Below, piece after piece: positions 1 through 59,688 of a stretch of DNA of 59,688 nt. This stretch comes from Leisingera sp. ANG59 (GTDB lineage: Bacteria; Pseudomonadota; Alphaproteobacteria; Rhodobacterales; Rhodobacteraceae). How positions within the stretch are numbered: position 1 is the first letter of the stretch; each line of letters begins with the position of its first letter. The translations under genes were made by a program, and so were the position numbers. The DNA is taken from contig NZ_WLCM01000025.1 of assembly GCF_013317235.1 (NCBI RefSeq), positions 397 through 60,084 of the forward strand. Reading direction: 5' to 3'. The notes under the pieces were generated by a model. It was not told where the DNA came from and ran no database searches. It saw only the letters and a list, made by a program, of their open reading frames with translations.

Positions 1-66
1 ACGCCGGCTGATCACCGGGACCGAGCAAGTGGGGAATTTTACTTCGGCACTTTTGGGGAAAATTGA

Positions 67-225
67 AACGGCGTTGACAACGCGCACTGGTTCATGAGCC
101 TTGAAGATGCAGCCGAAAAGTTGGAGGCTTGGCGTAGAGACTACAATGAAGAACGCCCGCACGGGGCTATCGGGAACAAGGTCCCGGCAGACCTGATGAA
201 ATCAGTTCACGACACCAGCCCGTGA
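67..225 (+). pseudogene. IS3-family transposase (OrfB) C-terminal fragment
   Basis: About 50 codons stay open to a TGA at 223-225. They encode the end of an IS3-type DDE integrase core, including NAHWFMSLEDA and YNEERPHGAIG, the usual 'NxxRPH' tail of OrfB. An in-frame stop at 64-66 and the lack of homology upstream show that the rest has been lost. It is a mobile-element relic at the window edge and not a functional gene. Confidence 0.8.
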
Positions 226-521
226 ACCTGATGGAACCGCGGAAATTCTAACAACGGCCGAGGGCACGTTGGGTAGCACATCAACCCTGAACAGAGCTAA
301 CTGAAAAACGCGGACTCTAAAGGGAGCACGTCAATGCTGTAACCGCCCCCGGCTCGAAACTATGATATCCGAAAGGAGACCCGAACATTTAAGCGCGTTC
401 TAATTTCTCAGGGCAACGGGGCGAACTACTGAACTGAGGTTGATGACTACCGGGCGGCACCCTGGCATCTCGCCGCAATATCAGTACGCCATCCAGTTTA
501 ATTCGCGTTCTCGCCCATGCA
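226..521. other. Non-coding stretch after the IS3 relic
   Basis: I see no credible gene. Two short similar strings, 'gcggaaattctaac' near 239 and 'gcggactctaa' near 309, resemble the 3' non-coding end of IS3 elements, so part of this is probably IS tail. The rest, up to the convergent stop of the XRE gene, has no recognisable content. Confidence 0.4.
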
Positions 522-1334
522 TTAAGGCTCTTCCACATCCAAGACAAATGACGAAGGCCCAATATTATTCTCAATCAATGATAAAATATCAGGTCGAAAC
601 AAGCCCTCTCTGGGGTCGAACAGCCCGGTCCGTTTCAAAGCTTGACGAACATTGATTTCACGGCCCAAGTATTCCAGTGCGACCTTCGAGGCGCCGGGTT
701 TGCGTCCGCGCCGTGTCGGGCCGCCGGTCTGGATGCCGACCAGCGTATCCAGCCTGCTGCGGTGGCTGGGATAAAGCGTCGCCTGAGTGATCGAGCCCAG
801 CTCGATCGTCTCGTATTCCACGATGTAGATCCGGTCGGCAAGGTAGAACACCGCGCCTTTATACTTGTTCATGCCTTGCGACTGGCCGGTTTCCGGATCG
901 CGAAGCAATTCGATGTTGCTCCAGTAGAAGCGCTCGCTTTCCTTGTGAATAGACGCCAGAGATCGAATGATTTTCCCGGGATTGCTGAACGAATAGAAGT
1001 AGCGAAAATAGTAGCCGATGTATTTTTCGAGTGCCTGGCTGCGCTTGTAAATCAGCTCGAGATGACGCAGCGGCTCGCTGAGTTTCTCCTGACCCATCGG
1101 CTTGCGCTTGAGCGATACGATGTTCTCGAACAGCTGAGGCTCCATGAGCAATTCGGATTCCGACACGCCAAAGAAGTCACAGATCCGCCGCATATTGCGG
1201 CGCGACGGGTGCGAGGTGCCCGCGAGATACTTGTTGAACTGCTGGCGGTTGAGGTCGAGCTTGCGGCAGACCTCGGCAATGGAGGGGTGATAGCTGCACA
1301 GCAGAGCGAGATTTTGGCGAAGTTCGTCAGGCAT
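522..1334 (-). CDS. XRE/Cro-type transcriptional regulator
   Basis: A 270-residue DNA-binding regulator. Residues about 5-60 form a Cro/C1-type helix-turn-helix (SIAEVCRKLDLNRQQFNKYL, then RRNMRRICDFFGVSESEL). The remaining 200 residues are an unrecognised C-terminal region that may sense a ligand. The gene is divergent from the peptide-transport operon that starts at 1736. Such pairings usually mean local control, and repeated GCGAAA motifs at 1629-1675 are plausible operator sites. The ATG at 1332-1334 gives an HTH starting right at the N-terminus, as in relatives. Target and ligand are inferred from position only. Confidence 0.75.
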   Translation of the reverse strand: MPDELRQNLALLCSYHPSIAEVCRKLDLNRQQFNKYLAGTSHPSRRNMRRICDFFGVSESELLMEPQLFENIVSLKRKPMGQEKLSEPLRHLELIYKRSQALEKYIGYYFRYFYSFSNPGKIIRSLASIHKESERFYWSNIELLRDPETGQSQGMNKYKGAVFYLADRIYIVEYETIELGSITQATLYPSHRSRLDTLVGIQTGGPTRRGRKPGASKVALEYLGREINVRQALKRTGLFDPREGLFRPDILSLIENNIGPSSFVLDVEEP

Positions 1335-1735
1335 GAGGTCTTATTAGAGTGAAGCTCTTGTCGCGTCAATTCGCGAAGGGCACGAAATTGCCGCCCCGTC
1401 GCAGGCGCGAAGTCATTCCCGCATCAAACGTACCCTAGTGGTCCATGGAGTTCAGACAGGCGTAAGACGGCGCAATTTGACCGGCATCCCCACGGCGTGA
1501 GGGAAACTCACAACTCGGACATTCCGACCTCGGCGACTTCATCATCACCGCAGAGCTGCGCGCTTGGGAGGGCGCTGCGCTGGTTGTGGAAAGACAGTGG
1601 CAAGAGCGCCTGCCGCGCGATCATATATAAGCGAAATGATGCGAAAGTTGCGTCAGTAAGCGAAACCGTGCGAAATTGATCAGTTTCAAAACCATGTCAT
1701 GCTCCGGTCAGAAATTGTTCAGGGAGGACACGACA
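1335..1735. promoter_or_regulatory. Divergent promoter region between XRE gene and peptide operon
   Basis: This 401-bp gap holds the control region of both transcription units. It contains the palindrome TTCGCGAA (1370-1377), near the start of the XRE gene, and a direct repeat of AAGCGAAA-N4-GCGAAA at 1629-1646 and 1658-1675, upstream of the binding-protein gene. A Shine-Dalgarno AGGGAGGA lies at 1721-1728, before the ATG at 1736. No coding sequence is supported here. Confidence 0.5.
1629..1675 (+). repeat. Tandem GCGAAA operator-like repeats
   Basis: AAGCGAAATGATGCGAAA at 1629-1646 and AAGCGAAACCGTGCGAAA at 1658-1675 repeat with 29-bp spacing, giving four GCGAAA units on the same strand. 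They lie 60-107 bp upstream of the ABC binding-protein start and opposite the XRE regulator. The repeat is visible in the sequence; its role as that regulator's operator is inferred. Confidence 0.5.
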
Positions 1736-3283
1736 ATGATACAAACAACAACCCGCCGAGGTTTCCTCGGCACCACGGCGGCCTTGGGCGCATTGGGTCT
1801 GGCCCCGGGATGGACAACTGCGGCCTTCGCTCAACCCGGCAACACGCTGCGCCTGCGCATCGACCGGGACAACAACGTGCTCGACCCGGGCTTCATGACG
1901 GGTGGTACGGAAATCGAGGCGCAGAAACAATGCCTGCCCTTCCTCGCCCAATACGCCCGCGATGGCGAAACCTTCACTTGGGAACCAACCTATTTCGTCA
2001 CCAAGCTGGAACAGCGCGACGCCACTCATATCGACTTTGAGCTGGCCGAGGGGCTGGTCTGGTCCGGTGGCTACGGGGCCGTCACGGCTTCGGATGTCAA
2101 GTATTCCTACGAGCGCATGAAGGACAGCGACTGGTCGGGCTATTTCGAAGCGCTGGACCATGTCGAGGTGACCGGCGAGCGCACCGGCACCATCGTGCTC
2201 AGCAAGCCCTTTGCGCCGTTCATCATGATCACCCTCTGCCACGGGCCGGGCGCGGTGCTGAGCGAAAAGGCCATGGCCGACGTGGGCGGAAAGTTCACCA
2301 CGAAGTTCCCCGCTGTCTGCGGCCCCTATACCTACGACGCGACGCCGGGCCAGCGCGCTGTCTTTTCCGCAAACCCCGAATGGACCGGGCCGAAACCGGC
2401 CTTTGACCGGGTGGAATGCAATGTCATCACCGAGGTCAAGGCGGCTGAGCTGGCCTTTGAAGCGGGCGAGCTGGATTGCACCAGCGTCGGCGCCGATACG
2501 CTGGCACGCTATACCAAGGACATGCCCGAGGGCACCGGCATCGCAGTTGCGGGCGAGCTGCAATACATGTGGATGGGGATGAATACCGAACATCCCAAGT
2601 TGCAAGACATCCGCGTGCGGCAGGCGATTCAGCATGCGGTGGATGTGGATACGATCCTGCAAGGCGCCTATTCCGGCACCACGGCCAAGTCGCACGGCAT
2701 CATCTGCCCCGGCCTGACCGGCCAACGCGACAGCGCGGGCTACAGCTATGACCCGGCCAAGGCGCGGGCGCTGCTGGAGGAGGCCGGCGTGTCCGGTCTT
2801 GAGCTGACCCTGCGCACGCTCAACAATCAGGAACGGATGCTGACGGCGCAGATCATCCAGGCCAACCTCGCTGCGGTCGGGATTACCCTCAATGTCCTGC
2901 CGCTCGACGGAGGCCCGTTCTGGGAGATGGGCCAGGAAAGCAAAGGCGACACCTGGAAGGAGCTGGAGCTGTGGCTGATGCGGTTCGGCACCACACCGGA
3001 CCCCTATGAGGCGACACAGTGGTTCACCTCAAACCAGGTCGGTGTCTGGAATTGGGAGCGCTGGACCGATGAGGAGTTCGACCGCCTCTATGATGAGGGC
3101 GTCAATGAGACTGACCAGCAAAAACGCCACGATATTTACGTGCGGATGCAGGAGATCATGGAGAATACGGGTGCCTATGTCTGGATCAATCATGAGCCCG
3201 AAGCATTCGGGCACAGCACCGATGTAACGGTCAATGCCGCGCCGTCGGGCGAGCTGAACTACCGCAGGTTCGGCATGGGCTGA
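1736..3283 (+). CDS. Peptide ABC transporter substrate-binding protein (family 5)
   Basis: A 515-residue periplasmic solute-binding protein of the SBP_bac_5 (DppA/OppA/NikA) family, which captures peptides or similar ligands for the permeases encoded next. The N-terminus carries a twin-arginine signal (TTRRGFLG, then a hydrophobic stretch ending in AFA), so export is probably by Tat. Family features include LVWSGGYGAVTASDVKYSYERM and the late DPYEATQWFTS region. An ORF opens at 1676, but the ATG at 1736 has a strong Shine-Dalgarno (AGGGAGGA, 1721-1728) and places the signal peptide at the N-terminus. It is the first gene of an operon ending in a peptidase, which supports a peptide substrate. 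Confidence 0.92.
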   Translation: MIQTTTRRGFLGTTAALGALGLAPGWTTAAFAQPGNTLRLRIDRDNNVLDPGFMTGGTEIEAQKQCLPFLAQYARDGETFTWEPTYFVTKLEQRDATHIDFELAEGLVWSGGYGAVTASDVKYSYERMKDSDWSGYFEALDHVEVTGERTGTIVLSKPFAPFIMITLCHGPGAVLSEKAMADVGGKFTTKFPAVCGPYTYDATPGQRAVFSANPEWTGPKPAFDRVECNVITEVKAAELAFEAGELDCTSVGADTLARYTKDMPEGTGIAVAGELQYMWMGMNTEHPKLQDIRVRQAIQHAVDVDTILQGAYSGTTAKSHGIICPGLTGQRDSAGYSYDPAKARALLEEAGVSGLELTLRTLNNQERMLTAQIIQANLAAVGITLNVLPLDGGPFWEMGQESKGDTWKELELWLMRFGTTPDPYEATQWFTSNQVGVWNWERWTDEEFDRLYDEGVNETDQQKRHDIYVRMQEIMENTGAYVWINHEPEAFGHSTDVTVNAAPSGELNYRRFGMG

Positions 3284-3300
3284 TCGCGCACCTCGGTATC

Positions 3301-3324
3301 GGCCCGCGCCCTGCCGCGCGGGCC
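3301..3324 (+). terminator. Intercistronic GC hairpin after the binding-protein gene
   Basis: GGCCCGCGC (3301-3309) and GCGCGGGCC (3316-3324) form a perfect 9-bp stem with a 6-nt loop, and no T-run follows. It lies between the binding-protein and permease genes. Such hairpins commonly protect the upstream mRNA and lower downstream expression, so that binding protein outnumbers permease; this role is inferred. Confidence 0.6.
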
Positions 3325-3358
3325 GGCAAAATGAACTCCGGTCGAGGGGAAATCGTCC

Positions 3359-4303
3359 GTGCTATATTATCTTACCAAACGCCTGGGGCTGTCGGCGGTG
3401 GTGATCGGGCTTGTTGTACTGGTGCTCTTTTCGCTGCTGCATTTCATTCCCGGCGACCCGGCGACCATCGCCCTCGGGCCGCGTGCGACCGAAGAGGCCA
3501 TCGCGCGCTATGCCGAAAAGATGCATCTCAACGAACCTGTCTGGCGCCAGTTCCTGATCTATATCGGCAATGCCCTGACCGGCGATCTTGGGTTGGATGT
3601 GTTCTCCGACCGCCCAGTGACCGCCATCATCATGGAGCGGATCTGCTTTACCCTCGCGCTGGTCGGCGCGGGCATGGGCTGGGCCATGTTGCTCGGCATC
3701 CCGCTGGGCTGCCTGGCGGCGGTCAAGCCCAACAGCTGGCTTGACCGTGTGACGGGCGTGCTGTCGGTGGGCACCATCGCCGTGCCGTCGTTCCTGGTGT
3801 CGATCTGGGCGCTGCTGATCTTTGCCGTGCAGCTGCGCTGGCTTCCGGCCATCGGCGCGGGCGAGCCGGGGCAGATCGGCGACCAGTTGATGCATCTGAT
3901 CCTTCCGGCCTTTGCCATCGGGCTGAGCTGGGTGGGCTATCTGGCGCGCATGGTGCGCGCCTCGATGCTGGAGGTCATGGGCGAGAACTATATCCGCTCC
4001 GCCCGCGCTTTCGGCCTGCAACCCCGGCGGGTGATCTTTGGCTATGCGCTGCGGGTCGCCATCTTGCCGACGATCACGCTGATCGGCATGGGCTTTGGTG
4101 GCATGATCTCCTCGACCGTCTTTGCCGAGATCATCTTTGCCCGCCCCGGCCTTGGCAAACTGATCTTCGATGCCGTCATGGCGCGCAACTTCCCCATCGT
4201 GCAGGGCGCGGTTCTGGTGGCCACCGGCCTCTATATCCTCGTCGTCCTGTTTTCTGACATCCTCATAGCTTGGTTTGATCCCCGTGTCCGAGAATCGCTC
4301 TGA
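3359..4303 (+). CDS. Peptide ABC transporter permease, DppB type
   Basis: A 314-residue inner-membrane permease of the DppB/OppB class. The N-terminus (RLGLSAVVIGLVVLVLFSLL, then HFIPGDPA) is the typical first helix and periplasmic motif. The EAA loop that contacts the ATPase is seen as NYIRSARAFGLQPRRVI. About six transmembrane helices are apparent. The start is GTG at 3359, with Shine-Dalgarno CGAGGGGA at 3342-3349. The end overlaps the next permease gene by about 20 bp, indicating translational coupling. Confidence 0.9.
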   Translation: MLYYLTKRLGLSAVVIGLVVLVLFSLLHFIPGDPATIALGPRATEEAIARYAEKMHLNEPVWRQFLIYIGNALTGDLGLDVFSDRPVTAIIMERICFTLALVGAGMGWAMLLGIPLGCLAAVKPNSWLDRVTGVLSVGTIAVPSFLVSIWALLIFAVQLRWLPAIGAGEPGQIGDQLMHLILPAFAIGLSWVGYLARMVRASMLEVMGENYIRSARAFGLQPRRVIFGYALRVAILPTITLIGMGFGGMISSTVFAEIIFARPGLGKLIFDAVMARNFPIVQGAVLVATGLYILVVLFSDILIAWFDPRVRESL

Positions 4304-5228
4304 ACCCGTAACCGGCATCCCGGCCGTCGACGCATCGGGCCTTCCCGATCACGTGACCGAAACCGAGATCCGTGAATCCGCCGCCCGCGAGCGCCGCGAA
4401 AAGCTGCGCAGCTTCCTGACCAACTGGCAGGGCCTGACCGGGTTGATCCTTGTCACCGCATTTTTCGCAAGCGCGATCTTCGCGTCCTGGCTTGCACCGT
4501 ATGACCCCAACGCGCTGGACGTACCGGCGCGGCTGTCGGGCCCGACGCTCGACCACCTGGCCGGCACCGACCAACTTGGTCGCGATACGCTCTCGCGCAT
4601 CCTCTACGGCGGGCGCGTGGCGCTGAAGATCGCCGCCATCGGCGTATCGGTCGCGCTGACCATCGGCCTGACGCTCGGCATGATCGCCGGGTTCGGACCG
4701 CGCTGGCTGGACAGCCTGCTGCTGCTGATCTTTGACACCGTGCGTTCGTTCCCGACGATCGTGCTGGCGCTGGCCACCGTGGCGCTGACCGGGCCGAGCC
4801 TCACTGTGGTGCTGGCGATCGTGATCATCACCTCGATTCCGCAATATGCGCGGGTGGCGCGGACGGCGACGCTGACACTGAGGAACACCGATTTCATCCT
4901 GGCCGAGCGCTCGCTCGGAGCCAGCATGACGAGAACGCTGCTGCATCACGTCATGCCGAATGTGGTCGGTCCCTTGCTGATCCTGGCCGCGATGGATGTG
5001 CCGGTGGTGGTCACAGTCGAGGCCGGGCTCAGCTTTCTGGGTCTCGGCGTGACGCCGCCGACCGCCAGCTGGGGCACGATCCTGAACGAGGGCTATCTGG
5101 TGATCCGCGACGCGCCCTGGATGGTAATCGCCGGGGGCATCCCGCTGATCCTGACCACGCTTGGATTTACCTTCCTCGGCGAAGCGCTGCGCGACATTTT
5201 CGATCCACGAATGGGAAAAGGACGCTGA
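4284..5228 (+). CDS. Peptide ABC transporter permease, DppC type
   Basis: A 314-residue permease of the DppC/OppC class, the partner of the preceding DppB-like subunit. It has a long cytoplasmic N-terminus, a first helix (GLTGLILVTAFFASAIFASW), the family motif HLAGTDQLGRDTLSRILYGGR, and an EAA loop (FILAERSLGASMTRTLLHHV). The gene starts inside its upstream neighbour. GTG at 4284 is preferred, and an in-frame TTG at 4275 would add only three residues. The TGA at 5226-5228 lies one base before the ATG of the ATPase gene. Confidence 0.88.
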   Translation: MSENRSEPVTGIPAVDASGLPDHVTETEIRESAARERREKLRSFLTNWQGLTGLILVTAFFASAIFASWLAPYDPNALDVPARLSGPTLDHLAGTDQLGRDTLSRILYGGRVALKIAAIGVSVALTIGLTLGMIAGFGPRWLDSLLLLIFDTVRSFPTIVLALATVALTGPSLTVVLAIVIITSIPQYARVARTATLTLRNTDFILAERSLGASMTRTLLHHVMPNVVGPLLILAAMDVPVVVTVEAGLSFLGLGVTPPTASWGTILNEGYLVIRDAPWMVIAGGIPLILTTLGFTFLGEALRDIFDPRMGKGR

Positions 5229-5229
5229 T

Positions 5230-7290
5230 ATGCCCAAGGACGCATTACACTCCCCCGAGACGCTCTTGGATGTGCGCAACCTGTCGGTCGATTTCCGCAC
5301 CCCTCAGGGGCGGGTCAAGGCGCTGCGCGACATCTCGTTCCCGATCCGCAAGAACCGGATCGTGGGCATTGTCGGCGAAAGCGGGTCGGGCAAATCCACG
5401 GTGCTCTGGGCGCTTCTGGGGCTTCTGGCCAAGAACGCCGATGTCATGGGCGGCGAGGTCCGCTTCGGGGACCGTGACCTACTGCAAGCCAGCGAGGCGC
5501 AACTGCGCGCCACGCGAGGCGAGGAAATCTCGGTGGTCTTCCAGGACCCGATGACCAGCCAGATCCCGGTGCTGACCTACGGTCGGCAGATGCTCGACAT
5601 CCTCTACCGGAGGCCCAATGTCTCTGCCGCGGAGAAACGGCGCCTGGCGGTCGAGATGCTGGGCAAGGTGGGCATTCCCGACCCGGACAAGCGGATCGAC
5701 CAGTATCCCCACCACTTCTCGGGCGGGATGCGCCAGCGTGCGGGTATCGCGATGGCGCTGCTCACCGGGCCGCAGCTGCTGCTGGCCGATGAGCCGACCA
5801 CGGCGCTGGATGTCACCATGGAGGCACAGATCATCCATCTGCTCCAGGACTTGCAAAAAGAGCTGGACGCAACCGTGGTCGTGGTTTCGCACAATCTGGG
5901 TCTGATTGCCGAGCTCTGCGACGATGTGGTCGTCATGTATGCCGGCGAGGTGATCGAGGCGGGCGAGGTGCGCGAGATCTTTCACAACGCGCAGCATCCC
6001 TATACCCGCGCGCTGCTGGAATGCGACCCGGCGCGGATCGACGATGTGTCGCGCAAGCTGCCGGTCATTCCCGGCGATATTCCCGATCTGACCAAACCCC
6101 GGTCGGGCTGTATCTATGCACCGCGTTGCCAGCGGGCGCTGCCGGTCTGCCACGAGACCTTGCCGCCGGATGTGGCGCGCGGTGAGACGAGCCTGGCGCG
6201 CTGTCACCTTCTGGACGGGCTGCACCATGATCCCAGCTGGCCGCCGCCGCTGGACGTGATGACCGTGGGCCAGGAGTGCAGTGCTGGGACCAAGCCCGCT
6301 CGCGCCAAACACGACGCCGCCCTCCTTGAGGTCTCGGAGCTGAACGTGCAGTTCGAGACCGTCGGTCCTCTGCGGGCACGGCTGAAAGGGCTGAGTCAAC
6401 GCCATGTGGACGCGGTGCTGGATGTCGGCCTGTCGGTCGCCCCCGGCGAAACTGTCGGGCTGGTGGGCGAAAGCGGTTCTGGCAAAACGACGCTGGGGCG
6501 CTGCGTGCTCAACCTCGTGCCGTCGCAGGCGGGCAGTGTGCGCTTTGAAGGCAAGGAAATCCGTAACATGCCCGAAGCCCGGTTCAAGCCTCTGCGCCGG
6601 GACATGGCGATGATGTTCCAGGACCCGGTCGGCTCGCTTTCCCCGCGCAAATCCGTTCGGGCCCTGATTACCGAGCCGTTCCAGATCCACGGCATCACCG
6701 GCGTCGATCTGGACGCCGAGGCCGAGCGGCTGGCCGAGATGGTGCGGCTGCCCAAACATTTCCTGTCGCGCTATCCGCATGAGCTTTCGGGCGGGCAGGC
6801 ACGGCGCGTCGGCGTCGCCCGTGCGCTGGCTCTGAACCCCAAGCTGATCATCGCCGACGAGCCCACCGCCGGGCTGGACGTGTCGGTGCAGGGCGAGATC
6901 CTCAACCTGATGGCGGATCTTCAGGCCGAGCACGGGCTGGGCTATCTGATCATCACCCACAACCTGCCCGTGGTGCGCCATATCGCCGATCGGCTGGCGA
7001 TCATGTATCTGGGTCGCATCGTTGAGGAGGGCCGCACCGACGAAGTTTTTGCCCGTCCGGTGCATCCCTACACGCGGGCTCTTGTCGAGGGCGTACCGCA
7101 GCCCGACCCGGACCGGCGCCGCGTGCATGTGTCGATCTCGGGCGAGGTTCCAAGCCTGCTCAACCGGCCGAAGGGCTGCGATTTCGCGGGGCGCTGTCCC
7201 TTTGCTCAGGATCGTTGCAGGGCCGAGAAACCGCCACATGTCACCATGGCGGACGGGCGTCGGCACGCCTGCCATTTCCCGCTAGGCTAA
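5230..7290 (+). CDS. Fused dual ABC ATPase (DppD-DppF type) for peptide import
   Basis: A 686-residue cytoplasmic protein with two complete ATPase domains, equivalent to DppD plus DppF in one chain. Domain 1 (about 15-270) has Walker A GESGSGKST, signature SGGMRQRAG and Walker B LLLADEPTTALD. Domain 2 (about 370-640) has GESGSGKTT, SGGQARRVG and LIIADEPTAGLD. Each ends in the oligopeptide-type C-terminal extension with a Cys-rich motif (GCIYAPRCQRALPVC; GCDFAGRCPFAQDRC). The reading frame is open from 5161, but the ATG at 5230 follows the permease stop directly and fits the domain boundary. Confidence 0.92.
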   Translation: MPKDALHSPETLLDVRNLSVDFRTPQGRVKALRDISFPIRKNRIVGIVGESGSGKSTVLWALLGLLAKNADVMGGEVRFGDRDLLQASEAQLRATRGEEISVVFQDPMTSQIPVLTYGRQMLDILYRRPNVSAAEKRRLAVEMLGKVGIPDPDKRIDQYPHHFSGGMRQRAGIAMALLTGPQLLLADEPTTALDVTMEAQIIHLLQDLQKELDATVVVVSHNLGLIAELCDDVVVMYAGEVIEAGEVREIFHNAQHPYTRALLECDPARIDDVSRKLPVIPGDIPDLTKPRSGCIYAPRCQRALPVCHETLPPDVARGETSLARCHLLDGLHHDPSWPPPLDVMTVGQECSAGTKPARAKHDAALLEVSELNVQFETVGPLRARLKGLSQRHVDAVLDVGLSVAPGETVGLVGESGSGKTTLGRCVLNLVPSQAGSVRFEGKEIRNMPEARFKPLRRDMAMMFQDPVGSLSPRKSVRALITEPFQIHGITGVDLDAEAERLAEMVRLPKHFLSRYPHELSGGQARRVGVARALALNPKLIIADEPTAGLDVSVQGEILNLMADLQAEHGLGYLIITHNLPVVRHIADRLAIMYLGRIVEEGRTDEVFARPVHPYTRALVEGVPQPDPDRRRVHVSISGEVPSLLNRPKGCDFAGRCPFAQDRCRAEKPPHVTMADGRRHACHFPLG

Positions 7291-7321
7291 ATACAAAACA
7301 TAACAATCAACGGAAAAAACA

Positions 7322-8749
7322 ATGAGTTACGGTATCTATATCGGGCGAAACCTCACCGCTGACGGGGTCGCCTATCTGGCCGGCTATGGCGATGAGCCGA
7401 GCAGCCACTGGCTGGAGATCTGTCCCCGCGCGAAATATCCCAAGGGGGCAACCCTGCCGGTTGGCGTGACCCCGGAGGCCGATATGCCCGGGCATATGAG
7501 CGAGATCCCTCAAGCCCCCGAGACGCTGCGCAACATGCGGGTGAGCTACAGCTACTATCTCGGCGTGCCGGCGCCGCTGACCAATGGCGGGGTGAACGAA
7601 TGCGGGGTCGCGGTGCGCGACATCTGGTCCACCTCGAGGGCCGAGCTGATCGCCATGACCCCCAAGGATCAGACCGGACCGAACTACTCGGATCTGGCCC
7701 GGATCGTCGTGGAACGCGCCCGCAGTGCCCGTGAGGGTGTGGAGCTGATCGCGGATCTCATCGCAAAACATGGGTATTCCTCCTATGGCGGCAATTCCCA
7801 CATCATCGCCGACCCCGAGGAAGCCTGGGTGGTGATCGAATTCGCCGGCGGGCGCGGTCTGTGGTGCGCCGAGCGGCTTGGCCCGGACGACATCCGCGCC
7901 TCGCGCCCCGGCTATATCGGCGAAATCCCGGCGGCCCCGACCAAAGATTTCCTGTTCCCGGCACATTTCTTTGAAACCGCCCGGGACATGGGCTGGTGGT
8001 CGGAGGGCGAAGGCCCGTTTCATGTCAACCATATCTATGGTGACGGCAAGCACCGCTGGGACGGCGTCGCCTGGATCGAGGACGAGATGCGCACCCGCGC
8101 GGCCCAGCCCGGGAAGATCACGCTTGATGATGTATTCTGGTCGATCAGCAGCGAGCGCCTGACCGGCGATACCGCCGGCTATGGCCAGGTCGTGCCGCTC
8201 ACTCATCCGAAGCACGACGCGCTGCGCATGATGTGGCATGCGCCCGTCGGGCCGGTCACCGCGCCTCTGCTGCCGGTCTTTCTGGGCCAGGCCTCGGTGC
8301 CTCCCGCATGGCAACAGCACCGCTATCTGACGACCGGCGAAAGTCACCGTTTTCTGGATTGCCGCAAGGCAGACAAAAACCCGGATTCGGTTTCGCACAT
8401 TCCACAGGGGATCGAGACTGGACCTTCGGCCTTCAGCATCTTCAAGCGGTTGATGCATCTCGCCTTCCAAAAGCAGGACCCGATCCTGCGCGAAATCTGG
8501 ACCCATTGGCGGGCGATCGAAGCGCACACGAATGAGGAACTACCCGAGTTGTTGCGGGCGGCTTCGCTGCTGATGGATGCGGGCGAAGAGACTCTGGCAT
8601 CACGGGTTTTGACAGAGTTTAGCCATGCGCGTTTCGACCGCGCCTTGGCCGATTGCGGTGCGCTCGCGGATGCGGCCTATGCCAGATTGCGCGCGCTGGG
8701 GGCGTTGAACATAACCGGGACGCCGCTGTCACCGGATCAGATCTGGTAG
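7322..8749 (+). CDS. C69-family (PepD-like) dipeptidase, Ser in place of the usual Cys
   Basis: A 475-residue Ntn-hydrolase-type protein of peptidase family C69, expected to cleave dipeptides or related amides delivered by the upstream transporter. Family features are the N-terminus (MSYGIYIGRNLTADG) and the downstream NGGVNECGVAVRDIW and GNSHIIADPEEAW segments. In PepD-type enzymes the nucleophile is a Cys seven positions before the first residue of the 'GK' pair. Here that position is Ser2, directly behind the initiator Met, so removal of Met would expose an N-terminal Ser. It is the last gene of the peptide operon, 31 bp after the ATPase gene. Substrate is inferred. Confidence 0.8.
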   Translation: MSYGIYIGRNLTADGVAYLAGYGDEPSSHWLEICPRAKYPKGATLPVGVTPEADMPGHMSEIPQAPETLRNMRVSYSYYLGVPAPLTNGGVNECGVAVRDIWSTSRAELIAMTPKDQTGPNYSDLARIVVERARSAREGVELIADLIAKHGYSSYGGNSHIIADPEEAWVVIEFAGGRGLWCAERLGPDDIRASRPGYIGEIPAAPTKDFLFPAHFFETARDMGWWSEGEGPFHVNHIYGDGKHRWDGVAWIEDEMRTRAAQPGKITLDDVFWSISSERLTGDTAGYGQVVPLTHPKHDALRMMWHAPVGPVTAPLLPVFLGQASVPPAWQQHRYLTTGESHRFLDCRKADKNPDSVSHIPQGIETGPSAFSIFKRLMHLAFQKQDPILREIWTHWRAIEAHTNEELPELLRAASLLMDAGEETLASRVLTEFSHARFDRALADCGALADAAYARLRALGALNITGTPLSPDQIW

Positions 8750-8788
8750 CTCCAAACCTCTATCGATCTGAAGCGTCCGGAATCCGAA

Positions 8789-8836
8789 GGAAGGTTCGGC
8801 TATTGGTTGTGTCTCTCTGAATAGCCGAAACCTTCC
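8789..8836 (+). terminator. Long inverted repeat after the peptide operon
   Basis: GGAAGGTTCGGCTATT (8789-8804) is mirrored by AATAGCCGAAACCTTCC (8820-8836), with one unpaired base and a 15-nt loop. It lies 40 bp past the operon's last stop codon. No clear T-run follows, so it may act as an intrinsic terminator or mRNA stabiliser, or it may be a mobile-element relic. Confidence 0.5.
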
Positions 8837-9142
8837 GACTTGCTTCAATTCTACTTAACCCTCGCTGCACACCAAGCCATATGTGACCTAGTCTTTGAAG
8901 GCTGGTCATCGCATTCCGCCGGAAGTCGGGCCGACACCGGCTTCTGGACGTCTGCTTTCGATCCAACACGGACATGAGCGAACGACGCACCCGATTTCTA
9001 CGACCGGGAGCGAACGCCAAAATGTCTGGCAAGCATGGTGGATTCGAACGTCCAACCAGAGATGCAGGGGTCGATTGAGGTCCGGATTTCAAAAGGATTA
9101 AACAGGCCGCGGCTCTGGCGTCCGAAAGAAACAGCGAACGTA
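8837..9142. other. Intergenic stretch between convergent operons
   Basis: About 300 bp between the peptide operon and the lactonase gene. Small open frames occur on both strands, but none has a ribosome-binding site or any recognised domain. I see no gene or RNA here. Confidence 0.4.
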
Positions 9143-9997
9143 TCAACATCGCACGGCGTGTTCGGCGACCCCCGGTAGCTTCGCTTCGGCATGGAAAAGG
9201 CAGCCCTGTAAGCGGTCGGGGCTCACGATGCCTTCGAAAGCAGTTGTGACAAAGAGGGTCTGCATCTCGGTCCCTCCGAACGCCGGGCAGGAGGTCTGCG
9301 TCGCTTCGAATGTGACGACACAATCAACTGTTCCGTCCGCTAGGTATCGAACGACCCGGCCCGCGCCCCACTGGGCGTTCCAAAGGGCGCCTTCCGCATC
9401 GACGACGGAGCCGTCAGGATGAAAACCGTAGGCCCCCGGGTCCGCGAACACGACCGGAGCGCCGGCTGGCCAACCTTCTTGGCCCAGCGGTTGCCGCATG
9501 ATCCGGCCATCGCGCGTATCCGCGTAATACGCCGATTTGCCGTCAGGTGCGAAGCAGATGCTGTTCGGAATCGTGATGCCGGAGTAGAGACGGCGCAGTT
9601 CTCCTTGGTAGAGGCGATAGATCGCGCCACGCCTGGCCTCGGCTTTCTTGCCCATCGTTCCGATCCAGAATCCGCCAAACGGGTCCGCTCGCCCGTCGTT
9701 TGATCGCGTCCCTGGATCGTCGGCTTCAAGGGCGACGACCAGTTCACGCTGGCCAGTCTCGATGCTGAACCGCCAGAGCCCAGTTTCAGACGCGATCAAC
9801 AGGGTATCGTGGTCGATCCATCCGGCTGCGGAATGGAATTCATCGAAGCGCCACTCCAACGCCCGGTCGTCCACCCGCGACAAGAGCCGCCGCCCCAGAA
9901 TGTCGAACCAGAAGAGCTGCTTGCGTTCGGGATGCCAAAGCGGACCTTCCCCCAGTTCGCAACGGCGGTCGTCGTAGAGCCTGGCTACCGGGTTCAT
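9143..9997 (-). CDS. SMP-30/gluconolactonase-family sugar lactonase
   Basis: A 284-residue six-bladed beta-propeller lactonase of the SMP-30/LRE family. It would hydrolyse L-arabinono- or D-galactono-lactone to the aldonate after the dehydrogenase step. Visible family motifs are LGEGPLWHPERKQLFWFDI (metal-ligand Glu), TRSNDGRADPFGGFWIGTMG (Asn and Asp ligands), IPNSICFAPDGKSAYYADT, and DGSVVDAEGALWNAQWG. It is the last gene of the operon, and its ATG overlaps the stop of the aldolase gene (ATGA). The C-terminal residues (GVAEHAVRC) look unlike the usual family end, so the 3' end may have been altered by rearrangement next to the degenerate spacer. Confidence 0.88.
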   Translation of the reverse strand: MNPVARLYDDRRCELGEGPLWHPERKQLFWFDILGRRLLSRVDDRALEWRFDEFHSAAGWIDHDTLLIASETGLWRFSIETGQRELVVALEADDPGTRSNDGRADPFGGFWIGTMGKKAEARRGAIYRLYQGELRRLYSGITIPNSICFAPDGKSAYYADTRDGRIMRQPLGQEGWPAGAPVVFADPGAYGFHPDGSVVDAEGALWNAQWGAGRVVRYLADGTVDCVVTFEATQTSCPAFGGTEMQTLFVTTAFEGIVSPDRLQGCLFHAEAKLPGVAEHAVRC

Positions 9998-10599
9998 GCG
10001 ACCGCCTCGTCATATTGCTTCACAAAGGCCCGTGCTTTCGCCGCCACGACCTCGACCGTATCGCCCGGTTTGAACAGCGCACTTCCAGATCCGACGCCCT
10101 GCGCACCGGCTGCGAACCAGTCGGACAACACCGCGTCGAACACGCCGCCAACAGCCCAGATCGGCACATCTGAAGGCAGGACTGCCCGGATCGCTTTCAG
10201 CCCCGCCGGGCCAACGACTTCGCCGGGAAAGAGTTTCAGCGCATCGGCTCCGGCAGCCAGTGCCGAAAAGCAGTCGCTTGGCGTCATGACGCCCGGGTAG
10301 GAAGTCAGTCCAAGCCGCTTTGTCGCGCGGATCACTTCCGGCTCCGTATTGGGCGAGACGACAAACGTGCCGCCCGCTGCAGCAACGTGAGACACCTGAT
10401 CGGGCGTCAGCACGGTACCGGCCCCGATCCGGGCCTGCACACCGTACGCCTCAGCCATCCGGCGGATGGAGACGAACGGATCGGGCGAGTTGAGAGGCAC
10501 TTCGATGATCGTGATCCCGGCGTCAATCAGGGCACCCGCGATGCTGACGGCCTGATCCGGTTCGACACCGCGAAGGATCGACATGATGTTTCGGGTCAT
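9994..10599 (-). CDS. dgoA: 2-dehydro-3-deoxy-6-phosphogalactonate aldolase
   Basis: A 201-residue class I KDPG/KDPGal aldolase. It cleaves 2-keto-3-deoxy-6-phosphogalactonate to pyruvate and glyceraldehyde 3-phosphate, the last step of the D-galactose DeLey-Doudoroff branch. The family pattern is clear: GITIIEVPLNSPDP, GAGTVLTPDQV, FVVSPNTEPEVI, SYPGVMTPSD and DALKLFPGEVVGPAGLKA, where LKLFP holds the Schiff-base lysine. It overlaps dgoK upstream and the lactonase downstream by ATGA junctions. Confidence 0.93.
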   Translation of the reverse strand: MTRNIMSILRGVEPDQAVSIAGALIDAGITIIEVPLNSPDPFVSIRRMAEAYGVQARIGAGTVLTPDQVSHVAAAGGTFVVSPNTEPEVIRATKRLGLTSYPGVMTPSDCFSALAAGADALKLFPGEVVGPAGLKAIRAVLPSDVPIWAVGGVFDAVLSDWFAAGAQGVGSGSALFKPGDTVEVVAAKARAFVKQYDEAVA

Positions 10600-11495
10600 T
10601 CAGAGCCTCCTGTGAGTTCGGTATGGGCGCTGATGAGGCCTCTCAAGGTCATCTCCCGCGCCCCGACAAAGCGGACCTCGGCCGCAAGGTCGGTCAGTTT
10701 GACATAGAGGTCCAGCACCCGCGTGTCGCCGACCACGATTACCTTGGCCCTGTCCCAAAAGGGTCGCGCCCCGGCAAGCTCCAGCCCGAGGAGAAGCCCC
10801 GACAGGCGCGCCCTCGTCTCTCCGGCGTGCGGAGCCTGCAGCAACCCGCGAGCGCGCAAGCCGAAGAGCGCCGCACTCAGACCGGCGGGATCCGCCAGAC
10901 CATCCGTGACACCGCCCGCAAAGGCCTCGGCGCTCCAATCGTCGTCCATCCCTTGCCGGAGAATCGAATGGCGGGACAGCAGGGCGAAGAGTTCGCCCGT
11001 CATGAAGGTCCGGAACGTCCGCACGCGTCCGTCCGCCACGCGTACCCACTTGGTGTGCGTACCGGGCAGACAGATCACCCCGTCGATCTCCGGAAACTGG
11101 GCGAGAACTCCGGCGATCTGTGTTTCCTCCCCGCGCATGACATCTGGCGGATCCGCCTGTGACAGCCCCGGCAGGATTGTCACGTCAAGCCGGGGATCGT
11201 GGGTGACGACGCGCGTCGCGGCCCCCCGTCCCGGAACCGCCGGAACCGCGACATACCCCGCTTCGCACCAGCCACCGCGCGCCCCGGCCATGCCGCAGAC
11301 GACGACCGTCATCCGGCCGGTTCCCAGCAGATCGCCCGCCAGATCTACAAACGCCGCTTCGAACTGGTCCGGCTCCAGCGTTCCCATCCCCTTGTCCGAC
11401 GACTGTTCGATCAGGACCTCGCCGCCCGAGGTCATCGCCCAGACCCGCACGTTGGACGTGCCCCAGTCGACCGCGATCCAGTCCGGCAAGGTCAT
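10596..11495 (-). CDS. dgoK: 2-dehydro-3-deoxygalactonokinase
   Basis: A 299-residue sugar kinase of the DgoK family that phosphorylates 2-keto-3-deoxygalactonate with ATP. The N-terminal IAVDWGTSNVRVW is the phosphate-binding strand and loop. CGMAGARGGW and CLPGTHTKWV are diagnostic DgoK motifs, as is the C-terminal VVGDTRVLDLYVKL. The adjacent dgoA completes the two-step conversion. The ATG overlaps the stop of the dehydrogenase gene (ATGA), so it is co-translated with its neighbours. Confidence 0.93.
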   Translation of the reverse strand: MTLPDWIAVDWGTSNVRVWAMTSGGEVLIEQSSDKGMGTLEPDQFEAAFVDLAGDLLGTGRMTVVVCGMAGARGGWCEAGYVAVPAVPGRGAATRVVTHDPRLDVTILPGLSQADPPDVMRGEETQIAGVLAQFPEIDGVICLPGTHTKWVRVADGRVRTFRTFMTGELFALLSRHSILRQGMDDDWSAEAFAGGVTDGLADPAGLSAALFGLRARGLLQAPHAGETRARLSGLLLGLELAGARPFWDRAKVIVVGDTRVLDLYVKLTDLAAEVRFVGAREMTLRGLISAHTELTGGSE

Positions 11496-13012
11496 TTGTC
11501 GCGCAGGTCGCCGGGAAGCAGCGCGTCGGGCATGTTCTGATAGCAGACTGGCCGCAGGAACCGCCGGATCGCCAAAGTACCCACACTGGTGGCCCCGAAA
11601 TTGGTCGAGGCCGGGTAAGGCCCGCCGTGAACCATGCTGTCGCAGACCTCGACACCCGTCGGATAGCCGTTGGTTAGGATTCGTCCCGCCTTTCGTTCAA
11701 GGATGGGCATCAGACTCCGTGCCAACTCGGTATCACCGTCGTCCATCATCAGCGTGCAGGTCAGCTGACCCTGCAGGGACCGGGCGACGGCCCGCATCTG
11801 GTCAGCATCGCCGACGCGAACGATCACGCCAAGCGGACCGAACACCTCATGCCCGAGCGCCTCATTCGCCAGCCATTCATCGCCGGTCGTGGTAAATAGG
11901 TACGGCGTCGCGTTCCGCAGGTCACAGACGGAGGTCAGCACCTCCTGCACGCCCCTCGTGTCCGCGACCCGATCACGGCCTGCGCGGTAGGCTTTGGCGA
12001 CCCCTTCGGTCAGCATGGTCTGCGCCCCGATAACCGACAAGGCCGATGTCGCCGCTTGGGTGAAGGTGTCGGCAGCGGGCCCGTCGATCAGGACGATTAC
12101 GCCGGGGTTGGTACAGAACTGCCCCGCCCCCATGGTCAGCGATCCGGCCCAGCCCTTGGCCAGATCTTCCCCGCGTGCCGATAGTGCCTTGGGCAGCAGG
12201 AACATCGGGTTTACGCTGCCAAGCTCGCCATAGAACGGGATCGGCACCGGCCGCGCCGCGCAAAGATCAAAGAGCGCACGACCCGCGCCAAGCGATCCAG
12301 TGAAGCCGACGGCGGTGATCAGCGGATGCTGCACCAACGCGGCCCCCAGATCGTTCGTATTGCCCTGCACGAGGTTGAAGGTTCCGCCGGGCATCCCGCA
12401 CTTGGCGATCGCGGCATGGATAGCTTCGGCCACGATCTCTCCGGTCCCGGGATGCGCCGGATGGCCCTTGACCACGACGGGACAGCCTGCGGCCAGCGCC
12501 GATGAAGTGTCTCCCCCGGCGGTTGAGAACGCCAGCGGGAAGTTGGATGCACCGAAGACGGCAACCGGCCCGAAGGGGCGCTGTACCATCTTCAGATCGG
12601 GACGCGGCAGGGGCTGCCAGTCCGGCAGTGCCTTGTCATGACGACGGTCCAGGTAGTCCCCGGCCTCGATATGATCCGCGAAGAGGCGCAGTTGGCCGGT
12701 CGTCCGGCCCCGTTCGCCCTGCAGACGGGCTGCGGGCAGGCCGGATTCCCGGGTACCGATCTCGGTAATCTGGTCGGCTCGCGCCTCGATCTCGTCGGCA
12801 ATGGTGCGCAGGAAGGCTGCACGCTCGGCCCGGGTGGTGTAACCATAGGTCCAGAAGGCTTCTTCGGCGGCCTGAACCGCGCGATCAACCTCGTCTGCAC
12901 CGCCATTGGCCGTGTCATGCGACATGCCGTCGACCGGCTGAGACGCAAACATGGAAGAAGACCGGACCCATTCGCCGGCGATCAGGTGTTTCCCGTGCGG
13001 TTGGTATGTCAT
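11492..13012 (-). CDS. Alpha-ketoglutaric semialdehyde dehydrogenase (NADP-type ALDH)
   Basis: A 506-residue aldehyde dehydrogenase that oxidises 2-oxoglutarate semialdehyde to 2-oxoglutarate, the last step of non-phosphorylative L-arabinose degradation. Visible features are FGASNFPLAFSTAGGDTSSALAAGCPVVVKGHPAHPGT (in pieces, the KGSADH-type cofactor region), the GFTGSLGAGRALF nucleotide loop, FYGELGSVNPMF with the general-base Glu, and GQFCTNPG with the catalytic Cys. The frame is open to 13225, but the ATG at 13010-13012 begins the recognisable MTYQPHGKHLIAGEWV and follows the upstream stop by 11 bp. Confidence 0.92.
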   Translation of the reverse strand: MTYQPHGKHLIAGEWVRSSSMFASQPVDGMSHDTANGGADEVDRAVQAAEEAFWTYGYTTRAERAAFLRTIADEIEARADQITEIGTRESGLPAARLQGERGRTTGQLRLFADHIEAGDYLDRRHDKALPDWQPLPRPDLKMVQRPFGPVAVFGASNFPLAFSTAGGDTSSALAAGCPVVVKGHPAHPGTGEIVAEAIHAAIAKCGMPGGTFNLVQGNTNDLGAALVQHPLITAVGFTGSLGAGRALFDLCAARPVPIPFYGELGSVNPMFLLPKALSARGEDLAKGWAGSLTMGAGQFCTNPGVIVLIDGPAADTFTQAATSALSVIGAQTMLTEGVAKAYRAGRDRVADTRGVQEVLTSVCDLRNATPYLFTTTGDEWLANEALGHEVFGPLGVIVRVGDADQMRAVARSLQGQLTCTLMMDDGDTELARSLMPILERKAGRILTNGYPTGVEVCDSMVHGGPYPASTNFGATSVGTLAIRRFLRPVCYQNMPDALLPGDLRDK

Positions 13013-13023
13013 GCGATCTCTCC

Positions 13024-13941
13024 TTACTTGCCCCAGCTCAGCGCGATCAGGTCCAGTTCGCGCGCGAGCGACATGAGCCGGTCCTTGGTCCGTGGCGACA
13101 GGGGCTTCAGCGGATGGCGGACGTAATCCGATCCGATCACGCCTCCCTCCATCATCACGGTCTTGGCGGCCCGCAGGCCACACTGGCGGTTTTCGTGGTT
13201 GATGAGCGGCAGGCAGAGCTTCCATTGCTCAAGCGCCGCATCGGTGTTGCCTGCCCGGTATTGGGTGACGATCAGGCGGATCTTCTCGGGTTGCAGCGCG
13301 GAGGTCATCGTACCGGTACAGCCCGCGTCGAGATCGGCCAGCAGCGTCACGGCCTCCTCACCGTCGAAGGGGCCGACGATGTGGTCTCCGCCCATCTCGA
13401 TCAAAGCGGCAAGCTTATCGGCGGCAAAGGGCGTCTCCATCTTGAAATAGGAGACATTCTCGATCTCTTTCGCCATCCGCACCAGCAGCGGCACAGACAG
13501 GGTCACGCCCGACAACGGCGCATCCTGCACCATGATCGGGATCGACACGGCATCGGACGCGGCCGCGAAATGTTCGAAGACGCCCTGTTTTGCAGGGGCC
13601 AAGCCGACGCCATGATAGGGCGGCATCATCATCAGCATCGAGGCCCCGAACGCCTGCGCCTCTTTCGCACGATAAACGACGATGTCGGTGGCGAAATGGC
13701 TGATCGTGACGATCACCGGCACGCGGCCCGCGACGTGGTCCAGGCTGACCTTGGTGAGGATTGCACGTTCCTCGTCCGACAGCAGGAACTGTTCCGAATA
13801 GTTGGCCAAGATGCAGATTGCGTCGACGCCCTGATCGATCATGCAGTCGAGAACGCGGCGCATGCCGTCCGGGTCGATGGAGCCATCTGCGTGAAACGGG
13901 GTCGGGGCGACCGGGAGGATACCTGTAAGTGGGTTTTGCAT
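13024..13941 (-). CDS. L-2-keto-3-deoxyarabonate dehydratase (DHDPS superfamily)
   Basis: A 305-residue TIM-barrel enzyme of the dihydrodipicolinate synthase superfamily. The segment AICILANYSEQFLLSDEER closely matches the characterised Azospirillum L-KDA dehydratase, as I remember it. That enzyme converts L-2-keto-3-deoxyarabonate to 2-oxoglutarate semialdehyde. FKMETPF carries the likely Schiff-base lysine. The adjacent semialdehyde dehydrogenase supports this assignment over a true dapA. In Azospirillum the gene is called araD, a name that clashes with the E. coli epimerase, so no symbol is given. Confidence 0.88.
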   Translation of the reverse strand: MQNPLTGILPVAPTPFHADGSIDPDGMRRVLDCMIDQGVDAICILANYSEQFLLSDEERAILTKVSLDHVAGRVPVIVTISHFATDIVVYRAKEAQAFGASMLMMMPPYHGVGLAPAKQGVFEHFAAASDAVSIPIMVQDAPLSGVTLSVPLLVRMAKEIENVSYFKMETPFAADKLAALIEMGGDHIVGPFDGEEAVTLLADLDAGCTGTMTSALQPEKIRLIVTQYRAGNTDAALEQWKLCLPLINHENRQCGLRAAKTVMMEGGVIGSDYVRHPLKPLSPRTKDRLMSLARELDLIALSWGK

Positions 13942-13950
13942 CTTGGCCTC

Positions 13951-14949
13951 TTAGGTTCGGGTCACGGCAAAGCGCGACACTTGTCTGTACCTGTCTCCCG
14001 CTCGTAGGACCGGAGACGGAAAATCGGGATGGTTCGGACTGTCGGGCCAGAACTGCGGCTCGAAGGCGATGCCGGCGTTCAAGCCGTAAGGCCGACCATT
14101 CAGTTCTTTCGCCGGAGCGCTCGCCAGACTGCCGCCGGCGTAGACCTGCAGCCCGACTTCAGTCGTGTCGACGGTCAGCCGCAGGCCGCCTGCAGCGATC
14201 GTCGCGGCCCGGCGCATCTGGCCATGCGTCCGTGCAAGGCAGAAGTTGTGATCCAGCCCGGGATCGGGCGCGCGCGGCGAGCGATAGTCGAACGCAGTTC
14301 CCGCCACCGGCGCAGGCCCATTGGATGGGATCATCGCATCGGTCACCGGAAGGTAATGCTCTGCATCGACGGTCAGCCTGTGGCCGGACACGTCCGCCCC
14401 GCCATCGAGCGTCCAATAGCCGTGAAAGGCCGGGCCGAACATGGCAGGGCGGTCGGTGCTGCCTTCGATCTCGATCGCCAGAGCGCCCTGTGAATCAAGC
14501 GAATAGCGGGCTTTGACGTCGATCTCACCAGGGAAGCCGCCAGTTCCGTGAGTGTGGTGAAGTCCAAGGGTAACCGACGATGCGTCGGCTGCTTCGAGAG
14601 TCCAGTTGCGACCGGAGAACTGCGCCGCCCCGCCATGGAGCGTGGTCTGTCCCGCCTCGTTCCGGTCAAGCTGGTAGTCGCGCCCATCAACTGTCATCCG
14701 CCCTCCGGCAATGCGGTTCGCCACGGGACCGACGATGGCACCGAAATATTGCATCGGTCCGAGATAGGCGGTGTAGTCCACCGACCCGAGAACAAGTGAA
14801 TGTTCCACGCCCGCCAACCGCAGGTCGACAAGGCTCGCCCCCCAGGTCATCACCCGCGCCATGACCGGTCCGCCGCCTATCCACAAGGCGTGCACCTCGG
14901 TCTCATCCGAGGCGATGCCTATCAGGTCGGTGTCGTCAAGCATGTCCAT
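13951..14949 (-). CDS. galM: Aldose 1-epimerase (galactose mutarotase type)
   Basis: A 332-residue beta-sandwich epimerase that interconverts the alpha and beta anomers of aldoses, feeding the correct anomer to the dehydrogenase encoded just upstream. Family motifs are FGAIVGPVANRIAGGRMTVDG, TTLHGGAAQFSGRNW (catalytic His), FHGYWTLDGG and DHNFCLART. The ATG at 14947-14949 shares a base with the TAA of the upstream gene (TAATG), so translation is coupled. Confidence 0.9.
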   Translation of the reverse strand: MDMLDDTDLIGIASDETEVHALWIGGGPVMARVMTWGASLVDLRLAGVEHSLVLGSVDYTAYLGPMQYFGAIVGPVANRIAGGRMTVDGRDYQLDRNEAGQTTLHGGAAQFSGRNWTLEAADASSVTLGLHHTHGTGGFPGEIDVKARYSLDSQGALAIEIEGSTDRPAMFGPAFHGYWTLDGGADVSGHRLTVDAEHYLPVTDAMIPSNGPAPVAGTAFDYRSPRAPDPGLDHNFCLARTHGQMRRAATIAAGGLRLTVDTTEVGLQVYAGGSLASAPAKELNGRPYGLNAGIAFEPQFWPDSPNHPDFPSPVLRAGDRYRQVSRFAVTRT

Positions 14950-15872
14950 TACCAGTCGAACGGGGAGACGATGACACGGCGGCCAAGGGTGAAGGCATCG
15001 GACACATGGCGCATCGGCGACAGATCCATGTCGATCCCGCCCTTCGCGACCAGACCGGCCATCTGCGCGTAGAGCCGCGGATATTCCCCCGTGAGGCCCG
15101 GAACGCTGTCATCGACCTTCCCGTCAATGGCGAGCTTGCCGCCGCCATTCTCAAGCACCATGACGCTTTGATCCGTCTCGGCGCGGATAGTCCAGGTCGG
15201 CTCTCCAGGTTCAAGAAAATCGAGCACCATCGACACCTCGGCCCCTGCCGGATGGTGGAACTGGCACTCCGCTGCGATTGGAGTGTCGCGGTTTTCAGGA
15301 AAGCTCAGCACCGCGCTGGTCAGATGGATGGGGTCAGGCAGTATTTCCGTCAGGATCGAGAGCGCGTTGATGCCCGGATCGAAGACGCCCAGCCCGCCGG
15401 CCTCCAAGATCCAGTCCTGTCCGGGATGCCATTGCCGAACGTTCTCGCGCCAGATGACCGTCAGCTTACGCAGTGTCTTCCCGGCAAGCCAGGCCTTGGC
15501 TGCGGGGACCTTGTCTGCCTGTCGCGAATGCCATGTCGCATAGAGAGACACCCGATGCGCCCGCGCCATCGCCTCGAGCGCGTGACACTCCGACAGGGTC
15601 GCCCCCGGAGGCTTTTCCATCATGACATGCCGACCCGCCCTGATCGCTGTCTCGGCATAGTCGAAACGCGGAACCGGAGGCAGGCAGAGCGACACCACAC
15701 GAATGTCCGACCGTTCAGCCAGCATTTGCGCGAAATCATCATAAGATGGAACGCCGTCGACGCTGCCATGGCGCGACACGGTCGCCGACAGGCGCCATTC
15801 GGGACTTTCACTGATCGCCGGCACATGCTGGTCGAGTGCGATCTTTCCTATGCCGACAAGCGCGATTTCCAT
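14949..15872 (-). CDS. D-galactose/L-arabinose 1-dehydrogenase (Gfo/Idh/MocA family)
   Basis: A 307-residue NAD(P)-dependent oxidoreductase that oxidises the sugar C1 to the lactone, the first cytoplasmic step of the pathway. The N-terminal Rossmann motif is VGIGKIALDQHVPAI, followed by MMEKPPGATLSECHALE (the EKP motif). The C-terminal beta-sheet domain contains WHPGQDWILEAGGLGVFDPGINAL, typical of Pseudomonas/Azospirillum-type galactose and arabinose dehydrogenases. The ATG at 15872 overlaps the upstream TGA (TGATG). An in-frame TTG one codon earlier is less likely. Confidence 0.88.
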   Translation of the reverse strand: MEIALVGIGKIALDQHVPAISESPEWRLSATVSRHGSVDGVPSYDDFAQMLAERSDIRVVSLCLPPVPRFDYAETAIRAGRHVMMEKPPGATLSECHALEAMARAHRVSLYATWHSRQADKVPAAKAWLAGKTLRKLTVIWRENVRQWHPGQDWILEAGGLGVFDPGINALSILTEILPDPIHLTSAVLSFPENRDTPIAAECQFHHPAGAEVSMVLDFLEPGEPTWTIRAETDQSVMVLENGGGKLAIDGKVDDSVPGLTGEYPRLYAQMAGLVAKGGIDMDLSPMRHVSDAFTLGRRVIVSPFDW

Positions 15873-17614
15873 CAATGCGAATCCTTCCCGACCGGCGACC
15901 CGCGGCAGCCTTTGAGGAACCCCAGATCGGCCCCGGTATCGGCCCCCTCCACGTGCTGCTGGTGCAGCCAGAGATAGCCGCTCTCGACCTGCACGTGGTT
16001 CGGTACCCAGTCTTTCAGCCGGGCGGCCAGGTCCTCGTCCGGGATATCCAGGTGCAGGCGCCGCGCCTCGACATCCAGTTCGATCATGTCCCCGGTCTTC
16101 ACGACGGCCAGCGGTCCGCCCGCCGACGCTTCGGGGGAGGTATGCAGGACCACGGTGCCATAGGCCGTGCCGGACATGCGCGCGTCCGAGATGCGGACCA
16201 TGTCAGTGATGCCCTTCTTCAGGACCTTCGGCGGAAGGCCCATGTTGCCGACCTCCGCCATGCCGGGATAGCCCTTTGGCCCGCAGTTCTTCAGGACCAT
16301 CACGCAGGTCTCGTCGATGTCCAGCGTGTCGTCGTTGATCCGGGCTTTGTAGTCGTCGATATCCTCAAACACGACGGCCCGACCCCGATGCTTGAGCAGA
16401 TGGGGTGATGCGGCAGAAGGTTTCAGAACGGCCCCCTGCGGTGCGAGGTTGCCCTTCACCACCGCGATCCCGCCCTGCTGTGTCAAAGCCTTCTCAAGCG
16501 GCAGGATCACGTCCTCGTTCCAGTTGCGGACGTCTTTCACCTCGTCCCAGATCGTTTCGCCCGACACCGTCAGCGCGTCCTTGTGCAACTGGCCGCCCTC
16601 GCCCAGCCTTTTCAGCACGACAGGCAGGCCGCCGGCATAGAAGAACTCCTCCATGAGGTACTTGCCCGAGGGCATGACGTTCACGATGGTCGCCACGTCG
16701 CGCCCGCAGCGGTCCCAGTCGTCCAGCGTCAGGTCGACGCCGACCCGGCCCGCGATGGCCAGCATGTGGATCACCGCATTGGTCGATCCGCCGATGGCGC
16801 CGTTGGCGCGGATCGCGTTCTCGAACGCCTGTTTGGTCATGATGTCCGAGGGCTTCAAGTCGTCCTTGACCATCTGCACGATCCGCCGCCCCGACATCTG
16901 CGCCATCACCCGGCGACGGCTGTCGACCGCCGGGATCGCGGCATTGCCCGACAGCGCCATGCCAAGCGCCTCGGCCATGCTTGCCATGGTCGACGCGGTG
17001 CCCATGGTATTGCAGGTGCCGGACGACCGGCTCATCGATTCCTCGGCCTCCAGGAATTCCTCCTGCGTCATCTCGCCTGCCTTCACGGCCTCCGAGAACT
17101 TCCACAGATGCGTGCCGGATCCGACGCGTTCGCCCCGGAAGTAGCCGTTCAGCATCGGCCCGCCGGTCACGACAATGGAGGGCAAGTCGGTGGACGCAGC
17201 CGCCATCAGAAGCGACGGCGTGGTCTTGTCGCAACCTACCAGCAGCACCGCACCGTCGATAGGCTGGCCGCGCATCTGCTCCTCGATCGACATGGCGGCG
17301 AGGTTGCGGAACATCATCGCGGTCGGGCGGAAAGTGTTCTCGGATGCCGAGAAGACGGGAACCTCGACCGCGAAGCCGCCGGCCTCCCAGATACCGGCCT
17401 TCACCTTCTCGGCCAGCTCACGCAGGTGGCCGTTGCAGGGGGTCAGATCGGACCAGGTGTTGAGGATGCCGATGATCGGGCGACCGTCGAATAGATCATG
17501 CGGATAGCCCTGGTTCTTCATCCAGCCGCGATGGTAGATCGTGTCGCGGCCATTCCCGGCGTACCACTCCTGCGAGCGGAGTCTGCGGGGCCAGGGCGCG
17601 GGTTTGAAAGTCAT
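15872..17614 (-). CDS. L-arabinonate dehydratase (IlvD/Edd family)
   Basis: A 580-residue Fe-S, Mg-dependent dehydratase that converts L-arabinonate to L-2-keto-3-deoxyarabonate and probably also D-galactonate to its keto-deoxy acid. RLRSQEWYAGNGRDTIYHR and KNQGYPHDLFDGRPIIGI are typical of sugar-acid dehydratases of the arabinonate type. Candidate cluster Cys residues lie in TPCNGH, VGCDKTTP and GTCNTMGTA. No separate enolase-type galactonate dehydratase is present, so this enzyme probably serves both sugars; that is inferred. It follows the permease gene by 3 bp. Confidence 0.9.
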   Translation of the reverse strand: MTFKPAPWPRRLRSQEWYAGNGRDTIYHRGWMKNQGYPHDLFDGRPIIGILNTWSDLTPCNGHLRELAEKVKAGIWEAGGFAVEVPVFSASENTFRPTAMMFRNLAAMSIEEQMRGQPIDGAVLLVGCDKTTPSLLMAAASTDLPSIVVTGGPMLNGYFRGERVGSGTHLWKFSEAVKAGEMTQEEFLEAEESMSRSSGTCNTMGTASTMASMAEALGMALSGNAAIPAVDSRRRVMAQMSGRRIVQMVKDDLKPSDIMTKQAFENAIRANGAIGGSTNAVIHMLAIAGRVGVDLTLDDWDRCGRDVATIVNVMPSGKYLMEEFFYAGGLPVVLKRLGEGGQLHKDALTVSGETIWDEVKDVRNWNEDVILPLEKALTQQGGIAVVKGNLAPQGAVLKPSAASPHLLKHRGRAVVFEDIDDYKARINDDTLDIDETCVMVLKNCGPKGYPGMAEVGNMGLPPKVLKKGITDMVRISDARMSGTAYGTVVLHTSPEASAGGPLAVVKTGDMIELDVEARRLHLDIPDEDLAARLKDWVPNHVQVESGYLWLHQQHVEGADTGADLGFLKGCRGSPVGKDSH

Positions 17615-17617
17615 GGC

Positions 17618-18853
17618 TCACCCCTGCTTGGATTTGTTGTAGACGTCGAAGATGACGGCGGCGAGCAGCACCAGACCCTTGATCATCTGCTGGTAGTCGA
17701 TGCCGATCCCCATGATCGACATGCCGTTGTTCAACACGCCCATCAGGAAGGCGCCGACCACGGCACCGACGATCGTCCCCACCCCGCCGGACATGGACGC
17801 CCCGCCGATGAAGACCGCCGCGATCACGTCAAGCTCAAGCGCGAAGCCCGCCTTGGGCGTCGCTGTGTTCAGGCGGGCGGCGAAGACGAGGCCGGCCACC
17901 GCCGCCAGAACACCCATGTTGACGAATGCCAGGAAGGTAAGCCGTTCGGTCTTGATGCCCGACAGCTTCGCCGCCTTCTGGTTTCCGCCAAGCGCGTAGA
18001 TTCGGCGGCCCAGCACGGTGCGTTCGGTGAGGAAGGCATAGATCAGGGTCAGCACGCCCATGGTGATCAGCACGTTCGGCAGACCCCGGAAGGTCGACAG
18101 CTTGAACATGATGAACACGATGGCCCCGACGACGATCACGTTGCGGCCAATGAAGAAGGCGCGCGGTTCGTCCACCACGCCGTAGGCATGGTTGCGGGAC
18201 CTGGCACGCATCCCGCTGTAGACGATGGCGAAAGCCGCGATGATGCCGACGCCCAGGGCGAGCACGTTCACCTGACGTGCGCTGAAGACCGCAGCCAGGG
18301 TCTGCCCGATCCCGGCCGGGAAAATGTCCGTGACGAACCCGTTGGCCAGCGCCTGGAATTCACGCGGGAACGGACCGACGGACTGGCCTTCCAGAAGCAG
18401 AAGCGACAGGCCACGGAAGACGAGCATCCCCGCGAGCGTCACGATGAAGGACGGGATCTTCCAGTAGGCGACCCAATAACCCTGCGCCGCCCCGATCAGC
18501 CCCCCGGCGACCAAGCAGATAACGATGGCCAACAGGTATGGCACATCCATGTTCACGATCATCACAGCCGCCAGCGCGCCGATGAACCCCATGACGGACC
18601 CGACCGAAAGGTCGATATTGCCCGACACGATGACGACCAGCATTCCGAGCGCCATGATGATGATATAACTGTTCTGCAACAACAGGTTGGTGATGTTCAC
18701 CGGGCGCAACAGCGTACCGGACGTGGTGATCTGGAAGAACACCATGATCGCGATCAACGCGAACAGCAGCCCATAGGTGCGCAGGTGGCCCAGAAGGTAT
18801 TCACCAATCCCCATTGGCTGGGCCTCGGTCGTTGTGGTTTCTGCAAGCGACAT
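17618..18853 (-). CDS. gguB: Sugar ABC transporter permease (GguB/XylH type)
   Basis: A 411-residue inner-membrane permease of the BPD_transp_2 (ribose/xylose/multiple sugar) family with about ten helices. Landmarks are LLQNSYIIIMALGMLVVIVSGNIDLSVGS and GGASMSGGVGTIVGAVVGAF, characteristic of the family. Its place between gguA and the dehydratase, with chvE at the head of the operon, identifies it as the permease of the ChvE-dependent sugar importer. It ends 3 bp before the dehydratase ATG. Confidence 0.92.
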   Translation of the reverse strand: MSLAETTTTEAQPMGIGEYLLGHLRTYGLLFALIAIMVFFQITTSGTLLRPVNITNLLLQNSYIIIMALGMLVVIVSGNIDLSVGSVMGFIGALAAVMIVNMDVPYLLAIVICLVAGGLIGAAQGYWVAYWKIPSFIVTLAGMLVFRGLSLLLLEGQSVGPFPREFQALANGFVTDIFPAGIGQTLAAVFSARQVNVLALGVGIIAAFAIVYSGMRARSRNHAYGVVDEPRAFFIGRNVIVVGAIVFIMFKLSTFRGLPNVLITMGVLTLIYAFLTERTVLGRRIYALGGNQKAAKLSGIKTERLTFLAFVNMGVLAAVAGLVFAARLNTATPKAGFALELDVIAAVFIGGASMSGGVGTIVGAVVGAFLMGVLNNGMSIMGIGIDYQQMIKGLVLLAAVIFDVYNKSKQG

Positions 18854-18867
18854 GTCCTGCCCCCCTC

Positions 18868-20388
18868 TTAATCGGTCACGATGAGCGACATGATCCGCTC
18901 CTGGCTGGCCTCTTCGGCGGTCAGTTCGCCGACCAGAGCGCCCTCGTTCATGACGTAGATGCGATCACACATGCCCAGCAGTTCGGGCATCTCGGACGAG
19001 ATCATCAGAACGCCCTTCCCCATGGCGGAGAGCTCGTTGATGATCCCGTAGATTTCGAATTTCGCGCCGACGTCGATCCCGCGTGTCGGCTCGTCGAGGA
19101 TCAGAACCTCGGGTTCGGCAAAGAGCCACTTCGACAGCACGACTTTCTGCTGATTGCCGCCGGACAGGTTCATTACCTTCTGGAAGACTGAGGGCGTGCG
19201 GATGTTCATCGCGCGGCGATAGCGTTCCGACACCTCGGTCTCGAGGTTGTCGTTCAGGATGCCGTTCCTGGACACGCCCTGAAGATGGGCGAGCGACACA
19301 TTGCGGTTGATCGGTTCTTCCAGGATCAGGCCAAGGCTCTTGCGGTCCTCGGTGACATAGGCCAGCCCGGCGGCGATCGCGCGGTCCACGCGGCTGACGT
19401 CGACCTCCTGCCCCTTGATCCTGACCTGACCCGAGATGTTCTGACCATAGGACCGGCCGAAGATGCTCATCACCAGTTCAGTCCGACCCGAGCCCATGAG
19501 CCCCGCGATGCCCACGACCTCGCCCGCGCGGACCTCGAAATTGGCAGATTTGATCACCTGCCGGTCGGTGTGTTCGGGATGCCAGACGTTCCAGTCCTTC
19601 ACTTCGAACAGCACATCCCCCGCCCGGCGTTCGCGCGCCGGATAGCGATGCGCCATGTCGCGGCCCACCATGTCGCGCACGATGGCGTCCTCGGTAATCT
19701 CCTGCGTGCGCGCATCCATTGTCGACACGGTCGAACCGTCGCGAATGACGGTGACGGAGTCGGCCACGCGGCGCACTTCGTTCAGTTTGTGGCTGATGAT
19801 GATGCTGGTGACGCCCTGCGCCTTCAGCTCCAGCAGCAGGTCCAGCAGCGCCTGGCTGTCACTTTCCGACAGGGCCGCCGTCGGCTCGTCAAGGATCAGC
19901 AGGCGGACCTCTTTCGACAGGGCCTTGGCGATCTCGACCAGCTGCTGCTTGCCGACGCCCAGCTTGTCGACCTGTGTCGTGGGCGCCTCGCGCAGGCCGA
20001 CCTTACGCAGTAACTCATCGGTCCGCCGGAAAGTCCCCCGCCAGTCGATCACCCCGCGCGCCGCCTGTTCGTTGCCCAGGAACAGGTTCTCGGCAATCGA
20101 CAGAAGCGGCACGAGGGCCAGTTCCTGATGAATGATGATTATGCCGCGCTTTTCGCTGTCGGCGATGTCGCGGAATTCGGCCAGACCACCGGCGTAGTGT
20201 ATTTCGCCGTCGTAGCTTCCCGCTGGATAGACCCCTGAAAGGACTTTCATCAGCGTGGATTTCCCGGCCCCGTTTTCCCCGACCAGCGCGTGGATTTCAC
20301 CCTCGCGGACCGTCAGGTTGACCTGGTCCAGCGCCTTCACGCCCGGAAAGGTCTTGGTGATCGAGCGCATTTCAAGAAGTGCGGACAT
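18868..20388 (-). CDS. gguA: Sugar ABC transporter ATP-binding protein (GguA type)
   Basis: A 506-residue tandem ATPase of the MglA/XylG/GguA family. The first domain has Walker [10 protein letters not shown], signature GVGKQQLVE and Walker [12 protein letters not shown]. The second has the degenerate loop [10 protein letters not shown], the intact signature LSGGNQQKV and [15 protein letters not shown], as is normal for this family. It energises import through GguB with ChvE as binding protein. Assignment to galactose/arabinose/xylose rests on the operon. Confidence 0.93.
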
Positions 20389-20418
20389 GACACCCTCTCG
20401 TCCTTCGTGTCGACCTGC

Positions 20419-20434
20419 CCGGACCGAAGTCCGG
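20419..20434 (-). terminator. Intercistronic hairpin between chvE and gguA
   Basis: CCGGAC (20419-20424), loop CGAA, GTCCGG (20429-20434) make a perfect 6-bp hairpin with no following T-run. It sits 27 bp after the chvE stop on the coding strand. It probably stabilises chvE mRNA and allows more binding protein than transporter, as with the similar hairpin at 3301-3324. Confidence 0.5.
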
Positions 20435-20460
20435 ACAGACCAGGGAGGATCTCTTCGATC

Positions 20461-21516
20461 TTACTTGATCTGGTCCATGGTGTAGTAACCCGAGCCGATA
20501 AGCAGCTCTTCCCAGTTCGCTTCCGTGACAGGCAGCGGTTCGAGAAGATAGGAGGGCACGACGTTCACGCCGTTGTTGTAGGTCGTGGTGTCGTTGATTT
20601 CCGGCTCGCTGCCCTTCAGCAGCGCATCGACCATGCCCACGGTCACGCCGGCCAGCGCGCGGGTGTCCTTGAAGATAGTGGAATACTGCTCGCCCGCGAG
20701 GATGGACTTCACCGACGGCACTTCGGCGTCCTGGCCGGTGACGACCGGCATCTTCATGTCGCCCGAGCCATATCCGACGCCCTTGAGCGAGGACAGGATG
20801 CCGATGGAAAGGCCATCGTAGGGCGACAGCACGCCGTGAACTTCCTTGTCGGTATAGTTCGCGGACAGCAGGTTATCCATGCGCGCCTGTGCGACAGCAC
20901 CGTCCCAACGCAGGGTGCCGACGGTGTCCATGCCCTTCTGGCCGGAGACGACCTCGATCGAGCCGTCGTCGATCAGCGGCTGCAGCACGCTCATGCCGCC
21001 GTTGTAGAAGAAATATGCGTTGTTGTCGTCGGGCGAGCCGCCGAAGAGCTCAACGTTCCAGGGCTTCACGTCCGGGAAGCGCTCCTTCAGCCCGTCAACC
21101 AGCGTGGTGGCCTGCTGCACGCCGACCTTGAAGTTGTCGAAGGTCGCGTAATAGTCGACGTTGCCGCTGTCGCGGATCAGGCGGTCATATGCGATGACCT
21201 TGATGCCCGAAGCTGCGGCGTTTTCCAGCGCGTTCGACAGGGTTGTCCCGTCGATGGCCGCAATCACCAAAACGTCGACGCCCTTGGTGATCATGTTCTC
21301 GATCTGGGCCAGCTGGTTCGGAATATCATCCTCAGCATACTGCAGATCGGTTTCGTAGCCCGCAGCGTTGAACTGTTCGACCATCGAATTGCCGTCCGAG
21401 ATCCAGCGCGCCGAGGACTTGGTCGGCATGGCGATCCCTACGGTGCCGTCTGCCAAGGCGGCTGTCGCAAGCATGGCAACAGCACTGGCTGAGGCCAGAA
21501 ATTTCGTGAACTTCAT
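20461..21516 (-). CDS. chvE: Multiple-sugar periplasmic binding protein ChvE-like
   Basis: A 351-residue exported binding protein with a Sec signal peptide ([22 protein letters not shown]). The mature start [20 protein letters not shown] is the ChvE/xylose-binding signature, and [25 protein letters not shown] and [17 protein letters not shown] follow the family. ChvE proteins bind galactose, arabinose, glucose and related sugars. The ORF is open to 21561, but the ATG at 21514-21516 follows a Shine-Dalgarno (GGAGGA) and begins the signal peptide. It is first in an eleven-gene operon and divergent from gbpR. Confidence 0.94.
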
Positions 21517-21644
21517 GGTGTTCCTCCAACTTGAAGCGGGCGTTTCCTGCCTGCGCTTCATCTCCCTGTCAGGTCCTCCCGAACCTTGATGTTAGGTAGC
21601 AGGTGCCGCTCATAACTCTCAATTCGATTTTTCGACAATCTGCT

Positions 21645-21658
21645 TACCAAAAATGGTA
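21645..21658 (+). promoter_or_regulatory. Small palindrome ahead of gbpR (LysR-type box)
   Basis: TACCA-AAAA-TGGTA is an inverted repeat of the T-N11-A kind bound by LysR-family proteins. It ends 9 bp before the chosen gbpR start and lies in the chvE/gbpR divergent region. It covers an alternative upstream ATG (21653), one reason to prefer 21668 as the start. Function is inferred. Confidence 0.4.
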
Positions 21659-21667
21659 TGTTGCTTC

Positions 21668-22585
21668 ATGGACATTGCGACACGACTCAAACCAGCCCAC
21701 CTCAACCTTCTGGTAAAGGTTGCAGAATCCGGACAGCTCCAGCGGGCCGCCCAGATGGTCGGGATGTCGCAACCGGCCGCCTCCAGGATTCTTGCGGATA
21801 TCGAAGAGAGGATGGGCGGGCCCCTCTTTGAACGACATCCCAAAGGAATGAAGGGCACGGCCCTCGGAGACCTCTGCATCCGGCACGCAAAGGTTATCCT
21901 CGAAGAATACGGCGCTCTCGACGAAGATGCCCGCCGGATCACATCAGGACAGTCCGGCCGAGTCAGGGTCGGTGCCGTGACCGGACCTGCGGTCGGCCTG
22001 CTGATGCCTGCGATACTTGCTGTGAAGGCGTCAGCGCCGGATATCGAGATGACGATCGGCGTCGGCCCGTCGACCGAACTGGTGCGTGGACTTGTCGAAG
22101 GCCGCTTCGACTTTGTGATCGCCCGCATTCCACCCGAATATGACTCTCGCGATTTCAGACTTCAGCCGGCCCGCAGCGAAATCGTATCGCTGCTCGTCCG
22201 ACCGGATCACCCCCTGGCCAAACAAAAGCTGATCGACCTGAGCGATCTAAACCGGTTCGAATGGGTGATTCAGGAGATCGGCTCTCCGATCCGTCAGGCC
22301 GTCGAAGCCGCGTTTCACGAAAAGAAGATCGCCACGCCGACGCGGATCACCAATTCGTCGTCCCTGCTGGTGGTCCTTTCGCTTCTCGAGTCCACGGATA
22401 CGATCGCGCCGCAGTCCGAAGAAGTCGCCAAAATGCTGGCTGACGGGCCGCTTGGCACCAACATCGTCACACTCGAACTGGCCGACCCGATCATGGTGCC
22501 GCCCTGTTTTATTATCAGGAACAGGTTCGGGCAGCTCCCACAGGCCGCGATTCAACTCATCAACGCCGTGTTCGAAAACCTCTGA
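21668..22585 (+). CDS. gbpR: LysR-family regulator, GbpR-like
   Basis: A 305-residue LysR-type regulator, divergently placed upstream of chvE as gbpR is in Agrobacterium and Azospirillum, where it activates the sugar-binding-protein operon in response to arabinose or galactose. The N-terminal helix-turn-helix (LNLLVKVAESGQLQRAAQMVGMSQPAASRILADIEERMG) and the LysR substrate domain (RVRVGAVTGPAVGLLMPAIL) are clear. The next bases after its stop codon begin an IS6-family end, so an insertion landed directly behind the gene without damaging it. Confidence 0.85.
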   Translation: MDIATRLKPAHLNLLVKVAESGQLQRAAQMVGMSQPAASRILADIEERMGGPLFERHPKGMKGTALGDLCIRHAKVILEEYGALDEDARRITSGQSGRVRVGAVTGPAVGLLMPAILAVKASAPDIEMTIGVGPSTELVRGLVEGRFDFVIARIPPEYDSRDFRLQPARSEIVSLLVRPDHPLAKQKLIDLSDLNRFEWVIQEIGSPIRQAVEAAFHEKKIATPTRITNSSSLLVVLSLLESTDTIAPQSEEVAKMLADGPLGTNIVTLELADPIMVPPCFIIRNRFGQLPQAAIQLINAVFENL

Positions 22586-22586
22586 A

Positions 22587-22847
22587 GGGTCCGTTGCATT
22601 AACCATCGGGATGTCGGAAACATCGTTGCCCCAGGCTGAGGAGTGAGCGATGTCCCGGCGCAATCCGTTCAAGAGGCACCGGTTTCCGCGCGAGGTCATC
22701 CTGCTGGCGGTGCGCTGGTACTGCCGCTACCCGCTTTCGTGCCGGGACGTGCGGGATATGCTTGCCGAGCGGGGTGTTGCTTTTGATGCCTCAACGGTTC
22801 ACCGATGGGTGCGAAAGTTTGGCCCCGAAATCCGGAAACGGGCCCAA
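22587..22847 (+). mobile_element. IS6-family element, 5' remnant
   Basis: GGGTCCGTTGCA at 22587-22598 is an IS6/IS26-type terminal repeat. The ATG at 22650 opens a transposase whose first 66 codons match the family (FKRHRFPREVILLAVRWYCRYPLSCRDVRDMLAERG, then STVHRWVRKFGPEIRKRA). After about 22847 the similarity stops and the sequence becomes an antisense response-regulator gene, so the catalytic domain and right end are deleted. The left end begins one base after the gbpR stop. Confidence 0.82.
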
Positions 22848-23355
22848 GCCTGTCAACGGCAGGCGACGCCCCGACCAGCTCGCGGCGGCGGCAGCGGCCA
22901 GGGCCAGCGGTTTCCAGCTCCCGCCGCAGCAGCATGTTCTCGCGCTTCAGCCGCGCCGTCTCGATGCAGCGGCGCAGGGCATTTAAGATCTGGTTGGAGC
23001 AGAAAGGCTTCAGAATGAAATCCGACGCCCCGGCCCGCAGCGCGTCGATTGCCGTCTGCAGATCGGCATAGGCGGTAATCAGGATGGTATCGGTGAAGCC
23101 GCCTTCACGCCGCTGCTCCTCCAGCCAGTCCAGGCCTTTCTGGCCAGGCATGATGTTGTCGAGGATCATCACATCATATTGCCGGGTATTGAGCAGGGCG
23201 GTTGCGGCTCCGGTGTCTTCGGCTTCATCCACCAACTGGCATAGAGGGCGCAGTGTTTTCGCGAGGAAATTACGCATTCCTGGCTCATCGTCCACGATGA
23301 GAATACTTGCTTGCCCGAGCGGGTCGGCCAGCCTTGCCATATCTGTATTTGTCAT
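22846..23355 (-). pseudogene. NtrC-family response regulator, 5' fragment cut by IS6
   Basis: About 170 codons of an NtrC/DctD-type sigma-54 response regulator. The receiver domain is complete: acidic pair in ILIVDDEPGMRNFL, phospho-acceptor Asp in DVMILDNIMPG, Thr in TILITAYAD and Lys in DFILKPF. The linker (RLKRENMLLRRELE) and the first residues of the AAA+ domain (ELVGASPAV) follow. Homology ends at the IS6 junction near 22846, with the ATPase and DNA-binding domains missing. No histidine kinase partner is in the window. The ATG at 23353-23355 is the natural start. Confidence 0.85.
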
Positions 23356-23834
23356 ATCTGCCGCTCTTCTGTGTGGGCGGTATTGGACTATTGTCGCTTT
23401 CCGGCGCTTTGTCGAGAGAACAGGGCCTTGCTCACTGCAGGGCGCTGCGTTCTGAAAGCTGTAGCTTGAGTGAACCGGCAATATCCCGGTTATCGTTCAG
23501 CAGCGGGCGGCATACTGTGACCCGCCGCGGGATTGAGCCGGTTAGGAGATCAGTAAACGATCTATCCGTCTTCAGGTGCGCTGGGGCGGTTACAGCATCA
23601 ACGCCGAACCGCGGTCAGGGTACCGGCGGGCGAAAGAAATACCGTGCTTTGAAGGCGACTTGCCAGGCTTGTCCATCCAAGGAAATCTGCGAGCCCAACC
23701 AGGCGAATGCTGCAAAACGCACAATTGTCTTAAACGACCTGAGAAGCTGCCACCAAACGATGGCTCCTGACGCGCCGCGAGGGATGACAGAACACCGAAA
23801 CTCCGCCGGCAGAGTCGGTTACACCCGAGACGCC
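23356..23834. other. Degenerate spacer with transposase relic
   Basis: About 480 bp between the broken response regulator and the IclR gene. On the plus strand near 23630-23700 a short translated stretch (KKYRALKATCQACPSKEICEPN) resembles the Cys-containing segment of IS1182-type DDE transposases. The surrounding frame is too degraded to define ends. No intact gene is seen. Confidence 0.5.
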
Positions 23835-24638
23835 CTATTCATTCATCACAAGAGCGGACTGTTGGCCGGTCATCCTGCGGACCTCAGACACAGCCTCGGC
23901 AAGTGCCGGGCCGACCTCGTCAGAGATGCGCTGATCAGTAAGCTGCTTTGAGGTCGAGCTTGCCAGAAAAGCCACCGGCTCACCTAAGTCAGAAGGACGG
24001 TATGGCACAGCGACGGCGTTGATGGTCTCGGAAAACCGGTTTTCCCCCCGCACTTGAGTGTAGCCGTCAGCCAGGATCTCGTCGTGCGCGGCAAGTCTGA
24101 TTGCCGCGAATTCCGCCAGCAACTCTTCTGGCTCATCGTCTTGGCTTTCAAGAAAACGGGCAAATTCCTCATCGTTGAGCGCCCCCAGATACGCTTTGCC
24201 GCTGGAAGACGTATGCAGCGGCATCCGGTAGCCGACATCCAGCCAGATCGCAGATGAATTCACCGGCCGCCAGGCCCTGGTCAGCAGCATCCGCTGGTCA
24301 TCTTTTATGCTGATCGCTGTCAAAGTGCCGGTTGCATCTGCCAGCCGCTGCATCACCGGTGAAGCAATCTCGACAAAGGCAAAGGAAGCGGCCGCGATGT
24401 TCCCCAGTGCAAGCGCCGCCGGGCCGAGGCGGTATTTGTCGTGCCGCCGCCCATGGGTCAGGTATCCAAGCGCGCACAAGGTGAAGGTCAGCCTGGACAC
24501 CGTCGGCCGCGGAATGCCGGTGCGCTCTGAGATTTCGAGATTGCCCAGGCCGTCATCCGTCGGGCGGAATGCCCGCAGAATTGTAAGACCCCGCGCCAGT
24601 GTGTTTGCAAATCTCTTGTCCGAGGAATCGGCTGGCAT
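23835..24638 (-). CDS. IclR-family transcriptional regulator
   Basis: A 267-residue regulator with an N-terminal winged helix (GLTILRAFRPTDDGLGNLEISERTGIPRPTVSRLTFTLCALGYL) and a C-terminal IclR effector-binding domain (IWLDVGYRMPLHTSSSGKAYLGAL). It lies downstream of the TRAP/beta-oxidation genes on the same strand. In similar catabolic clusters the IclR protein binds the substrate or its CoA ester. The 20-bp-period repeats at 27756-27810 and 37363-37397 are candidate binding sites. The frame extends upstream to 24770, but the ATG at 24636-24638 gives the typical short N-terminus before the wing. Confidence 0.88.
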   Translation of the reverse strand: MPADSSDKRFANTLARGLTILRAFRPTDDGLGNLEISERTGIPRPTVSRLTFTLCALGYLTHGRRHDKYRLGPAALALGNIAAASFAFVEIASPVMQRLADATGTLTAISIKDDQRMLLTRAWRPVNSSAIWLDVGYRMPLHTSSSGKAYLGALNDEEFARFLESQDDEPEELLAEFAAIRLAAHDEILADGYTQVRGENRFSETINAVAVPYRPSDLGEPVAFLASSTSKQLTDQRISDEVGPALAEAVSEVRRMTGQQSALVMNE

Positions 24639-24705
24639 GGTGTTTCCTGTATCTATGCGGGCGTCAGGCCTGCACGGGGCATTCACTGTTCGCTCATCCT
24701 CAATA

Positions 24706-26045
24706 CTACTGAACCGCATTTGACAGCACCAGAGAGATTGACGGGAAAGCCACCAGCAAAAGCAGCACAATCACGTCGATGCTGAGGAACCGCCAGATGC
24801 CGGAAAAAACCATGCCGACAGGAGCCTCTCTCCCGACGACATTGAAAGGACAAAGACGTTCAGCCCCACCGGCGGCGTAATCAGGCCGATCTCCAGCAAT
24901 TTCACTACGACGACACCGAACCAGATCAAGTTCAGCCCGTAGGATTCCACCAGCGGCACCACCAGCGGCAAGGTCAGAACCATGATCCCGATCGGATCCA
25001 GAAACATGCCCAGCACCAGATAGACCACGCAGATGGCAAACAGCAGCGTCGCGGTCGAGAATTCAGCCTGCGAAACCCAATCCACCAGCGCCGGGGCCAT
25101 GCCCGTCAGCGCGATGGCCGCAACGAATATCTTGGCCCCCGCCGCTACAAAGAAGATCGCGGCAGTTTGCACACAGGTTTCCCGGACCGCCTGCCAGATG
25201 CCTGCAAGATCAAGCTGCCGCTGCACCAGGCCGATCAGCACAGTCAGCACAACGCTCACCGCCGCCGCCGCGGTGGCGGTAAAGTACCCGCCGTAAATCC
25301 CGATCACGATCACCGCAAAGATCACGGCTGCGGGCCATGCTCTTCGGAACGCTGTCAGCTTGTCGGCAAAGCTGGCAGCTTCGCCGCGGGCTGGTACCGC
25401 CGCCGGGTCCGCCCTGATCCACATCGCAATGACCAAGACAAAACCCGCCAGCGTCAGCAGCCCCGGCAGAATGCCGGCAATGAACAACTTGTTCACCGAG
25501 GTCTCGGTGAAGATCGCATAGATGATGAACAGAATGCTCGGGGGGATCAGAGAGCCGAGTGTACCCCCGGCAGCGACGCTGGCGGTTGCCAGCCTTGGGT
25601 CATAGCCAAGGCGCAGCATTTCAGGTGTGCAGATTTTGCCCATGGTCGACGCACAGGCCAGGCTGGAGCCGGTAATGGCGGAAAACCCGCCGCAGCCCAT
25701 CACCGATGCCACCGCAATGCCGCCGCGCAGGCGAAGCAGCCAGACCTTGGCCGCGTCATAGACCGCTGTGGTGATCCCGGCGCGATAGGCAATGTTTCCC
25801 AGCGCAATGAACAGCGGGATCATCGACAGGTCGAAGGAATGCAGCAGATCGAACGAGTTGTTGAAGACCAGCGACGAGGTTGCCCGGAAGGCACGTTCCG
25901 GCATGAAGGTGCCAGTGCGGAATGCAAAGATTGTGAAGGCCGCCAGCGTCGCCACGCCGATCAGGGCAAAGGCAATCGGCACACGAATGGCCAGAAGCAC
26001 AAGCATAACGGCAAAGGCCACAAGGCCGATCAGGGCAGGATCCAC
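24706..26045 (-). pseudogene. dctM: TRAP transporter large permease (DctM) with C-terminal frameshift
   Basis: The large membrane subunit of a TRAP transporter, about 12-13 helices, intact through GLITPPVGLNVFVLS. Near 24842 the frame breaks. The continuing DctM sequence (NVVGREAPVGMVFSGIWRF, then a hydrophobic final helix) is found in another frame, ending at a TAG at 24706-24708. One missing A in 'TCAAAT' would explain it. In the original frame translation runs off into SSGERLLSAWFFPASGG and stops at 24771. The start is GTG at 26043-26045, preceded by AAGGAG. Either the transporter is dead, or this is a sequence error. Confidence 0.85.
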
Positions 26046-26086
26046 GGACAGTCTCCTTGGAAGGTCTATTGAATGTCAGATGGGTG

Positions 26087-26584
26087 TCAGGTCTTGTGCA
26101 GCGCGATCTCGCCGCCGCGCAGCAGGGTCAGTGCGTCGCCAGCAGCCATCACCGCAAGCCGCAGCCATCCCAGCGTAATCCCGATGACAAAGGCCAGCCG
26201 CCCCGGCCATTGCGGCAGGTTCAGATCGCCATAAAACACGCTGCCGGTCTGCCACTGATGCAGGAATTCCCGGCCGCCGGAATACAGGATCGGCGTCAGC
26301 GCCAAAAGGCCGAACAAGGTGCCGAACACCGTCAGCCATCCCGACACGCGCGGCGGCAGCAGATTGGTCAGAAACTCCACCGCGATATGCGCCCGCTGCG
26401 CGGTTGCGGCGGCTAAGGGCATCACAATCGCCAGAACCATCAGATCGCGCACGATGACAATGGTGTCCGGCACTGAGCTGTTGAACAGATTCAGCGCTAC
26501 GACATCAGCAAAAATCAGCAGCGCCAGCAGGATGATGGCCGCAGCCGATACATCAACAAATACCCGCTCAAGCCTGTGCAGCAT
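26087..26584 (-). CDS. dctQ: TRAP transporter small permease (DctQ)
   Basis: A 165-residue membrane protein with four hydrophobic segments, matching the DctQ subunit that pairs with DctM. Family features are the first helix (VDVSAAAIILLALLIFADVVALNLFN), RAHIAVEFLTNLLPPR and a final helix before the charged tail. ATG at 26582-26584 is used; a GTG one codon earlier is also possible. It lies between the binding-protein and large-permease genes, the standard TRAP order. Confidence 0.85.
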   Translation of the reverse strand: MLHRLERVFVDVSAAAIILLALLIFADVVALNLFNSSVPDTIVIVRDLMVLAIVMPLAAATAQRAHIAVEFLTNLLPPRVSGWLTVFGTLFGLLALTPILYSGGREFLHQWQTGSVFYGDLNLPQWPGRLAFVIGITLGWLRLAVMAAGDALTLLRGGEIALHKT

Positions 26585-26607
26585 CACGTCCTCCCTCGGA
26601 ATTGCCA

Positions 26608-26622
26608 GGCGGCGCAGCCGCC
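26608..26622 (-). terminator. Intercistronic hairpin after dctP
   Basis: GGCGGC (26608-26613), GCA loop, GCCGCC (26617-26622) form a 6-bp GC hairpin between dctP and dctQ. No T-run follows. It is the third binding-protein gene in the window followed by such a hairpin (see 3301-3324 and 20419-20434). Confidence 0.45.
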
Positions 26623-26645
26623 GCCCGGCCTCTGCTTCGCCCTGA

Positions 26646-27716
26646 TCAGTTGCTTCGCGTCCAGGGGTACCCTTCGGCTTCGAACTCGGCGGTGAATTCA
26701 GCCACCGCGGCGGTGTAGGTTGCCATCAGCTGGTCGGCATCCAAACCGACGCTGCGGGCATTTTCCATCCAGTCGGCAATAAAGGGTTCCGCGGCAGCAT
26801 TCAGCACAGCCTTGTCAGCCTCGCTCAGCTCGATGACCTCAATCTTGCGGGTGGTCTCGCCTGCGGTCATCGCCTTCATCGCCTTGCTGTTGGCACCGTT
26901 CACGATCTTAGCAAACTGGTCCGCCAGTTCCTCGCCCGCCTGCATCAGAACTTCTTGCTGGCCAGCCTCCAGGTTGTCAAAGACCTGCTTGTTCATGAAC
27001 ATGCCATAGCCGCCGATCTGCCCCCAATTCAGGACAGTATAACTGTCGATCACCTCGTCCCATTTCAGCGAGGGAACGATGTAGTCATAGCCCTGGCTGC
27101 AGTCGATCAGCCCGGTATCCAAACCCTGGTAGGCCTCATAGACCGACAGGTTCACACGGGTTGCGCCCATTTCGCCGAAAACCTTGCCGTAGACGCCCGC
27201 GCCGCGGACCTTCTTGCCCTTGATGTCCTCAACCGAACGGATCGGCTCTCCGGCGCAGGCAACATTGACAGCCGAGGCCGTGAACGTGCCGATATAGACC
27301 AGGTTCTGGCGGGCCAGATACTCGGTGATCTGGGGTTCTGAGCGCATCAGATGGTCGGCTGCACGCATGGCGACCCAGGCATTCGGCCCGCCGATGGGGA
27401 AGTCAGCCAGCGAGTAGGCCGCCATTTCCTTCTGGAAATAGGCCGCAATGATCGAACCGGCATCCGCCACCCCGTCACTGATCCCCTGTACCGCAGCGCT
27501 TGCCTTGAACAGCGCGCCGCCCCATTGGACGTCCAGCCGCAGATCGCCTTCCGACAGCTCGCCAATACGGCTGTTATACCATTTCAGTGCGGCAGGAACC
27601 GTGCCCCGGTCGGGGCCGCTGTGGCCGTAGTAAATCACGGTCTCCGCAGATACTGCCGTTGCACCAAGACCGGCCGCAATGGTCAGCCCTCCCAGAATAT
27701 TCTTGATCATTCCCAT
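26646..27716 (-). CDS. dctP: TRAP transporter substrate-binding protein (DctP)
   Basis: A 356-residue exported receptor of the DctP family with a Sec signal (GMIKNILGGLTIAAGLGATAVSA). Core features are LFKASAAVQGISDGVADAGSI, the conserved Arg region IKGKKVRGAGVYGKVFGEMG, and LDTGLIDCSQGYDYIV. The ligand should be an organic acid, presumably the carboxylate activated by the CoA ligase encoded upstream. The ATG at 27714-27716 follows a GGAG ribosome site; the longer frame to 27743 has no support. Confidence 0.9.
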   Translation of the reverse strand: MGMIKNILGGLTIAAGLGATAVSAETVIYYGHSGPDRGTVPAALKWYNSRIGELSEGDLRLDVQWGGALFKASAAVQGISDGVADAGSIIAAYFQKEMAAYSLADFPIGGPNAWVAMRAADHLMRSEPQITEYLARQNLVYIGTFTASAVNVACAGEPIRSVEDIKGKKVRGAGVYGKVFGEMGATRVNLSVYEAYQGLDTGLIDCSQGYDYIVPSLKWDEVIDSYTVLNWGQIGGYGMFMNKQVFDNLEAGQQEVLMQAGEELADQFAKIVNGANSKAMKAMTAGETTRKIEVIELSEADKAVLNAAAEPFIADWMENARSVGLDADQLMATYTAAVAEFTAEFEAEGYPWTRSN

Positions 27717-27755
27717 GACTGGCATCTCCTCCTCGAAAGCCATTCGTTAGTTTTA

Positions 27756-27810
27756 CTATGTGGAATTTTAAGGCGCTGTCCAGAATTTTATTTCACATAC
27801 TGGAATTTCT
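27756..27810 (-). repeat. Three 15-bp repeats with exact 20-bp period upstream of dctP
   Basis: On the plus strand CTATGTGGAATTTTA (27756), CTGTCCAGAATTTTA (27776) and CATACTGGAATTTCT (27796) begin exactly 20 bp apart, two helical turns. They share a GAATTT core with the two copies at 37363 and 37383. They lie 40-94 bp upstream of the dctP start codon, within the promoter region. The IclR-family protein encoded at 23835-24638 is the obvious candidate to bind them; that link is inferred. Confidence 0.7.
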
Positions 27811-27891
27811 TGATGCGGTCTGCACTTGGCTCGCAGCAGAACAAGAAAACCTCTTCTGCCCTTGTGCAGGCCAAGCAGTTGACGCAACAGA

Positions 27892-29412
27892 TCACACGCT
27901 TTCAGCCAACTCGCTTGCAAAGGTTTCGATCAGTTTCGCTTTCAGGATTTTGCCTGTCGGCGCGGCAGGCAGGGCCGCGGCCACGATAATGCGTGCCGGC
28001 CGTTTGTAGGGCGCAAGCCGATCATGCAGAAAGGATTTCAGCTCAGCTTCTTTCACGCTGCTGCCGGTGGCGGCGCTGACAAAGGCCAGAACCTCCTCGT
28101 TGCCTTCAACGGCACGGCCCACCACGCTTGCCACCACCACATCGGGATGCTCGGTCAGCGCCGCCTCGATCTCCACCGGATAGACATTGAAGCCGGACCT
28201 GATGATCAGCTCCTTGGTGCGCCCGGCAATATGCAGCCGCCCTTCATCATCAAAACGGCCAAGGTCGCCAGTGCGGAAAAACCCGTCCTCTGTCAGCGCT
28301 ACAGCTGTTTGCACCGGATCACGGAAATAGCCCTTCATGATCTGCGGACCACCAACAAGGATCTCGCCGATACCTGCTTCCCGGGTGGCGCCCGGCGCGT
28401 CCAGATCCAGCTCAAGGATGCTATCGCCCATCGGCAGTCCGACGCTGATGTCAGGGTCGCCGAATGCGTTGCGGGTTGCACAAACACCGGCTGTGCCTTC
28501 AGTTAGCCCGTAGCCGTTTTGCAGCGGCAAGCCATAGAAGGCCTCCGCCTCGCGTTTCCAGGCCGGATCCAGGGGCGCACCGCCCGAGGAGACAAACCGC
28601 AGTTTTCCCGCATCATAGCGCGGCTTGCCGTGGGAGCGGGCATAGTTGAACAGATGCGCATGCATCTGCGGCACCGCGGGCAGCAGGGTCACATCCTCCT
28701 GCAGTGCCTGGTACAGGCGCTCTGCCGAGAATTGCGCCTCCATCCGTATCGCCGATTGCGCTAGGGTGACAGACAGCATGGTGACCAGTCCGAAAATATG
28801 GCTGAGCGGCAGCGCCAGATAGGTCACATCCGACTTTTGAATGCCCCGCACCTCGGCTGCGGCGGCCGCCCCTGCAATCAGGTTGGCATGGGTCAGCATC
28901 GCGGCCTTGGGGGTGCCGGTTGTGCCTGAGGTGTAAAGCAGAAGGGAGACCTGTTCGCGCCCGTCCCCTGACACCGGTTCCGGCGAAGCACCCGCGCGCT
29001 GCATCAGGGCTGCCGCGCCAAAGGCGCCCTGTACGTCCTGGGCGCCGTAGTGATCTGCATGGGTTCGGGCCGCCGCGGATGAGGCCGTTGTGAACACGAC
29101 GGCACTGGGGTCGGAGTGGGCAAATATCCGGCCCAGCTCAGCCGTGGTCAGCCGCGCATTGATGGCAACCGCGGATGCATCCAGCATGCTTGCACCAAAG
29201 AAGAATGCGATCACCTCGGTGCAGTTTTCAAACACCAGAACCACCCGGTCGCCGGGCTGGACAGCCGCGGCCTTCAACTGCTGCGCCGCGGCGGATGCCG
29301 CTTGGGACATTTCCATCCAGGTCAGCCGGCGGCCATCCTGATCTACCAGCGCCAAAGCATCGGGGCGGGCGTCAGCGGCTGCCTGCAAAAGCCTATGTAC
29401 GCGATTTTGCAT
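27892..29412 (-). CDS. Acyl-CoA synthetase (AMP-forming, class I adenylate family)
   Basis: A 506-residue CoA ligase that activates a carboxylic acid to its CoA thioester through an acyl-adenylate. The P-loop-like motif LLYTSGTTGTPKAAMLTH, the adenylate motif NGYGLTEGTAG, the hinge region FRTGDLGRFDDEGRLHIAGRTKELIIRSGFN, and the C-terminal PTGKILKAKL with the catalytic Lys are all present. It probably supplies the first intracellular step for the TRAP-imported acid. The ATG at 29410-29412 follows a GGAGGA site. Substrate unknown. Confidence 0.92.
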   Translation of the reverse strand: MQNRVHRLLQAAADARPDALALVDQDGRRLTWMEMSQAASAAAQQLKAAAVQPGDRVVLVFENCTEVIAFFFGASMLDASAVAINARLTTAELGRIFAHSDPSAVVFTTASSAAARTHADHYGAQDVQGAFGAAALMQRAGASPEPVSGDGREQVSLLLYTSGTTGTPKAAMLTHANLIAGAAAAAEVRGIQKSDVTYLALPLSHIFGLVTMLSVTLAQSAIRMEAQFSAERLYQALQEDVTLLPAVPQMHAHLFNYARSHGKPRYDAGKLRFVSSGGAPLDPAWKREAEAFYGLPLQNGYGLTEGTAGVCATRNAFGDPDISVGLPMGDSILELDLDAPGATREAGIGEILVGGPQIMKGYFRDPVQTAVALTEDGFFRTGDLGRFDDEGRLHIAGRTKELIIRSGFNVYPVEIEAALTEHPDVVVASVVGRAVEGNEEVLAFVSAATGSSVKEAELKSFLHDRLAPYKRPARIIVAAALPAAPTGKILKAKLIETFASELAESV

Positions 29413-29435
29413 GTCTATCCTCCTCCCTTGCGCCC

Positions 29436-30440
29436 TCACGCCGCCAGGCCCAGCCGCCCGAAGACCGCCAGCGCCTCAGCCTCGAGCCGCGCGGTGATTT
29501 CGGCAAAGGGCTCCACCTTGTCCACAAACCCCAGCGCATGGCCCGCCGACAGCAGCCCCTGGGAGACGTCGCCAGTGGCATAGGCTTGGCGCCCGATCTT
29601 GCCGGACACATGCTTCAGCAGTTCCTGAATGCCGATCTCCGGATTGTCGCGCTCCAGCTTGGCAACTGTTTCTGTGGTTTGGTTGCGAAGGCTGCGCACG
29701 GTGTTGCGCACCGAGCGCATGGTCAGCTGCGTATCCAGTTCGCTCGCATTCACCATCGCCTGCTTATAACCCGGATGCGCGGTCAGCTCGCTGGCAACAA
29801 GGAACCTTGTGCCCATCACCACGCCCGCCGCGCCCATGACCAGTGCCGCCATAATCTGCTTGCCGTGCCCGATGCCGCCGCCGATGAGCCAGGGGATGGT
29901 CAGCCGGTCCCCGGCCAGGCCTGCGTTGACCATGCTGCCAATCATGTCCATGCCGGGATGGCCGCCGCATTCGGCGCCGACAATCGATACCATATCGACC
30001 CCCACATGCTCAGCCTTCACCGCAAAGCGCAGGCTGGGCACCTTATGCAGCACGGTGATCCCGGCATCCTTGAGGATGGGCATGAACGCCTCGGGGCTGC
30101 GGCCGGATGTTTCGACGAACTGCACGCCTTCGTCCGCGATCAGACGGAACACCTCTTCGGTCTTCTCACCCGGCACCAGCTTGGGAATCATCGAGACGTT
30201 GACCCCGAAGGCCTTCCCTTCGCACATCTCACGGCAGCGGCGGATCTCGGCGCGCAGATCGTCCATCTCGGGAAAACTTGCGGCAGTGATGAACGAGATA
30301 ATCCCGGCCCGGGCCGCAGCCGATACATATTCGGCATTGGCAAGCCATTGCAGGCCGCCCGCCACAACCGGCAGCCGTGTGCCGTAGGTCCGGGTCACGG
30401 CTGTATCGAAAATCGCCGGAAGCGCAGAAGTATGCAACAT
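29436..30440 (-). CDS. Nitronate monooxygenase-like FMN TIM-barrel enzyme
   Basis: A 334-residue FMN-binding protein of the 2-nitropropane dioxygenase/nitronate monooxygenase superfamily. The N-terminal LPVVAGGLQWLANAEYVSAAARAGI, the His motif GAECGGHPGMD, and the phosphate-binding GGGIGHGKQIMAALVMGAAGVVMGTRF are typical. In beta-oxidation clusters such proteins may act as flavin-dependent enoyl reductases or detoxify side products. Its real reaction here is unknown. The ATG at 30438-30440 has AAGGAG upstream, and 10 bp separate it from the preceding gene. Confidence 0.85.
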   Translation of the reverse strand: MLHTSALPAIFDTAVTRTYGTRLPVVAGGLQWLANAEYVSAAARAGIISFITAASFPEMDDLRAEIRRCREMCEGKAFGVNVSMIPKLVPGEKTEEVFRLIADEGVQFVETSGRSPEAFMPILKDAGITVLHKVPSLRFAVKAEHVGVDMVSIVGAECGGHPGMDMIGSMVNAGLAGDRLTIPWLIGGGIGHGKQIMAALVMGAAGVVMGTRFLVASELTAHPGYKQAMVNASELDTQLTMRSVRNTVRSLRNQTTETVAKLERDNPEIGIQELLKHVSGKIGRQAYATGDVSQGLLSAGHALGFVDKVEPFAEITARLEAEALAVFGRLGLAA

Positions 30441-30450
30441 ATCGGTCTCC

Positions 30451-31230
30451 TTACCGGAATACTGGGGAGGTCTTGCTGAGAAAGGCGCCGATGCCCGCCT
30501 GGGCCTCGTCACCGCCAAGGGCCTTGGCCATGGCATCGCGTTCATAGTCAAGTTGGTCCTCGAAACTGGCGGTTTCGGCCTGGTTGAGCAGCTCCTTGGT
30601 GTCGGCAATCGCCGTTTCAGGGCCGCGGGCCACCGCATCGGCCAAAGCTTCGGCCTGCGCCAGGGTGCGGCCCTTGGGTGCCAGTTCCGTCACCGCCCCC
30701 AGTTGATGCATCCGCTCAGCGCTGAGCGGTTCGGCCAGCATCGCCATCCGTGCCACGGTCGCCCGCGGCAGGGCCTGGGTCAGCGCATAGGTGGCGCCGC
30801 CATCCGGCACCAGGCCCGCCTTGACGTAGGCCAGGGTGAACATCGCCCCCTCTTCAGCGACGATCATGTCCGCCGCCATCGCCAAGGACAGCCCTGCTCC
30901 TGCCGCGCCGCCTTCGACAGCTGCAATCACAGGCTTGGAGCAGGCCCGGACCGCACAGATAAGGGCGTTCAGCTTGCCGATCTGCATTTGCCGCTCCTCA
31001 TAGGGCATCTCGCGGCGTTCCTTCAGCATGTTCAGATTGCCCCCGGAACAGAAGAACCCGCCCGCGCCCGCCAGGATCACCGCTGCAATCGCAGGGTCCC
31101 GCGCCGCCCGCGCCAGACCGTCCTGCAAGCCGTGATAATACTCATACGACAGCGCATTGCGCATCGCCGTGTTGCAGTTCCAAATAACCAGGGTCCTGCC
31201 GCGGGCCTCATGCCGGAAAAGCGCGCTCAT
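30451..31230 (-). CDS. Enoyl-CoA hydratase/isomerase family protein
   Basis: A 259-residue crotonase-fold protein that probably hydrates an enoyl-CoA or isomerises its double bond. The oxyanion-hole segments are AGAGGFFCSGGNLNMLKE and KPVIAAVEGGAAGAGLSLAMAADMIVA, and VKAGLVPDGGATYALTQALP is family-typical. The catalytic Glu pair of classical hydratases is not clearly present: 'LVPDGG' has Asp where an active-site acid is expected. The exact reaction is therefore uncertain. The start overlaps the stop of the thioesterase gene (ATGA). Confidence 0.87.
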   Translation of the reverse strand: MSALFRHEARGRTLVIWNCNTAMRNALSYEYYHGLQDGLARAARDPAIAAVILAGAGGFFCSGGNLNMLKERREMPYEERQMQIGKLNALICAVRACSKPVIAAVEGGAAGAGLSLAMAADMIVAEEGAMFTLAYVKAGLVPDGGATYALTQALPRATVARMAMLAEPLSAERMHQLGAVTELAPKGRTLAQAEALADAVARGPETAIADTKELLNQAETASFEDQLDYERDAMAKALGGDEAQAGIGAFLSKTSPVFR

Positions 31231-31652
31231 GCCGCATCCTCTGCTGCTGTCCCGCGCACCCGTTTAAAGACGCCGGTGGAGGCTGCAATCAGCCGCCCTG
31301 CCCCGTCCCGCAGGTCGCAAGAGACAAATTTGGTTGTGCTGCCGCCGCCGGTGATCCGTCCGGATGCCCGCACGCGGCCGTGCCGGGCCACCGCAAGGTA
31401 GTTGACGTTCAGCGACAGGGTGACAAAGGGGGTGATGCCCTGCGGATCGCAGGACAGGCTGGCAGTTATCCCGCTGGCCGTGTCCAGCAGCGTAGCCGCA
31501 ACCCCGCCATGCAAGCCGCCCTGGCGGTTCAGGTGCAGGCTGGAAATCTCCAGCACGCAATGCGCCTCAACCGCCTCCCGGTCTAGCTCGATGTCATAGC
31601 CCATCGCTTCAAACAGCGGGATCAGGGGCCTGTCAGGGCGGACCAGCGGCAT
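31227..31652 (-). CDS. PaaI-family hotdog thioesterase
   Basis: A 141-residue hotdog-fold thioesterase of the PaaI/4HBT type that releases CoA from dead-end acyl-CoAs. The diagnostic segment is QGGLHGGVAATLLDTASGITA (HGG and Asp active site), followed by FVTLSLNVNYLAVARHGRVRASG. It begins 3 bp after the second acyl-CoA dehydrogenase gene and overlaps the hydratase gene. Confidence 0.85.
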   Translation of the reverse strand: MPLVRPDRPLIPLFEAMGYDIELDREAVEAHCVLEISSLHLNRQGGLHGGVAATLLDTASGITASLSCDPQGITPFVTLSLNVNYLAVARHGRVRASGRITGGGSTTKFVSCDLRDGAGRLIAASTGVFKRVRGTAAEDAA

Positions 31653-31655
31653 CTC

Positions 31656-32786
31656 TTACCCTGCCTTCAGCGCGATGAAGCGCTCCAGATGGTAGTCCGT
31701 GTCGCCGAACAGATGGTCGATCATCGTCAGGCGGCGGGCAAAATGGGACAGCGCGTATTCATCGGTCATGCCGATGCCGCCGTGCATCTGGATGCATTCC
31801 TCAGCCACCTGCGCCCCGGCCCGACCAATCAGGTTCTTGGCCGCGCTGGCGTGGCTTTCGCGCAAAGCCCGCGGCTGATCCAGATTGCCTGCCAGGTTGA
31901 TCACCGAAGAACGCGCCTGCTCCACTTCGATAAGCATGTCCGCCATCCGGTGCTGCAGCGCCTGAAACTTGCCGATCGGCATGCCGAACTGCTTGCGCTC
32001 CTTCAGATAGCTGATGGTCAGATCCTTGGCGGCCTCCATCGCCCCCAGCGCCTCGGCGCAGATGGCTGTCAGACCGCGGGCAACAGAGGCTTCCAGCGCC
32101 TCCAGCCCTTCTCCGGCAGCGCCCAGCCGCGCCGTGTCCGCCAGCCGCACATCATCCAGCGCAACCGTTGCAGACGGTATGCCGTCCATATTGCGGTGGC
32201 CGCTGACGGTCACGCCCGGCATGTTCACCGGCACCAGAAACAACGAAATGCCTGCCGCATCCGCCGCCACGCCAGCCTCCCGCGCCGAAACCACCAGGGT
32301 CTGCGCCTCAGCTCCATATAGCACATGGGTCTTGATGCCGTTCAGCTCGATGGCATCGCCTTCGGCTGCCGCCGTGGTTTCCACGTGGTTCAGGTCATAA
32401 CGCGATCCAGCTTCGCCCTGGGCTAGCGCCGCCACATGGGTTCCGGCAATGATCTCATCCGCCAGTCCGCGCTGGCGGCCATTGCCAATAGCGGCTATCA
32501 GCCCGCCTGCCAGCACTGCTGGCAGCACCGGTTCGATCACTCCAGCGCGGCCCAGCTCTTCGAATACCACCATCAGGTCAAAACCCCGGCCGCCGAAACC
32601 GCCCTGATCCTCGCGGAACATGGCCCCCAGCACGCCCAGTTCTGCCAGCCCGGCATAGATCCCGGTATCAAACGGCTCACCCGCCGCAATCAGCGCCCGC
32701 CGGTTCTCATGCGCGTATTTGTCCGCTAGAAACCGCCGCAGAGTGTCGCGCAGCATCGTCCGTTCTTCGGTCAGATTGAAATCCAT
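31656..32786 (-). CDS. Acyl-CoA dehydrogenase, subunit-like (376 aa)
   Basis: A 376-residue FAD flavoprotein of the acyl-CoA dehydrogenase family that introduces a C2-C3 double bond. The N-terminal LTEERTMLRDTLRRFLADKY and the C-terminal CIQMHGGIGMTDEYALSHFARR are family landmarks. The central FAD/substrate motifs are weaker than in its neighbour. Two adjacent, differing acyl-CoA dehydrogenases resemble the alpha2-beta2 pairs known in steroid side-chain degradation (FadE28-FadE29 type). That is an inference. Confidence 0.88.
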   Translation of the reverse strand: MDFNLTEERTMLRDTLRRFLADKYAHENRRALIAAGEPFDTGIYAGLAELGVLGAMFREDQGGFGGRGFDLMVVFEELGRAGVIEPVLPAVLAGGLIAAIGNGRQRGLADEIIAGTHVAALAQGEAGSRYDLNHVETTAAAEGDAIELNGIKTHVLYGAEAQTLVVSAREAGVAADAAGISLFLVPVNMPGVTVSGHRNMDGIPSATVALDDVRLADTARLGAAGEGLEALEASVARGLTAICAEALGAMEAAKDLTISYLKERKQFGMPIGKFQALQHRMADMLIEVEQARSSVINLAGNLDQPRALRESHASAAKNLIGRAGAQVAEECIQMHGGIGMTDEYALSHFARRLTMIDHLFGDTDYHLERFIALKAG

Positions 32787-32800
32787 GTCGCCTGCCCCCG

Positions 32801-33997
32801 TTACAGCCCCAGAATGGCCTTGGTGATGATGGTGCGCTGCACCTCGTTCGAACCGCCAAAGATCGACAGCTTGCGCATGTTGAAATATGAGGGCGCCGCC
32901 GCTGCCGCATGATCCGGACCCAGCGCCGCTGCATTGCTGCCGCCATCCAGAAAGTCAGGTTGGAACGGCAGCGCGTCCGGCCCCATCGTCCGGCGCAGCA
33001 GCGACGTCAGCTCCTGCCGGATCACCGTGCCCTTGACCTTCAGCATCGAGCTTTCGGCGCCGGGCGCCTGCCCCTTGGCCGCTGCCGAGACAACCCGCAG
33101 GTTGGTGGTCGCCATCGCCATCAGGTCGATCTCTGCCTGCGCCATGCGGGCCGCGAAATGCGGGTTCTCCGCCAGTGGCCGGCCGCCGGACTTCACCCGC
33201 CCGGCAACATGTTTCAACGTGGTCAAAAGCGCCGTGGAAAAACCCACGCCTGCAATATTGGTGCGCTCATGGGTCAGCAGGTACTTGGCGTAGGTCCAGC
33301 CCTTGTTCTCCTCGCCCACCAGGTTCTCCGCAGGCACCCGGACGTTGTCAAAGAACACCTCGTTCACCTCCGGCTCGCCATCAATCAGCACGATAGGGCG
33401 GACCGTGACTCCGGGTGTGTCCAAGTCGACCAGCAGAAAGGAGATGCCTTCCTGTTTCTTGGCATCCGGATCCGTCCGCACCAGGCAGAAAATCCAGTTC
33501 GCGTGCTGGCCCAGCGTGGTCCAGGTCTTCTGGCCGTTGACCACATAGTGTTCGCCGTCGCGCACCGCGCGGGTTTTGACCGCCGCCAGATCGGACCCGG
33601 CACTTGGTTCCGAGTAGCCCTGGCACCACCAGTGCTGGCCGTTCAGGATGCGCGGCAGGAAACGCTGGCGCTGGCCTTCAGATCCAAACGCCAGCAGGAC
33701 CGGCGCCAGCATCGACAAGCCAAAAGGCAGGCTGCGCGGGGCATGGGCGAGACAGGCTTCCTCCTCAAAGATATGGCGCTGCACCGCATTCCACTCGCAA
33801 CCGCCATAGGCCCGGGGCCAGTTCGGCGCCAGCCAGCCGCGCGCATTCAGCAGGCTGTGCCACAGTTCCATGTCCGCCTTGCCCAGCCGCTTGCCCAGCC
33901 GCACTTTTTCGCGCAGCTCATTCGGCAGGGTTTCCTTGAGCCACTGGCGGACCTCTGTCCGGAACGCCTGTTCTTCCTTGGTGTAATTCAGATCCAT
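32801..33997 (-). CDS. Acyl-CoA dehydrogenase (398 aa)
   Basis: A 398-residue acyl-CoA dehydrogenase. Landmarks are GWLAPNWPRAYGG, the FAD-binding QGYSEPSAGSDLA, YVVNGQKTWTTLGQHANW, and the C-terminal IFGGSNEVQRTII. The position of the medium-chain enzyme's catalytic Glu reads Gly (FGGS), so any base must lie elsewhere or in a partner subunit. The frame is open to 34069, but the ATG at 33995-33997 has an upstream GAGGGG and yields the standard MDLNYTKEEQAFR start. Confidence 0.9.
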   Translation of the reverse strand: MDLNYTKEEQAFRTEVRQWLKETLPNELREKVRLGKRLGKADMELWHSLLNARGWLAPNWPRAYGGCEWNAVQRHIFEEEACLAHAPRSLPFGLSMLAPVLLAFGSEGQRQRFLPRILNGQHWWCQGYSEPSAGSDLAAVKTRAVRDGEHYVVNGQKTWTTLGQHANWIFCLVRTDPDAKKQEGISFLLVDLDTPGVTVRPIVLIDGEPEVNEVFFDNVRVPAENLVGEENKGWTYAKYLLTHERTNIAGVGFSTALLTTLKHVAGRVKSGGRPLAENPHFAARMAQAEIDLMAMATTNLRVVSAAAKGQAPGAESSMLKVKGTVIRQELTSLLRRTMGPDALPFQPDFLDGGSNAAALGPDHAAAAAPSYFNMRKLSIFGGSNEVQRTIITKAILGL

Positions 33998-34010
33998 CGC
34001 GTGGTGCCCC

Positions 34011-35189
34011 TCAGAAGATTTCAAACAGGCCGGCCGCACCCATTCCGCCGCCGATGCACATGGTGACAACGCCCAGCCTGGCGCCGCGCCGCCGCCCTTC
34101 CAGCAGCAGATGCCCGGTCATCCGCGCACCGGTCATGCCGAACGGGTGGCCGATCGAGATCGAACCGCCGTTGACGTTGCAAATCTCCGGGTCGATCTCC
34201 AGCCGATCGCGGCAGTAAAGCGCCTGCGAGGCGAAGGCCTCATTCAGCTCCCACAGATCAATGTCGCTGACCGTCAGCCCGTGCCGCTGCAGCAGGCGCG
34301 GCACCGCGTAGACCGGGCCGATGCCCATCTCATCCGGCTCGCAGCCTGCCACGGCAAAGCCTTTGAACGCGCCCAGTGGCTCGGCGCCTTCCCGTTCAGC
34401 CACCGCGCTGTCCATCAGCACCAGCGCCGCCGCCCCGTCGCTCAGTTGCGAGGCATTGCCGGCGGTGACGAATTGCCCCTCACCCTGCACCGGGGCCAGT
34501 CCGGCCAGCCCCTCCAGCGTGGTGTTCGGCCGGTTGCAATCATCCATGGCAAAGGTCACCTCCTTGCGGGTGATTTCGCCGCTTTCCTTGTCCTTGAAGG
34601 CCTGGGTCACGGTGATAGGCACAATTTCATCATCCAGACGGCCCGCTGCCTGCGCCGCAGCCGTGCGCTGCTGGCTAGACAGCGCCAATTCGTCCTGCGC
34701 TTCGCGGCTGATGCCATAGCGTTCGGCGACGATGTCAGCGGTCTGGATCATCGGGAGATACAGTTCCGGCTTGTTTTCCAGGATCCAGCTTTCCCGCGCC
34801 TGCGGCGGGCGTGCGGGCGGCATCTGGCTTATGCTTTCCACCCCTCCCCCGATCGCGGCCGGCGCGCCCTCCATCACAATCGAATGCGCCGCCATGGCGA
34901 CCGCCTGCAGCCCGGAAGAGCAGAAGCGGTTCACGGTGGCTGCGGAAACGGACACCGGCAGCCCTGCGCGGATCACCGACTGGCGGGCAATGTTGGACCC
35001 GGTCCAGCCTTCGGGGTAGCCGCAGCCGACCAGCGCGTCCTCGATCAGGTCCGGCGCAATGCCGGCACGCTGCACCGCATGGCTGATGGCATGGCCCGCC
35101 ATAGTGGCTCCATGGGTTTCATTGAATGCCCCGCGGTAGGATTTGGCCAGACCGGTGCGCGCGGTGGAGACGATGACCGCCTGTTTCAT
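34011..35189 (-). CDS. Acetyl-CoA acyltransferase (thiolase)
   Basis: A 392-residue thiolase that cleaves 3-ketoacyl-CoA with CoA to acetyl-CoA and a shortened acyl-CoA. The active-site Cys lies in [18 protein letters not shown], followed by VESISQMP. The C-terminal motifs [27 protein letters not shown] and [13 protein letters not shown] carry the other catalytic His and Cys. It begins 11 bp after the multifunctional enzyme gene and is part of the same operon. Confidence 0.93.
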
Positions 35190-35200
35190 TGAAAACTCCT

Positions 35201-37294
35201 TCAGGTGTTGAGGCTGGCAAAGGTCCGGCCTTCGGCGGCCAGACGTTCCAGCAGCGGCGCAGGCTGCCAGAGCAGGGGATCTCCCTCGTGGAAGCGGCAG
35301 ATATCCTGCAGGATCCTGTCCAGCCCGATGGCATCGGCATAGTGCATCGGCCCGCCGCGCCAGCGCGGAAACCCGTAACCGTTCAGCAGGGTCACATCCA
35401 CATCCAGCGGTCTCAGAGCGATGCCATCCCCGACCACGCGCGCAGCCTCGTTCACCATTGCAGCCATGTAGCGGCTGATGATTTCCGCTTCGCCGATGCT
35501 GCGGGGCGTGATGCCCTTGGCAGCCCGTTCCGCCGCGATGATCTCTTCCACCTCAGGGTCAGGACGAGGGCTGCTGGCGCCCTCCTCGTAGATATAGAAA
35601 CCGCGCCCGGTCTTTCGCCCGAACCGGCCCAATTCGCAAAGCCGGTCGGCAAATTCGGGATAGGTCTCCCCCGGGTCACGCGCCGGAGCCAAACGTTTGC
35701 GGTTCGCCCAGCCGATATCCAGCCCGGCCAGATCGCCCACTGCAAACGGCCCCATCGCCAGGCCGAAGCCCGTCAGCGCCCTGTCGACCGCATAGGGGCT
35801 CGCCCCTGCCAGCGCCATGCCGTAGGCCGCCTTGCTGTAGTGCGACAGGATCCGGTTGCCGATAAAGCCGTCGCAGACCCCCGCGCGCACCGCCACTTTT
35901 TTCAGCCGCTTGGCCAGTGCAAAGCCCGTCGCCACTGCGTCCGGGGCAGTTTCAGCCCCCACCACAACTTCCAGCAGCCGCATAACATGCGCCGGCGAAA
36001 AGAAATGCAGACCAATCACATCCTGCGGGCGGCTGGTCATTGCCGCAATCCAGTTCAGGTCCAGGTACGAGGTGTTCGACGCCAGAATGGCTCCTGGCTT
36101 GCAGACCTTGTCAAGCCGGCTGAACACGTCCTTCTTGACGTCCATGCTTTCAAACACGGCTTCGATCACCAGATCCGCCTGTGCGAAGTCCTCGTACGCA
36201 GTGGTGCAGCGGAAGGCTCCGGCAAGCATGGCATCGCGCTGCGGCCCGGACAGCTTGCCGCGTTTCACTGCACTGTCCAGCATCTTTCCGACACTGGCCG
36301 CTGCCTTTGACGCTGCCGCCTCATCGCGCTCAACCAGGGTCACGTCAAGGCCGCTAAGCAAAGCGCTGACGGCTATCCCGGTCCCCATTGTGCCGCCGCC
36401 GACTACACCCATCCGGTAGATTTCACGCGGTTCAACTCTTTCGGCATCCGGCAGCTTTCCAGCCTGCCGCTCGGCAAAGAAGGCATGGATCAGAGCCTTA
36501 CTCTGATCGGAAGCCATCAGGTCCTGAAACAGTGCGCGCTCTTTCTTCAGCCCCTCGGCGAACGGCAACGACATTGCCGCCTCCACCGCATCCAGGCAGG
36601 CCATTGGCGCAACAGCCCCGCGCGCGGCCTGGGCTGTTTTGGCCCGGAAGGCCGCCATATCCGCCGGCTCTAGTGTACTGCACGGCAGGCTGCCGGACGG
36701 GCGTGGCCCCTTGCCAGCCGCGATCAGGCCCCGTGCGAAGGCAACGCCTTCGGCGCAGGCATCGCTGCTGTCCGCAATCCGGTCAATCAATCCCATCGAG
36801 AGCGCCGCATCGGCATCAACCGGTTTGCCGCCGGTGATCATCCGGGCTGCATCTGCCGCCGGGATCAAGCGCGGCAGGCGCTGAGTGCCGCCTGCGCCGG
36901 GCAGCAGCCCCAACGACACCTCCGGCAGGCCGAACCGGGTATCCTTCACTGCAACGCGGTAGTGCGCCCCCAGGGCAATCTCCAGCCCGCCGCCAAGCGC
37001 GTTTCCGTGCATCGCGGCAATGACCGGCACAGGCGCCGCTTCGATTTCATTAATGAGATCCGGCAGAACCGGCGCCTGGGGCGGCTTGCCGAATTCCCGT
37101 ATATCCGCTCCGGAAAAGAAGCTGCGGCCCGCGCAACAGATAACCACCGCCTTGGTCTGCGCGCTGTTCAGCGCCCTCCGCAAACAGTCCTGCAAGCCAG
37201 CACGCACCGCGTGCGAAAGAGCATTCACCGGCGGGTTCTCCACCGTCACAACAGCAATGCCGTCATCCATTGCCAGATTGACCAGGTTCACCAT
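35201..37294 (-). CDS. Multifunctional enoyl-CoA hydratase/3-hydroxyacyl-CoA dehydrogenase
   Basis: A 697-residue FadJ/FadB-like fusion that performs hydration and NAD-dependent oxidation in beta-oxidation. Residues 1 to about 190 are a crotonase domain ([34 protein letters not shown]). From about 295 there is a Rossmann domain ([21 protein letters not shown]), with the dehydrogenase motifs [15 protein letters not shown] and [12 protein letters not shown], then two C-terminal 3HCDH domains. The ATG at 37292-37294 follows GGGGGGA. It is the first gene of the eight-gene beta-oxidation block and has two of the 20-bp-period repeats in its promoter region. Confidence 0.93.
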
Positions 37295-37362
37295 TTCCCC
37301 CCGCACGTTGCTCTCAGAATCTCTTGCTTTAGTTTTGCTAACTAATCCGATCTCTATTTTCA

Positions 37363-37397
37363 ATATGTAAAATTTCATTCCTTTATGCAGAATTTCA
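37363..37397 (-). repeat. Two 15-bp repeats with 20-bp period upstream of the beta-oxidation operon
   Basis: ATATGTAAAATTTCA (37363-37377) and TTATGCAGAATTTCA (37383-37397), on the plus strand, start 20 bp apart. They have the sequence and spacing of the triple repeat before dctP. They lie 69-103 bp upstream of the FadJ-like start. The shared motif suggests that one regulator controls both blocks. Confidence 0.68.
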
Positions 37398-37887
37398 CGT
37401 CCAGCGAAACAGCTGCTCATCTACAAGGTCGCACAGGACGCGGCAAATAACGCGAACACGCACGCACTCACTGTCAACCGTGTGGAGTGTCGGCCAGTCA
37501 GGTTCCGGACTGAGGCTCATGATAAAGGGCCGCTTCTGCAGTCGCTCACCCGCGACGACTGGTTCCGCACCTGAAAGCGCGGATAGAGTGTTTGCCGCCG
37601 GTGGTCTCGGCAACGCATCCGAAGCCGGCGGGACGCCCTTGAGTATTCGTCGACCTGTCCCTGTTCTGCCGCTCTGTCCCGGCAGGTAATCGAGCAGGAG
37701 TTCCGCGACGCATTCGCGGCAAAGGCAGAGTTGACGTTTGGTGAGGTTTCCGACTGGTTTTGGAACAATGCTTCGGCAGCCACGCCACAAAGCCAACGCA
37801 GCGAGGCACAGGTCCCGGTAGAGGCTGCCACCGCTTCCGCGGACCTCGGTCTGCTGTCTCTGATCGACCACATTGATCCGAGATTGG
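37398..37887. other. Degenerate spacer, unrecognised relics
   Basis: About 490 bp with overlapping short frames on both strands and no ribosome site. A plus-strand frame from about 37660 ends at a TGA near 37890 and encodes a piece containing EFRDAFAAKAELTFGEVSDWF and a tail LLSLIDHIDPRLV. I do not recognise it; it may be the truncated end of a lost gene. Confidence 0.35.
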
Positions 37888-38240
37888 TATGACCGCCCTG
37901 GCAAGGGCAACGACAAAGGATCCGTCGAAGGTCTGGTCGGCTAAGCCCGGAGCAATCTCATGGTACCGGTTCTGAACTTCCAAACCTAGGATGCCTTCAA
38001 TCTATGGCTGGAAGATAAAATCCGCAGGTGCCAAGGCGATAAGCTGCGCGGTTATTGCGGGACGATTGGCGAGCGGCTTCAGCATGATCTGGTTGCGATG
38101 GCCGCGTTGCCAGCCACGCCCTTCAAGGCCTGCGATCAGCCGACTGGCCGTGTCGCTCTCTTGCACTCGTGCGCTAGAAAGAACAACGGATTACTCCGAA
38201 CCGGTCGCCTACGGGCATAGAGACTTCTGGATCCGCGGCC
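37888..38240 (+). pseudogene. IS21-family IstA transposase relic
   Basis: A decayed piece of an IS21 IstA integrase. In successive frames one can read YDRPGKGNDKGSVEGLVG, VPVLNFQT, LWLEDKIRRCQGDKLRG and TDYSEPVAYGHRDFWIRG. These match the C-terminal half of IstA in order, interrupted by stops and frameshifts. No istB is visible. It marks an old insertion between the beta-oxidation and cobalt regions. Confidence 0.75.
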
Positions 38241-38494
38241 ACTTCGACCTCTTCGAGACGACTCTGAGACGCCTGGGACGCAAACTAAGGGCCGTTGTTC
38301 AGTCTGACTGCATTAAAGGCGCGAAAACAGTGCTGTCAGGACATGGTGTACACCTCTGGGGATAGATTCGGGTCATATTGGATGCTCTAAAAAAACTAAA
38401 CCAGGCACATGTGGCTCTAACTCGCTATGGACTCTGATTAAGACATTGCGTCAGAACTGTATTTTGAAGCCAAGCTGACAAGCGACTAGCAGAT
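38241..38494. other. Spacer with nothing recognised
   Basis: About 250 bp with lower GC than its surroundings. No open frame with a ribosome site, no RNA and no clear repeat was seen. It joins the IS21 relic to the DUF1636 gene. Confidence 0.35.
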
Positions 38495-38875
38495 ATGGAA
38501 TCCCAAAGAGGATGGCTCGATCAAGGACATGCTCGGTGCCCGGGCCTGCCCACGCTCACTCTGTGCCGCAGCTGCCGCGACGCCGACCCTGCCCTGCCCG
38601 GGCAGGTGGACGCGGCGCTGGCGGCGGCGGGGGTGGAGGCGCGGCTGCAGCAGGTGGATTGCATGTCCGGCTGCGAGCGGCCGCAGACCCTGGCGGTGCG
38701 CCAGAGCGGCAAGACCGCCTATCTGTTCGGGGAGATCAGCGCGGGCGATCTGCCGGACCTGCTGATCTTCCTGCGGATGTATCAAGACAGCCCGGACGGC
38801 AATTTCACCGATGCCCGGCCGCTCGGCGATCTGCGGTTCAAGGCGATAGCCCGCATCCCTGCCGATTTGGCCTGA
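38495..38875 (+). CDS. DUF1636 family ferredoxin-like metal protein
   Basis: A 126-residue protein of the DUF1636 family, small thioredoxin-fold ferredoxin-like proteins often encoded near cobalamin or cobalt genes. Four Cys residues are arranged as CRSC (24, 27) and CMSGC (56, 60), suited to bind a [2Fe-2S] cluster or a metal. Only one ATG is in frame and it has no good ribosome site. The first 18 residues are atypical and the base composition shifts near 38525, so the N-terminus may have been replaced by recombination. Position just upstream of the cobalamin riboswitch fits a link to B12 metabolism. Confidence 0.7.
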   Translation: MESQRGWLDQGHARCPGLPTLTLCRSCRDADPALPGQVDAALAAAGVEARLQQVDCMSGCERPQTLAVRQSGKTAYLFGEISAGDLPDLLIFLRMYQDSPDGNFTDARPLGDLRFKAIARIPADLA

Positions 38876-39054
38876 TCCGCCTGCGGCGCACAGAGAAAAA
38901 TTCTGCCGCGGAAATTTGGCCGGAATACTCACCTTTTCCGGCCTTCCCGGGGCATCCTCCGGGCGGCATTTTCTGCCTTGCATGCCGCTCAATGGCGCAA
39001 GAATGGCGGCTAAAACCTTGACCGGACACCGCCCCGGGGCGCATGATCGCCTGA

Positions 39055-39245
39055 TACGGTGTCCGATGGTGCCCAAACACCGGGACTGAAACGGGAATGA
39101 GGACGGTGGACCAAATCACGGCACCGAAGCCTCAACCGCCCCCGCGACTGTGAGCGGAGAGCGGTCTTTTGTTACCCACTGGCGTGAGGACGCCGGGAAG
39201 GAAGAAGACCGCAGAGAACCGCGAGTCAGGAGACCGGCCGTATAT
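39055..39245 (+). ncRNA. Cobalamin (B12) riboswitch
   Basis: A cobalamin-sensing leader RNA upstream of cbtB. The conserved pieces occur in order: GGTGCCC near 39069, GGGAATGAGG near 39093, the B12-box-like GCCTCAACCGCCCCCGCGAC near 39129, CCACTGG near 39176, GGGAAGG near 39194, and the 3' box GAGTCAGGAGACCGGCC (39223-39239). Binding of adenosylcobalamin would be expected to shut off the downstream cobalt-uptake genes. The ends are approximate. Confidence 0.9.
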
Positions 39246-39291
39246 TGGACGCAGCTTGTGCCGTCGGGTGTGACGGCAAGGAGGACAAGAA

Positions 39292-39462
39292 ATGACGACC
39301 AAGACGCAAAAAGCTTCTGCCGCTGGCACCAGTGTTATCCCGGCGCTGTTTGCCGTGGTTCTGGGACTGGGGATTATCACGCTGACCGGCCATGTTCAGG
39401 CATCCGCCCTGCACGACGCCGCGCATGACGTGCGCCACGCAACCGGCTTCCCCTGCCACTAG
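39292..39462 (+). CDS. cbtB: Cobalt transporter subunit CbtB
   Basis: A 56-residue membrane protein with one transmembrane helix (VIPALFAVVLGLGIITLTGHV) and a His-rich C-terminal tail (HDAAHDVRHATGFPCH), the CbtB signature thought to bind cobalt. The ATG follows AAGGAGGACAAGAA. It lies 47 bp downstream of the cobalamin riboswitch and 4 bp before cbtA, the standard CbtBA arrangement for cobalt uptake in B12-synthesising bacteria. Confidence 0.92.
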   Translation: MTTKTQKASAAGTSVIPALFAVVLGLGIITLTGHVQASALHDAAHDVRHATGFPCH

Positions 39463-39466
39463 GGCC

Positions 39467-40165
39467 ATGTTCAGCCGTATTCTGACCAGCGGCCTGTTCG
39501 CTGGCGCTGCAGCAGGGCTGATTACCGCCTTCCTGCAGCTGTATTTCGTGCAGCCCGTGCTGCTCCACGCCGAACTCTACGAGGGCGGCGACCTGGTGCA
39601 TTTCGGCGCTGACCCGGTAACTGCCCATCCCGACCTGCCCGGCATGTTCGCCGAGCCGGTGCGCGATGGCCTGAGCATTATCTTCACCATGCTGACCTAC
39701 ACCGGCTATGCGCTGGTGATGGCGGCGCTGATGTCGGTGGCGGAGCGCCAGGGCCATGAGATCAACGCGCGCACCGGCATCCTGTGGGGCCTGGCGGGGT
39801 TCATCACTTTCCACTTCGCACCCGGCCTGTCGCTGGCGCCGGAAGTGCCGGGTGTCGCCGCCGCGGACGTGGGGGCGCGCCAGATCTGGTGGGCCATCAC
39901 TGTGGGGGCTTCCGGTGTGGCCATGTGGCTGATCGCCTTTGGCGGCAACCTGGTGAGCTACCTGGTTGCAGCATTCTTGCTGATGGCGCCGCATATTGTC
40001 GGTGCGCCTGAGCCGGAGAGCTTCTCAGGACCGGTGCCGACCGAGATCGGGGCGCTGTTTGCCTCCCGTGTCTTAGGTATCGGCATGGCGGCTTGGGTGC
40101 TTCTGGTCAGCTTTGCCGGATACTTCTGGCAGGCCGAAGGCAAGCGCGCGGAAGCCGCAGCCTGA
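39467..40165 (+). CDS. cbtA: Cobalt transporter subunit CbtA
   Basis: A 232-residue integral membrane protein with about five or six helices, partner of CbtB. The first helix is RILTSGLFAGAAAGLITAFLQ. Conserved CbtA features include FAEPVRDGLSIIFTMLTYTGYALVMAALM and GILWGLAGFITFHFAPGLSLAPEVPG. The ATG at 39467 is chosen because it follows the cbtB stop by 4 bp; the frame open from 39392 overlaps cbtB. Control by the upstream riboswitch is expected. Confidence 0.9.
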   Translation: MFSRILTSGLFAGAAAGLITAFLQLYFVQPVLLHAELYEGGDLVHFGADPVTAHPDLPGMFAEPVRDGLSIIFTMLTYTGYALVMAALMSVAERQGHEINARTGILWGLAGFITFHFAPGLSLAPEVPGVAAADVGARQIWWAITVGASGVAMWLIAFGGNLVSYLVAAFLLMAPHIVGAPEPESFSGPVPTEIGALFASRVLGIGMAAWVLLVSFAGYFWQAEGKRAEAAA

Positions 40166-40230
40166 TCCGGCTCCCAGACCCTCCCCGCCGGTGCCGTCCG
40201 GCGGGGAGGTTAATTTCCAAGGAAACCGAA

Positions 40231-40737
40231 ATGTCCCGCTCTCTCGCTCTGTTTGCCATTGGCCTGATCTTTGGCGGCGGCGCCGGGTTTGTGATCGCAG
40301 CCGGCAACGGCGTTACCTTTGACGGCCATGACCACGGCGACCCGGCCCATCACGGCGGCGGCAACACCCAAATGGCGGCGCACAACCACTCCCGGGCCGT
40401 CAGCCTCCCCGCAGGCCCGGATGCGCCCAGCGTTGCAATCCAGCTGCACAAGGACCCGATGGCCGGCTGGAACCTGCGGGTGACACCGCAGAACTTCCGC
40501 TTTGCTCCGGAAAACGCCTCCACTGCCGACGTGCCCGGCGAAGGTCATGCGCATGTCTATATAAACGGCCAAAAGATGGCTCGCCTTTATGCCGATTGGA
40601 TACACCTCCCATCGCTGCCTGAAGGAGACGTTGAAGTAAAAGTTTCGCTTAATGGCAACAGTCACAACCCGCTGATGGTCGAAGGCGTGCCGGTCGAGGC
40701 CAAACTGACAGTTCAGACAGACGGCGAAGATTCTTGA
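40231..40737 (+). CDS. Exported His-rich protein of the cobalt locus
   Basis: A 168-residue protein with an N-terminal signal or anchor (LALFAIGLIFGGGAGFVIAAG) followed by a His-rich linker (GHDHGDPAHHGGGNTQMAAHNHS) and a compact beta-rich domain (WNLRVTPQNFRFAPEN; GHAHVYINGQKMARLYADWIHL). The His cluster suggests periplasmic metal binding, plausibly cobalt handed to CbtBA. It follows cbtA by 65 bp, with an AAGGAAA site before the ATG. No family name is assigned. Confidence 0.72.
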   Translation: MSRSLALFAIGLIFGGGAGFVIAAGNGVTFDGHDHGDPAHHGGGNTQMAAHNHSRAVSLPAGPDAPSVAIQLHKDPMAGWNLRVTPQNFRFAPENASTADVPGEGHAHVYINGQKMARLYADWIHLPSLPEGDVEVKVSLNGNSHNPLMVEGVPVEAKLTVQTDGEDS

Positions 40738-41341
40738 GCGCCATTTCTGGACATGTAAAACCACCAGCGAAGCGCTAATGCGACAACGGTGTTGATGAAG
40801 TGAGCAGCAAAGAACTCTGCGCGAGCAACTCGGCTTTAATGTCGGTGGAGCGAGGCAACTCTTTCCCGGAACGAACGTCAAATGCGGAGGTCTCAGGAAG
40901 CCCCATTGCTTCTCGCTCGCAGGCTACATCAGAACGCAATTTTATCTTCGAGAGCGCTGCATACTGCGAAATGGCCATTTCATTAGACACTTCGCATTGG
41001 CTCGCCTTTTCCCCAAAAAAAAGCCTTCAAAACGTGAAGGTAATCTTCGCTCACATGATGCTCAATACTCTCCGCATCGCGCTCGGCCACATCTTTGGAA
41101 ATGCCCAGGGTGATATGGAATTCTGCCACAATCCGGTAGCGCTTGCGGCATGCCTCGGCCAATTGGCGCCCGGTATCCGTCAGGCGGTTTGAGCGGTAGG
41201 TCTAGGTGTGCGGCTACTCGAGGCGCAGCAACTGTTGAAAGCACCTAGGCATGACAGCCAGCGCCAAGTTCGAAAGGGCTGAGCGTTTTCAGTTCGGTCG
41301 AGGCGCAGGTTGCCGATTTTACCGATGAGGCGGGATCACCC
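40738..41341. other. Spacer holding a DtxR/MntR-type relic
   Basis: About 600 bp without an intact gene. The first 280 bp show nothing recognisable. The second part contains the regulator relic described separately (about 41015-41200, minus strand). The remainder up to the XRE/ScfR stop codon has no supported content. Confidence 0.5.
41015..41200 (-). pseudogene. DtxR/MntR-family metalloregulator, C-terminal relic
   Basis: On the minus strand one reads YRSNRLTDTGRQLAEACRKRYRIV, EFHITLGISKDVAERDAESIEHHVSEDYL and HVLKAFF. This is the wing end and the metal-binding/dimerisation helices of an MntR-type regulator (conserved Glu-His-His pattern). The preceding DNA-binding region is unreadable, with stops, and the run ends shortly after, so the gene is broken. 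It is next to a cobalt-uptake locus but more like manganese regulators. Confidence 0.65.
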
Positions 41342-42739
41342 CTACGTGCGGGCTGCAAATTTATATGGCGTAAAGCTGCGTTGTGTGGTCGTTGAATCAA
41401 GCGGCCGTCCGATCATTGGGAAAGCGCGCTGGCGGCAGCCCTCACGCTCGCAGAGCTTGCAGCCCGGGCCGATAAGGGTCACGGCATCGGAGGTTTTCGT
41501 GTCCAAGCCGCGCCCATAAATCAGTCGCTCGGAATGAGACAGGTCGCATCCAAGGGCCACGGAAAATTGCTTGCGTGCGGCACCGAATCCACCCGGGCCT
41601 TGCTCGACCGTGCGTGCGATCCACAGATAGCGGCGTCCGTCGGGCATTTCCGCCACTTGGGTCACAACTTCTCCGGGGCGTGAGAAGGCTTCATAGACTT
41701 TCCACAACGGGCAGGAGCCACCAAAGCGAGAGAAATGGAAGTCCGTGGCCGATTGCCGTTTCGAGATATTGCCCGCGCGATCCACGCGGATAAAGAAAAA
41801 AGGCACCCCCTTGGCTCCCTGACGCTGCAGCGTAGACAACCGGTGGCAGGCAGTTTCAAAACCTACGCCGAAATGGCGCCCAACGAGTTCAATGTCGTAC
41901 TCGCGTGCCTCGGCGGTCTCGAGAAAGGCGCCATAGGGCAGGATGACCGCACCTGCGAAATAACTTGCCAACCCGATGCGCAATTGCGCGGATGCTTCGG
42001 AATCAAGGCCGGAGTCTGCGACCAGTCGCCCTATCGCGGTCTCCTGTTCAAGAAAAGCCAGTTGCACGGCCATTTGAAAGGCCCGCTGCCCCGGTGACAG
42101 ATGCGCGGCTAAGTGCAGGACGCGGGAAGCCTCCTCATAACGGCGCAGTATGGCGCCGTCTTCTGCGATCCTGGTCTTCACGCCGTGACGCCCGGCCAGC
42201 CGCGCGGCCAATCCTTCAGCCATGGCTCCGGGCGGCAAGCCGTCGCCGATGGCCTCGCCTGCTTCGTCCAGCAGACCCACGTAATTCCGCCGCTCGTAGA
42301 ACCAGTCGCGGACGGCCTCGAAGGCGGTCGGCGGCAGCGGAGTGCCTGCTCCGCCCGAAACGCGTTCGGCCAGAAGATCGGCCCGTTCGGTGACTTCACG
42401 CAGGCGGCGCTGCAGCTCGACAATGGATCGCGCGATGCCCGGCATATTTGAGGCCAGTTCACGCAGTTCCGCAGTGCCCGGCGCGCTGCCCTGTTCGCCA
42501 AGCGCAACGCGCAGGTCTGTGACCAGCCGCGCTTCGTCCCCTTCTGCAAAGAGCTGCACATCCAATCCCAGCACTTCGTTGAGACGCAACAGAACCGGCA
42601 CGGTCAGCGGGCGCTGATTGCGCTCGATCTGATTGAGATAGCTGGGCGAGATATCCAGCATCTTCGCCAGCCCGCTCTGGGTCAGGCCGCGCTCTTCGCG
42701 CAGCACACGCAGACGCACGCCCATAAAGGCTTTCTTCAT
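41342..42739 (-). CDS. Short-chain fatty-acid XRE regulator (PrpR/RamB/ScfR type)
   Basis: A 465-residue regulator with an N-terminal XRE helix-turn-helix (LRVLREERGLTQSGLAKMLDISPSYLNQIERNQRPL), a central region resembling the IrrE/ImmA-like domain (FLETAEAREYDIELVGRHFGVGFETACHRL), and a C-terminal DUF2083-type domain with a Cys motif (GPGCKLCEREGC). Relatives control propionate/methylcitrate and glyoxylate genes in response to acyl-CoA levels. It is divergent from the prp operon. The start ATG at 42737-42739 is chosen over 42787, since the upstream 16 residues cover the operator-like TTTTGCAAAA. Confidence 0.88.
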   Translation of the reverse strand: MKKAFMGVRLRVLREERGLTQSGLAKMLDISPSYLNQIERNQRPLTVPVLLRLNEVLGLDVQLFAEGDEARLVTDLRVALGEQGSAPGTAELRELASNMPGIARSIVELQRRLREVTERADLLAERVSGGAGTPLPPTAFEAVRDWFYERRNYVGLLDEAGEAIGDGLPPGAMAEGLAARLAGRHGVKTRIAEDGAILRRYEEASRVLHLAAHLSPGQRAFQMAVQLAFLEQETAIGRLVADSGLDSEASAQLRIGLASYFAGAVILPYGAFLETAEAREYDIELVGRHFGVGFETACHRLSTLQRQGAKGVPFFFIRVDRAGNISKRQSATDFHFSRFGGSCPLWKVYEAFSRPGEVVTQVAEMPDGRRYLWIARTVEQGPGGFGAARKQFSVALGCDLSHSERLIYGRGLDTKTSDAVTLIGPGCKLCEREGCRQRAFPMIGRPLDSTTTQRSFTPYKFAART

Positions 42740-42748
42740 ATCTTCGCC

Positions 42749-42789
42749 TTTTGCAAAATTCGCAAATCTACAAGATTCCGTTCGCAATA
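42749..42789 (+). promoter_or_regulatory. TTGCAAA-type operator boxes at the prp divergent promoter
   Basis: TTTTGCAAAA (42749-42758) is a perfect palindrome, followed by TTCGCAAAT (42759-42767) and TTCGCAATA (42781-42789). PrpR/RamB relatives recognise TTTGCAAA-like sites. A further TTTTGC occurs near 42839, before the thioesterase gene. The boxes lie 10-50 bp upstream of the regulator's start codon, which suggests autoregulation. Confidence 0.6.
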
Positions 42790-42865
42790 CCGCACTTTTT
42801 CAGTAGTTTATCGGGGCTCTCAATGTGTGAGAAGTCTGTTTTGCTAATTTTGTGAAGCAGTAGAA

Positions 42866-43246
42866 ATGCCAGACCCAACCATCCTTACGGAAATGATCCT
42901 GCCGGATCAGTCAAACCATTACGGGACGCTGTTCGGCGGCCGGGGCCTGTCGCTGATGACGCGCGCGGCGTTTATCGCGGCCAGTCGGCATGCGCGCCAA
43001 AAGGTCGTGCTTGCAGCTTGCTCGGATGCGCGGTTCACAGCGCCGGTACCGATGGGCACCCTGTTTGTGCTGAGCGCAACAGTAACAGGTGTCGGGCGTA
43101 CATCAATGCAGGTCCGCGTGACAGGCCTGTGTGAACTCCCTGAGGCAGGCAGCTGCACCCCTGTTTCACAAGCAAGTTTCACCATGGTTGCCGTCGATGA
43201 CGATGGCCGCCCCTTCCCCGTTCCCGCATTGGAGGAAACCGCATGA
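42866..43246 (+). CDS. Acyl-CoA thioesterase (YciA/BACH-type hotdog)
   Basis: A 126-residue hotdog-fold acyl-CoA thioesterase. The N-terminal [28 protein letters not shown] is the family's active-site helix (usually N-x-G-x-x-F/H-GG). The C-terminal [18 protein letters not shown] is typical. It may release CoA from propionyl-CoA or methylcitrate-cycle intermediates. It is the first gene of the prp operon and overlaps prpD by ATGA. Confidence 0.85.
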
Positions 43247-44757
43247 AAATTCATGATGTCCGTATGTACAAATCGGCTGAAGATCTGCCGCGCGAAGACC
43301 AGCTGGCCTGGAAAATCGCGCAGGTCGCGGCCGATCCTGTTGCGGTCGAGGAAGACGTCACCGGGATGATCATCAACCGCATCATTGACAATGCCGCCGT
43401 CGCCGCCGCCTCTCTGGCGCGCCGCCCGGTGGCTTCAGCCAGGGCGCAGGCGCTGTGCCATCCCTACGGGCCAGGGGCGGCGGTCTTCGGCGTGGGATCG
43501 CAGACGCGGGTCAGCCCAGAATGGGCGGCCTATGCAAATGGTGTTGCTGTGCGCGAGTTGGACTTTCACGACACCTTCCTTGCTGCCGATTATTCGCATC
43601 CCGGCGACAACATCCCGCCAATCCTGGCTGTGGCGCAACATACTGGGAAATCCGGTGCTGAACTGATCCGGGGGCTGGCATCCGGCTATGAAATTCAGGT
43701 GAATCTGGTCCGCGGCATCTGCCTGCATGAACATAAGATCGACCATATCGCCCATCTCGGACCCTCCGCCGCCGCTGGGATCGGCACGCTCCTGGGCCTC
43801 GGAACCGAGACGATTTACCAGGCGGTTCAGCAGGCCCTGCATGTGACCACGACCACGCGGCAAAGCCGCAAGGGAGAGATTTCCTCGTGGAAAGCCTATG
43901 CCCCGGCATTCGCGGGCAAGATGGCAATCGAAGCCGTGGACCGTGTGATGCGCGGCGAAGGCGCGCCATCTCCTGCCTGGGAAGGAGAGGACGGTTTCAT
44001 TGCCTATTTGCTGTCTGGCCCAAGCGCGCTGTATCATGTGCCTCTGCCTGAACCGGGTGAAGCCAAGCGGGCAATCCTCGACACCTACACCAAGGAGCAC
44101 TCCGCCGAATACCAGAGCCAGGCCCTGATTGACCTCGCGCGCCGCATGGGGCCAATGATCGGCGATCTGGGAGCTGTGGACAGCATCGTGATCCACACCA
44201 GCCACCACACCCATTACGTCATCGGCACCGGTGCGGGCGATCCTCAGAAGATGGACCCGAATGCCAGCCGCGAGACGCTGGACCATTCAATCATGTACAT
44301 TTTCGCGGTCGCGCTGGAGGATGGCGGCTGGCACCATGTGGCAAGCTATTCCCCCGAACGCGCCAGCCGCCCGGATACAGTGTCACTGTGGCATAAGATC
44401 TCGACCGTCGAAGACCCGGAATGGACGCGCCGCTACCACGCGCGCGATCCGAAGGAAAAAGCGTTTGGCGGGCGTGTTGTCGTGACACTCAAGGACGGCC
44501 GCGTGATCAAGGACGAACTGGCGCTGGCCGATGCCCACCCGGAGGGCGCGCACCCCTTTGCTCGCGAAAACTATGTCCGCAAGTTCCTGACCCTGTCCGA
44601 AGGCATCGTTTCGTCCGAGGAGCAGAAGCGCTTCCTGGGCGCGGCTGAGGCACTGAGCGACTTGAAAGCGGGAGATCTGGGTACGCTGAACTTCGCGGTT
44701 GATCCTGAACAGATGGGGGCTGAGCGGCCCGCAGGTATCTTCGACTTCAAGGCTTGA
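43243..44757 (+). CDS. prpD: 2-Methylcitrate dehydratase
   Basis: A 504-residue member of the MmgE/PrpD family that dehydrates 2-methylcitrate to 2-methyl-cis-aconitate in propionate degradation. Clear features are [85 protein letters not shown] and the C-terminal [17 protein letters not shown]. It is co-translated with the thioesterase (ATGA), and prpC follows 11 bp later. Confidence 0.95.
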
Positions 44758-44768
44758 GGGAGGTTCAA

Positions 44769-45926
44769 ATGACACCGAAGCCTAAGAAATCCGTGGCCCT
44801 GTCTGGGGTCGAGGCTGGAAACACCGCGCTTTGCACCGTTGGGCGCAGCGGTAATGACCTGCATTACCGCGGCTATGACATCCTGGATATTGCCGAGACC
44901 TGCACCTTCGAGGAAATCGCCCATCTGCTGGTGCATGGCGACCTGCCCGATGCGGCGCAGCTTGCCGCTTACCAGGCGAAGCTTGCCCGCTTGCGGGGCT
45001 TGCCCGCCACGGTGCGGCAGGCGTTGGAGCTTCTGCCCGCCGCAACGCACCCGATGGATGTGATGCGCACCGGCGTCTCGGCGCTTGGCTGCACCTTGCC
45101 CGAGGCGCATGACCACAACCCTGCCGGGGCGCGAGACAACGTAGACCGGTTGATGGCCTCGCTCGGCTCGATGCTGCTGTACTGGCACCACTTCGCCCAA
45201 AACGGCCGGCGCATTGACGTGGAAGGCGACGAGACCTCGATCGCTGAACATTTCCTGCGCTTGCTGCATGGGCGTGCGCCCTCCGCGGCACATGCGCGGG
45301 CGATGCAAACCTCGCTGATCCTCTATGCCGAGCACGAGTTCAATGCCTCGACTTTCGTGGCTCGCTCCATCGCTTCAACAGGCGCGGACATGCACTCCTC
45401 GATTACCGGAGCGATTGGCGCTTTGCGCGGGCCTAAACACGGCGGTGCGAACGAAGCCGCCTTTGACATCCAATCCCGCTATACCGGACCGGAAGACGCG
45501 GGCGAGGATATCCGCAAACGGGTGCAGGAGAAAGAGATCGTGATCGGCTTCGGCCACCCGGTATATACCGTTGCTGATCCACGCAACGTGGTTATCAAGC
45601 GGGTGGCACAGCAGCTGGCGCAAGACGCGGGCGACACGCGCTTGTTTGATATTGCCGCCCGGATCGAAACCGTCATGGCCGAAGAACGCCGGATGTTCCC
45701 CAATCTCGACTGGTTCAGCGCCGTGTCCTATCATCTGATGGGGGTGCCGACAGCCATGTTCACGCCGCTCTTCGTTATCTCGCGGACCTCGGGCTGGGGC
45801 GCGCATGTGATCGAACAGCGGACGGATGGCAAGATCGTCCGCCCCTCGGCGCAATATACCGGGCCTGAAAACCGCAGCTTTGTGCCGCTGACGGAACGCG
45901 GCCGCAGGTCCATCCGTGTCGCCTGA
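44769..45926 (+). CDS. prpC: 2-Methylcitrate synthase
   Basis: A 385-residue citrate-synthase-family enzyme that condenses propionyl-CoA with oxaloacetate. Catalytic motifs are [10 protein letters not shown] (His) and [14 protein letters not shown] (His). [28 protein letters not shown] is the methylcitrate-synthase N-terminus. The downstream prpB and upstream prpD make the methylcitrate role secure. The ATG at 44769 follows GGGAGG; the frame opening at 44754 overlaps prpD. Confidence 0.95.
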
Positions 45927-45936
45927 GGAGACGCCA

Positions 45937-46851
45937 ATGCCCTATCTTATTGCTGCCGATCACCCTTCGGCCCCCGCCGGTGCGCGGCTTCGCGCTCAGC
46001 TCGACAGCCCCGGCATCCTGCGCCTGCCCGGTGCCCATAATGGTATGGCCGCCCTGCAGGCTAAGGCGGCGGGGTTCGAGGCGCTATACCTCTCGGGCGC
46101 GGCCATGACCGCCTCAATGGGTCTGCCGGACCTTGGGATCATTACCGTTGATGAAGTTGCCTTTTTTATTCGCCAGATTGCCCGGGCCTCGGGCCTGCCA
46201 CTGCTGGTCGATGGTGACACGGGGTATGGCGAGGCGCTGAACGTCATGCATATGGTCCGCACGTTTGAAGAGACCGGGGCGGCGGCTGTGCATCTGGAAG
46301 ACCAGCTGCTACCCAAGAAATGCGGACATCTGAACGACAAGAAGCTGGCCAGCCCCGCCGACATGGCCGCCAAGGTCGCGGCGGCGGCCAAGGCGCGGCG
46401 CGACCTGGTCATCATAGCCCGCACTGATGCAGCGGCCTCAGAAGGGGTCGAGGGCACAGTTGCACGGGCAAAGCTCTATGCCGAGGCGGGTGCGGACGCG
46501 ATCTTTCCCGAAGCACTGAGCAGTATAGAGATGTTCCGCGAGGTCCGTGCGGCGCTACCGGGCGTGAAGCTGCTGGCGAACATGACAGAGTTTGGCCAAA
46601 CGCCTTCTCTCACTGCACAAGAATTCGAGGACTTGGGCTATGACATGGTGATCTGGCCTGTCTCCTCGTTGCGCGTTGCCAACCGTGCGCAAGAAGAGCT
46701 TTACACAGCGCTTGCACGCGACGGTGCGACCAAGTCGATGCTGAACCGCATGCAAACCCGCAAAGAGCTGTACGGCACAATCGGCCTTGGGGAGTTCGAG
46801 GCTTTGGACCAGAGCATCGCCGCGTCGGTGGCGCCGGATTGGAGGATGTAG
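45937..46851 (+). CDS. prpB: 2-Methylisocitrate lyase
   Basis: A 304-residue isocitrate-lyase-superfamily TIM barrel that splits 2-methylisocitrate into pyruvate and succinate. Motifs are GAAMTASMGLPDLGIIT, LLVDGDTGYGEALNVM (Mg ligand Asp), VHLEDQLLPKKCGHLNDKKL (catalytic Cys loop, KKCGHL), and IIARTDAAASEGVEG. It closes the methylcitrate cycle operon. ATG at 45937 is preceded by GAGGAG. A LysR gene follows 69 bp later. Confidence 0.95.
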   Translation: MPYLIAADHPSAPAGARLRAQLDSPGILRLPGAHNGMAALQAKAAGFEALYLSGAAMTASMGLPDLGIITVDEVAFFIRQIARASGLPLLVDGDTGYGEALNVMHMVRTFEETGAAAVHLEDQLLPKKCGHLNDKKLASPADMAAKVAAAAKARRDLVIIARTDAAASEGVEGTVARAKLYAEAGADAIFPEALSSIEMFREVRAALPGVKLLANMTEFGQTPSLTAQEFEDLGYDMVIWPVSSLRVANRAQEELYTALARDGATKSMLNRMQTRKELYGTIGLGEFEALDQSIAASVAPDWRM

Positions 46852-46920
46852 CTGCCGCGCTGGTTGATCAAGACATGAAACCTGCGTACCTCAACGCTAC
46901 TTGACGAGGAGGCACGCTTA

Positions 46921-47793
46921 ATGATCGATATCCAGCCTTTGGCCATCCTGCGCGAAATTGAGCGGACCGGAAGCCTGACACTAGCCGCGGACAAATTGTG
47001 CCTTAGTCAATCGGCGGTCAGCCATGCGATCCGCCGTTTCGAAGAGCGCTACGAGGTGAAACTCTGGGAGCGCGAGGGCCGTAAACTGCGTCTGACCCCT
47101 GCGGGCGACTACCTTTTGGGGCTGGCGATGCGGGTGTTGCCGCAGCTTGAACATGGCGCCGGGGTGCTTGAAGATTATGCGCGCGGGCGGCGAGGCGTGA
47201 TCCGGGTGGGGATGGAATGCCACCCCTGTCAGGACTGGCTGATGCGGGTAGTGGACCCGTTTCTGGCAGAATGGCCCGATGTCGAACTGGATGTGACCTC
47301 AGCCTTCCAGTTCGGCGGGCTGGCTGCGCTTCTGGGGCACGAGATCGACATTCTGGTTACCCCCGATCCGGTCGACCGTCCCGGGCTCGAATACAAGCCT
47401 GTTTTCGATTACGAACTGGTTCTGGCCGTCGCCGAGACCCATCCCCTGGCGCAAAAGCAACGCATCGAGCCTGGGGATCTTACAGGTGAGACCCTGATCA
47501 CTTACCCCGTCGCCAACGAGCGGCTGGACATCTACACTCGCTTCCTCGTCCCCGCCCATGCCCTGCCGCGCCGCCACCGAAAGGTGGAGACGACGGATCT
47601 GATGCTGCGTCTGGTTGCCTCGGGACGTGCGGTCAGCGCCACTCCCGACTGGCTGCTTCGCGAGGCCAAAGGCGTGGCAGGTGTGCGCTTGGGAAACGGG
47701 ATCGCCAAGTCCATTCACCTCGGTCAACGCACAGGGCCGGCGGCCAGTTACATAGACGGCTTCATGCGTTTGGCTGAAACCGTTCAGGTCTGA
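46921..47793 (+). CDS. metR: LysR-family regulator MetR
   Basis: A 290-residue LysR-type regulator of methionine biosynthesis. Beyond the helix-turn-helix (REIERTGSLTLAADKLCLSQSAVSHAIRRFEERY), the effector domain matches E. coli MetR at several places: GMECHPCQDWLMRVV, VFDYELVLAVAETHPLA and LITYPVANERLDIYTRFLVPA. MetR senses homocysteine, and the adjacent genes make methionine from it. GAGGAGG precedes the ATG. It probably controls mesX-mesD through sites at 47888-47929. Confidence 0.88.
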   Translation: MIDIQPLAILREIERTGSLTLAADKLCLSQSAVSHAIRRFEERYEVKLWEREGRKLRLTPAGDYLLGLAMRVLPQLEHGAGVLEDYARGRRGVIRVGMECHPCQDWLMRVVDPFLAEWPDVELDVTSAFQFGGLAALLGHEIDILVTPDPVDRPGLEYKPVFDYELVLAVAETHPLAQKQRIEPGDLTGETLITYPVANERLDIYTRFLVPAHALPRRHRKVETTDLMLRLVASGRAVSATPDWLLREAKGVAGVRLGNGIAKSIHLGQRTGPAASYIDGFMRLAETVQV

Positions 47794-48093
47794 ACGGCCC
47801 ACCTCACATTGTAGGTGCCCCTCTGATAGCGCGTATGCGGCAGAGATGCGGTGCAAGACGCCTGTTTTATGGTGCCCGCACAGGTGGCATGACACTCTGT
47901 CATGAACTCCTTGAAAAATGTCATTTTTCTTCATGCCTGAGCTTCGGCATACAGCGCTCATGCCTCTCAGGGAGCGAGTGACTACAGCAGTTGCCTGAGA
48001 AATTGAAACCCGCAATCAGGGCGTCTGATCGGAGTGCCCGGCCGCTATCACTGTTTGAAGTTCCATTTCAGATTTTCAGGATCCCCGAACACG
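47794..48093 (+). promoter_or_regulatory. metR-mesX intergenic control region
   Basis: A 300-bp non-coding stretch. It contains the palindrome CATGACA-CTC-TGTCATG (47888-47904) and then GAAAAATG-T-CATTTTTC (47913-47929), both perfect. A potential leader structure follows, with GAGC/GCTC (47939-47959) and CTCAGG/CCTGAG (47966-47999). The two palindromes are candidate MetR sites. The leader does not match any SAM or SAH riboswitch consensus I know. Confidence 0.5.
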
Positions 48094-49074
48094 ATGACCG
48101 AAGACTTCAGCTTCACGATCAAATGCCTTCGTTTCGACGAAAACTATAAGCCCACAGACGGCACGCGGCTGACCACCAATTTCGCCAATCTGGCTCGCGG
48201 AGAAAGCCGTCAAAAGAACCTGCGAAACGCATTGCGGATGATCGACAATCGCTGCAATGATTTGGCGCAATGGGACAATCCCAAGCGAGATCGCTACTCT
48301 GTCGAGCTCGATATCATTTCCGTCGAGATGGATGTAGAAGGCCGAGGCGAGACCTTCCCTGCGATCGAAGTTCTGAAGACGGCGATCCTTGATCGAAAAA
48401 CCGGCAAGCGGATCGATGGCATCGTTGGGAACAACTTTTCCTCGTATATACGCGACTATGATTTCAGCGTTGTTCTTCCAGGGCACAACAAAGATCGTGC
48501 TAGTTTCAGCATTCCTGGCGACTTCGGCGACCTGCATGGAAAGCTTTTCAAATGCTTCGTGAATTCGGAGGCTTACAAGGGTCATTTCCAGAAACTGCCA
48601 GTGATCTGCCTCAGCGTTGCGGATAACAAGACCTATCACCGGACCGCCAACGCGCATCCCGTACTGGGCACGGAATATGAGCCGAATGAAAGCTCCTTGA
48701 CCGAGCAGTACTTCCGGAAAATGGGGATGGACGTCCGCTATTTCATGCCGCCAGAGTGTGCAGCCCCTCTGGCATTCTACTTTTTCGGTGATCTGCTCAA
48801 CGATTACACGAATCTCGAACTGATCGGGACAATCAGCACGATGGAGACCTTCCAGCGGATTTACCGGCCTGAGATTTACAACGCGAACTCCGCTGCCGGC
48901 CAGTGTTTCAAACCGAGTTTGAAGCATCAGGACCACTCGCTCACCCGGATTGTCTATGACCGCCATGAACGCAGCCAGCTTGCTTTCGTGCAGGGCAAAT
49001 TTGCCGAGGAGCACTTCATCGAACCCTATCGCGCCATTCTTGACGAATGGTCCGCCCAATACGCCGCTCAATGA
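48094..49074 (+). CDS. mesX: MesX (DUF1852), accessory to MesD methionine synthase
   Basis: A 326-residue protein of the DUF1852 family. Published genetics on folate-independent methionine synthases, as I recall it, shows that MesD needs this partner, named MesX, plus oxygen. No catalytic motif is obvious. Conserved-looking segments are NFANLARGESRQKNLRNALRMIDNR, GIVGNNFSSYIRDYDFSVVL and STMETFQRIYRPEIYNANS. The ATG at 48094 is preferred over the frame start at 48034. mesD follows 41 bp later. Confidence 0.88.
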   Translation: MTEDFSFTIKCLRFDENYKPTDGTRLTTNFANLARGESRQKNLRNALRMIDNRCNDLAQWDNPKRDRYSVELDIISVEMDVEGRGETFPAIEVLKTAILDRKTGKRIDGIVGNNFSSYIRDYDFSVVLPGHNKDRASFSIPGDFGDLHGKLFKCFVNSEAYKGHFQKLPVICLSVADNKTYHRTANAHPVLGTEYEPNESSLTEQYFRKMGMDVRYFMPPECAAPLAFYFFGDLLNDYTNLELIGTISTMETFQRIYRPEIYNANSAAGQCFKPSLKHQDHSLTRIVYDRHERSQLAFVQGKFAEEHFIEPYRAILDEWSAQYAAQ

Positions 49075-49115
49075 GCTCTCTCAGCGACCAGAAAGTCCCA
49101 CGAGGTTCTTTTAAT

Positions 49116-50144
49116 ATGACGAAACTTCTCCCCACCTCGACTGCCGGCAGTCTTCCGAAACCCTTCTGGCTGTCAGAGCCGGAAAGACTATGGTCCCCCT
49201 GGAAACTGGAGGGGGAGGCGCGTGTCGAGGGCAAACAGGATGCGCTGCGCGTCACGCTCGCCGAGCAACAGCTCGCAGGCATCGATATTGTCAGCGACGG
49301 CGAGCAGACCCGCCAGCATTTTGTCACCACCTTTATCGAGCATTTGACCGGTGTCGACTTCGAGAAACGTGAAACCGTCAAGATTCGCGATCGCTATGAT
49401 GCCAGCGTGCCGACCGTGGTTGGCGCCGTGTCCCGCGAAAAGCCGGTGTTTGTCGATGACGCAAAATTCTTGCGCCAGCAAACCAAAGCGCCGATCAAAT
49501 GGGCCCTTCCGGGACCAATGACGATGATCGACACGCTCTATGATAGCCATTACAGGAGCCGCGAAAAACTTGCCTGGGAATTCGCCACCATCCTCAATCA
49601 GGAAGCCAGGGAACTGGAGGCGGCCGGTATCGATATCATCCAATTTGACGAGCCTGCGTTCAATGTGTTCTTCGACGAGGTGAACGACTGGGGCATCGCC
49701 ACCTTGGAAAGGGCAATCGAAGGGCTCAAATGCGAAACGGCTGTCCATATCTGCTACGGCTATGGCATCAAGGCTAATACAGACTGGAAAAAAACGCTGG
49801 GCTCCGAATGGCGGCAGTACGAAGAGACTTTCCCGAAACTTCAGTCGTCCAGTATCGACCTGGTTTCGCTGGAGTGCCACAACTCCAACGTTCCGATTGA
49901 CCTCATCGAACTCATTCGCGGCAAGAAGGTGATGGTCGGGGCCATTGATGTGGCAAATAATGCCATTGAAAAGCCTGAAGACGTCGCTGAAACCCTGCGC
50001 AAAGCGCTTCAGTTCGTAGACGCAGACAAGCTCTACCCCTGCACCAATTGCGGCATGGCACCGCTGTCGCGCACCGTCGCCAGAGGTAAGCTCAACGCTT
50101 TGAGCGCAGGTGCAGATATCATCCGCAAAGAACTAGCGGCTTAA
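49116..50144 (+). CDS. mesD: MesD, core MetE-type folate-independent methionine synthase
   Basis: A 342-residue catalytic-domain-only MetE homologue that makes methionine from homocysteine with a methyl donor other than methyl-tetrahydrofolate. Zinc ligands are visible as VHICYG (His and Cys), SLECHNSN (Glu) and YPCTNCGMAPL (Cys). The substrate segment is FDEPAFNVFF. The N-terminal half of normal MetE (about 750 residues) is absent. Linkage to DUF1852 assigns it to the MesD group. ATG at 49116, preceded by CGAGGTTCTT. Confidence 0.9.
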   Translation: MTKLLPTSTAGSLPKPFWLSEPERLWSPWKLEGEARVEGKQDALRVTLAEQQLAGIDIVSDGEQTRQHFVTTFIEHLTGVDFEKRETVKIRDRYDASVPTVVGAVSREKPVFVDDAKFLRQQTKAPIKWALPGPMTMIDTLYDSHYRSREKLAWEFATILNQEARELEAAGIDIIQFDEPAFNVFFDEVNDWGIATLERAIEGLKCETAVHICYGYGIKANTDWKKTLGSEWRQYEETFPKLQSSSIDLVSLECHNSNVPIDLIELIRGKKVMVGAIDVANNAIEKPEDVAETLRKALQFVDADKLYPCTNCGMAPLSRTVARGKLNALSAGADIIRKELAA

Positions 50145-50280
50145 AAAACTGCTCCTGACCACTTTCCGGTTTGCGGGGATGTGATCCCGGCAAGCCGGCC
50201 CATTGGCCTTTCGCGCCAGTTTACTGAAACGGAAATGGCTGGCAGGCGCCTGCATCATGCAATGACGGGAGAAGGTCACC

Positions 50281-50784
50281 GTGTCTGACACGACCACTGT
50301 GAACATCATTGACCCGCGCGAGCTTCGCGATTGCTGCGGCAGTTTCGCCTCTGGCGTGACGGTCATCACCACCCGCACTCCGGAAGGCGATCACGGCATG
50401 ACAGTCAGTGCTTTCATGTCGGTCTCGCTGGATCCACCGTTAATCACCGTCGCACTTGACCGCCGATCAAAGATGCTGGCCAAGGTCCGGAAATCATGCC
50501 GTTTTGCAGTGAATGTACTGTCGCAAAAGATGCGCCCGCATGCGATGCATTTTGCAGGGCACCCGGACGAGACACTGACGGATCTGTTTCTGGAGCGTCA
50601 CGGCCTGCCTGTCTTGCTCGGCGCCGCGGCCGTCATGGTGGCCGATGTTGTGCAACAGGTCGAGGCGGGGGATCATGTCCTTTTCCTGGGCCGTGTCCGT
50701 CATCTTGGCCGAGATCCGGCAGCCGCTCCACTTCTGTTCCACGCAGGACAATTCGGCAGCCTTGCCACCGATCCGGCCGGTTGA
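50281..50784 (+). CDS. Flavin reductase-domain protein
   Basis: A 167-residue FMN-binding flavin reductase (HpaC/RutF type). Clear features are LRDCCGSFASGVTVITTRTPEGDHGMTVSAFMSVSLDPPLI, SCRFAVNVLS and the GDHVLFLGRV motif. The protein could supply reduced flavin for the oxygen-dependent MesX/MesD reaction. It lies 136 bp downstream on the same strand. The start is GTG at 50281, with GGGAGAAGG upstream. The functional link is inferred. Confidence 0.87.
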   Translation: MSDTTTVNIIDPRELRDCCGSFASGVTVITTRTPEGDHGMTVSAFMSVSLDPPLITVALDRRSKMLAKVRKSCRFAVNVLSQKMRPHAMHFAGHPDETLTDLFLERHGLPVLLGAAAVMVADVVQQVEAGDHVLFLGRVRHLGRDPAAAPLLFHAGQFGSLATDPAG

Positions 50785-51114
50785 GCCTTGCTGAACGTGA
50801 TAGATCCATACCTGCTTGGGCACAAACTGCGGCTCTTTCGAAGTGCCGCTTTCGGGCACGAGACAGGCTTCAAACCATCCATCCCAATCATCTTTTGACG
50901 CTCTCGGCGACCTGACTGAAAGGCAGTTTCACCGCAGTTTCGAACATTTGCACGGGTCATGTCCCACGGAGAGGTGTAACTCCGGGTAGCGCCCTTGATG
51001 GCGTCCGCGCCCACCACGAGGCGCTGTAGGACGGCATCAAGGGTGCGGTGGTCATCGGTGAATTTTCGGTAGGGTCGGGTTGCGAAAGCCAACCTGAACC
51101 GAAGGAAGACCCCG
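50785..51114. other. Spacer including the left part of an IS256 element
   Basis: About 330 bp before the transposase gene. The last 150 bp are probably the non-coding left end of the IS256-family element, with GTGTAACTCCGGGTAGCGCCC near 50975 as a possible terminal repeat. The first part shows no recognisable content. Confidence 0.4.
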
Positions 51115-51930
51115 ATGACCAAACCTATGATGGACCTGAGAGAGCTTGTCGAGAAGAGCGCAGATGCCGATCTTCTTCGAGATATGATCGGTTTCGCCGC
51201 CGAAAGGCTGATGGAACTGGAGGTCGGCGCAAAAACCGGCGCCGGCTATCACCAGAAGACCCCGGAGCGAAAGGCGCAGAGAAACGGCTACCGCGAACGC
51301 GACTGGCAAACGCGGGCCGGGAACGTGGAGCTGCGGATTCCGAAGCTGCGCACCGGCAGCTATTTTCCTTCTTTCCTGGAGCCGCGGCGGGCGGCTGAGA
51401 AGGCGCTGAGCGCGGTTATTCAAGAAGCTTATGTCCACGGCGTCTCAACCCGTTCCATGGACGATCTCGTGCAGGCGATGGGCGGTACCGGCATCTCGAA
51501 AAGCCAGGTTAGCCGCCTGTGCGAGGAGATCGACGAGCGGGTCGACGCCTTCCTCACCCGTCCGATCGACGGTGAATGGCCCTACCTGTGGATTGATGCG
51601 ACCTATCTCAAGGTTCGCCAGGGCGGTCGTATCGTCTCCGTTGCCGTCACCATCGCCGTCGGTGTCAATACGGACGGTCGCCGAGAGGTGCTGGGCATGT
51701 CCATCGGCCCGTCCGAGGCCGAAACCTTCTGGACGGAATTCCTGCGCGATCTGGTGCGGCGCGGGCTGTGTGGTGTGAAGCTGGTCATCAGCGATGCGCA
51801 TGAAGGCATCAAGGCCTCAGTCGCACGCGTGCTGAACACGACCTGGCAGCGTTGTCGGGTGCATTACCTCCACGCCAGGACCGATGCTTTCGACCTCTGG
51901 AATACCTATGCGACTGAAATAGCCGCCTGA
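51115..51930 (+). pseudogene. IS256-family (Mutator) transposase, 3'-truncated
   Basis: The first 255 or so codons of an IS256-type transposase (normally about 400). Recognisable parts are KTGAGYHQKTPERKAQRNGYRERDW, ELRIPKLRTGSYFPSFLEPRR, the catalytic-domain start YLWIDATYLKVRQGG, and SDAHEGIKASVARVLNTTWQRCRVHYLH. After this homology stops and the frame ends in 18 unrelated residues. The next sequence is an IS5-type fragment, so the element was cut by a later insertion or deletion. Confidence 0.88.
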
Positions 51931-51971
51931 TTGACAAGGGTCCCACAACTTTTCAATCATCCGAAAATAAG

Positions 51972-52193
51972 TTGGCAATCCCAGACAAAGGGTTACGCGC
52001 TTGCATCCCCGGCCGAAAGCAGCACAAGATCCCGGTCAAATATGACAAGCACCTGTACAAGAAGCGGAATCGCATCGAGATCATGTTCGGCAGGCTCAAG
52101 AACTGGAGGCGCGTGGCAACCCGCTATGACCGCTGTCCGAAAGTCTTCCTCTCAGCCATCGCCCTCGCAGCAACCGTCATCTACTGGTTATGA
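51972..52193 (+). pseudogene. IS5-family transposase C-terminal fragment
   Basis: About 73 codons of an IS5-type DDE transposase end. CIPGRKQHKIPVKYDKHLYKKRNRIEIMFGRLKNWRRVATRYDR contains the YDKxxYKxRxxIExxFGRLK motif and the catalytic Glu. It ends at the TGA at 52191-52193. The 5' two-thirds are missing. It abuts the truncated IS256 element upstream and the cyclase gene's 3' end downstream. Confidence 0.85.
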
Positions 52194-52202
52194 TTCCTGA
52201 TC

Positions 52203-53093
52203 CTAGGCCGGCATCCACATTACAACTTCGATGTCTCCGCGGCGCCCCCGGATCTTGACCGGCTTCGTCACATCCGGCCGGGGCAGGTCTGACGCCGTCC
52301 GGCCTGCACGCGACAGCAGGCGGGACGACGCGGTGATCGCCGCCCCATGCGCTTTTCCGACCTCCATGAGGCGGCTGGCCACATTCACGCAATCGCCGGA
52401 GGCCGAAATCTGCTGCTGCCGTTCATGACCCAGCCGCGACAGGATGATTGGGCCGCAATGCACCCCCACCCGCATTCCCTTCAGGCTTGCGCATTCCGGC
52501 GAATCCGCAATCCAGGACCGGATACGGCTTGCCAGACCGAAGCTTGCCCGCAGCGCCTGCTCCGCATCCTCCGCCCCCGGGTCCGGAATGCCAAAGCCGA
52601 TCATGGCGCCGTCGCCCATGAAATCCAGCACAACGCCGCCCAGCCGGTCGGCTTCCTCCACGACAAGCTGGTGAAATGCCTTCAGCAAGTCGCGGGTCGC
52701 GGCCGGCCCGAGGCGCTCGGACGTGCCGGTAAACCCGCCCAGATCGACGAACAGGATCGCGGCGTCCTGCGCGCGCGGCGATTTGAGAAAACCCGGATCA
52801 TCCGCAATCCGGCGGGACAGAGCCGGAGCGTGAAACAGGCCCAGGGCCTGCCGGGCCATCACCTGCAGCTTGGCCTGCCTCCGGTCGAACATCTGGCGCA
52901 CCAGCATCAGGCACAAAACCGGCGGCACCGCACCGGCGAGCGGCAGCGCCAGGCTGAACCAGTAGCCATTACCGAAGAGGAGCGCGGCCGCAGCAGCCCA
53001 CCCCGCCAGCAGGCTCAGGAAAACCGTGCTCCCCACCGCCAGCGGCAGCAGTGATACCGCCAGAACGCCGCAGGCCGCAAGAGCCAGCGTCAC
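52203..53093 (-). CDS. Class III nucleotidyl cyclase domain with membrane helices
   Basis: A 296-residue protein with about three transmembrane helices (residues 1-65) and a class III adenylate/guanylate cyclase domain. The first metal Asp is in ILFVDLGGFTGTSERLG and the second in LDFMGDGAMIGFG; the dimer-contact Asn and Arg are in GDCVNVASRLM. The position that usually holds the adenine-contacting Lys before FMGD is Asp, so nucleotide preference is uncertain. The start is GTG at 53093, overlapping the stop of the CHASE2 gene. Upstream in this frame the expected bridging residues (RRLDATVTLALAA) continue, so the two may be one frameshifted gene. Confidence 0.87.
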   Translation of the reverse strand: MTLALAACGVLAVSLLPLAVGSTVFLSLLAGWAAAAALLFGNGYWFSLALPLAGAVPPVLCLMLVRQMFDRRQAKLQVMARQALGLFHAPALSRRIADDPGFLKSPRAQDAAILFVDLGGFTGTSERLGPAATRDLLKAFHQLVVEEADRLGGVVLDFMGDGAMIGFGIPDPGAEDAEQALRASFGLASRIRSWIADSPECASLKGMRVGVHCGPIILSRLGHERQQQISASGDCVNVASRLMEVGKAHGAAITASSRLLSRAGRTASDLPRPDVTKPVKIRGRRGDIEVVMWMPA

Positions 53094-54007
53094 CGTCGCA
53101 TCCAGCCGCCGCGCACCAGTTGAGAGCCGTGCAGCAAATTGGCAATGCCGGTCGCCAGAATCTCGACGCCCGGCATGACTTGGTCAAAGGGCACGCTGAA
53201 ACGGTCGCCGACCGCCGTTGCCGTCGCCCCCAGCAGCACCAGCTGCCCGTCCAGGCCGGCCTCCGCCCCGTCCAGCAGCGACTGCGCGCTGATTGTCCTG
53301 ACGGTGCCGCGCGCCCCGTAGTAGCGCAGCGGCAAGTGCCAGGCGATGTCCATCGGCCGCACCTCGCCCGCCACCCGCGCGCCTCCCGGCACCAGCGGCA
53401 CGGCATCGCCGAGGTACAGCGAAACCGCCTGCAGGACAAAGGACGGGGCAAGGCCTTCACTTGTTTCGAACACCAATGGCAGGTGCCGCGGTGTGCCGCC
53501 TGCATCGGCCGCGATATTGGCAAGCCCCACCGAGGCGGCGGCGGCAAACTCCGGCCGCGGCCTGATTTCACCGGAGGTCTTCGGCACCGCCGGCCGGCCG
53601 GCTTCGTCCGGGCCGAACAGCCCGGCTGACGCGATCACCGCCGGAAGGCTCTCCAATGCCCGCGCCAGCTCGCCGTCAGCTTCGGTCCCGTCGGCCAGCA
53701 GCAGGTCCAGCGCCACCACCCTGGCGCCGCCCGCTGCAATCGCGCGGACCAGCTCCGCCAGCGCCCTGCGGCTGACCGGGTATCCGCCGGCCGCCGCCAC
53801 GGTGGCATCATCCAGCGCAACAACCATCACGTCCCGGGGCGCGGGACGCGGCCCGGCGATCAGCAGCCGCCAGTCGGCGAACACCGCCTCGGCCCGGTCC
53901 AGGGCGCTGGCGCGCCCCGCGATATGGTGAACCCCCAGCAGCCCGGCCCAGGCCCAGGCCGCGATCACCGCCGCCGCTGCAGCCCAAAGCGGCAGCCGCG
54001 ACTTCAT
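53090..54007 (-). CDS. CHASE2-domain membrane sensor
   Basis: A 305-residue extracytoplasmic sensor. It has an N-terminal signal anchor (LWAAAAAVIAAWAWAGLLG) and a CHASE2 domain: VMVVALDDATVAAAGGYPVSRRALAELVRAI, ARVVALDLLLADGTEADGELARAL, LPLRYYGARGTVRTISAQSLL and MPGVEILATGIANLLHGS. CHASE2 is normally fused to cyclase or kinase output domains. Here it ends with GGWMRR and a TGA that overlaps the cyclase start (GTGA). A single missing base near 53106-53114 would fuse both. Its ATG overlaps the fecR-like stop. Confidence 0.87.
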   Translation of the reverse strand: MKSRLPLWAAAAAVIAAWAWAGLLGVHHIAGRASALDRAEAVFADWRLLIAGPRPAPRDVMVVALDDATVAAAGGYPVSRRALAELVRAIAAGGARVVALDLLLADGTEADGELARALESLPAVIASAGLFGPDEAGRPAVPKTSGEIRPRPEFAAAASVGLANIAADAGGTPRHLPLVFETSEGLAPSFVLQAVSLYLGDAVPLVPGGARVAGEVRPMDIAWHLPLRYYGARGTVRTISAQSLLDGAEAGLDGQLVLLGATATAVGDRFSVPFDQVMPGVEILATGIANLLHGSQLVRGGWMRR

Positions 54008-54528
54008 CGCCCAAAGCGCATCAGGAGTGCCGAAACCTTCTCAGCGGGCCATTGCTTCACCTCCATCGGCGTTCCCGCCGACACCGTGACCCCGTCGCCC
54101 CCGCCCAGCTCCACCGGATCGCTGCCATTCAGGCGGCGCACTTCGACCAGCCCTTCAACGACGAAAACCGCCGTGCCGGCTGCAGTGACGTCCACAACGA
54201 ACAGGGTGCCGCGCGCTGAAACGATGGCGTGCGGGGTCATGATCTGAAACGGCCCCTTGCCGGGCGGCAGCGTGACCAGCACCCCCCGGCTGGTCACATC
54301 GACCGACACGGGCGGCGGCTGCAAAGCCGGCGGCCGGAACCCGGATGCGCCTGCATCCGGGGCTTCCGCCTCAATGACCAGCCCGTTCGCGCAGCTCAGA
54401 ATGACCCGCGGCGGATCGCTCGCTTCGGTTGTTTGGCAGGACCCGCCCTGCTGGCCCACAGCTGCGCTGCTCACCGCAACGGCGGCAGCCAGAGCACTGG
54501 CAAAAATCAGAAACGCTTTCCTCAACAT
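54004..54528 (-). CDS. FecR-domain periplasmic protein
   Basis: A 174-residue exported protein with a signal peptide (MLRKAFLIFASALAAAVAVSSAAVG) and a FecR-type domain (FQIMTPHAIVSARGTLFVVDVTAAGTAVFVVEGLVEVRR). It overlaps the CHASE2 gene by ATGA and is probably co-translated with it, so it may modulate that sensor in the periplasm. No sigma factor or TonB receptor is near, which separates it from iron-type FecR systems. The ATG at 54526-54528 follows GGGGGGT; the longer frame is antisense to the CRP gene. Confidence 0.85.
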   Translation of the reverse strand: MLRKAFLIFASALAAAVAVSSAAVGQQGGSCQTTEASDPPRVILSCANGLVIEAEAPDAGASGFRPPALQPPPVSVDVTSRGVLVTLPPGKGPFQIMTPHAIVSARGTLFVVDVTAAGTAVFVVEGLVEVRRLNGSDPVELGGGDGVTVSAGTPMEVKQWPAEKVSALLMRFGR

Positions 54529-54622
54529 GCACCCCCCGCGTTTTCGCCAAGACCGCTTCAGCATGATGATCAGATGCCCATAATGGCCTAGTTTTAGGGG
54601 ATGACCAAATGAAATGCGGAAT

Positions 54623-54638
54623 CGCCGGATTTCCGGCG
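54623..54638. promoter_or_regulatory. Inverted repeat in the fecR/crp divergent region
   Basis: CGCCGG-ATTT-CCGGCG forms a 6-bp palindrome 22 bp upstream of the CRP-like ATG. It lies in the 132-bp divergent promoter region and could be an operator or hairpin. A half-site TGTGA follows at 54651-54655. Confidence 0.35.
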
Positions 54639-54660
54639 CCAAACGCGGATTGTGACGACC

Positions 54661-55353
54661 ATGACGGAGGAAAGCCTCGCCGCCAAAGCTGCGCTGCTGG
54701 CACAAAGCGCCCTGTTTTCCGGGCTCGACAGGACGGTGCTGCACGGCCTGGCCGCCCGCGCGCATCTGCGCCGGCATGAGGCCGGCGCGCAGATCTTCCG
54801 CTGCGGCTCGCCAGGCGACAGCATGATGGCGATCGCCCGCGGCACCGTACGGATCAGCGCGATGGCGCCCACCGCGCGCGATGTCGTCCTGACCGATCTC
54901 AACCAGGGCGACGTCTTCGGCGAAATCGCCCTGCTGGACGGCGGCGGGCGCAGCGCAGACGCGCATGCCCTGACCAATTGCACGCTGCTCATTCTCGAAC
55001 GGCACGCCTTTCTGCAAGTCCTGCAGACCGCTCCGGACCTGGCCGTCAGGCTGATCGAACTGCTGTGCGCGCGGATGCGCCGCTCGGACGAACGGATGAT
55101 GGAAATCGCCTTTCTCCAGCTGCCGCCCCGGCTGGCCCGGACCCTGCTGCGCCTAGCGTCCGGCGGCGGCGCCAGGCCGGCAAAACGGCTGGCCCAGTCG
55201 CAATCCGAGATCGCAGACATGATCGGCGGATCGCGGGAGAACGTGAACCGCTGCCTGCGCAAATGGCAGAAGGCGGGATTGATCGGCCTGGCTGACGGCT
55301 GGATCATCCTTTTGGACCCGGCCGGGCTGGCAAGAATTGCCGCGGCGGGCTGA
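54661..55353 (+). CDS. CRP/FNR-family transcription factor (cAMP receptor type)
   Basis: A 230-residue CRP-family regulator. The cyclic-nucleotide pocket is well kept: GDVFGEIALLDGGGRSADA has the Glu and Arg-Ser that bind cAMP ribose and phosphate in E. coli CRP. The recognition helix, IADMIGGSRENVNRCL, keeps the Arg-Glu and final Arg that read TGTGA in E. coli CRP. No FNR-type Cys cluster is present. It is divergent from the fecR-CHASE2-cyclase operon and 25 bp upstream of a perfect CRP palindrome. ATG at 54661 is used; a GTG at 54652 is possible. Confidence 0.88.
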   Translation: MTEESLAAKAALLAQSALFSGLDRTVLHGLAARAHLRRHEAGAQIFRCGSPGDSMMAIARGTVRISAMAPTARDVVLTDLNQGDVFGEIALLDGGGRSADAHALTNCTLLILERHAFLQVLQTAPDLAVRLIELLCARMRRSDERMMEIAFLQLPPRLARTLLRLASGGGARPAKRLAQSQSEIADMIGGSRENVNRCLRKWQKAGLIGLADGWIILLDPAGLARIAAAG

Positions 55354-55377
55354 CGCACTTCTCCGCATATGCCCGCG

Positions 55378-55395
55378 CTGTGACGCGCGTCACAG
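55378..55395 (+). promoter_or_regulatory. Perfect CRP-consensus palindrome upstream of the LysM gene
   Basis: CTGTGACGCGCGTCACAG is an 18-bp perfect palindrome containing the exact E. coli CRP pattern TGTGA-N6-TCACA. It lies between the CRP-like gene and the LysM-protein gene. A -10-like TAGACT at 55416-55421 would put the start site near 55428, with the CRP site centred at about -41.5, the class II activator position. The TSS is predicted, not known. Confidence 0.75.
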
Positions 55396-55481
55396 GCCCG
55401 CGGCCGCCAAGGGGCTAGACTGCGGACCCGGCGGCCTCCTGTACCGCAGAGCGGTCAGCCGCCGGCGGAAGGAGCCCGGTC

Positions 55482-56828
55482 ATGTGGATTCAGCACAAAG
55501 TCAAGGAAGGCGAAACGCTCGAGGATATTGCAAAGAAGTACAAGGTCAAGGACCTGAAAGTCCTCCTCCAGCACCCCAAGAACAAACCCGCGGCGGCGGC
55601 ATACCGGAAAAAGCAGCCGCTCAAGAAAGGCATGGTCGTGCATACGCCGGACCCAAAGGCGAAATGCTACATCATCAAGGTTGGCAACAAGCAGTACCCG
55701 CTGTCCGAAAAGGAATGGAAGCAGTCCATGGCGGCGCTGAACAGGGCCATGGACCTGAGCCTGAAGCGGATGAAACGGGAGCTGGACAGCGCCAAATACC
55801 GGCACAAAATGCAAAATGATCTGGACGACGATCATTTTATCATCTCGTTACTGATCCGGTCCGGCGACGGCCCGGTGGCATTGCGGGCCTTGGCGGAGGG
55901 CGCTGTCGCCAGTCTGGAAAAGACCGTCAAAAGGCGTGATTACAAGAACTTCGAGTTCAGCATGAAGTTCGCTGAGAAACAGATCAATATGTACCGCAAG
56001 GGACTCGGCAACTGGCTCAATGATGTGGTCGGATCAGCGGAAGGCTGGGCCACAGCTCTCACCATCGTACGCGAAGGCAGTTTCTTTGTTTTTGGCGTTG
56101 TGGCTATGACTATCGCCGCTCCCGCTTCAGGTGTTGCCGCGGTTGCCTGGGGCACTGGCATCGGTGCCGGAACAGCCGTCATCGCAGAGAGCGCAAACCA
56201 GATCGGCAAGGTCGCCGCCGGCGACAAGGTGACCAACAAGAGCTCAGCTAAGGCCACCGCCAAGGCCATGCTCCGGGGCGGGATCTCTGGCGGGGCTGGG
56301 GCCGCTGTGGCGAGCTTTATAGGCAAATATGTCGCTCCGAAACTGTCGGAATACATTCTCCGAAATCCAGCCGCATCAAGATTGGCGCAAAGGCTGGTTT
56401 CGAAACCCATCTTTTTCAAAGAATGGGGCAACGAAATCTACAAACACATCATAGAGCAGGAGATCAAGGCGCTTGGCGGAAATGCCGTGAGGCTATTCTC
56501 CAGGAAGACTTTTCAAGAGATGGCCAGTAGAGTCCTAGCCAAGCTTTTCGTGCGGTCTGGCGTCAGCGGAACCAGTAAAATCCTCCAGAAGATCCTGCTT
56601 TCCGACAGCAGCGGCAAACCGGTCCACAAGTACCTCGAACAGAACGCCACGACAACCAAAGGCAAGATGGATGAAGGCAAGCTCGCAGGCCGCATTGCCA
56701 AGCTGCTGGAGCGCGATCCGGTCACCGACCTGGCCTTCGAGGCCTTCTGCAGGAGCAACGTGAAGAAGATCGAGGTCGAACTGCACGCCGAGGTCAGGAA
56801 GGGGCTGAAGGCCAAGACCTGGGAATAA
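55482..56828 (+). CDS. LysM-like protein with hydrophobic glycine-rich core
   Basis: A 448-residue protein I cannot place in a family. Residues 1-50 look like a LysM domain (WIQHKVKEGETLEDIAKKY, then KPLKKGMVVHTP-like spacing). Next is a charged helical region (about 70-170), then a hydrophobic glycine- and alanine-rich stretch (about 190-240: FFVFGVVAMTIAAPASGVAAVAWGTGIGAGTAVIA) and a second one near 260-285. The C-terminus is basic. It has no signal peptide. The ribosome site is GGAAGGAG and the promoter region carries a CRP palindrome. It could be an effector, toxin or envelope protein; no function is claimed. Confidence 0.8.
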   Translation: MWIQHKVKEGETLEDIAKKYKVKDLKVLLQHPKNKPAAAAYRKKQPLKKGMVVHTPDPKAKCYIIKVGNKQYPLSEKEWKQSMAALNRAMDLSLKRMKRELDSAKYRHKMQNDLDDDHFIISLLIRSGDGPVALRALAEGAVASLEKTVKRRDYKNFEFSMKFAEKQINMYRKGLGNWLNDVVGSAEGWATALTIVREGSFFVFGVVAMTIAAPASGVAAVAWGTGIGAGTAVIAESANQIGKVAAGDKVTNKSSAKATAKAMLRGGISGGAGAAVASFIGKYVAPKLSEYILRNPAASRLAQRLVSKPIFFKEWGNEIYKHIIEQEIKALGGNAVRLFSRKTFQEMASRVLAKLFVRSGVSGTSKILQKILLSDSSGKPVHKYLEQNATTTKGKMDEGKLAGRIAKLLERDPVTDLAFEAFCRSNVKKIEVELHAEVRKGLKAKTWE

Positions 56829-56922
56829 CCGTTCCCAGGCATTGCAGGCCGGTCACGGCGTTCCGCCGGAATGGCCGGCCATCATCAGGCTCCCTCAGCC
56901 GCGGGCGCGGTCCCCTGCACCG

Positions 56923-57495
56923 TCACCCGAATTGCGAGCAGTGGGGCGAGATCTTGGCGTAATTCGATGCGGTGTCGATCGACAGGCTCTTGACGGCGAC
57001 CTTGTAGAACGGCCCGTCATCGATTTCCTTGTAGGCATCGATCGCCACCTTCCGGGCGGCTTTCGCCTCGGCCTGGGCAAAGGCGTCATAATCGCCCTTG
57101 TACTTGCGCAGCATCGCATCGGTGTGTTTCTGCAGGATCTTCTGGCAGGCGGAATTCATCGCCTTGACGCCTTTGACGCAGATCTTCTGATGCTCCTCCT
57201 CATGCGCCTTGACCAGGGAAAAGCACTTGGATTTCTTGTCTATGGCTTTGCTCAGGTAGATCTGGCCGGTGTAGCGGATCGACAGGGTGACCGAAGACAG
57301 GCCGACGGCTTTCTTGGTCTTCCCGTCCATGTCCCATTCGAAATTGGCGTTCATCAGCTTCAAATCCGGCGAGTGCTTTCCGAACAGGACGCCTTTCTCC
57401 CCTTTCCTCATCTTTTGCAGCTTGGCATGATCAATGATCGTGACCTTCGCCTTGGCCTGAATGTCGGTATCGATAAAGTATTTGGTCTTAGCCAT
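56923..57495 (-). CDS. HExxH putative zinc-dependent protein
   Basis: A 190-residue protein with no signal peptide. The motif VKAHEEEHQKICVKGVKAM contains HEEEH, the HExxH zinc-protease signature. The arrangement recalls the DUF922-type putative proteases, with a preceding beta-rich segment (VTLSIRYTGQIYLSK) and several Lys-rich and Cys-containing helices. It is convergent with the LysM gene (95 bp between stops). The ATG at 57493-57495 is chosen; the frame extends upstream without a ribosome site. Substrate and partner unknown. Confidence 0.75.
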   Translation of the reverse strand: MAKTKYFIDTDIQAKAKVTIIDHAKLQKMRKGEKGVLFGKHSPDLKLMNANFEWDMDGKTKKAVGLSSVTLSIRYTGQIYLSKAIDKKSKCFSLVKAHEEEHQKICVKGVKAMNSACQKILQKHTDAMLRKYKGDYDAFAQAEAKAARKVAIDAYKEIDDGPFYKVAVKSLSIDTASNYAKISPHCSQFG

Positions 57496-57676
57496 CGGGG
57501 CGCTCCGCAATAAAGGCCCAGCCGGGGCCGGTATGACTTGCTGCCATGCGGCCCCCGGCGGCGGGCAATGCGAACCCGCAACCGCCGCCAGGGCCCGTTG
57601 ATCAAATCTTAGCCCGGATGATTGGGCTGGCAAAGCGGACAGGCCCCGGTCCCAGGCGCCGAAGCGTCCGTGCCGG

Positions 57677-59479
57677 TCAGTCCGCCGGGTTCTGAACGGT
57701 CCCCGGCAGGATAACCGGGCCGGGCCTCTGACCGCTCAGGCTCGCCTGCACGGCCTCCCGCAAGGCCTCGCTGCGGTCCAGCAGCTTGCGGAACTCCGTC
57801 TCGCGCAGTTCCAGCAGCACAGACGGGACGATGGCGCGGGCCTGCGCCTGGGCCAGGCGGGCACCGGGGGTCAGCAGCTCGGCATGGCCGAACATGTCGC
57901 CCCGCCCCAGCCGGGTCACCCGGCCCGCCCGCCTGAGCTCCAGCGCGCCGGAGGCGATGAAATGGACGCTCCCGCCGTCGGCGCCCTGGCCTGGCAGCTG
58001 GCCGCCCGCATTGACATGGACGGTCTTCAGGCTGCGCAGCAGCTGCCGGCGGCTGCGCCGGTCCAGCGCTTCGAAAAAGGGAAGCCTGCGGATTAGCTCA
58101 GCGCGCTGAACCGCCACATCCAGCCGCGGACGGCTGTCCAGCTGCGCCCGGCGGGCAAGCAGGTCCTGCAGCAGGACCGTCAGCACTTCGGTGCCGATCA
58201 GCCCGTCTTCATGCAGGGTCCGGTACTCGCGCTCCTCAAACCGCAGCGCCGCGCGCCGGATGAACAGACGCTCCAGCTCTTCGGCATAGCCGGGATACTG
58301 CAGCCGCAGCCCCTCCAGGGCCGCCTCCAGCGCTTCCGACCGCCGGGCCAGCATCCCGTGCAGCAGCTGGGCCACGCGTTTGCCGTGGATCCGGCGGATG
58401 CGGCTGTCGACAAAGGCATCGAGGTCGCCAAGAATGACCCGCTGCGCCAGCATGTATTCAAACCGGTCCGCCGTCAGCCTGCCCAGCAGCACCGGCACCC
58501 GCAGGCGGTTGTGCAGCGCCAGCGCCAGGCGGAAGCCGCGGCCATAGGCCAGCATGCCCCGCGCCCGCCTGCGGTAGCCGGAGCGGCCCTGGGTCCGGAC
58601 GGCTTCGATCAGCCGGTCGGCGCCGGTGATCAGCTGCTCCGTCACGCGGGCGGAAATCAGCCCCAGCTTGACCCGGTCCTTGTCCGGAATGCCGGTGGTT
58701 TCATCCGCCTCCCGCACCGCCTCGTCTAGCCAAATGCCGAACTGCTTGGCCTCGTCGCGCACGGTTTCATGGCTCAGCCGGTAGCTTTGTGTGACGCCAG
58801 CCACTTCTTCGCGCACGGTCTGCAGAGCGACCGCAACCGCCTGCTGCGACAGCGCCGCATCAAAGGTGGAAAGCCGGCCCAGCCCGAGCCGGCCAACCAC
58901 CCAGCGCAGGGTCGTACCCTGAACCAGCAGGGTGAACAGGACGAAGCCGGTGGCGAGAAAGCCAACAAGGCGCTTGGTCTCATGCGGGATCAGCGCGTTT
59001 TCGGTCACCGCAAGCGCCAGTGCCAGTGTCAGCGCCCCCCGCAGGCCGCCCCACAGGATGGCTGCGCGGTAGCAGCGGTCGATGGCAGGCGACAGCCGCG
59101 ACCAGTTCAGCACCGGCATCAGCACAAACAGGATCAGCGCGCGGGCCGCGACGGCGGCCGCGATCACCACTAGGATCAGGCCGAAATTCGCCAGCCGGAT
59201 TTCCTGCAGCAGGCGCGGGATGAACAGTGCCGCCAGCACAAAGATCATTGCCCCGCCCAATGCGCCAGCAGGTCCCAGCGCTCGCACAGCTTGGTCCAGG
59301 CCTGCGGCGTCAGCCGCCCAGGCGCCACCAGATGCAGCGAAAGCCCCGCCGCCGCCACCGCAATGACCCCAGAGGCGCCCACCACCTGCTCGGCAATGAC
59401 ATAGGCCAGATAGGGCAAGGTGACCGAAACCGACAGTTGCTGTAACCGCCGGACGTAATCTCCCTGTGTGGTTGCCGCC
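57677..59479 (-). pseudogene. CPA1 Na+/H+ antiporter with cyclic-nucleotide-binding domain, 5'-truncated and frameshifted
   Basis: The 3' part of a large cation:proton antiporter. Membrane helices include AMIFVLAALFIPRLLQEIRL and ILWGGLRGALTLALALAVTENALI. A long cytoplasmic helical region follows, then a C-terminal cyclic-nucleotide-binding-like domain (VHFIASGALELRRAGRVTRLGRGDMFGHAELL). Between about 59257 and 59475 the correct protein (SVSVTLPYLAYVIAEQVVGASG, up to LLAHWAG) is in another frame. One base missing in the G run at 59251-59257 explains it. The first helices are lost past 59479, so the gene is dead. Confidence 0.85.
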
Positions 59480-59583
59480 CATTATGCAAGAGCCTTTGTC
59501 ACCTTGTTGGGAATGATCGAGTGCGGTCTTGTGTCAGGCCTCGAAGGTGCGACCATTCCACTGGCCGCGGGCCGGTATGGTGA
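59480..59583. other. Junction sequence, nothing recognised
   Basis: About 100 bp between the broken antiporter and the next gene piece. Homology to both neighbours stops here, as expected of a deletion or recombination junction. No terminal repeat was identified. Confidence 0.35.
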
Positions 59584-59688
59584 TCAGCGGATCAGTTCCA
59601 AATCTCAAAATCGGGCTCGGTGGCACTGGGAGATTATCTGGTTTTCCTGACCCAGATCTATTCGATCATTTCGCCCATTCAGGTGGTC
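59584..59688 (+). pseudogene. Possible ABC exporter transmembrane fragment, runs off window
   Basis: An open frame of 35 codons (SADQFQISKSGSVALGDYL, then VFLTQIYSIISPIQVV) without a start. It continues past the window edge. The pattern 'LGD-hydrophobic-P-Q' resembles the last part of an ABC exporter transmembrane domain. It is too short to be sure and may instead be a different membrane protein. Confidence 0.3.

What the first reader, a model, noticed from the sequence alone, without database searches (positions are those of the whole stretch)
55378..55395. Perfect CRP-site palindrome closes a local cAMP circuit onto an unknown LysM protein gene
The sequence CTGTGACGCGCGTCACAG is a perfect 18-bp palindrome with the exact E. 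coli CRP pattern. The gene on one side encodes a CRP protein that keeps the cAMP contacts (GEIALL...GGRSA) and the DNA-reading Arg-Glu...Arg (SRENVNR). A CHASE2/cyclase operon is divergent from that gene. On the other side, 87 bp away, starts a 448-residue LysM-like protein of no recognised family, with a -10-like TAGACT placing the site at about -41.5. Sensor, cyclase, receptor, operator and target are thus contiguous. Family knowledge gives the parts; the circuit is inferred.
Basis: partly seen in the sequence, partly recalled or inferred. Interest (0 to 1): 0.85.

Follow-up and report, generated by a model that had tools for sequence, protein, structure and literature searches.

The report
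CRP-controlled promoter with swappable target gene
A bacterial switch protein, the enzyme thought to make its chemical signal, and a matching DNA switch sit side by side; related bacteria keep the switch but attach it to different genes, so it looks like a reusable expression slot built on a plan already known from a plant symbiont.

Summary
The palindrome is real (55378-55395; Leisingera) and is the window's only exact TGTGAN6TCACA (0.01 expected). Comparison shows a class II CRP-type promoter just behind the crp gene. In 33 distinct non-Leisingera loci carrying this CRP, 18 have an identified downstream target; all 18 show a site (11-15 of 15 matches), and 16 of 18 have TAnnn[TA] exactly 21-22 nt beyond it (window 21). 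The target differs: BA14K-like (15), RTX (2), cytochrome b561 (1); LysM only in Leisingera. None of the other 15 loci shows site plus correctly spaced -10. So the promoter is conserved and its cargo swapped. FecR, CHASE2-cyclase and CRP stay together in 16 of 17 loci. The plan is that of the Sinorhizobium meliloti clr/cyaD1/smc02177/smc02178 locus, with another operator and spacing.

Corrections: the window's CHASE2-cyclase gene carries a 13-bp frameshifting deletion absent from three other Leisingera genomes. 'cAMP' is unproven: Asp replaces the Lys of adenylate cyclases, and Ser-Asp occupies the CRP's purine contacts. The genome has 19 cyclase-domain matches, so the messenger need not be private. 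Binding and transcription are untested.

The parts
55378..55395 (.). Operator: perfect palindrome CTGTGACGCGCGTCACAG, CRP-type
   Evidence: matching sites in 18 of 33 non-Leisingera loci
55416..55421 (+). -10-like element TAGACT, 21 nt after the 16-bp site core
   Evidence: TAnnn[TA] at offset 22 in 15 and 21 in 1 of 18 related promoters
55422..55481 (+). Inferred start region and 5' leader of the LysM transcript; GC-rich hairpin possible but not better than shuffles in the window
   Evidence: z -0.61 for 55428-55490
54652..55353 (+). CRP-type regulator (annotated start in relatives matches ATG at 54661): cNMP-binding and HTH_Crp_2 domains, SRENVNR recognition motif
55482..56828 (+). Target in Leisingera: 448-aa protein, N-terminal LysM-like, rest helical/hydrophobic, function unknown
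54004..54528 (-). FecR-domain protein, first gene of the divergent set (start at ATG 54528 read)
   Evidence: (PF04773 for 54004-54522), annotation of the same 525-bp gene
53090..54007 (-). CHASE2 part of the sensor-cyclase gene, cut short by the frameshift
52203..53093 (-). Transmembrane plus class III cyclase part, now in another frame; metal Asp and Asn/Arg kept, Lys to Asp at the purine-specifying place
53100..53110 (-). Place of a 13-bp deletion (between short GGCGGC repeats) relative to three other Leisingera genomes

Best explanation
The palindrome is the activator site of a class II CRP-type promoter. A membrane sensor (FecR protein plus CHASE2-cyclase) is thought to control a cyclic nucleotide; the neighbouring CRP binds it, sits at the palindrome centred near -41.5, and recruits RNA polymerase to the gene just behind it. 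That gene is a LysM protein in Leisingera, but a BA14K-like, RTX or cytochrome b561 protein in other genera: the regulator-sensor cassette keeps one promoter slot whose cargo changes. Shown by sequence: site, fixed spacing, co-occurrence with a target, conservation of the cassette. Inferred: binding, activation, ligand, signal. In this particular genome the sensor-cyclase gene is frameshifted, so the local input may be impaired.
For: Site unique in the window and, in its GCGC form, in the genome. Of 33 distinct non-Leisingera loci (30 plus L077, L081, L083), 15 have a BA14K-like gene behind crp and all 15 have a site of at least 12 of 15 matches; of the other 18, 3 do (L128, L142, L081) (Fisher 1.0e-6). 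With the stricter test (site at least 11 and TAnnn[TA] at 21/22) it is 13 of 15 against 3 of 18 (8.6e-5; L116 and L117 have TTACGTG there instead); those 3 are L128, L142, L143, which carry cytochrome b561 and RTX genes. TAnnn[TA] in the 44 nt after the site falls at offset 22 in 15, 21 in 1 and elsewhere only once over 18 promoters. GTG and TCACA of the site are invariant in the window plus 17 loci (sites chosen by best match, so partly by construction; the -10 spacing was not used in choosing). 0 of 25 paralogous CRP genes have a site of 12 or more downstream. RENVNR, RRSDERM and GEIA...RSA are invariant in 19 of 19 CRPs. A second such site with the same -10 spacing precedes a cytochrome b561 gene beyond the cyclase in L071, L072, L073, L076, L079.
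Against: No binding or transcription data. The p-values treat related loci as independent. Random 480-bp stretches of the same loci reach 12 of 15 in 263 of 5400 draws (true sites not excluded), and sites of 11-12 without the -10 occur in L127, L145 and L081, so site score alone is weak. The five Leisingera copies are too alike to test the LysM link by themselves. The window's cyclase is frameshifted and 18 other cyclase-domain matches exist in the genome. A standard sigma-70 scan finds no + strand promoter here, which fits an activator-dependent promoter but is not evidence for one.
Confidence: 0.8

Rival explanations
1. The site mainly serves the crp gene (read-through control, terminator, or autoregulation) and its position before LysM is incidental.
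For: It lies 24 nt after the crp stop; Leisingera's 36%-identical paralogous CRP gene also has a conserved palindrome 38-54 nt after its stop, in front of no co-directed gene that I found.
Against: Loci that keep this CRP but lack an identified target lack the site plus -10 (15 of 15); distance to the crp stop varies from 39 to 241 nt in relatives while distance to the -10 is fixed; no T-tract terminator there.
Confidence: 0.07
2. The palindrome is bound by another CRP/FNR protein of the cell, or represses rather than activates.
For: The genome encodes 6 CRP-family matches; TGTGAN6TCACA is a general CRP site (CgrA binds it too, PMC4681086 passages).
Against: The GCGC-centred site has no second copy within one mismatch in the genome and goes with this CRP subfamily across genera; the -41.5 spacing is the activator position of class II promoters (general knowledge).
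Confidence: 0.1
3. Chance palindrome in GC-rich DNA.
For: The genome has 4 exact CRP consensus places against 2 for the reversed control; four-base repeats such as GCGC are common in such DNA.
Against: Fixed -10 spacing in 16 of 18 related promoters and co-occurrence with a target gene.
Confidence: 0.02

Closest known systems
Sinorhizobium meliloti cyaD1 locus: clr, cyaD1 (CHASE2 cyclase), smc02177 (FecR), smc02178 (Clr target) (PMC4222275, PMC5498481, PMC13001267, passages seen)
   Same: CRP-type regulator, CHASE2 cyclase, FecR protein and a regulated gene of unknown function at one locus; the target has the operator in its promoter; the palindrome here also fits the core Clr motif GTNNCNNNNGNNAC (my reading).
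   Different: Clr box is TGTTCCGCGGGAAACA with the start 61.5 bp away (class I); here TGTG...CACA near -41.5 (class II). Clr lacks the Glu of CAP's recognition helix (PMC10127613 passages); this CRP has SRENVNR. Target proteins differ.
Rhodospirillum centenum CgrA with gcyB-gcyC (PMC4681086, passages seen)
   Same: CRP-type regulator encoded with cyclase genes, operator TGTGA-N6-TCACA at the locus.
   Different: CgrA answers cGMP and controls its own operon and a wide cyst regulon; here one exact-type site in the genome and a cargo gene downstream.
Escherichia coli CRP (CAP) class II promoters
   Same: Site sequence, Arg-Glu...Arg contacts, -41.5 position.
   Different: Local cassette rather than global regulator; Ser-Asp instead of Thr-Ser at the purine contacts; Asp-type cyclase of class III.

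Membership tests
CRP (CAP)-type operator and class II promoter | TGTGAN6TCACA site | tested here: met
   exact match
CRP (CAP)-type operator and class II promoter | Site centred near -41.5 with a -10 element | tested here: met
   by sequence only; start site not mapped
CRP (CAP)-type operator and class II promoter | cNMP-bound CRP binds and activates | not testable with these tools
   needs gel shift and reporter
CAP-type regulator | cNMP-binding domain plus HTH_Crp with Arg-Glu...Arg | tested here: met
   PF00027 69.5 bits, PF13545 61.9 bits; SRENVNR
CAP-type regulator (E. coli CRP equivalog) | NCBIfam equivalog score for CRP | tested here: not met
   NF008732 97.1 bits against cut-off 266
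CAP-type regulator | Thr-Ser (CAP) or Thr-Thr (Clr) purine contacts on the dimer helix | tested here: not met
   Ser-Asp by alignment to Clr; RRSDERM invariant in 19 of 19
S. meliloti clr/cyaD1-type locus | CRP gene beside CHASE2-cyclase and FecR genes | tested here: met
   window; 16 of 17 non-Leisingera loci with wide flanks, L074 lacks them
S. meliloti clr/cyaD1-type locus | Adjacent target with operator | tested here: met
   by sequence
S. meliloti clr/cyaD1-type locus | Clr box HGTYHCNNNNGRWACA | tested here: not met
   fourth base is G, not Y; the shorter core GTNNCNNNNGNNAC fits (read; consensus)
S. meliloti clr/cyaD1-type locus | Regulator orthologous to Clr (cluster G) | tested here: inconclusive
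   Clr (7pza) 110.7 bits, actinobacterial CRPs 111 bits; no tree built
Class III adenylate cyclase | Lys and Asp purine-specifying residues | tested here: not met
   Asp for Lys in the window and 14 of 15 aligned non-Leisingera cyclases, Asn in L066; Ser/Thr for Asp, which is common also in other cyclases of the genome
LysM domain (PF01476) | Score over the Pfam cut-off | tested here: not met
   20.0 against 20.9 bits; NCBI names relatives LysM domain-containing

The most novel reading that the evidence does not exclude
The FecR/CHASE2-cyclase/CRP cassette is a transferable signalling unit with a fixed, cNMP-controlled expression slot behind the crp gene into which unrelated genes (BA14K-like, RTX, cytochrome b561, LysM) have been placed, and its messenger is cGMP or otherwise not plain cAMP, because the cyclase has an acidic residue at the purine-specifying place and the CRP an Asp at the matching contact.
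Probability: 0.25. Interest if true: 0.65.

Novelty: new variant of a known kind. Interest (0 to 1): 0.47.

Why it matters
It gives a natural series in which regulator, sensor and promoter stay fixed while the target gene changes, so what a CHASE2-cyclase/CRP unit is for could be asked across several targets. It also makes two questions testable: which cyclic nucleotide such units use, and whether a small local regulator needs its own cyclase when the genome has many.

Tried and rejected
Chance origin: rejected by spacing and co-occurrence. Terminator: no T-tract stem on the + strand. LysM protein as part of a secretion or injection cluster: gene neighbourhoods of four homologues were read by eye as unrelated genes; not searched with profiles. 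Structure of the LysM protein: AlphaFold2 gave mean pLDDT 49.7, with residues 179-448 under 50; the structure comparison gave only common helical arrangements for residues 70-184, so nothing is concluded about fold. 5'-leader hairpin: better than shuffles in L067 and L080 (z -4.4, -3.6), weaker in L068 and L083, not in the window or L066 (z -0.6, -0.7); the consensus has 5 pairs, one with a compensatory change; not used as evidence. A first Fisher table was typed before the L142 and L128 genes were identified; it is superseded. Wider distribution: 1 of 385 genomes of the class and 1 of 390 of the order (own genome in both) at strict E-values (only up to 7 candidates per genome scored), 28 of 87 genomes of the family of a Roseibium, 4 of 21 genomes of the genus at 99-100%. 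Hits L082, L084, L085 (37, 21, 25% identity) were dropped as not orthologous. Literature: searches showed in their listings no paper on this operator in Roseibium, Labrenzia or Leisingera; 'not in print' is limited to those searches of an open-licence library.

Full report
Observation. The 18-bp palindrome is present as described and is the only exact TGTGAN6TCACA in the window. Exact CRP consensus sites occur four times in the own genome against two for the reversed control, but the GCGC-centred form has no second place within one mismatch.

Context. Upstream is a CRP-type regulator. Divergent from it lie a FecR protein, a CHASE2 part and a class III cyclase part; downstream is the LysM-like gene. 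The same order is annotated on L. thetidis plasmid pBMJM1_6, with repABC nearby, and on an L. caerulea S216 plasmid. The regulator at 99-100% identity is in 4 of 21 genomes of the genus. The palindrome is in all five distinct Leisingera loci seen (17 overlapping fetched loci).

Relatives. A scan found 17 non-Leisingera loci with a CRP of about 55-61% identity in Pannonibacter, Roseibium/Labrenzia, Rhizobium and related bins; 16 of 17 keep FecR, CHASE2 and cyclase divergent from crp, L074 does not. A family search added loci to a total of 33 distinct ones (duplicates marked). BA14K-like genes were called with a profile built from seven of these loci; three of them were checked against Pfam and all three match PF07886.

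Promoter slot. All 15 loci with a BA14K-like gene have a site of at least 12 of 15 matches behind crp. Three more loci have a site with the right -10: L142 and L143 with an RTX protein (PF00353) and L128 with a cytochrome b561 (PF01292). The remaining 15 have no site with a correctly placed -10, though L081 (12), L127 and L145 (11) have partial sites; L145 has only 756 nt of downstream sequence. In the 18 promoters TAnnn[TA] sits at offset 22 in 15 and 21 in one; L116 and L117 have TTACGTG there. The window has offset 21. GTG and TCACA of the site are invariant in the window and 17 loci. Fisher tests are; the loci are related, so the p-values are too small. As controls, 0 of 25 paralogous CRP loci reach 12 of 15, and 479,753 other positions of 15 loci gave 9 site-plus-spacing hits. 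Five of these nine lie before a cytochrome b561 gene past the cyclase (L071, L072, L073, L076, L079; Pfam-checked in L071 and L072, the others read from the sequence), one lies downstream of the BA14K-like gene in L072, and three are unassigned. So the operator also marks a second local target.

Regulator. SRENVNR, RRSDERM and GEIA...RSA are invariant in 19 of 19 CRPs. The three CAP contacts Arg-Glu...Arg are present, and Clr's lack of the Glu goes with its TGTT box (PMC10127613, PMC4222275, passages). The purine contacts read Ser-Asp instead of Thr-Thr in Clr.

Cyclase. Metal and transition-state residues are kept, but the Lys that specifies adenine is Asp in the window and 14 of 15 aligned non-Leisingera cyclases, Asn in L066 (L067 was not read); 6 of 7 other cyclases of the genome aligned here have Lys, one Arg (8 of the 19 matches had loci). 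Guanylate cyclases have Glu there and small residues at the second place (PMC4215837, passages). The messenger is therefore open. In the window a 13-bp deletion separates CHASE2 from the membrane/cyclase part; G004, G014 and G019 have one 605-codon frame, and L. caerulea is annotated with an 1818-bp gene.

Target. The LysM-like protein has an 81%-identical copy in the other Leisingera (its last two thirds vary most) and distant relatives with a LysM-like or PG_binding_1 start and a shared helical, hydrophobic remainder. No fold could be assigned. I propose an envelope-associated role, by inference only.

Mechanism. Sensor input changes a cyclic nucleotide, the CRP binds the palindrome near -41.5 and activates the gene behind it. 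Steps after the sequence evidence are inferred.

Comparison. The layout is that of the S. meliloti cyaD1 locus (PMC4222275, PMC5498481, passages). It differs in operator type, spacing and target; it resembles CgrA's locus in operator sequence (PMC4681086, passages). I file it as a new variant of a known kind.

Noticed in passing
window 53090-53110: 13-bp deletion splits the CHASE2-cyclase gene into two overlapping frames in this genome only among four Leisingera compared.
   Followed up: yes
window 57677-59482: Antiporter-like protein with a C-terminal cNMP-binding domain (PF00999 partial, PF00027); the frame's upstream part looks replaced by transposase-like sequence (IS110 is my recall).
   Followed up: partly
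L111 (G000:C76) and L011, L014-L017, L019-L022: The 36%-identical chromosomal CRP paralogue has a conserved palindrome CTGTAATCCCGGTCACAG 38-54 nt after its stop in 9 of 25 control loci (2 more with variants, L024, L025) and in L111, in a region facing a DegP-like gene.
   Followed up: partly
L072 4611, L071 4664, L073 2729, L076 4679, L079 4679; L089: Second operator with the same -10 spacing before a cytochrome b561 gene past the cyclase; L089 (genome of L080) has a site before a b561 gene too.
   Followed up: yes
L073 3636-5378 and 5526-7343: Two CHASE2-cyclase copies in tandem in one Roseibium locus.
   Followed up: no
L067 6425-7365: CHASE2 region of Roseibium aggregatum PHM038 is also in two frames.
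   Followed up: no
upstream of crp in L068, L080, L083 and others: Recurrent GTTGTA-like repeats between FecR and crp.
   Followed up: no
window 51115-51930: Cut-short Mutator-type transposase (PF00872) next to the cyclase.
   Followed up: no
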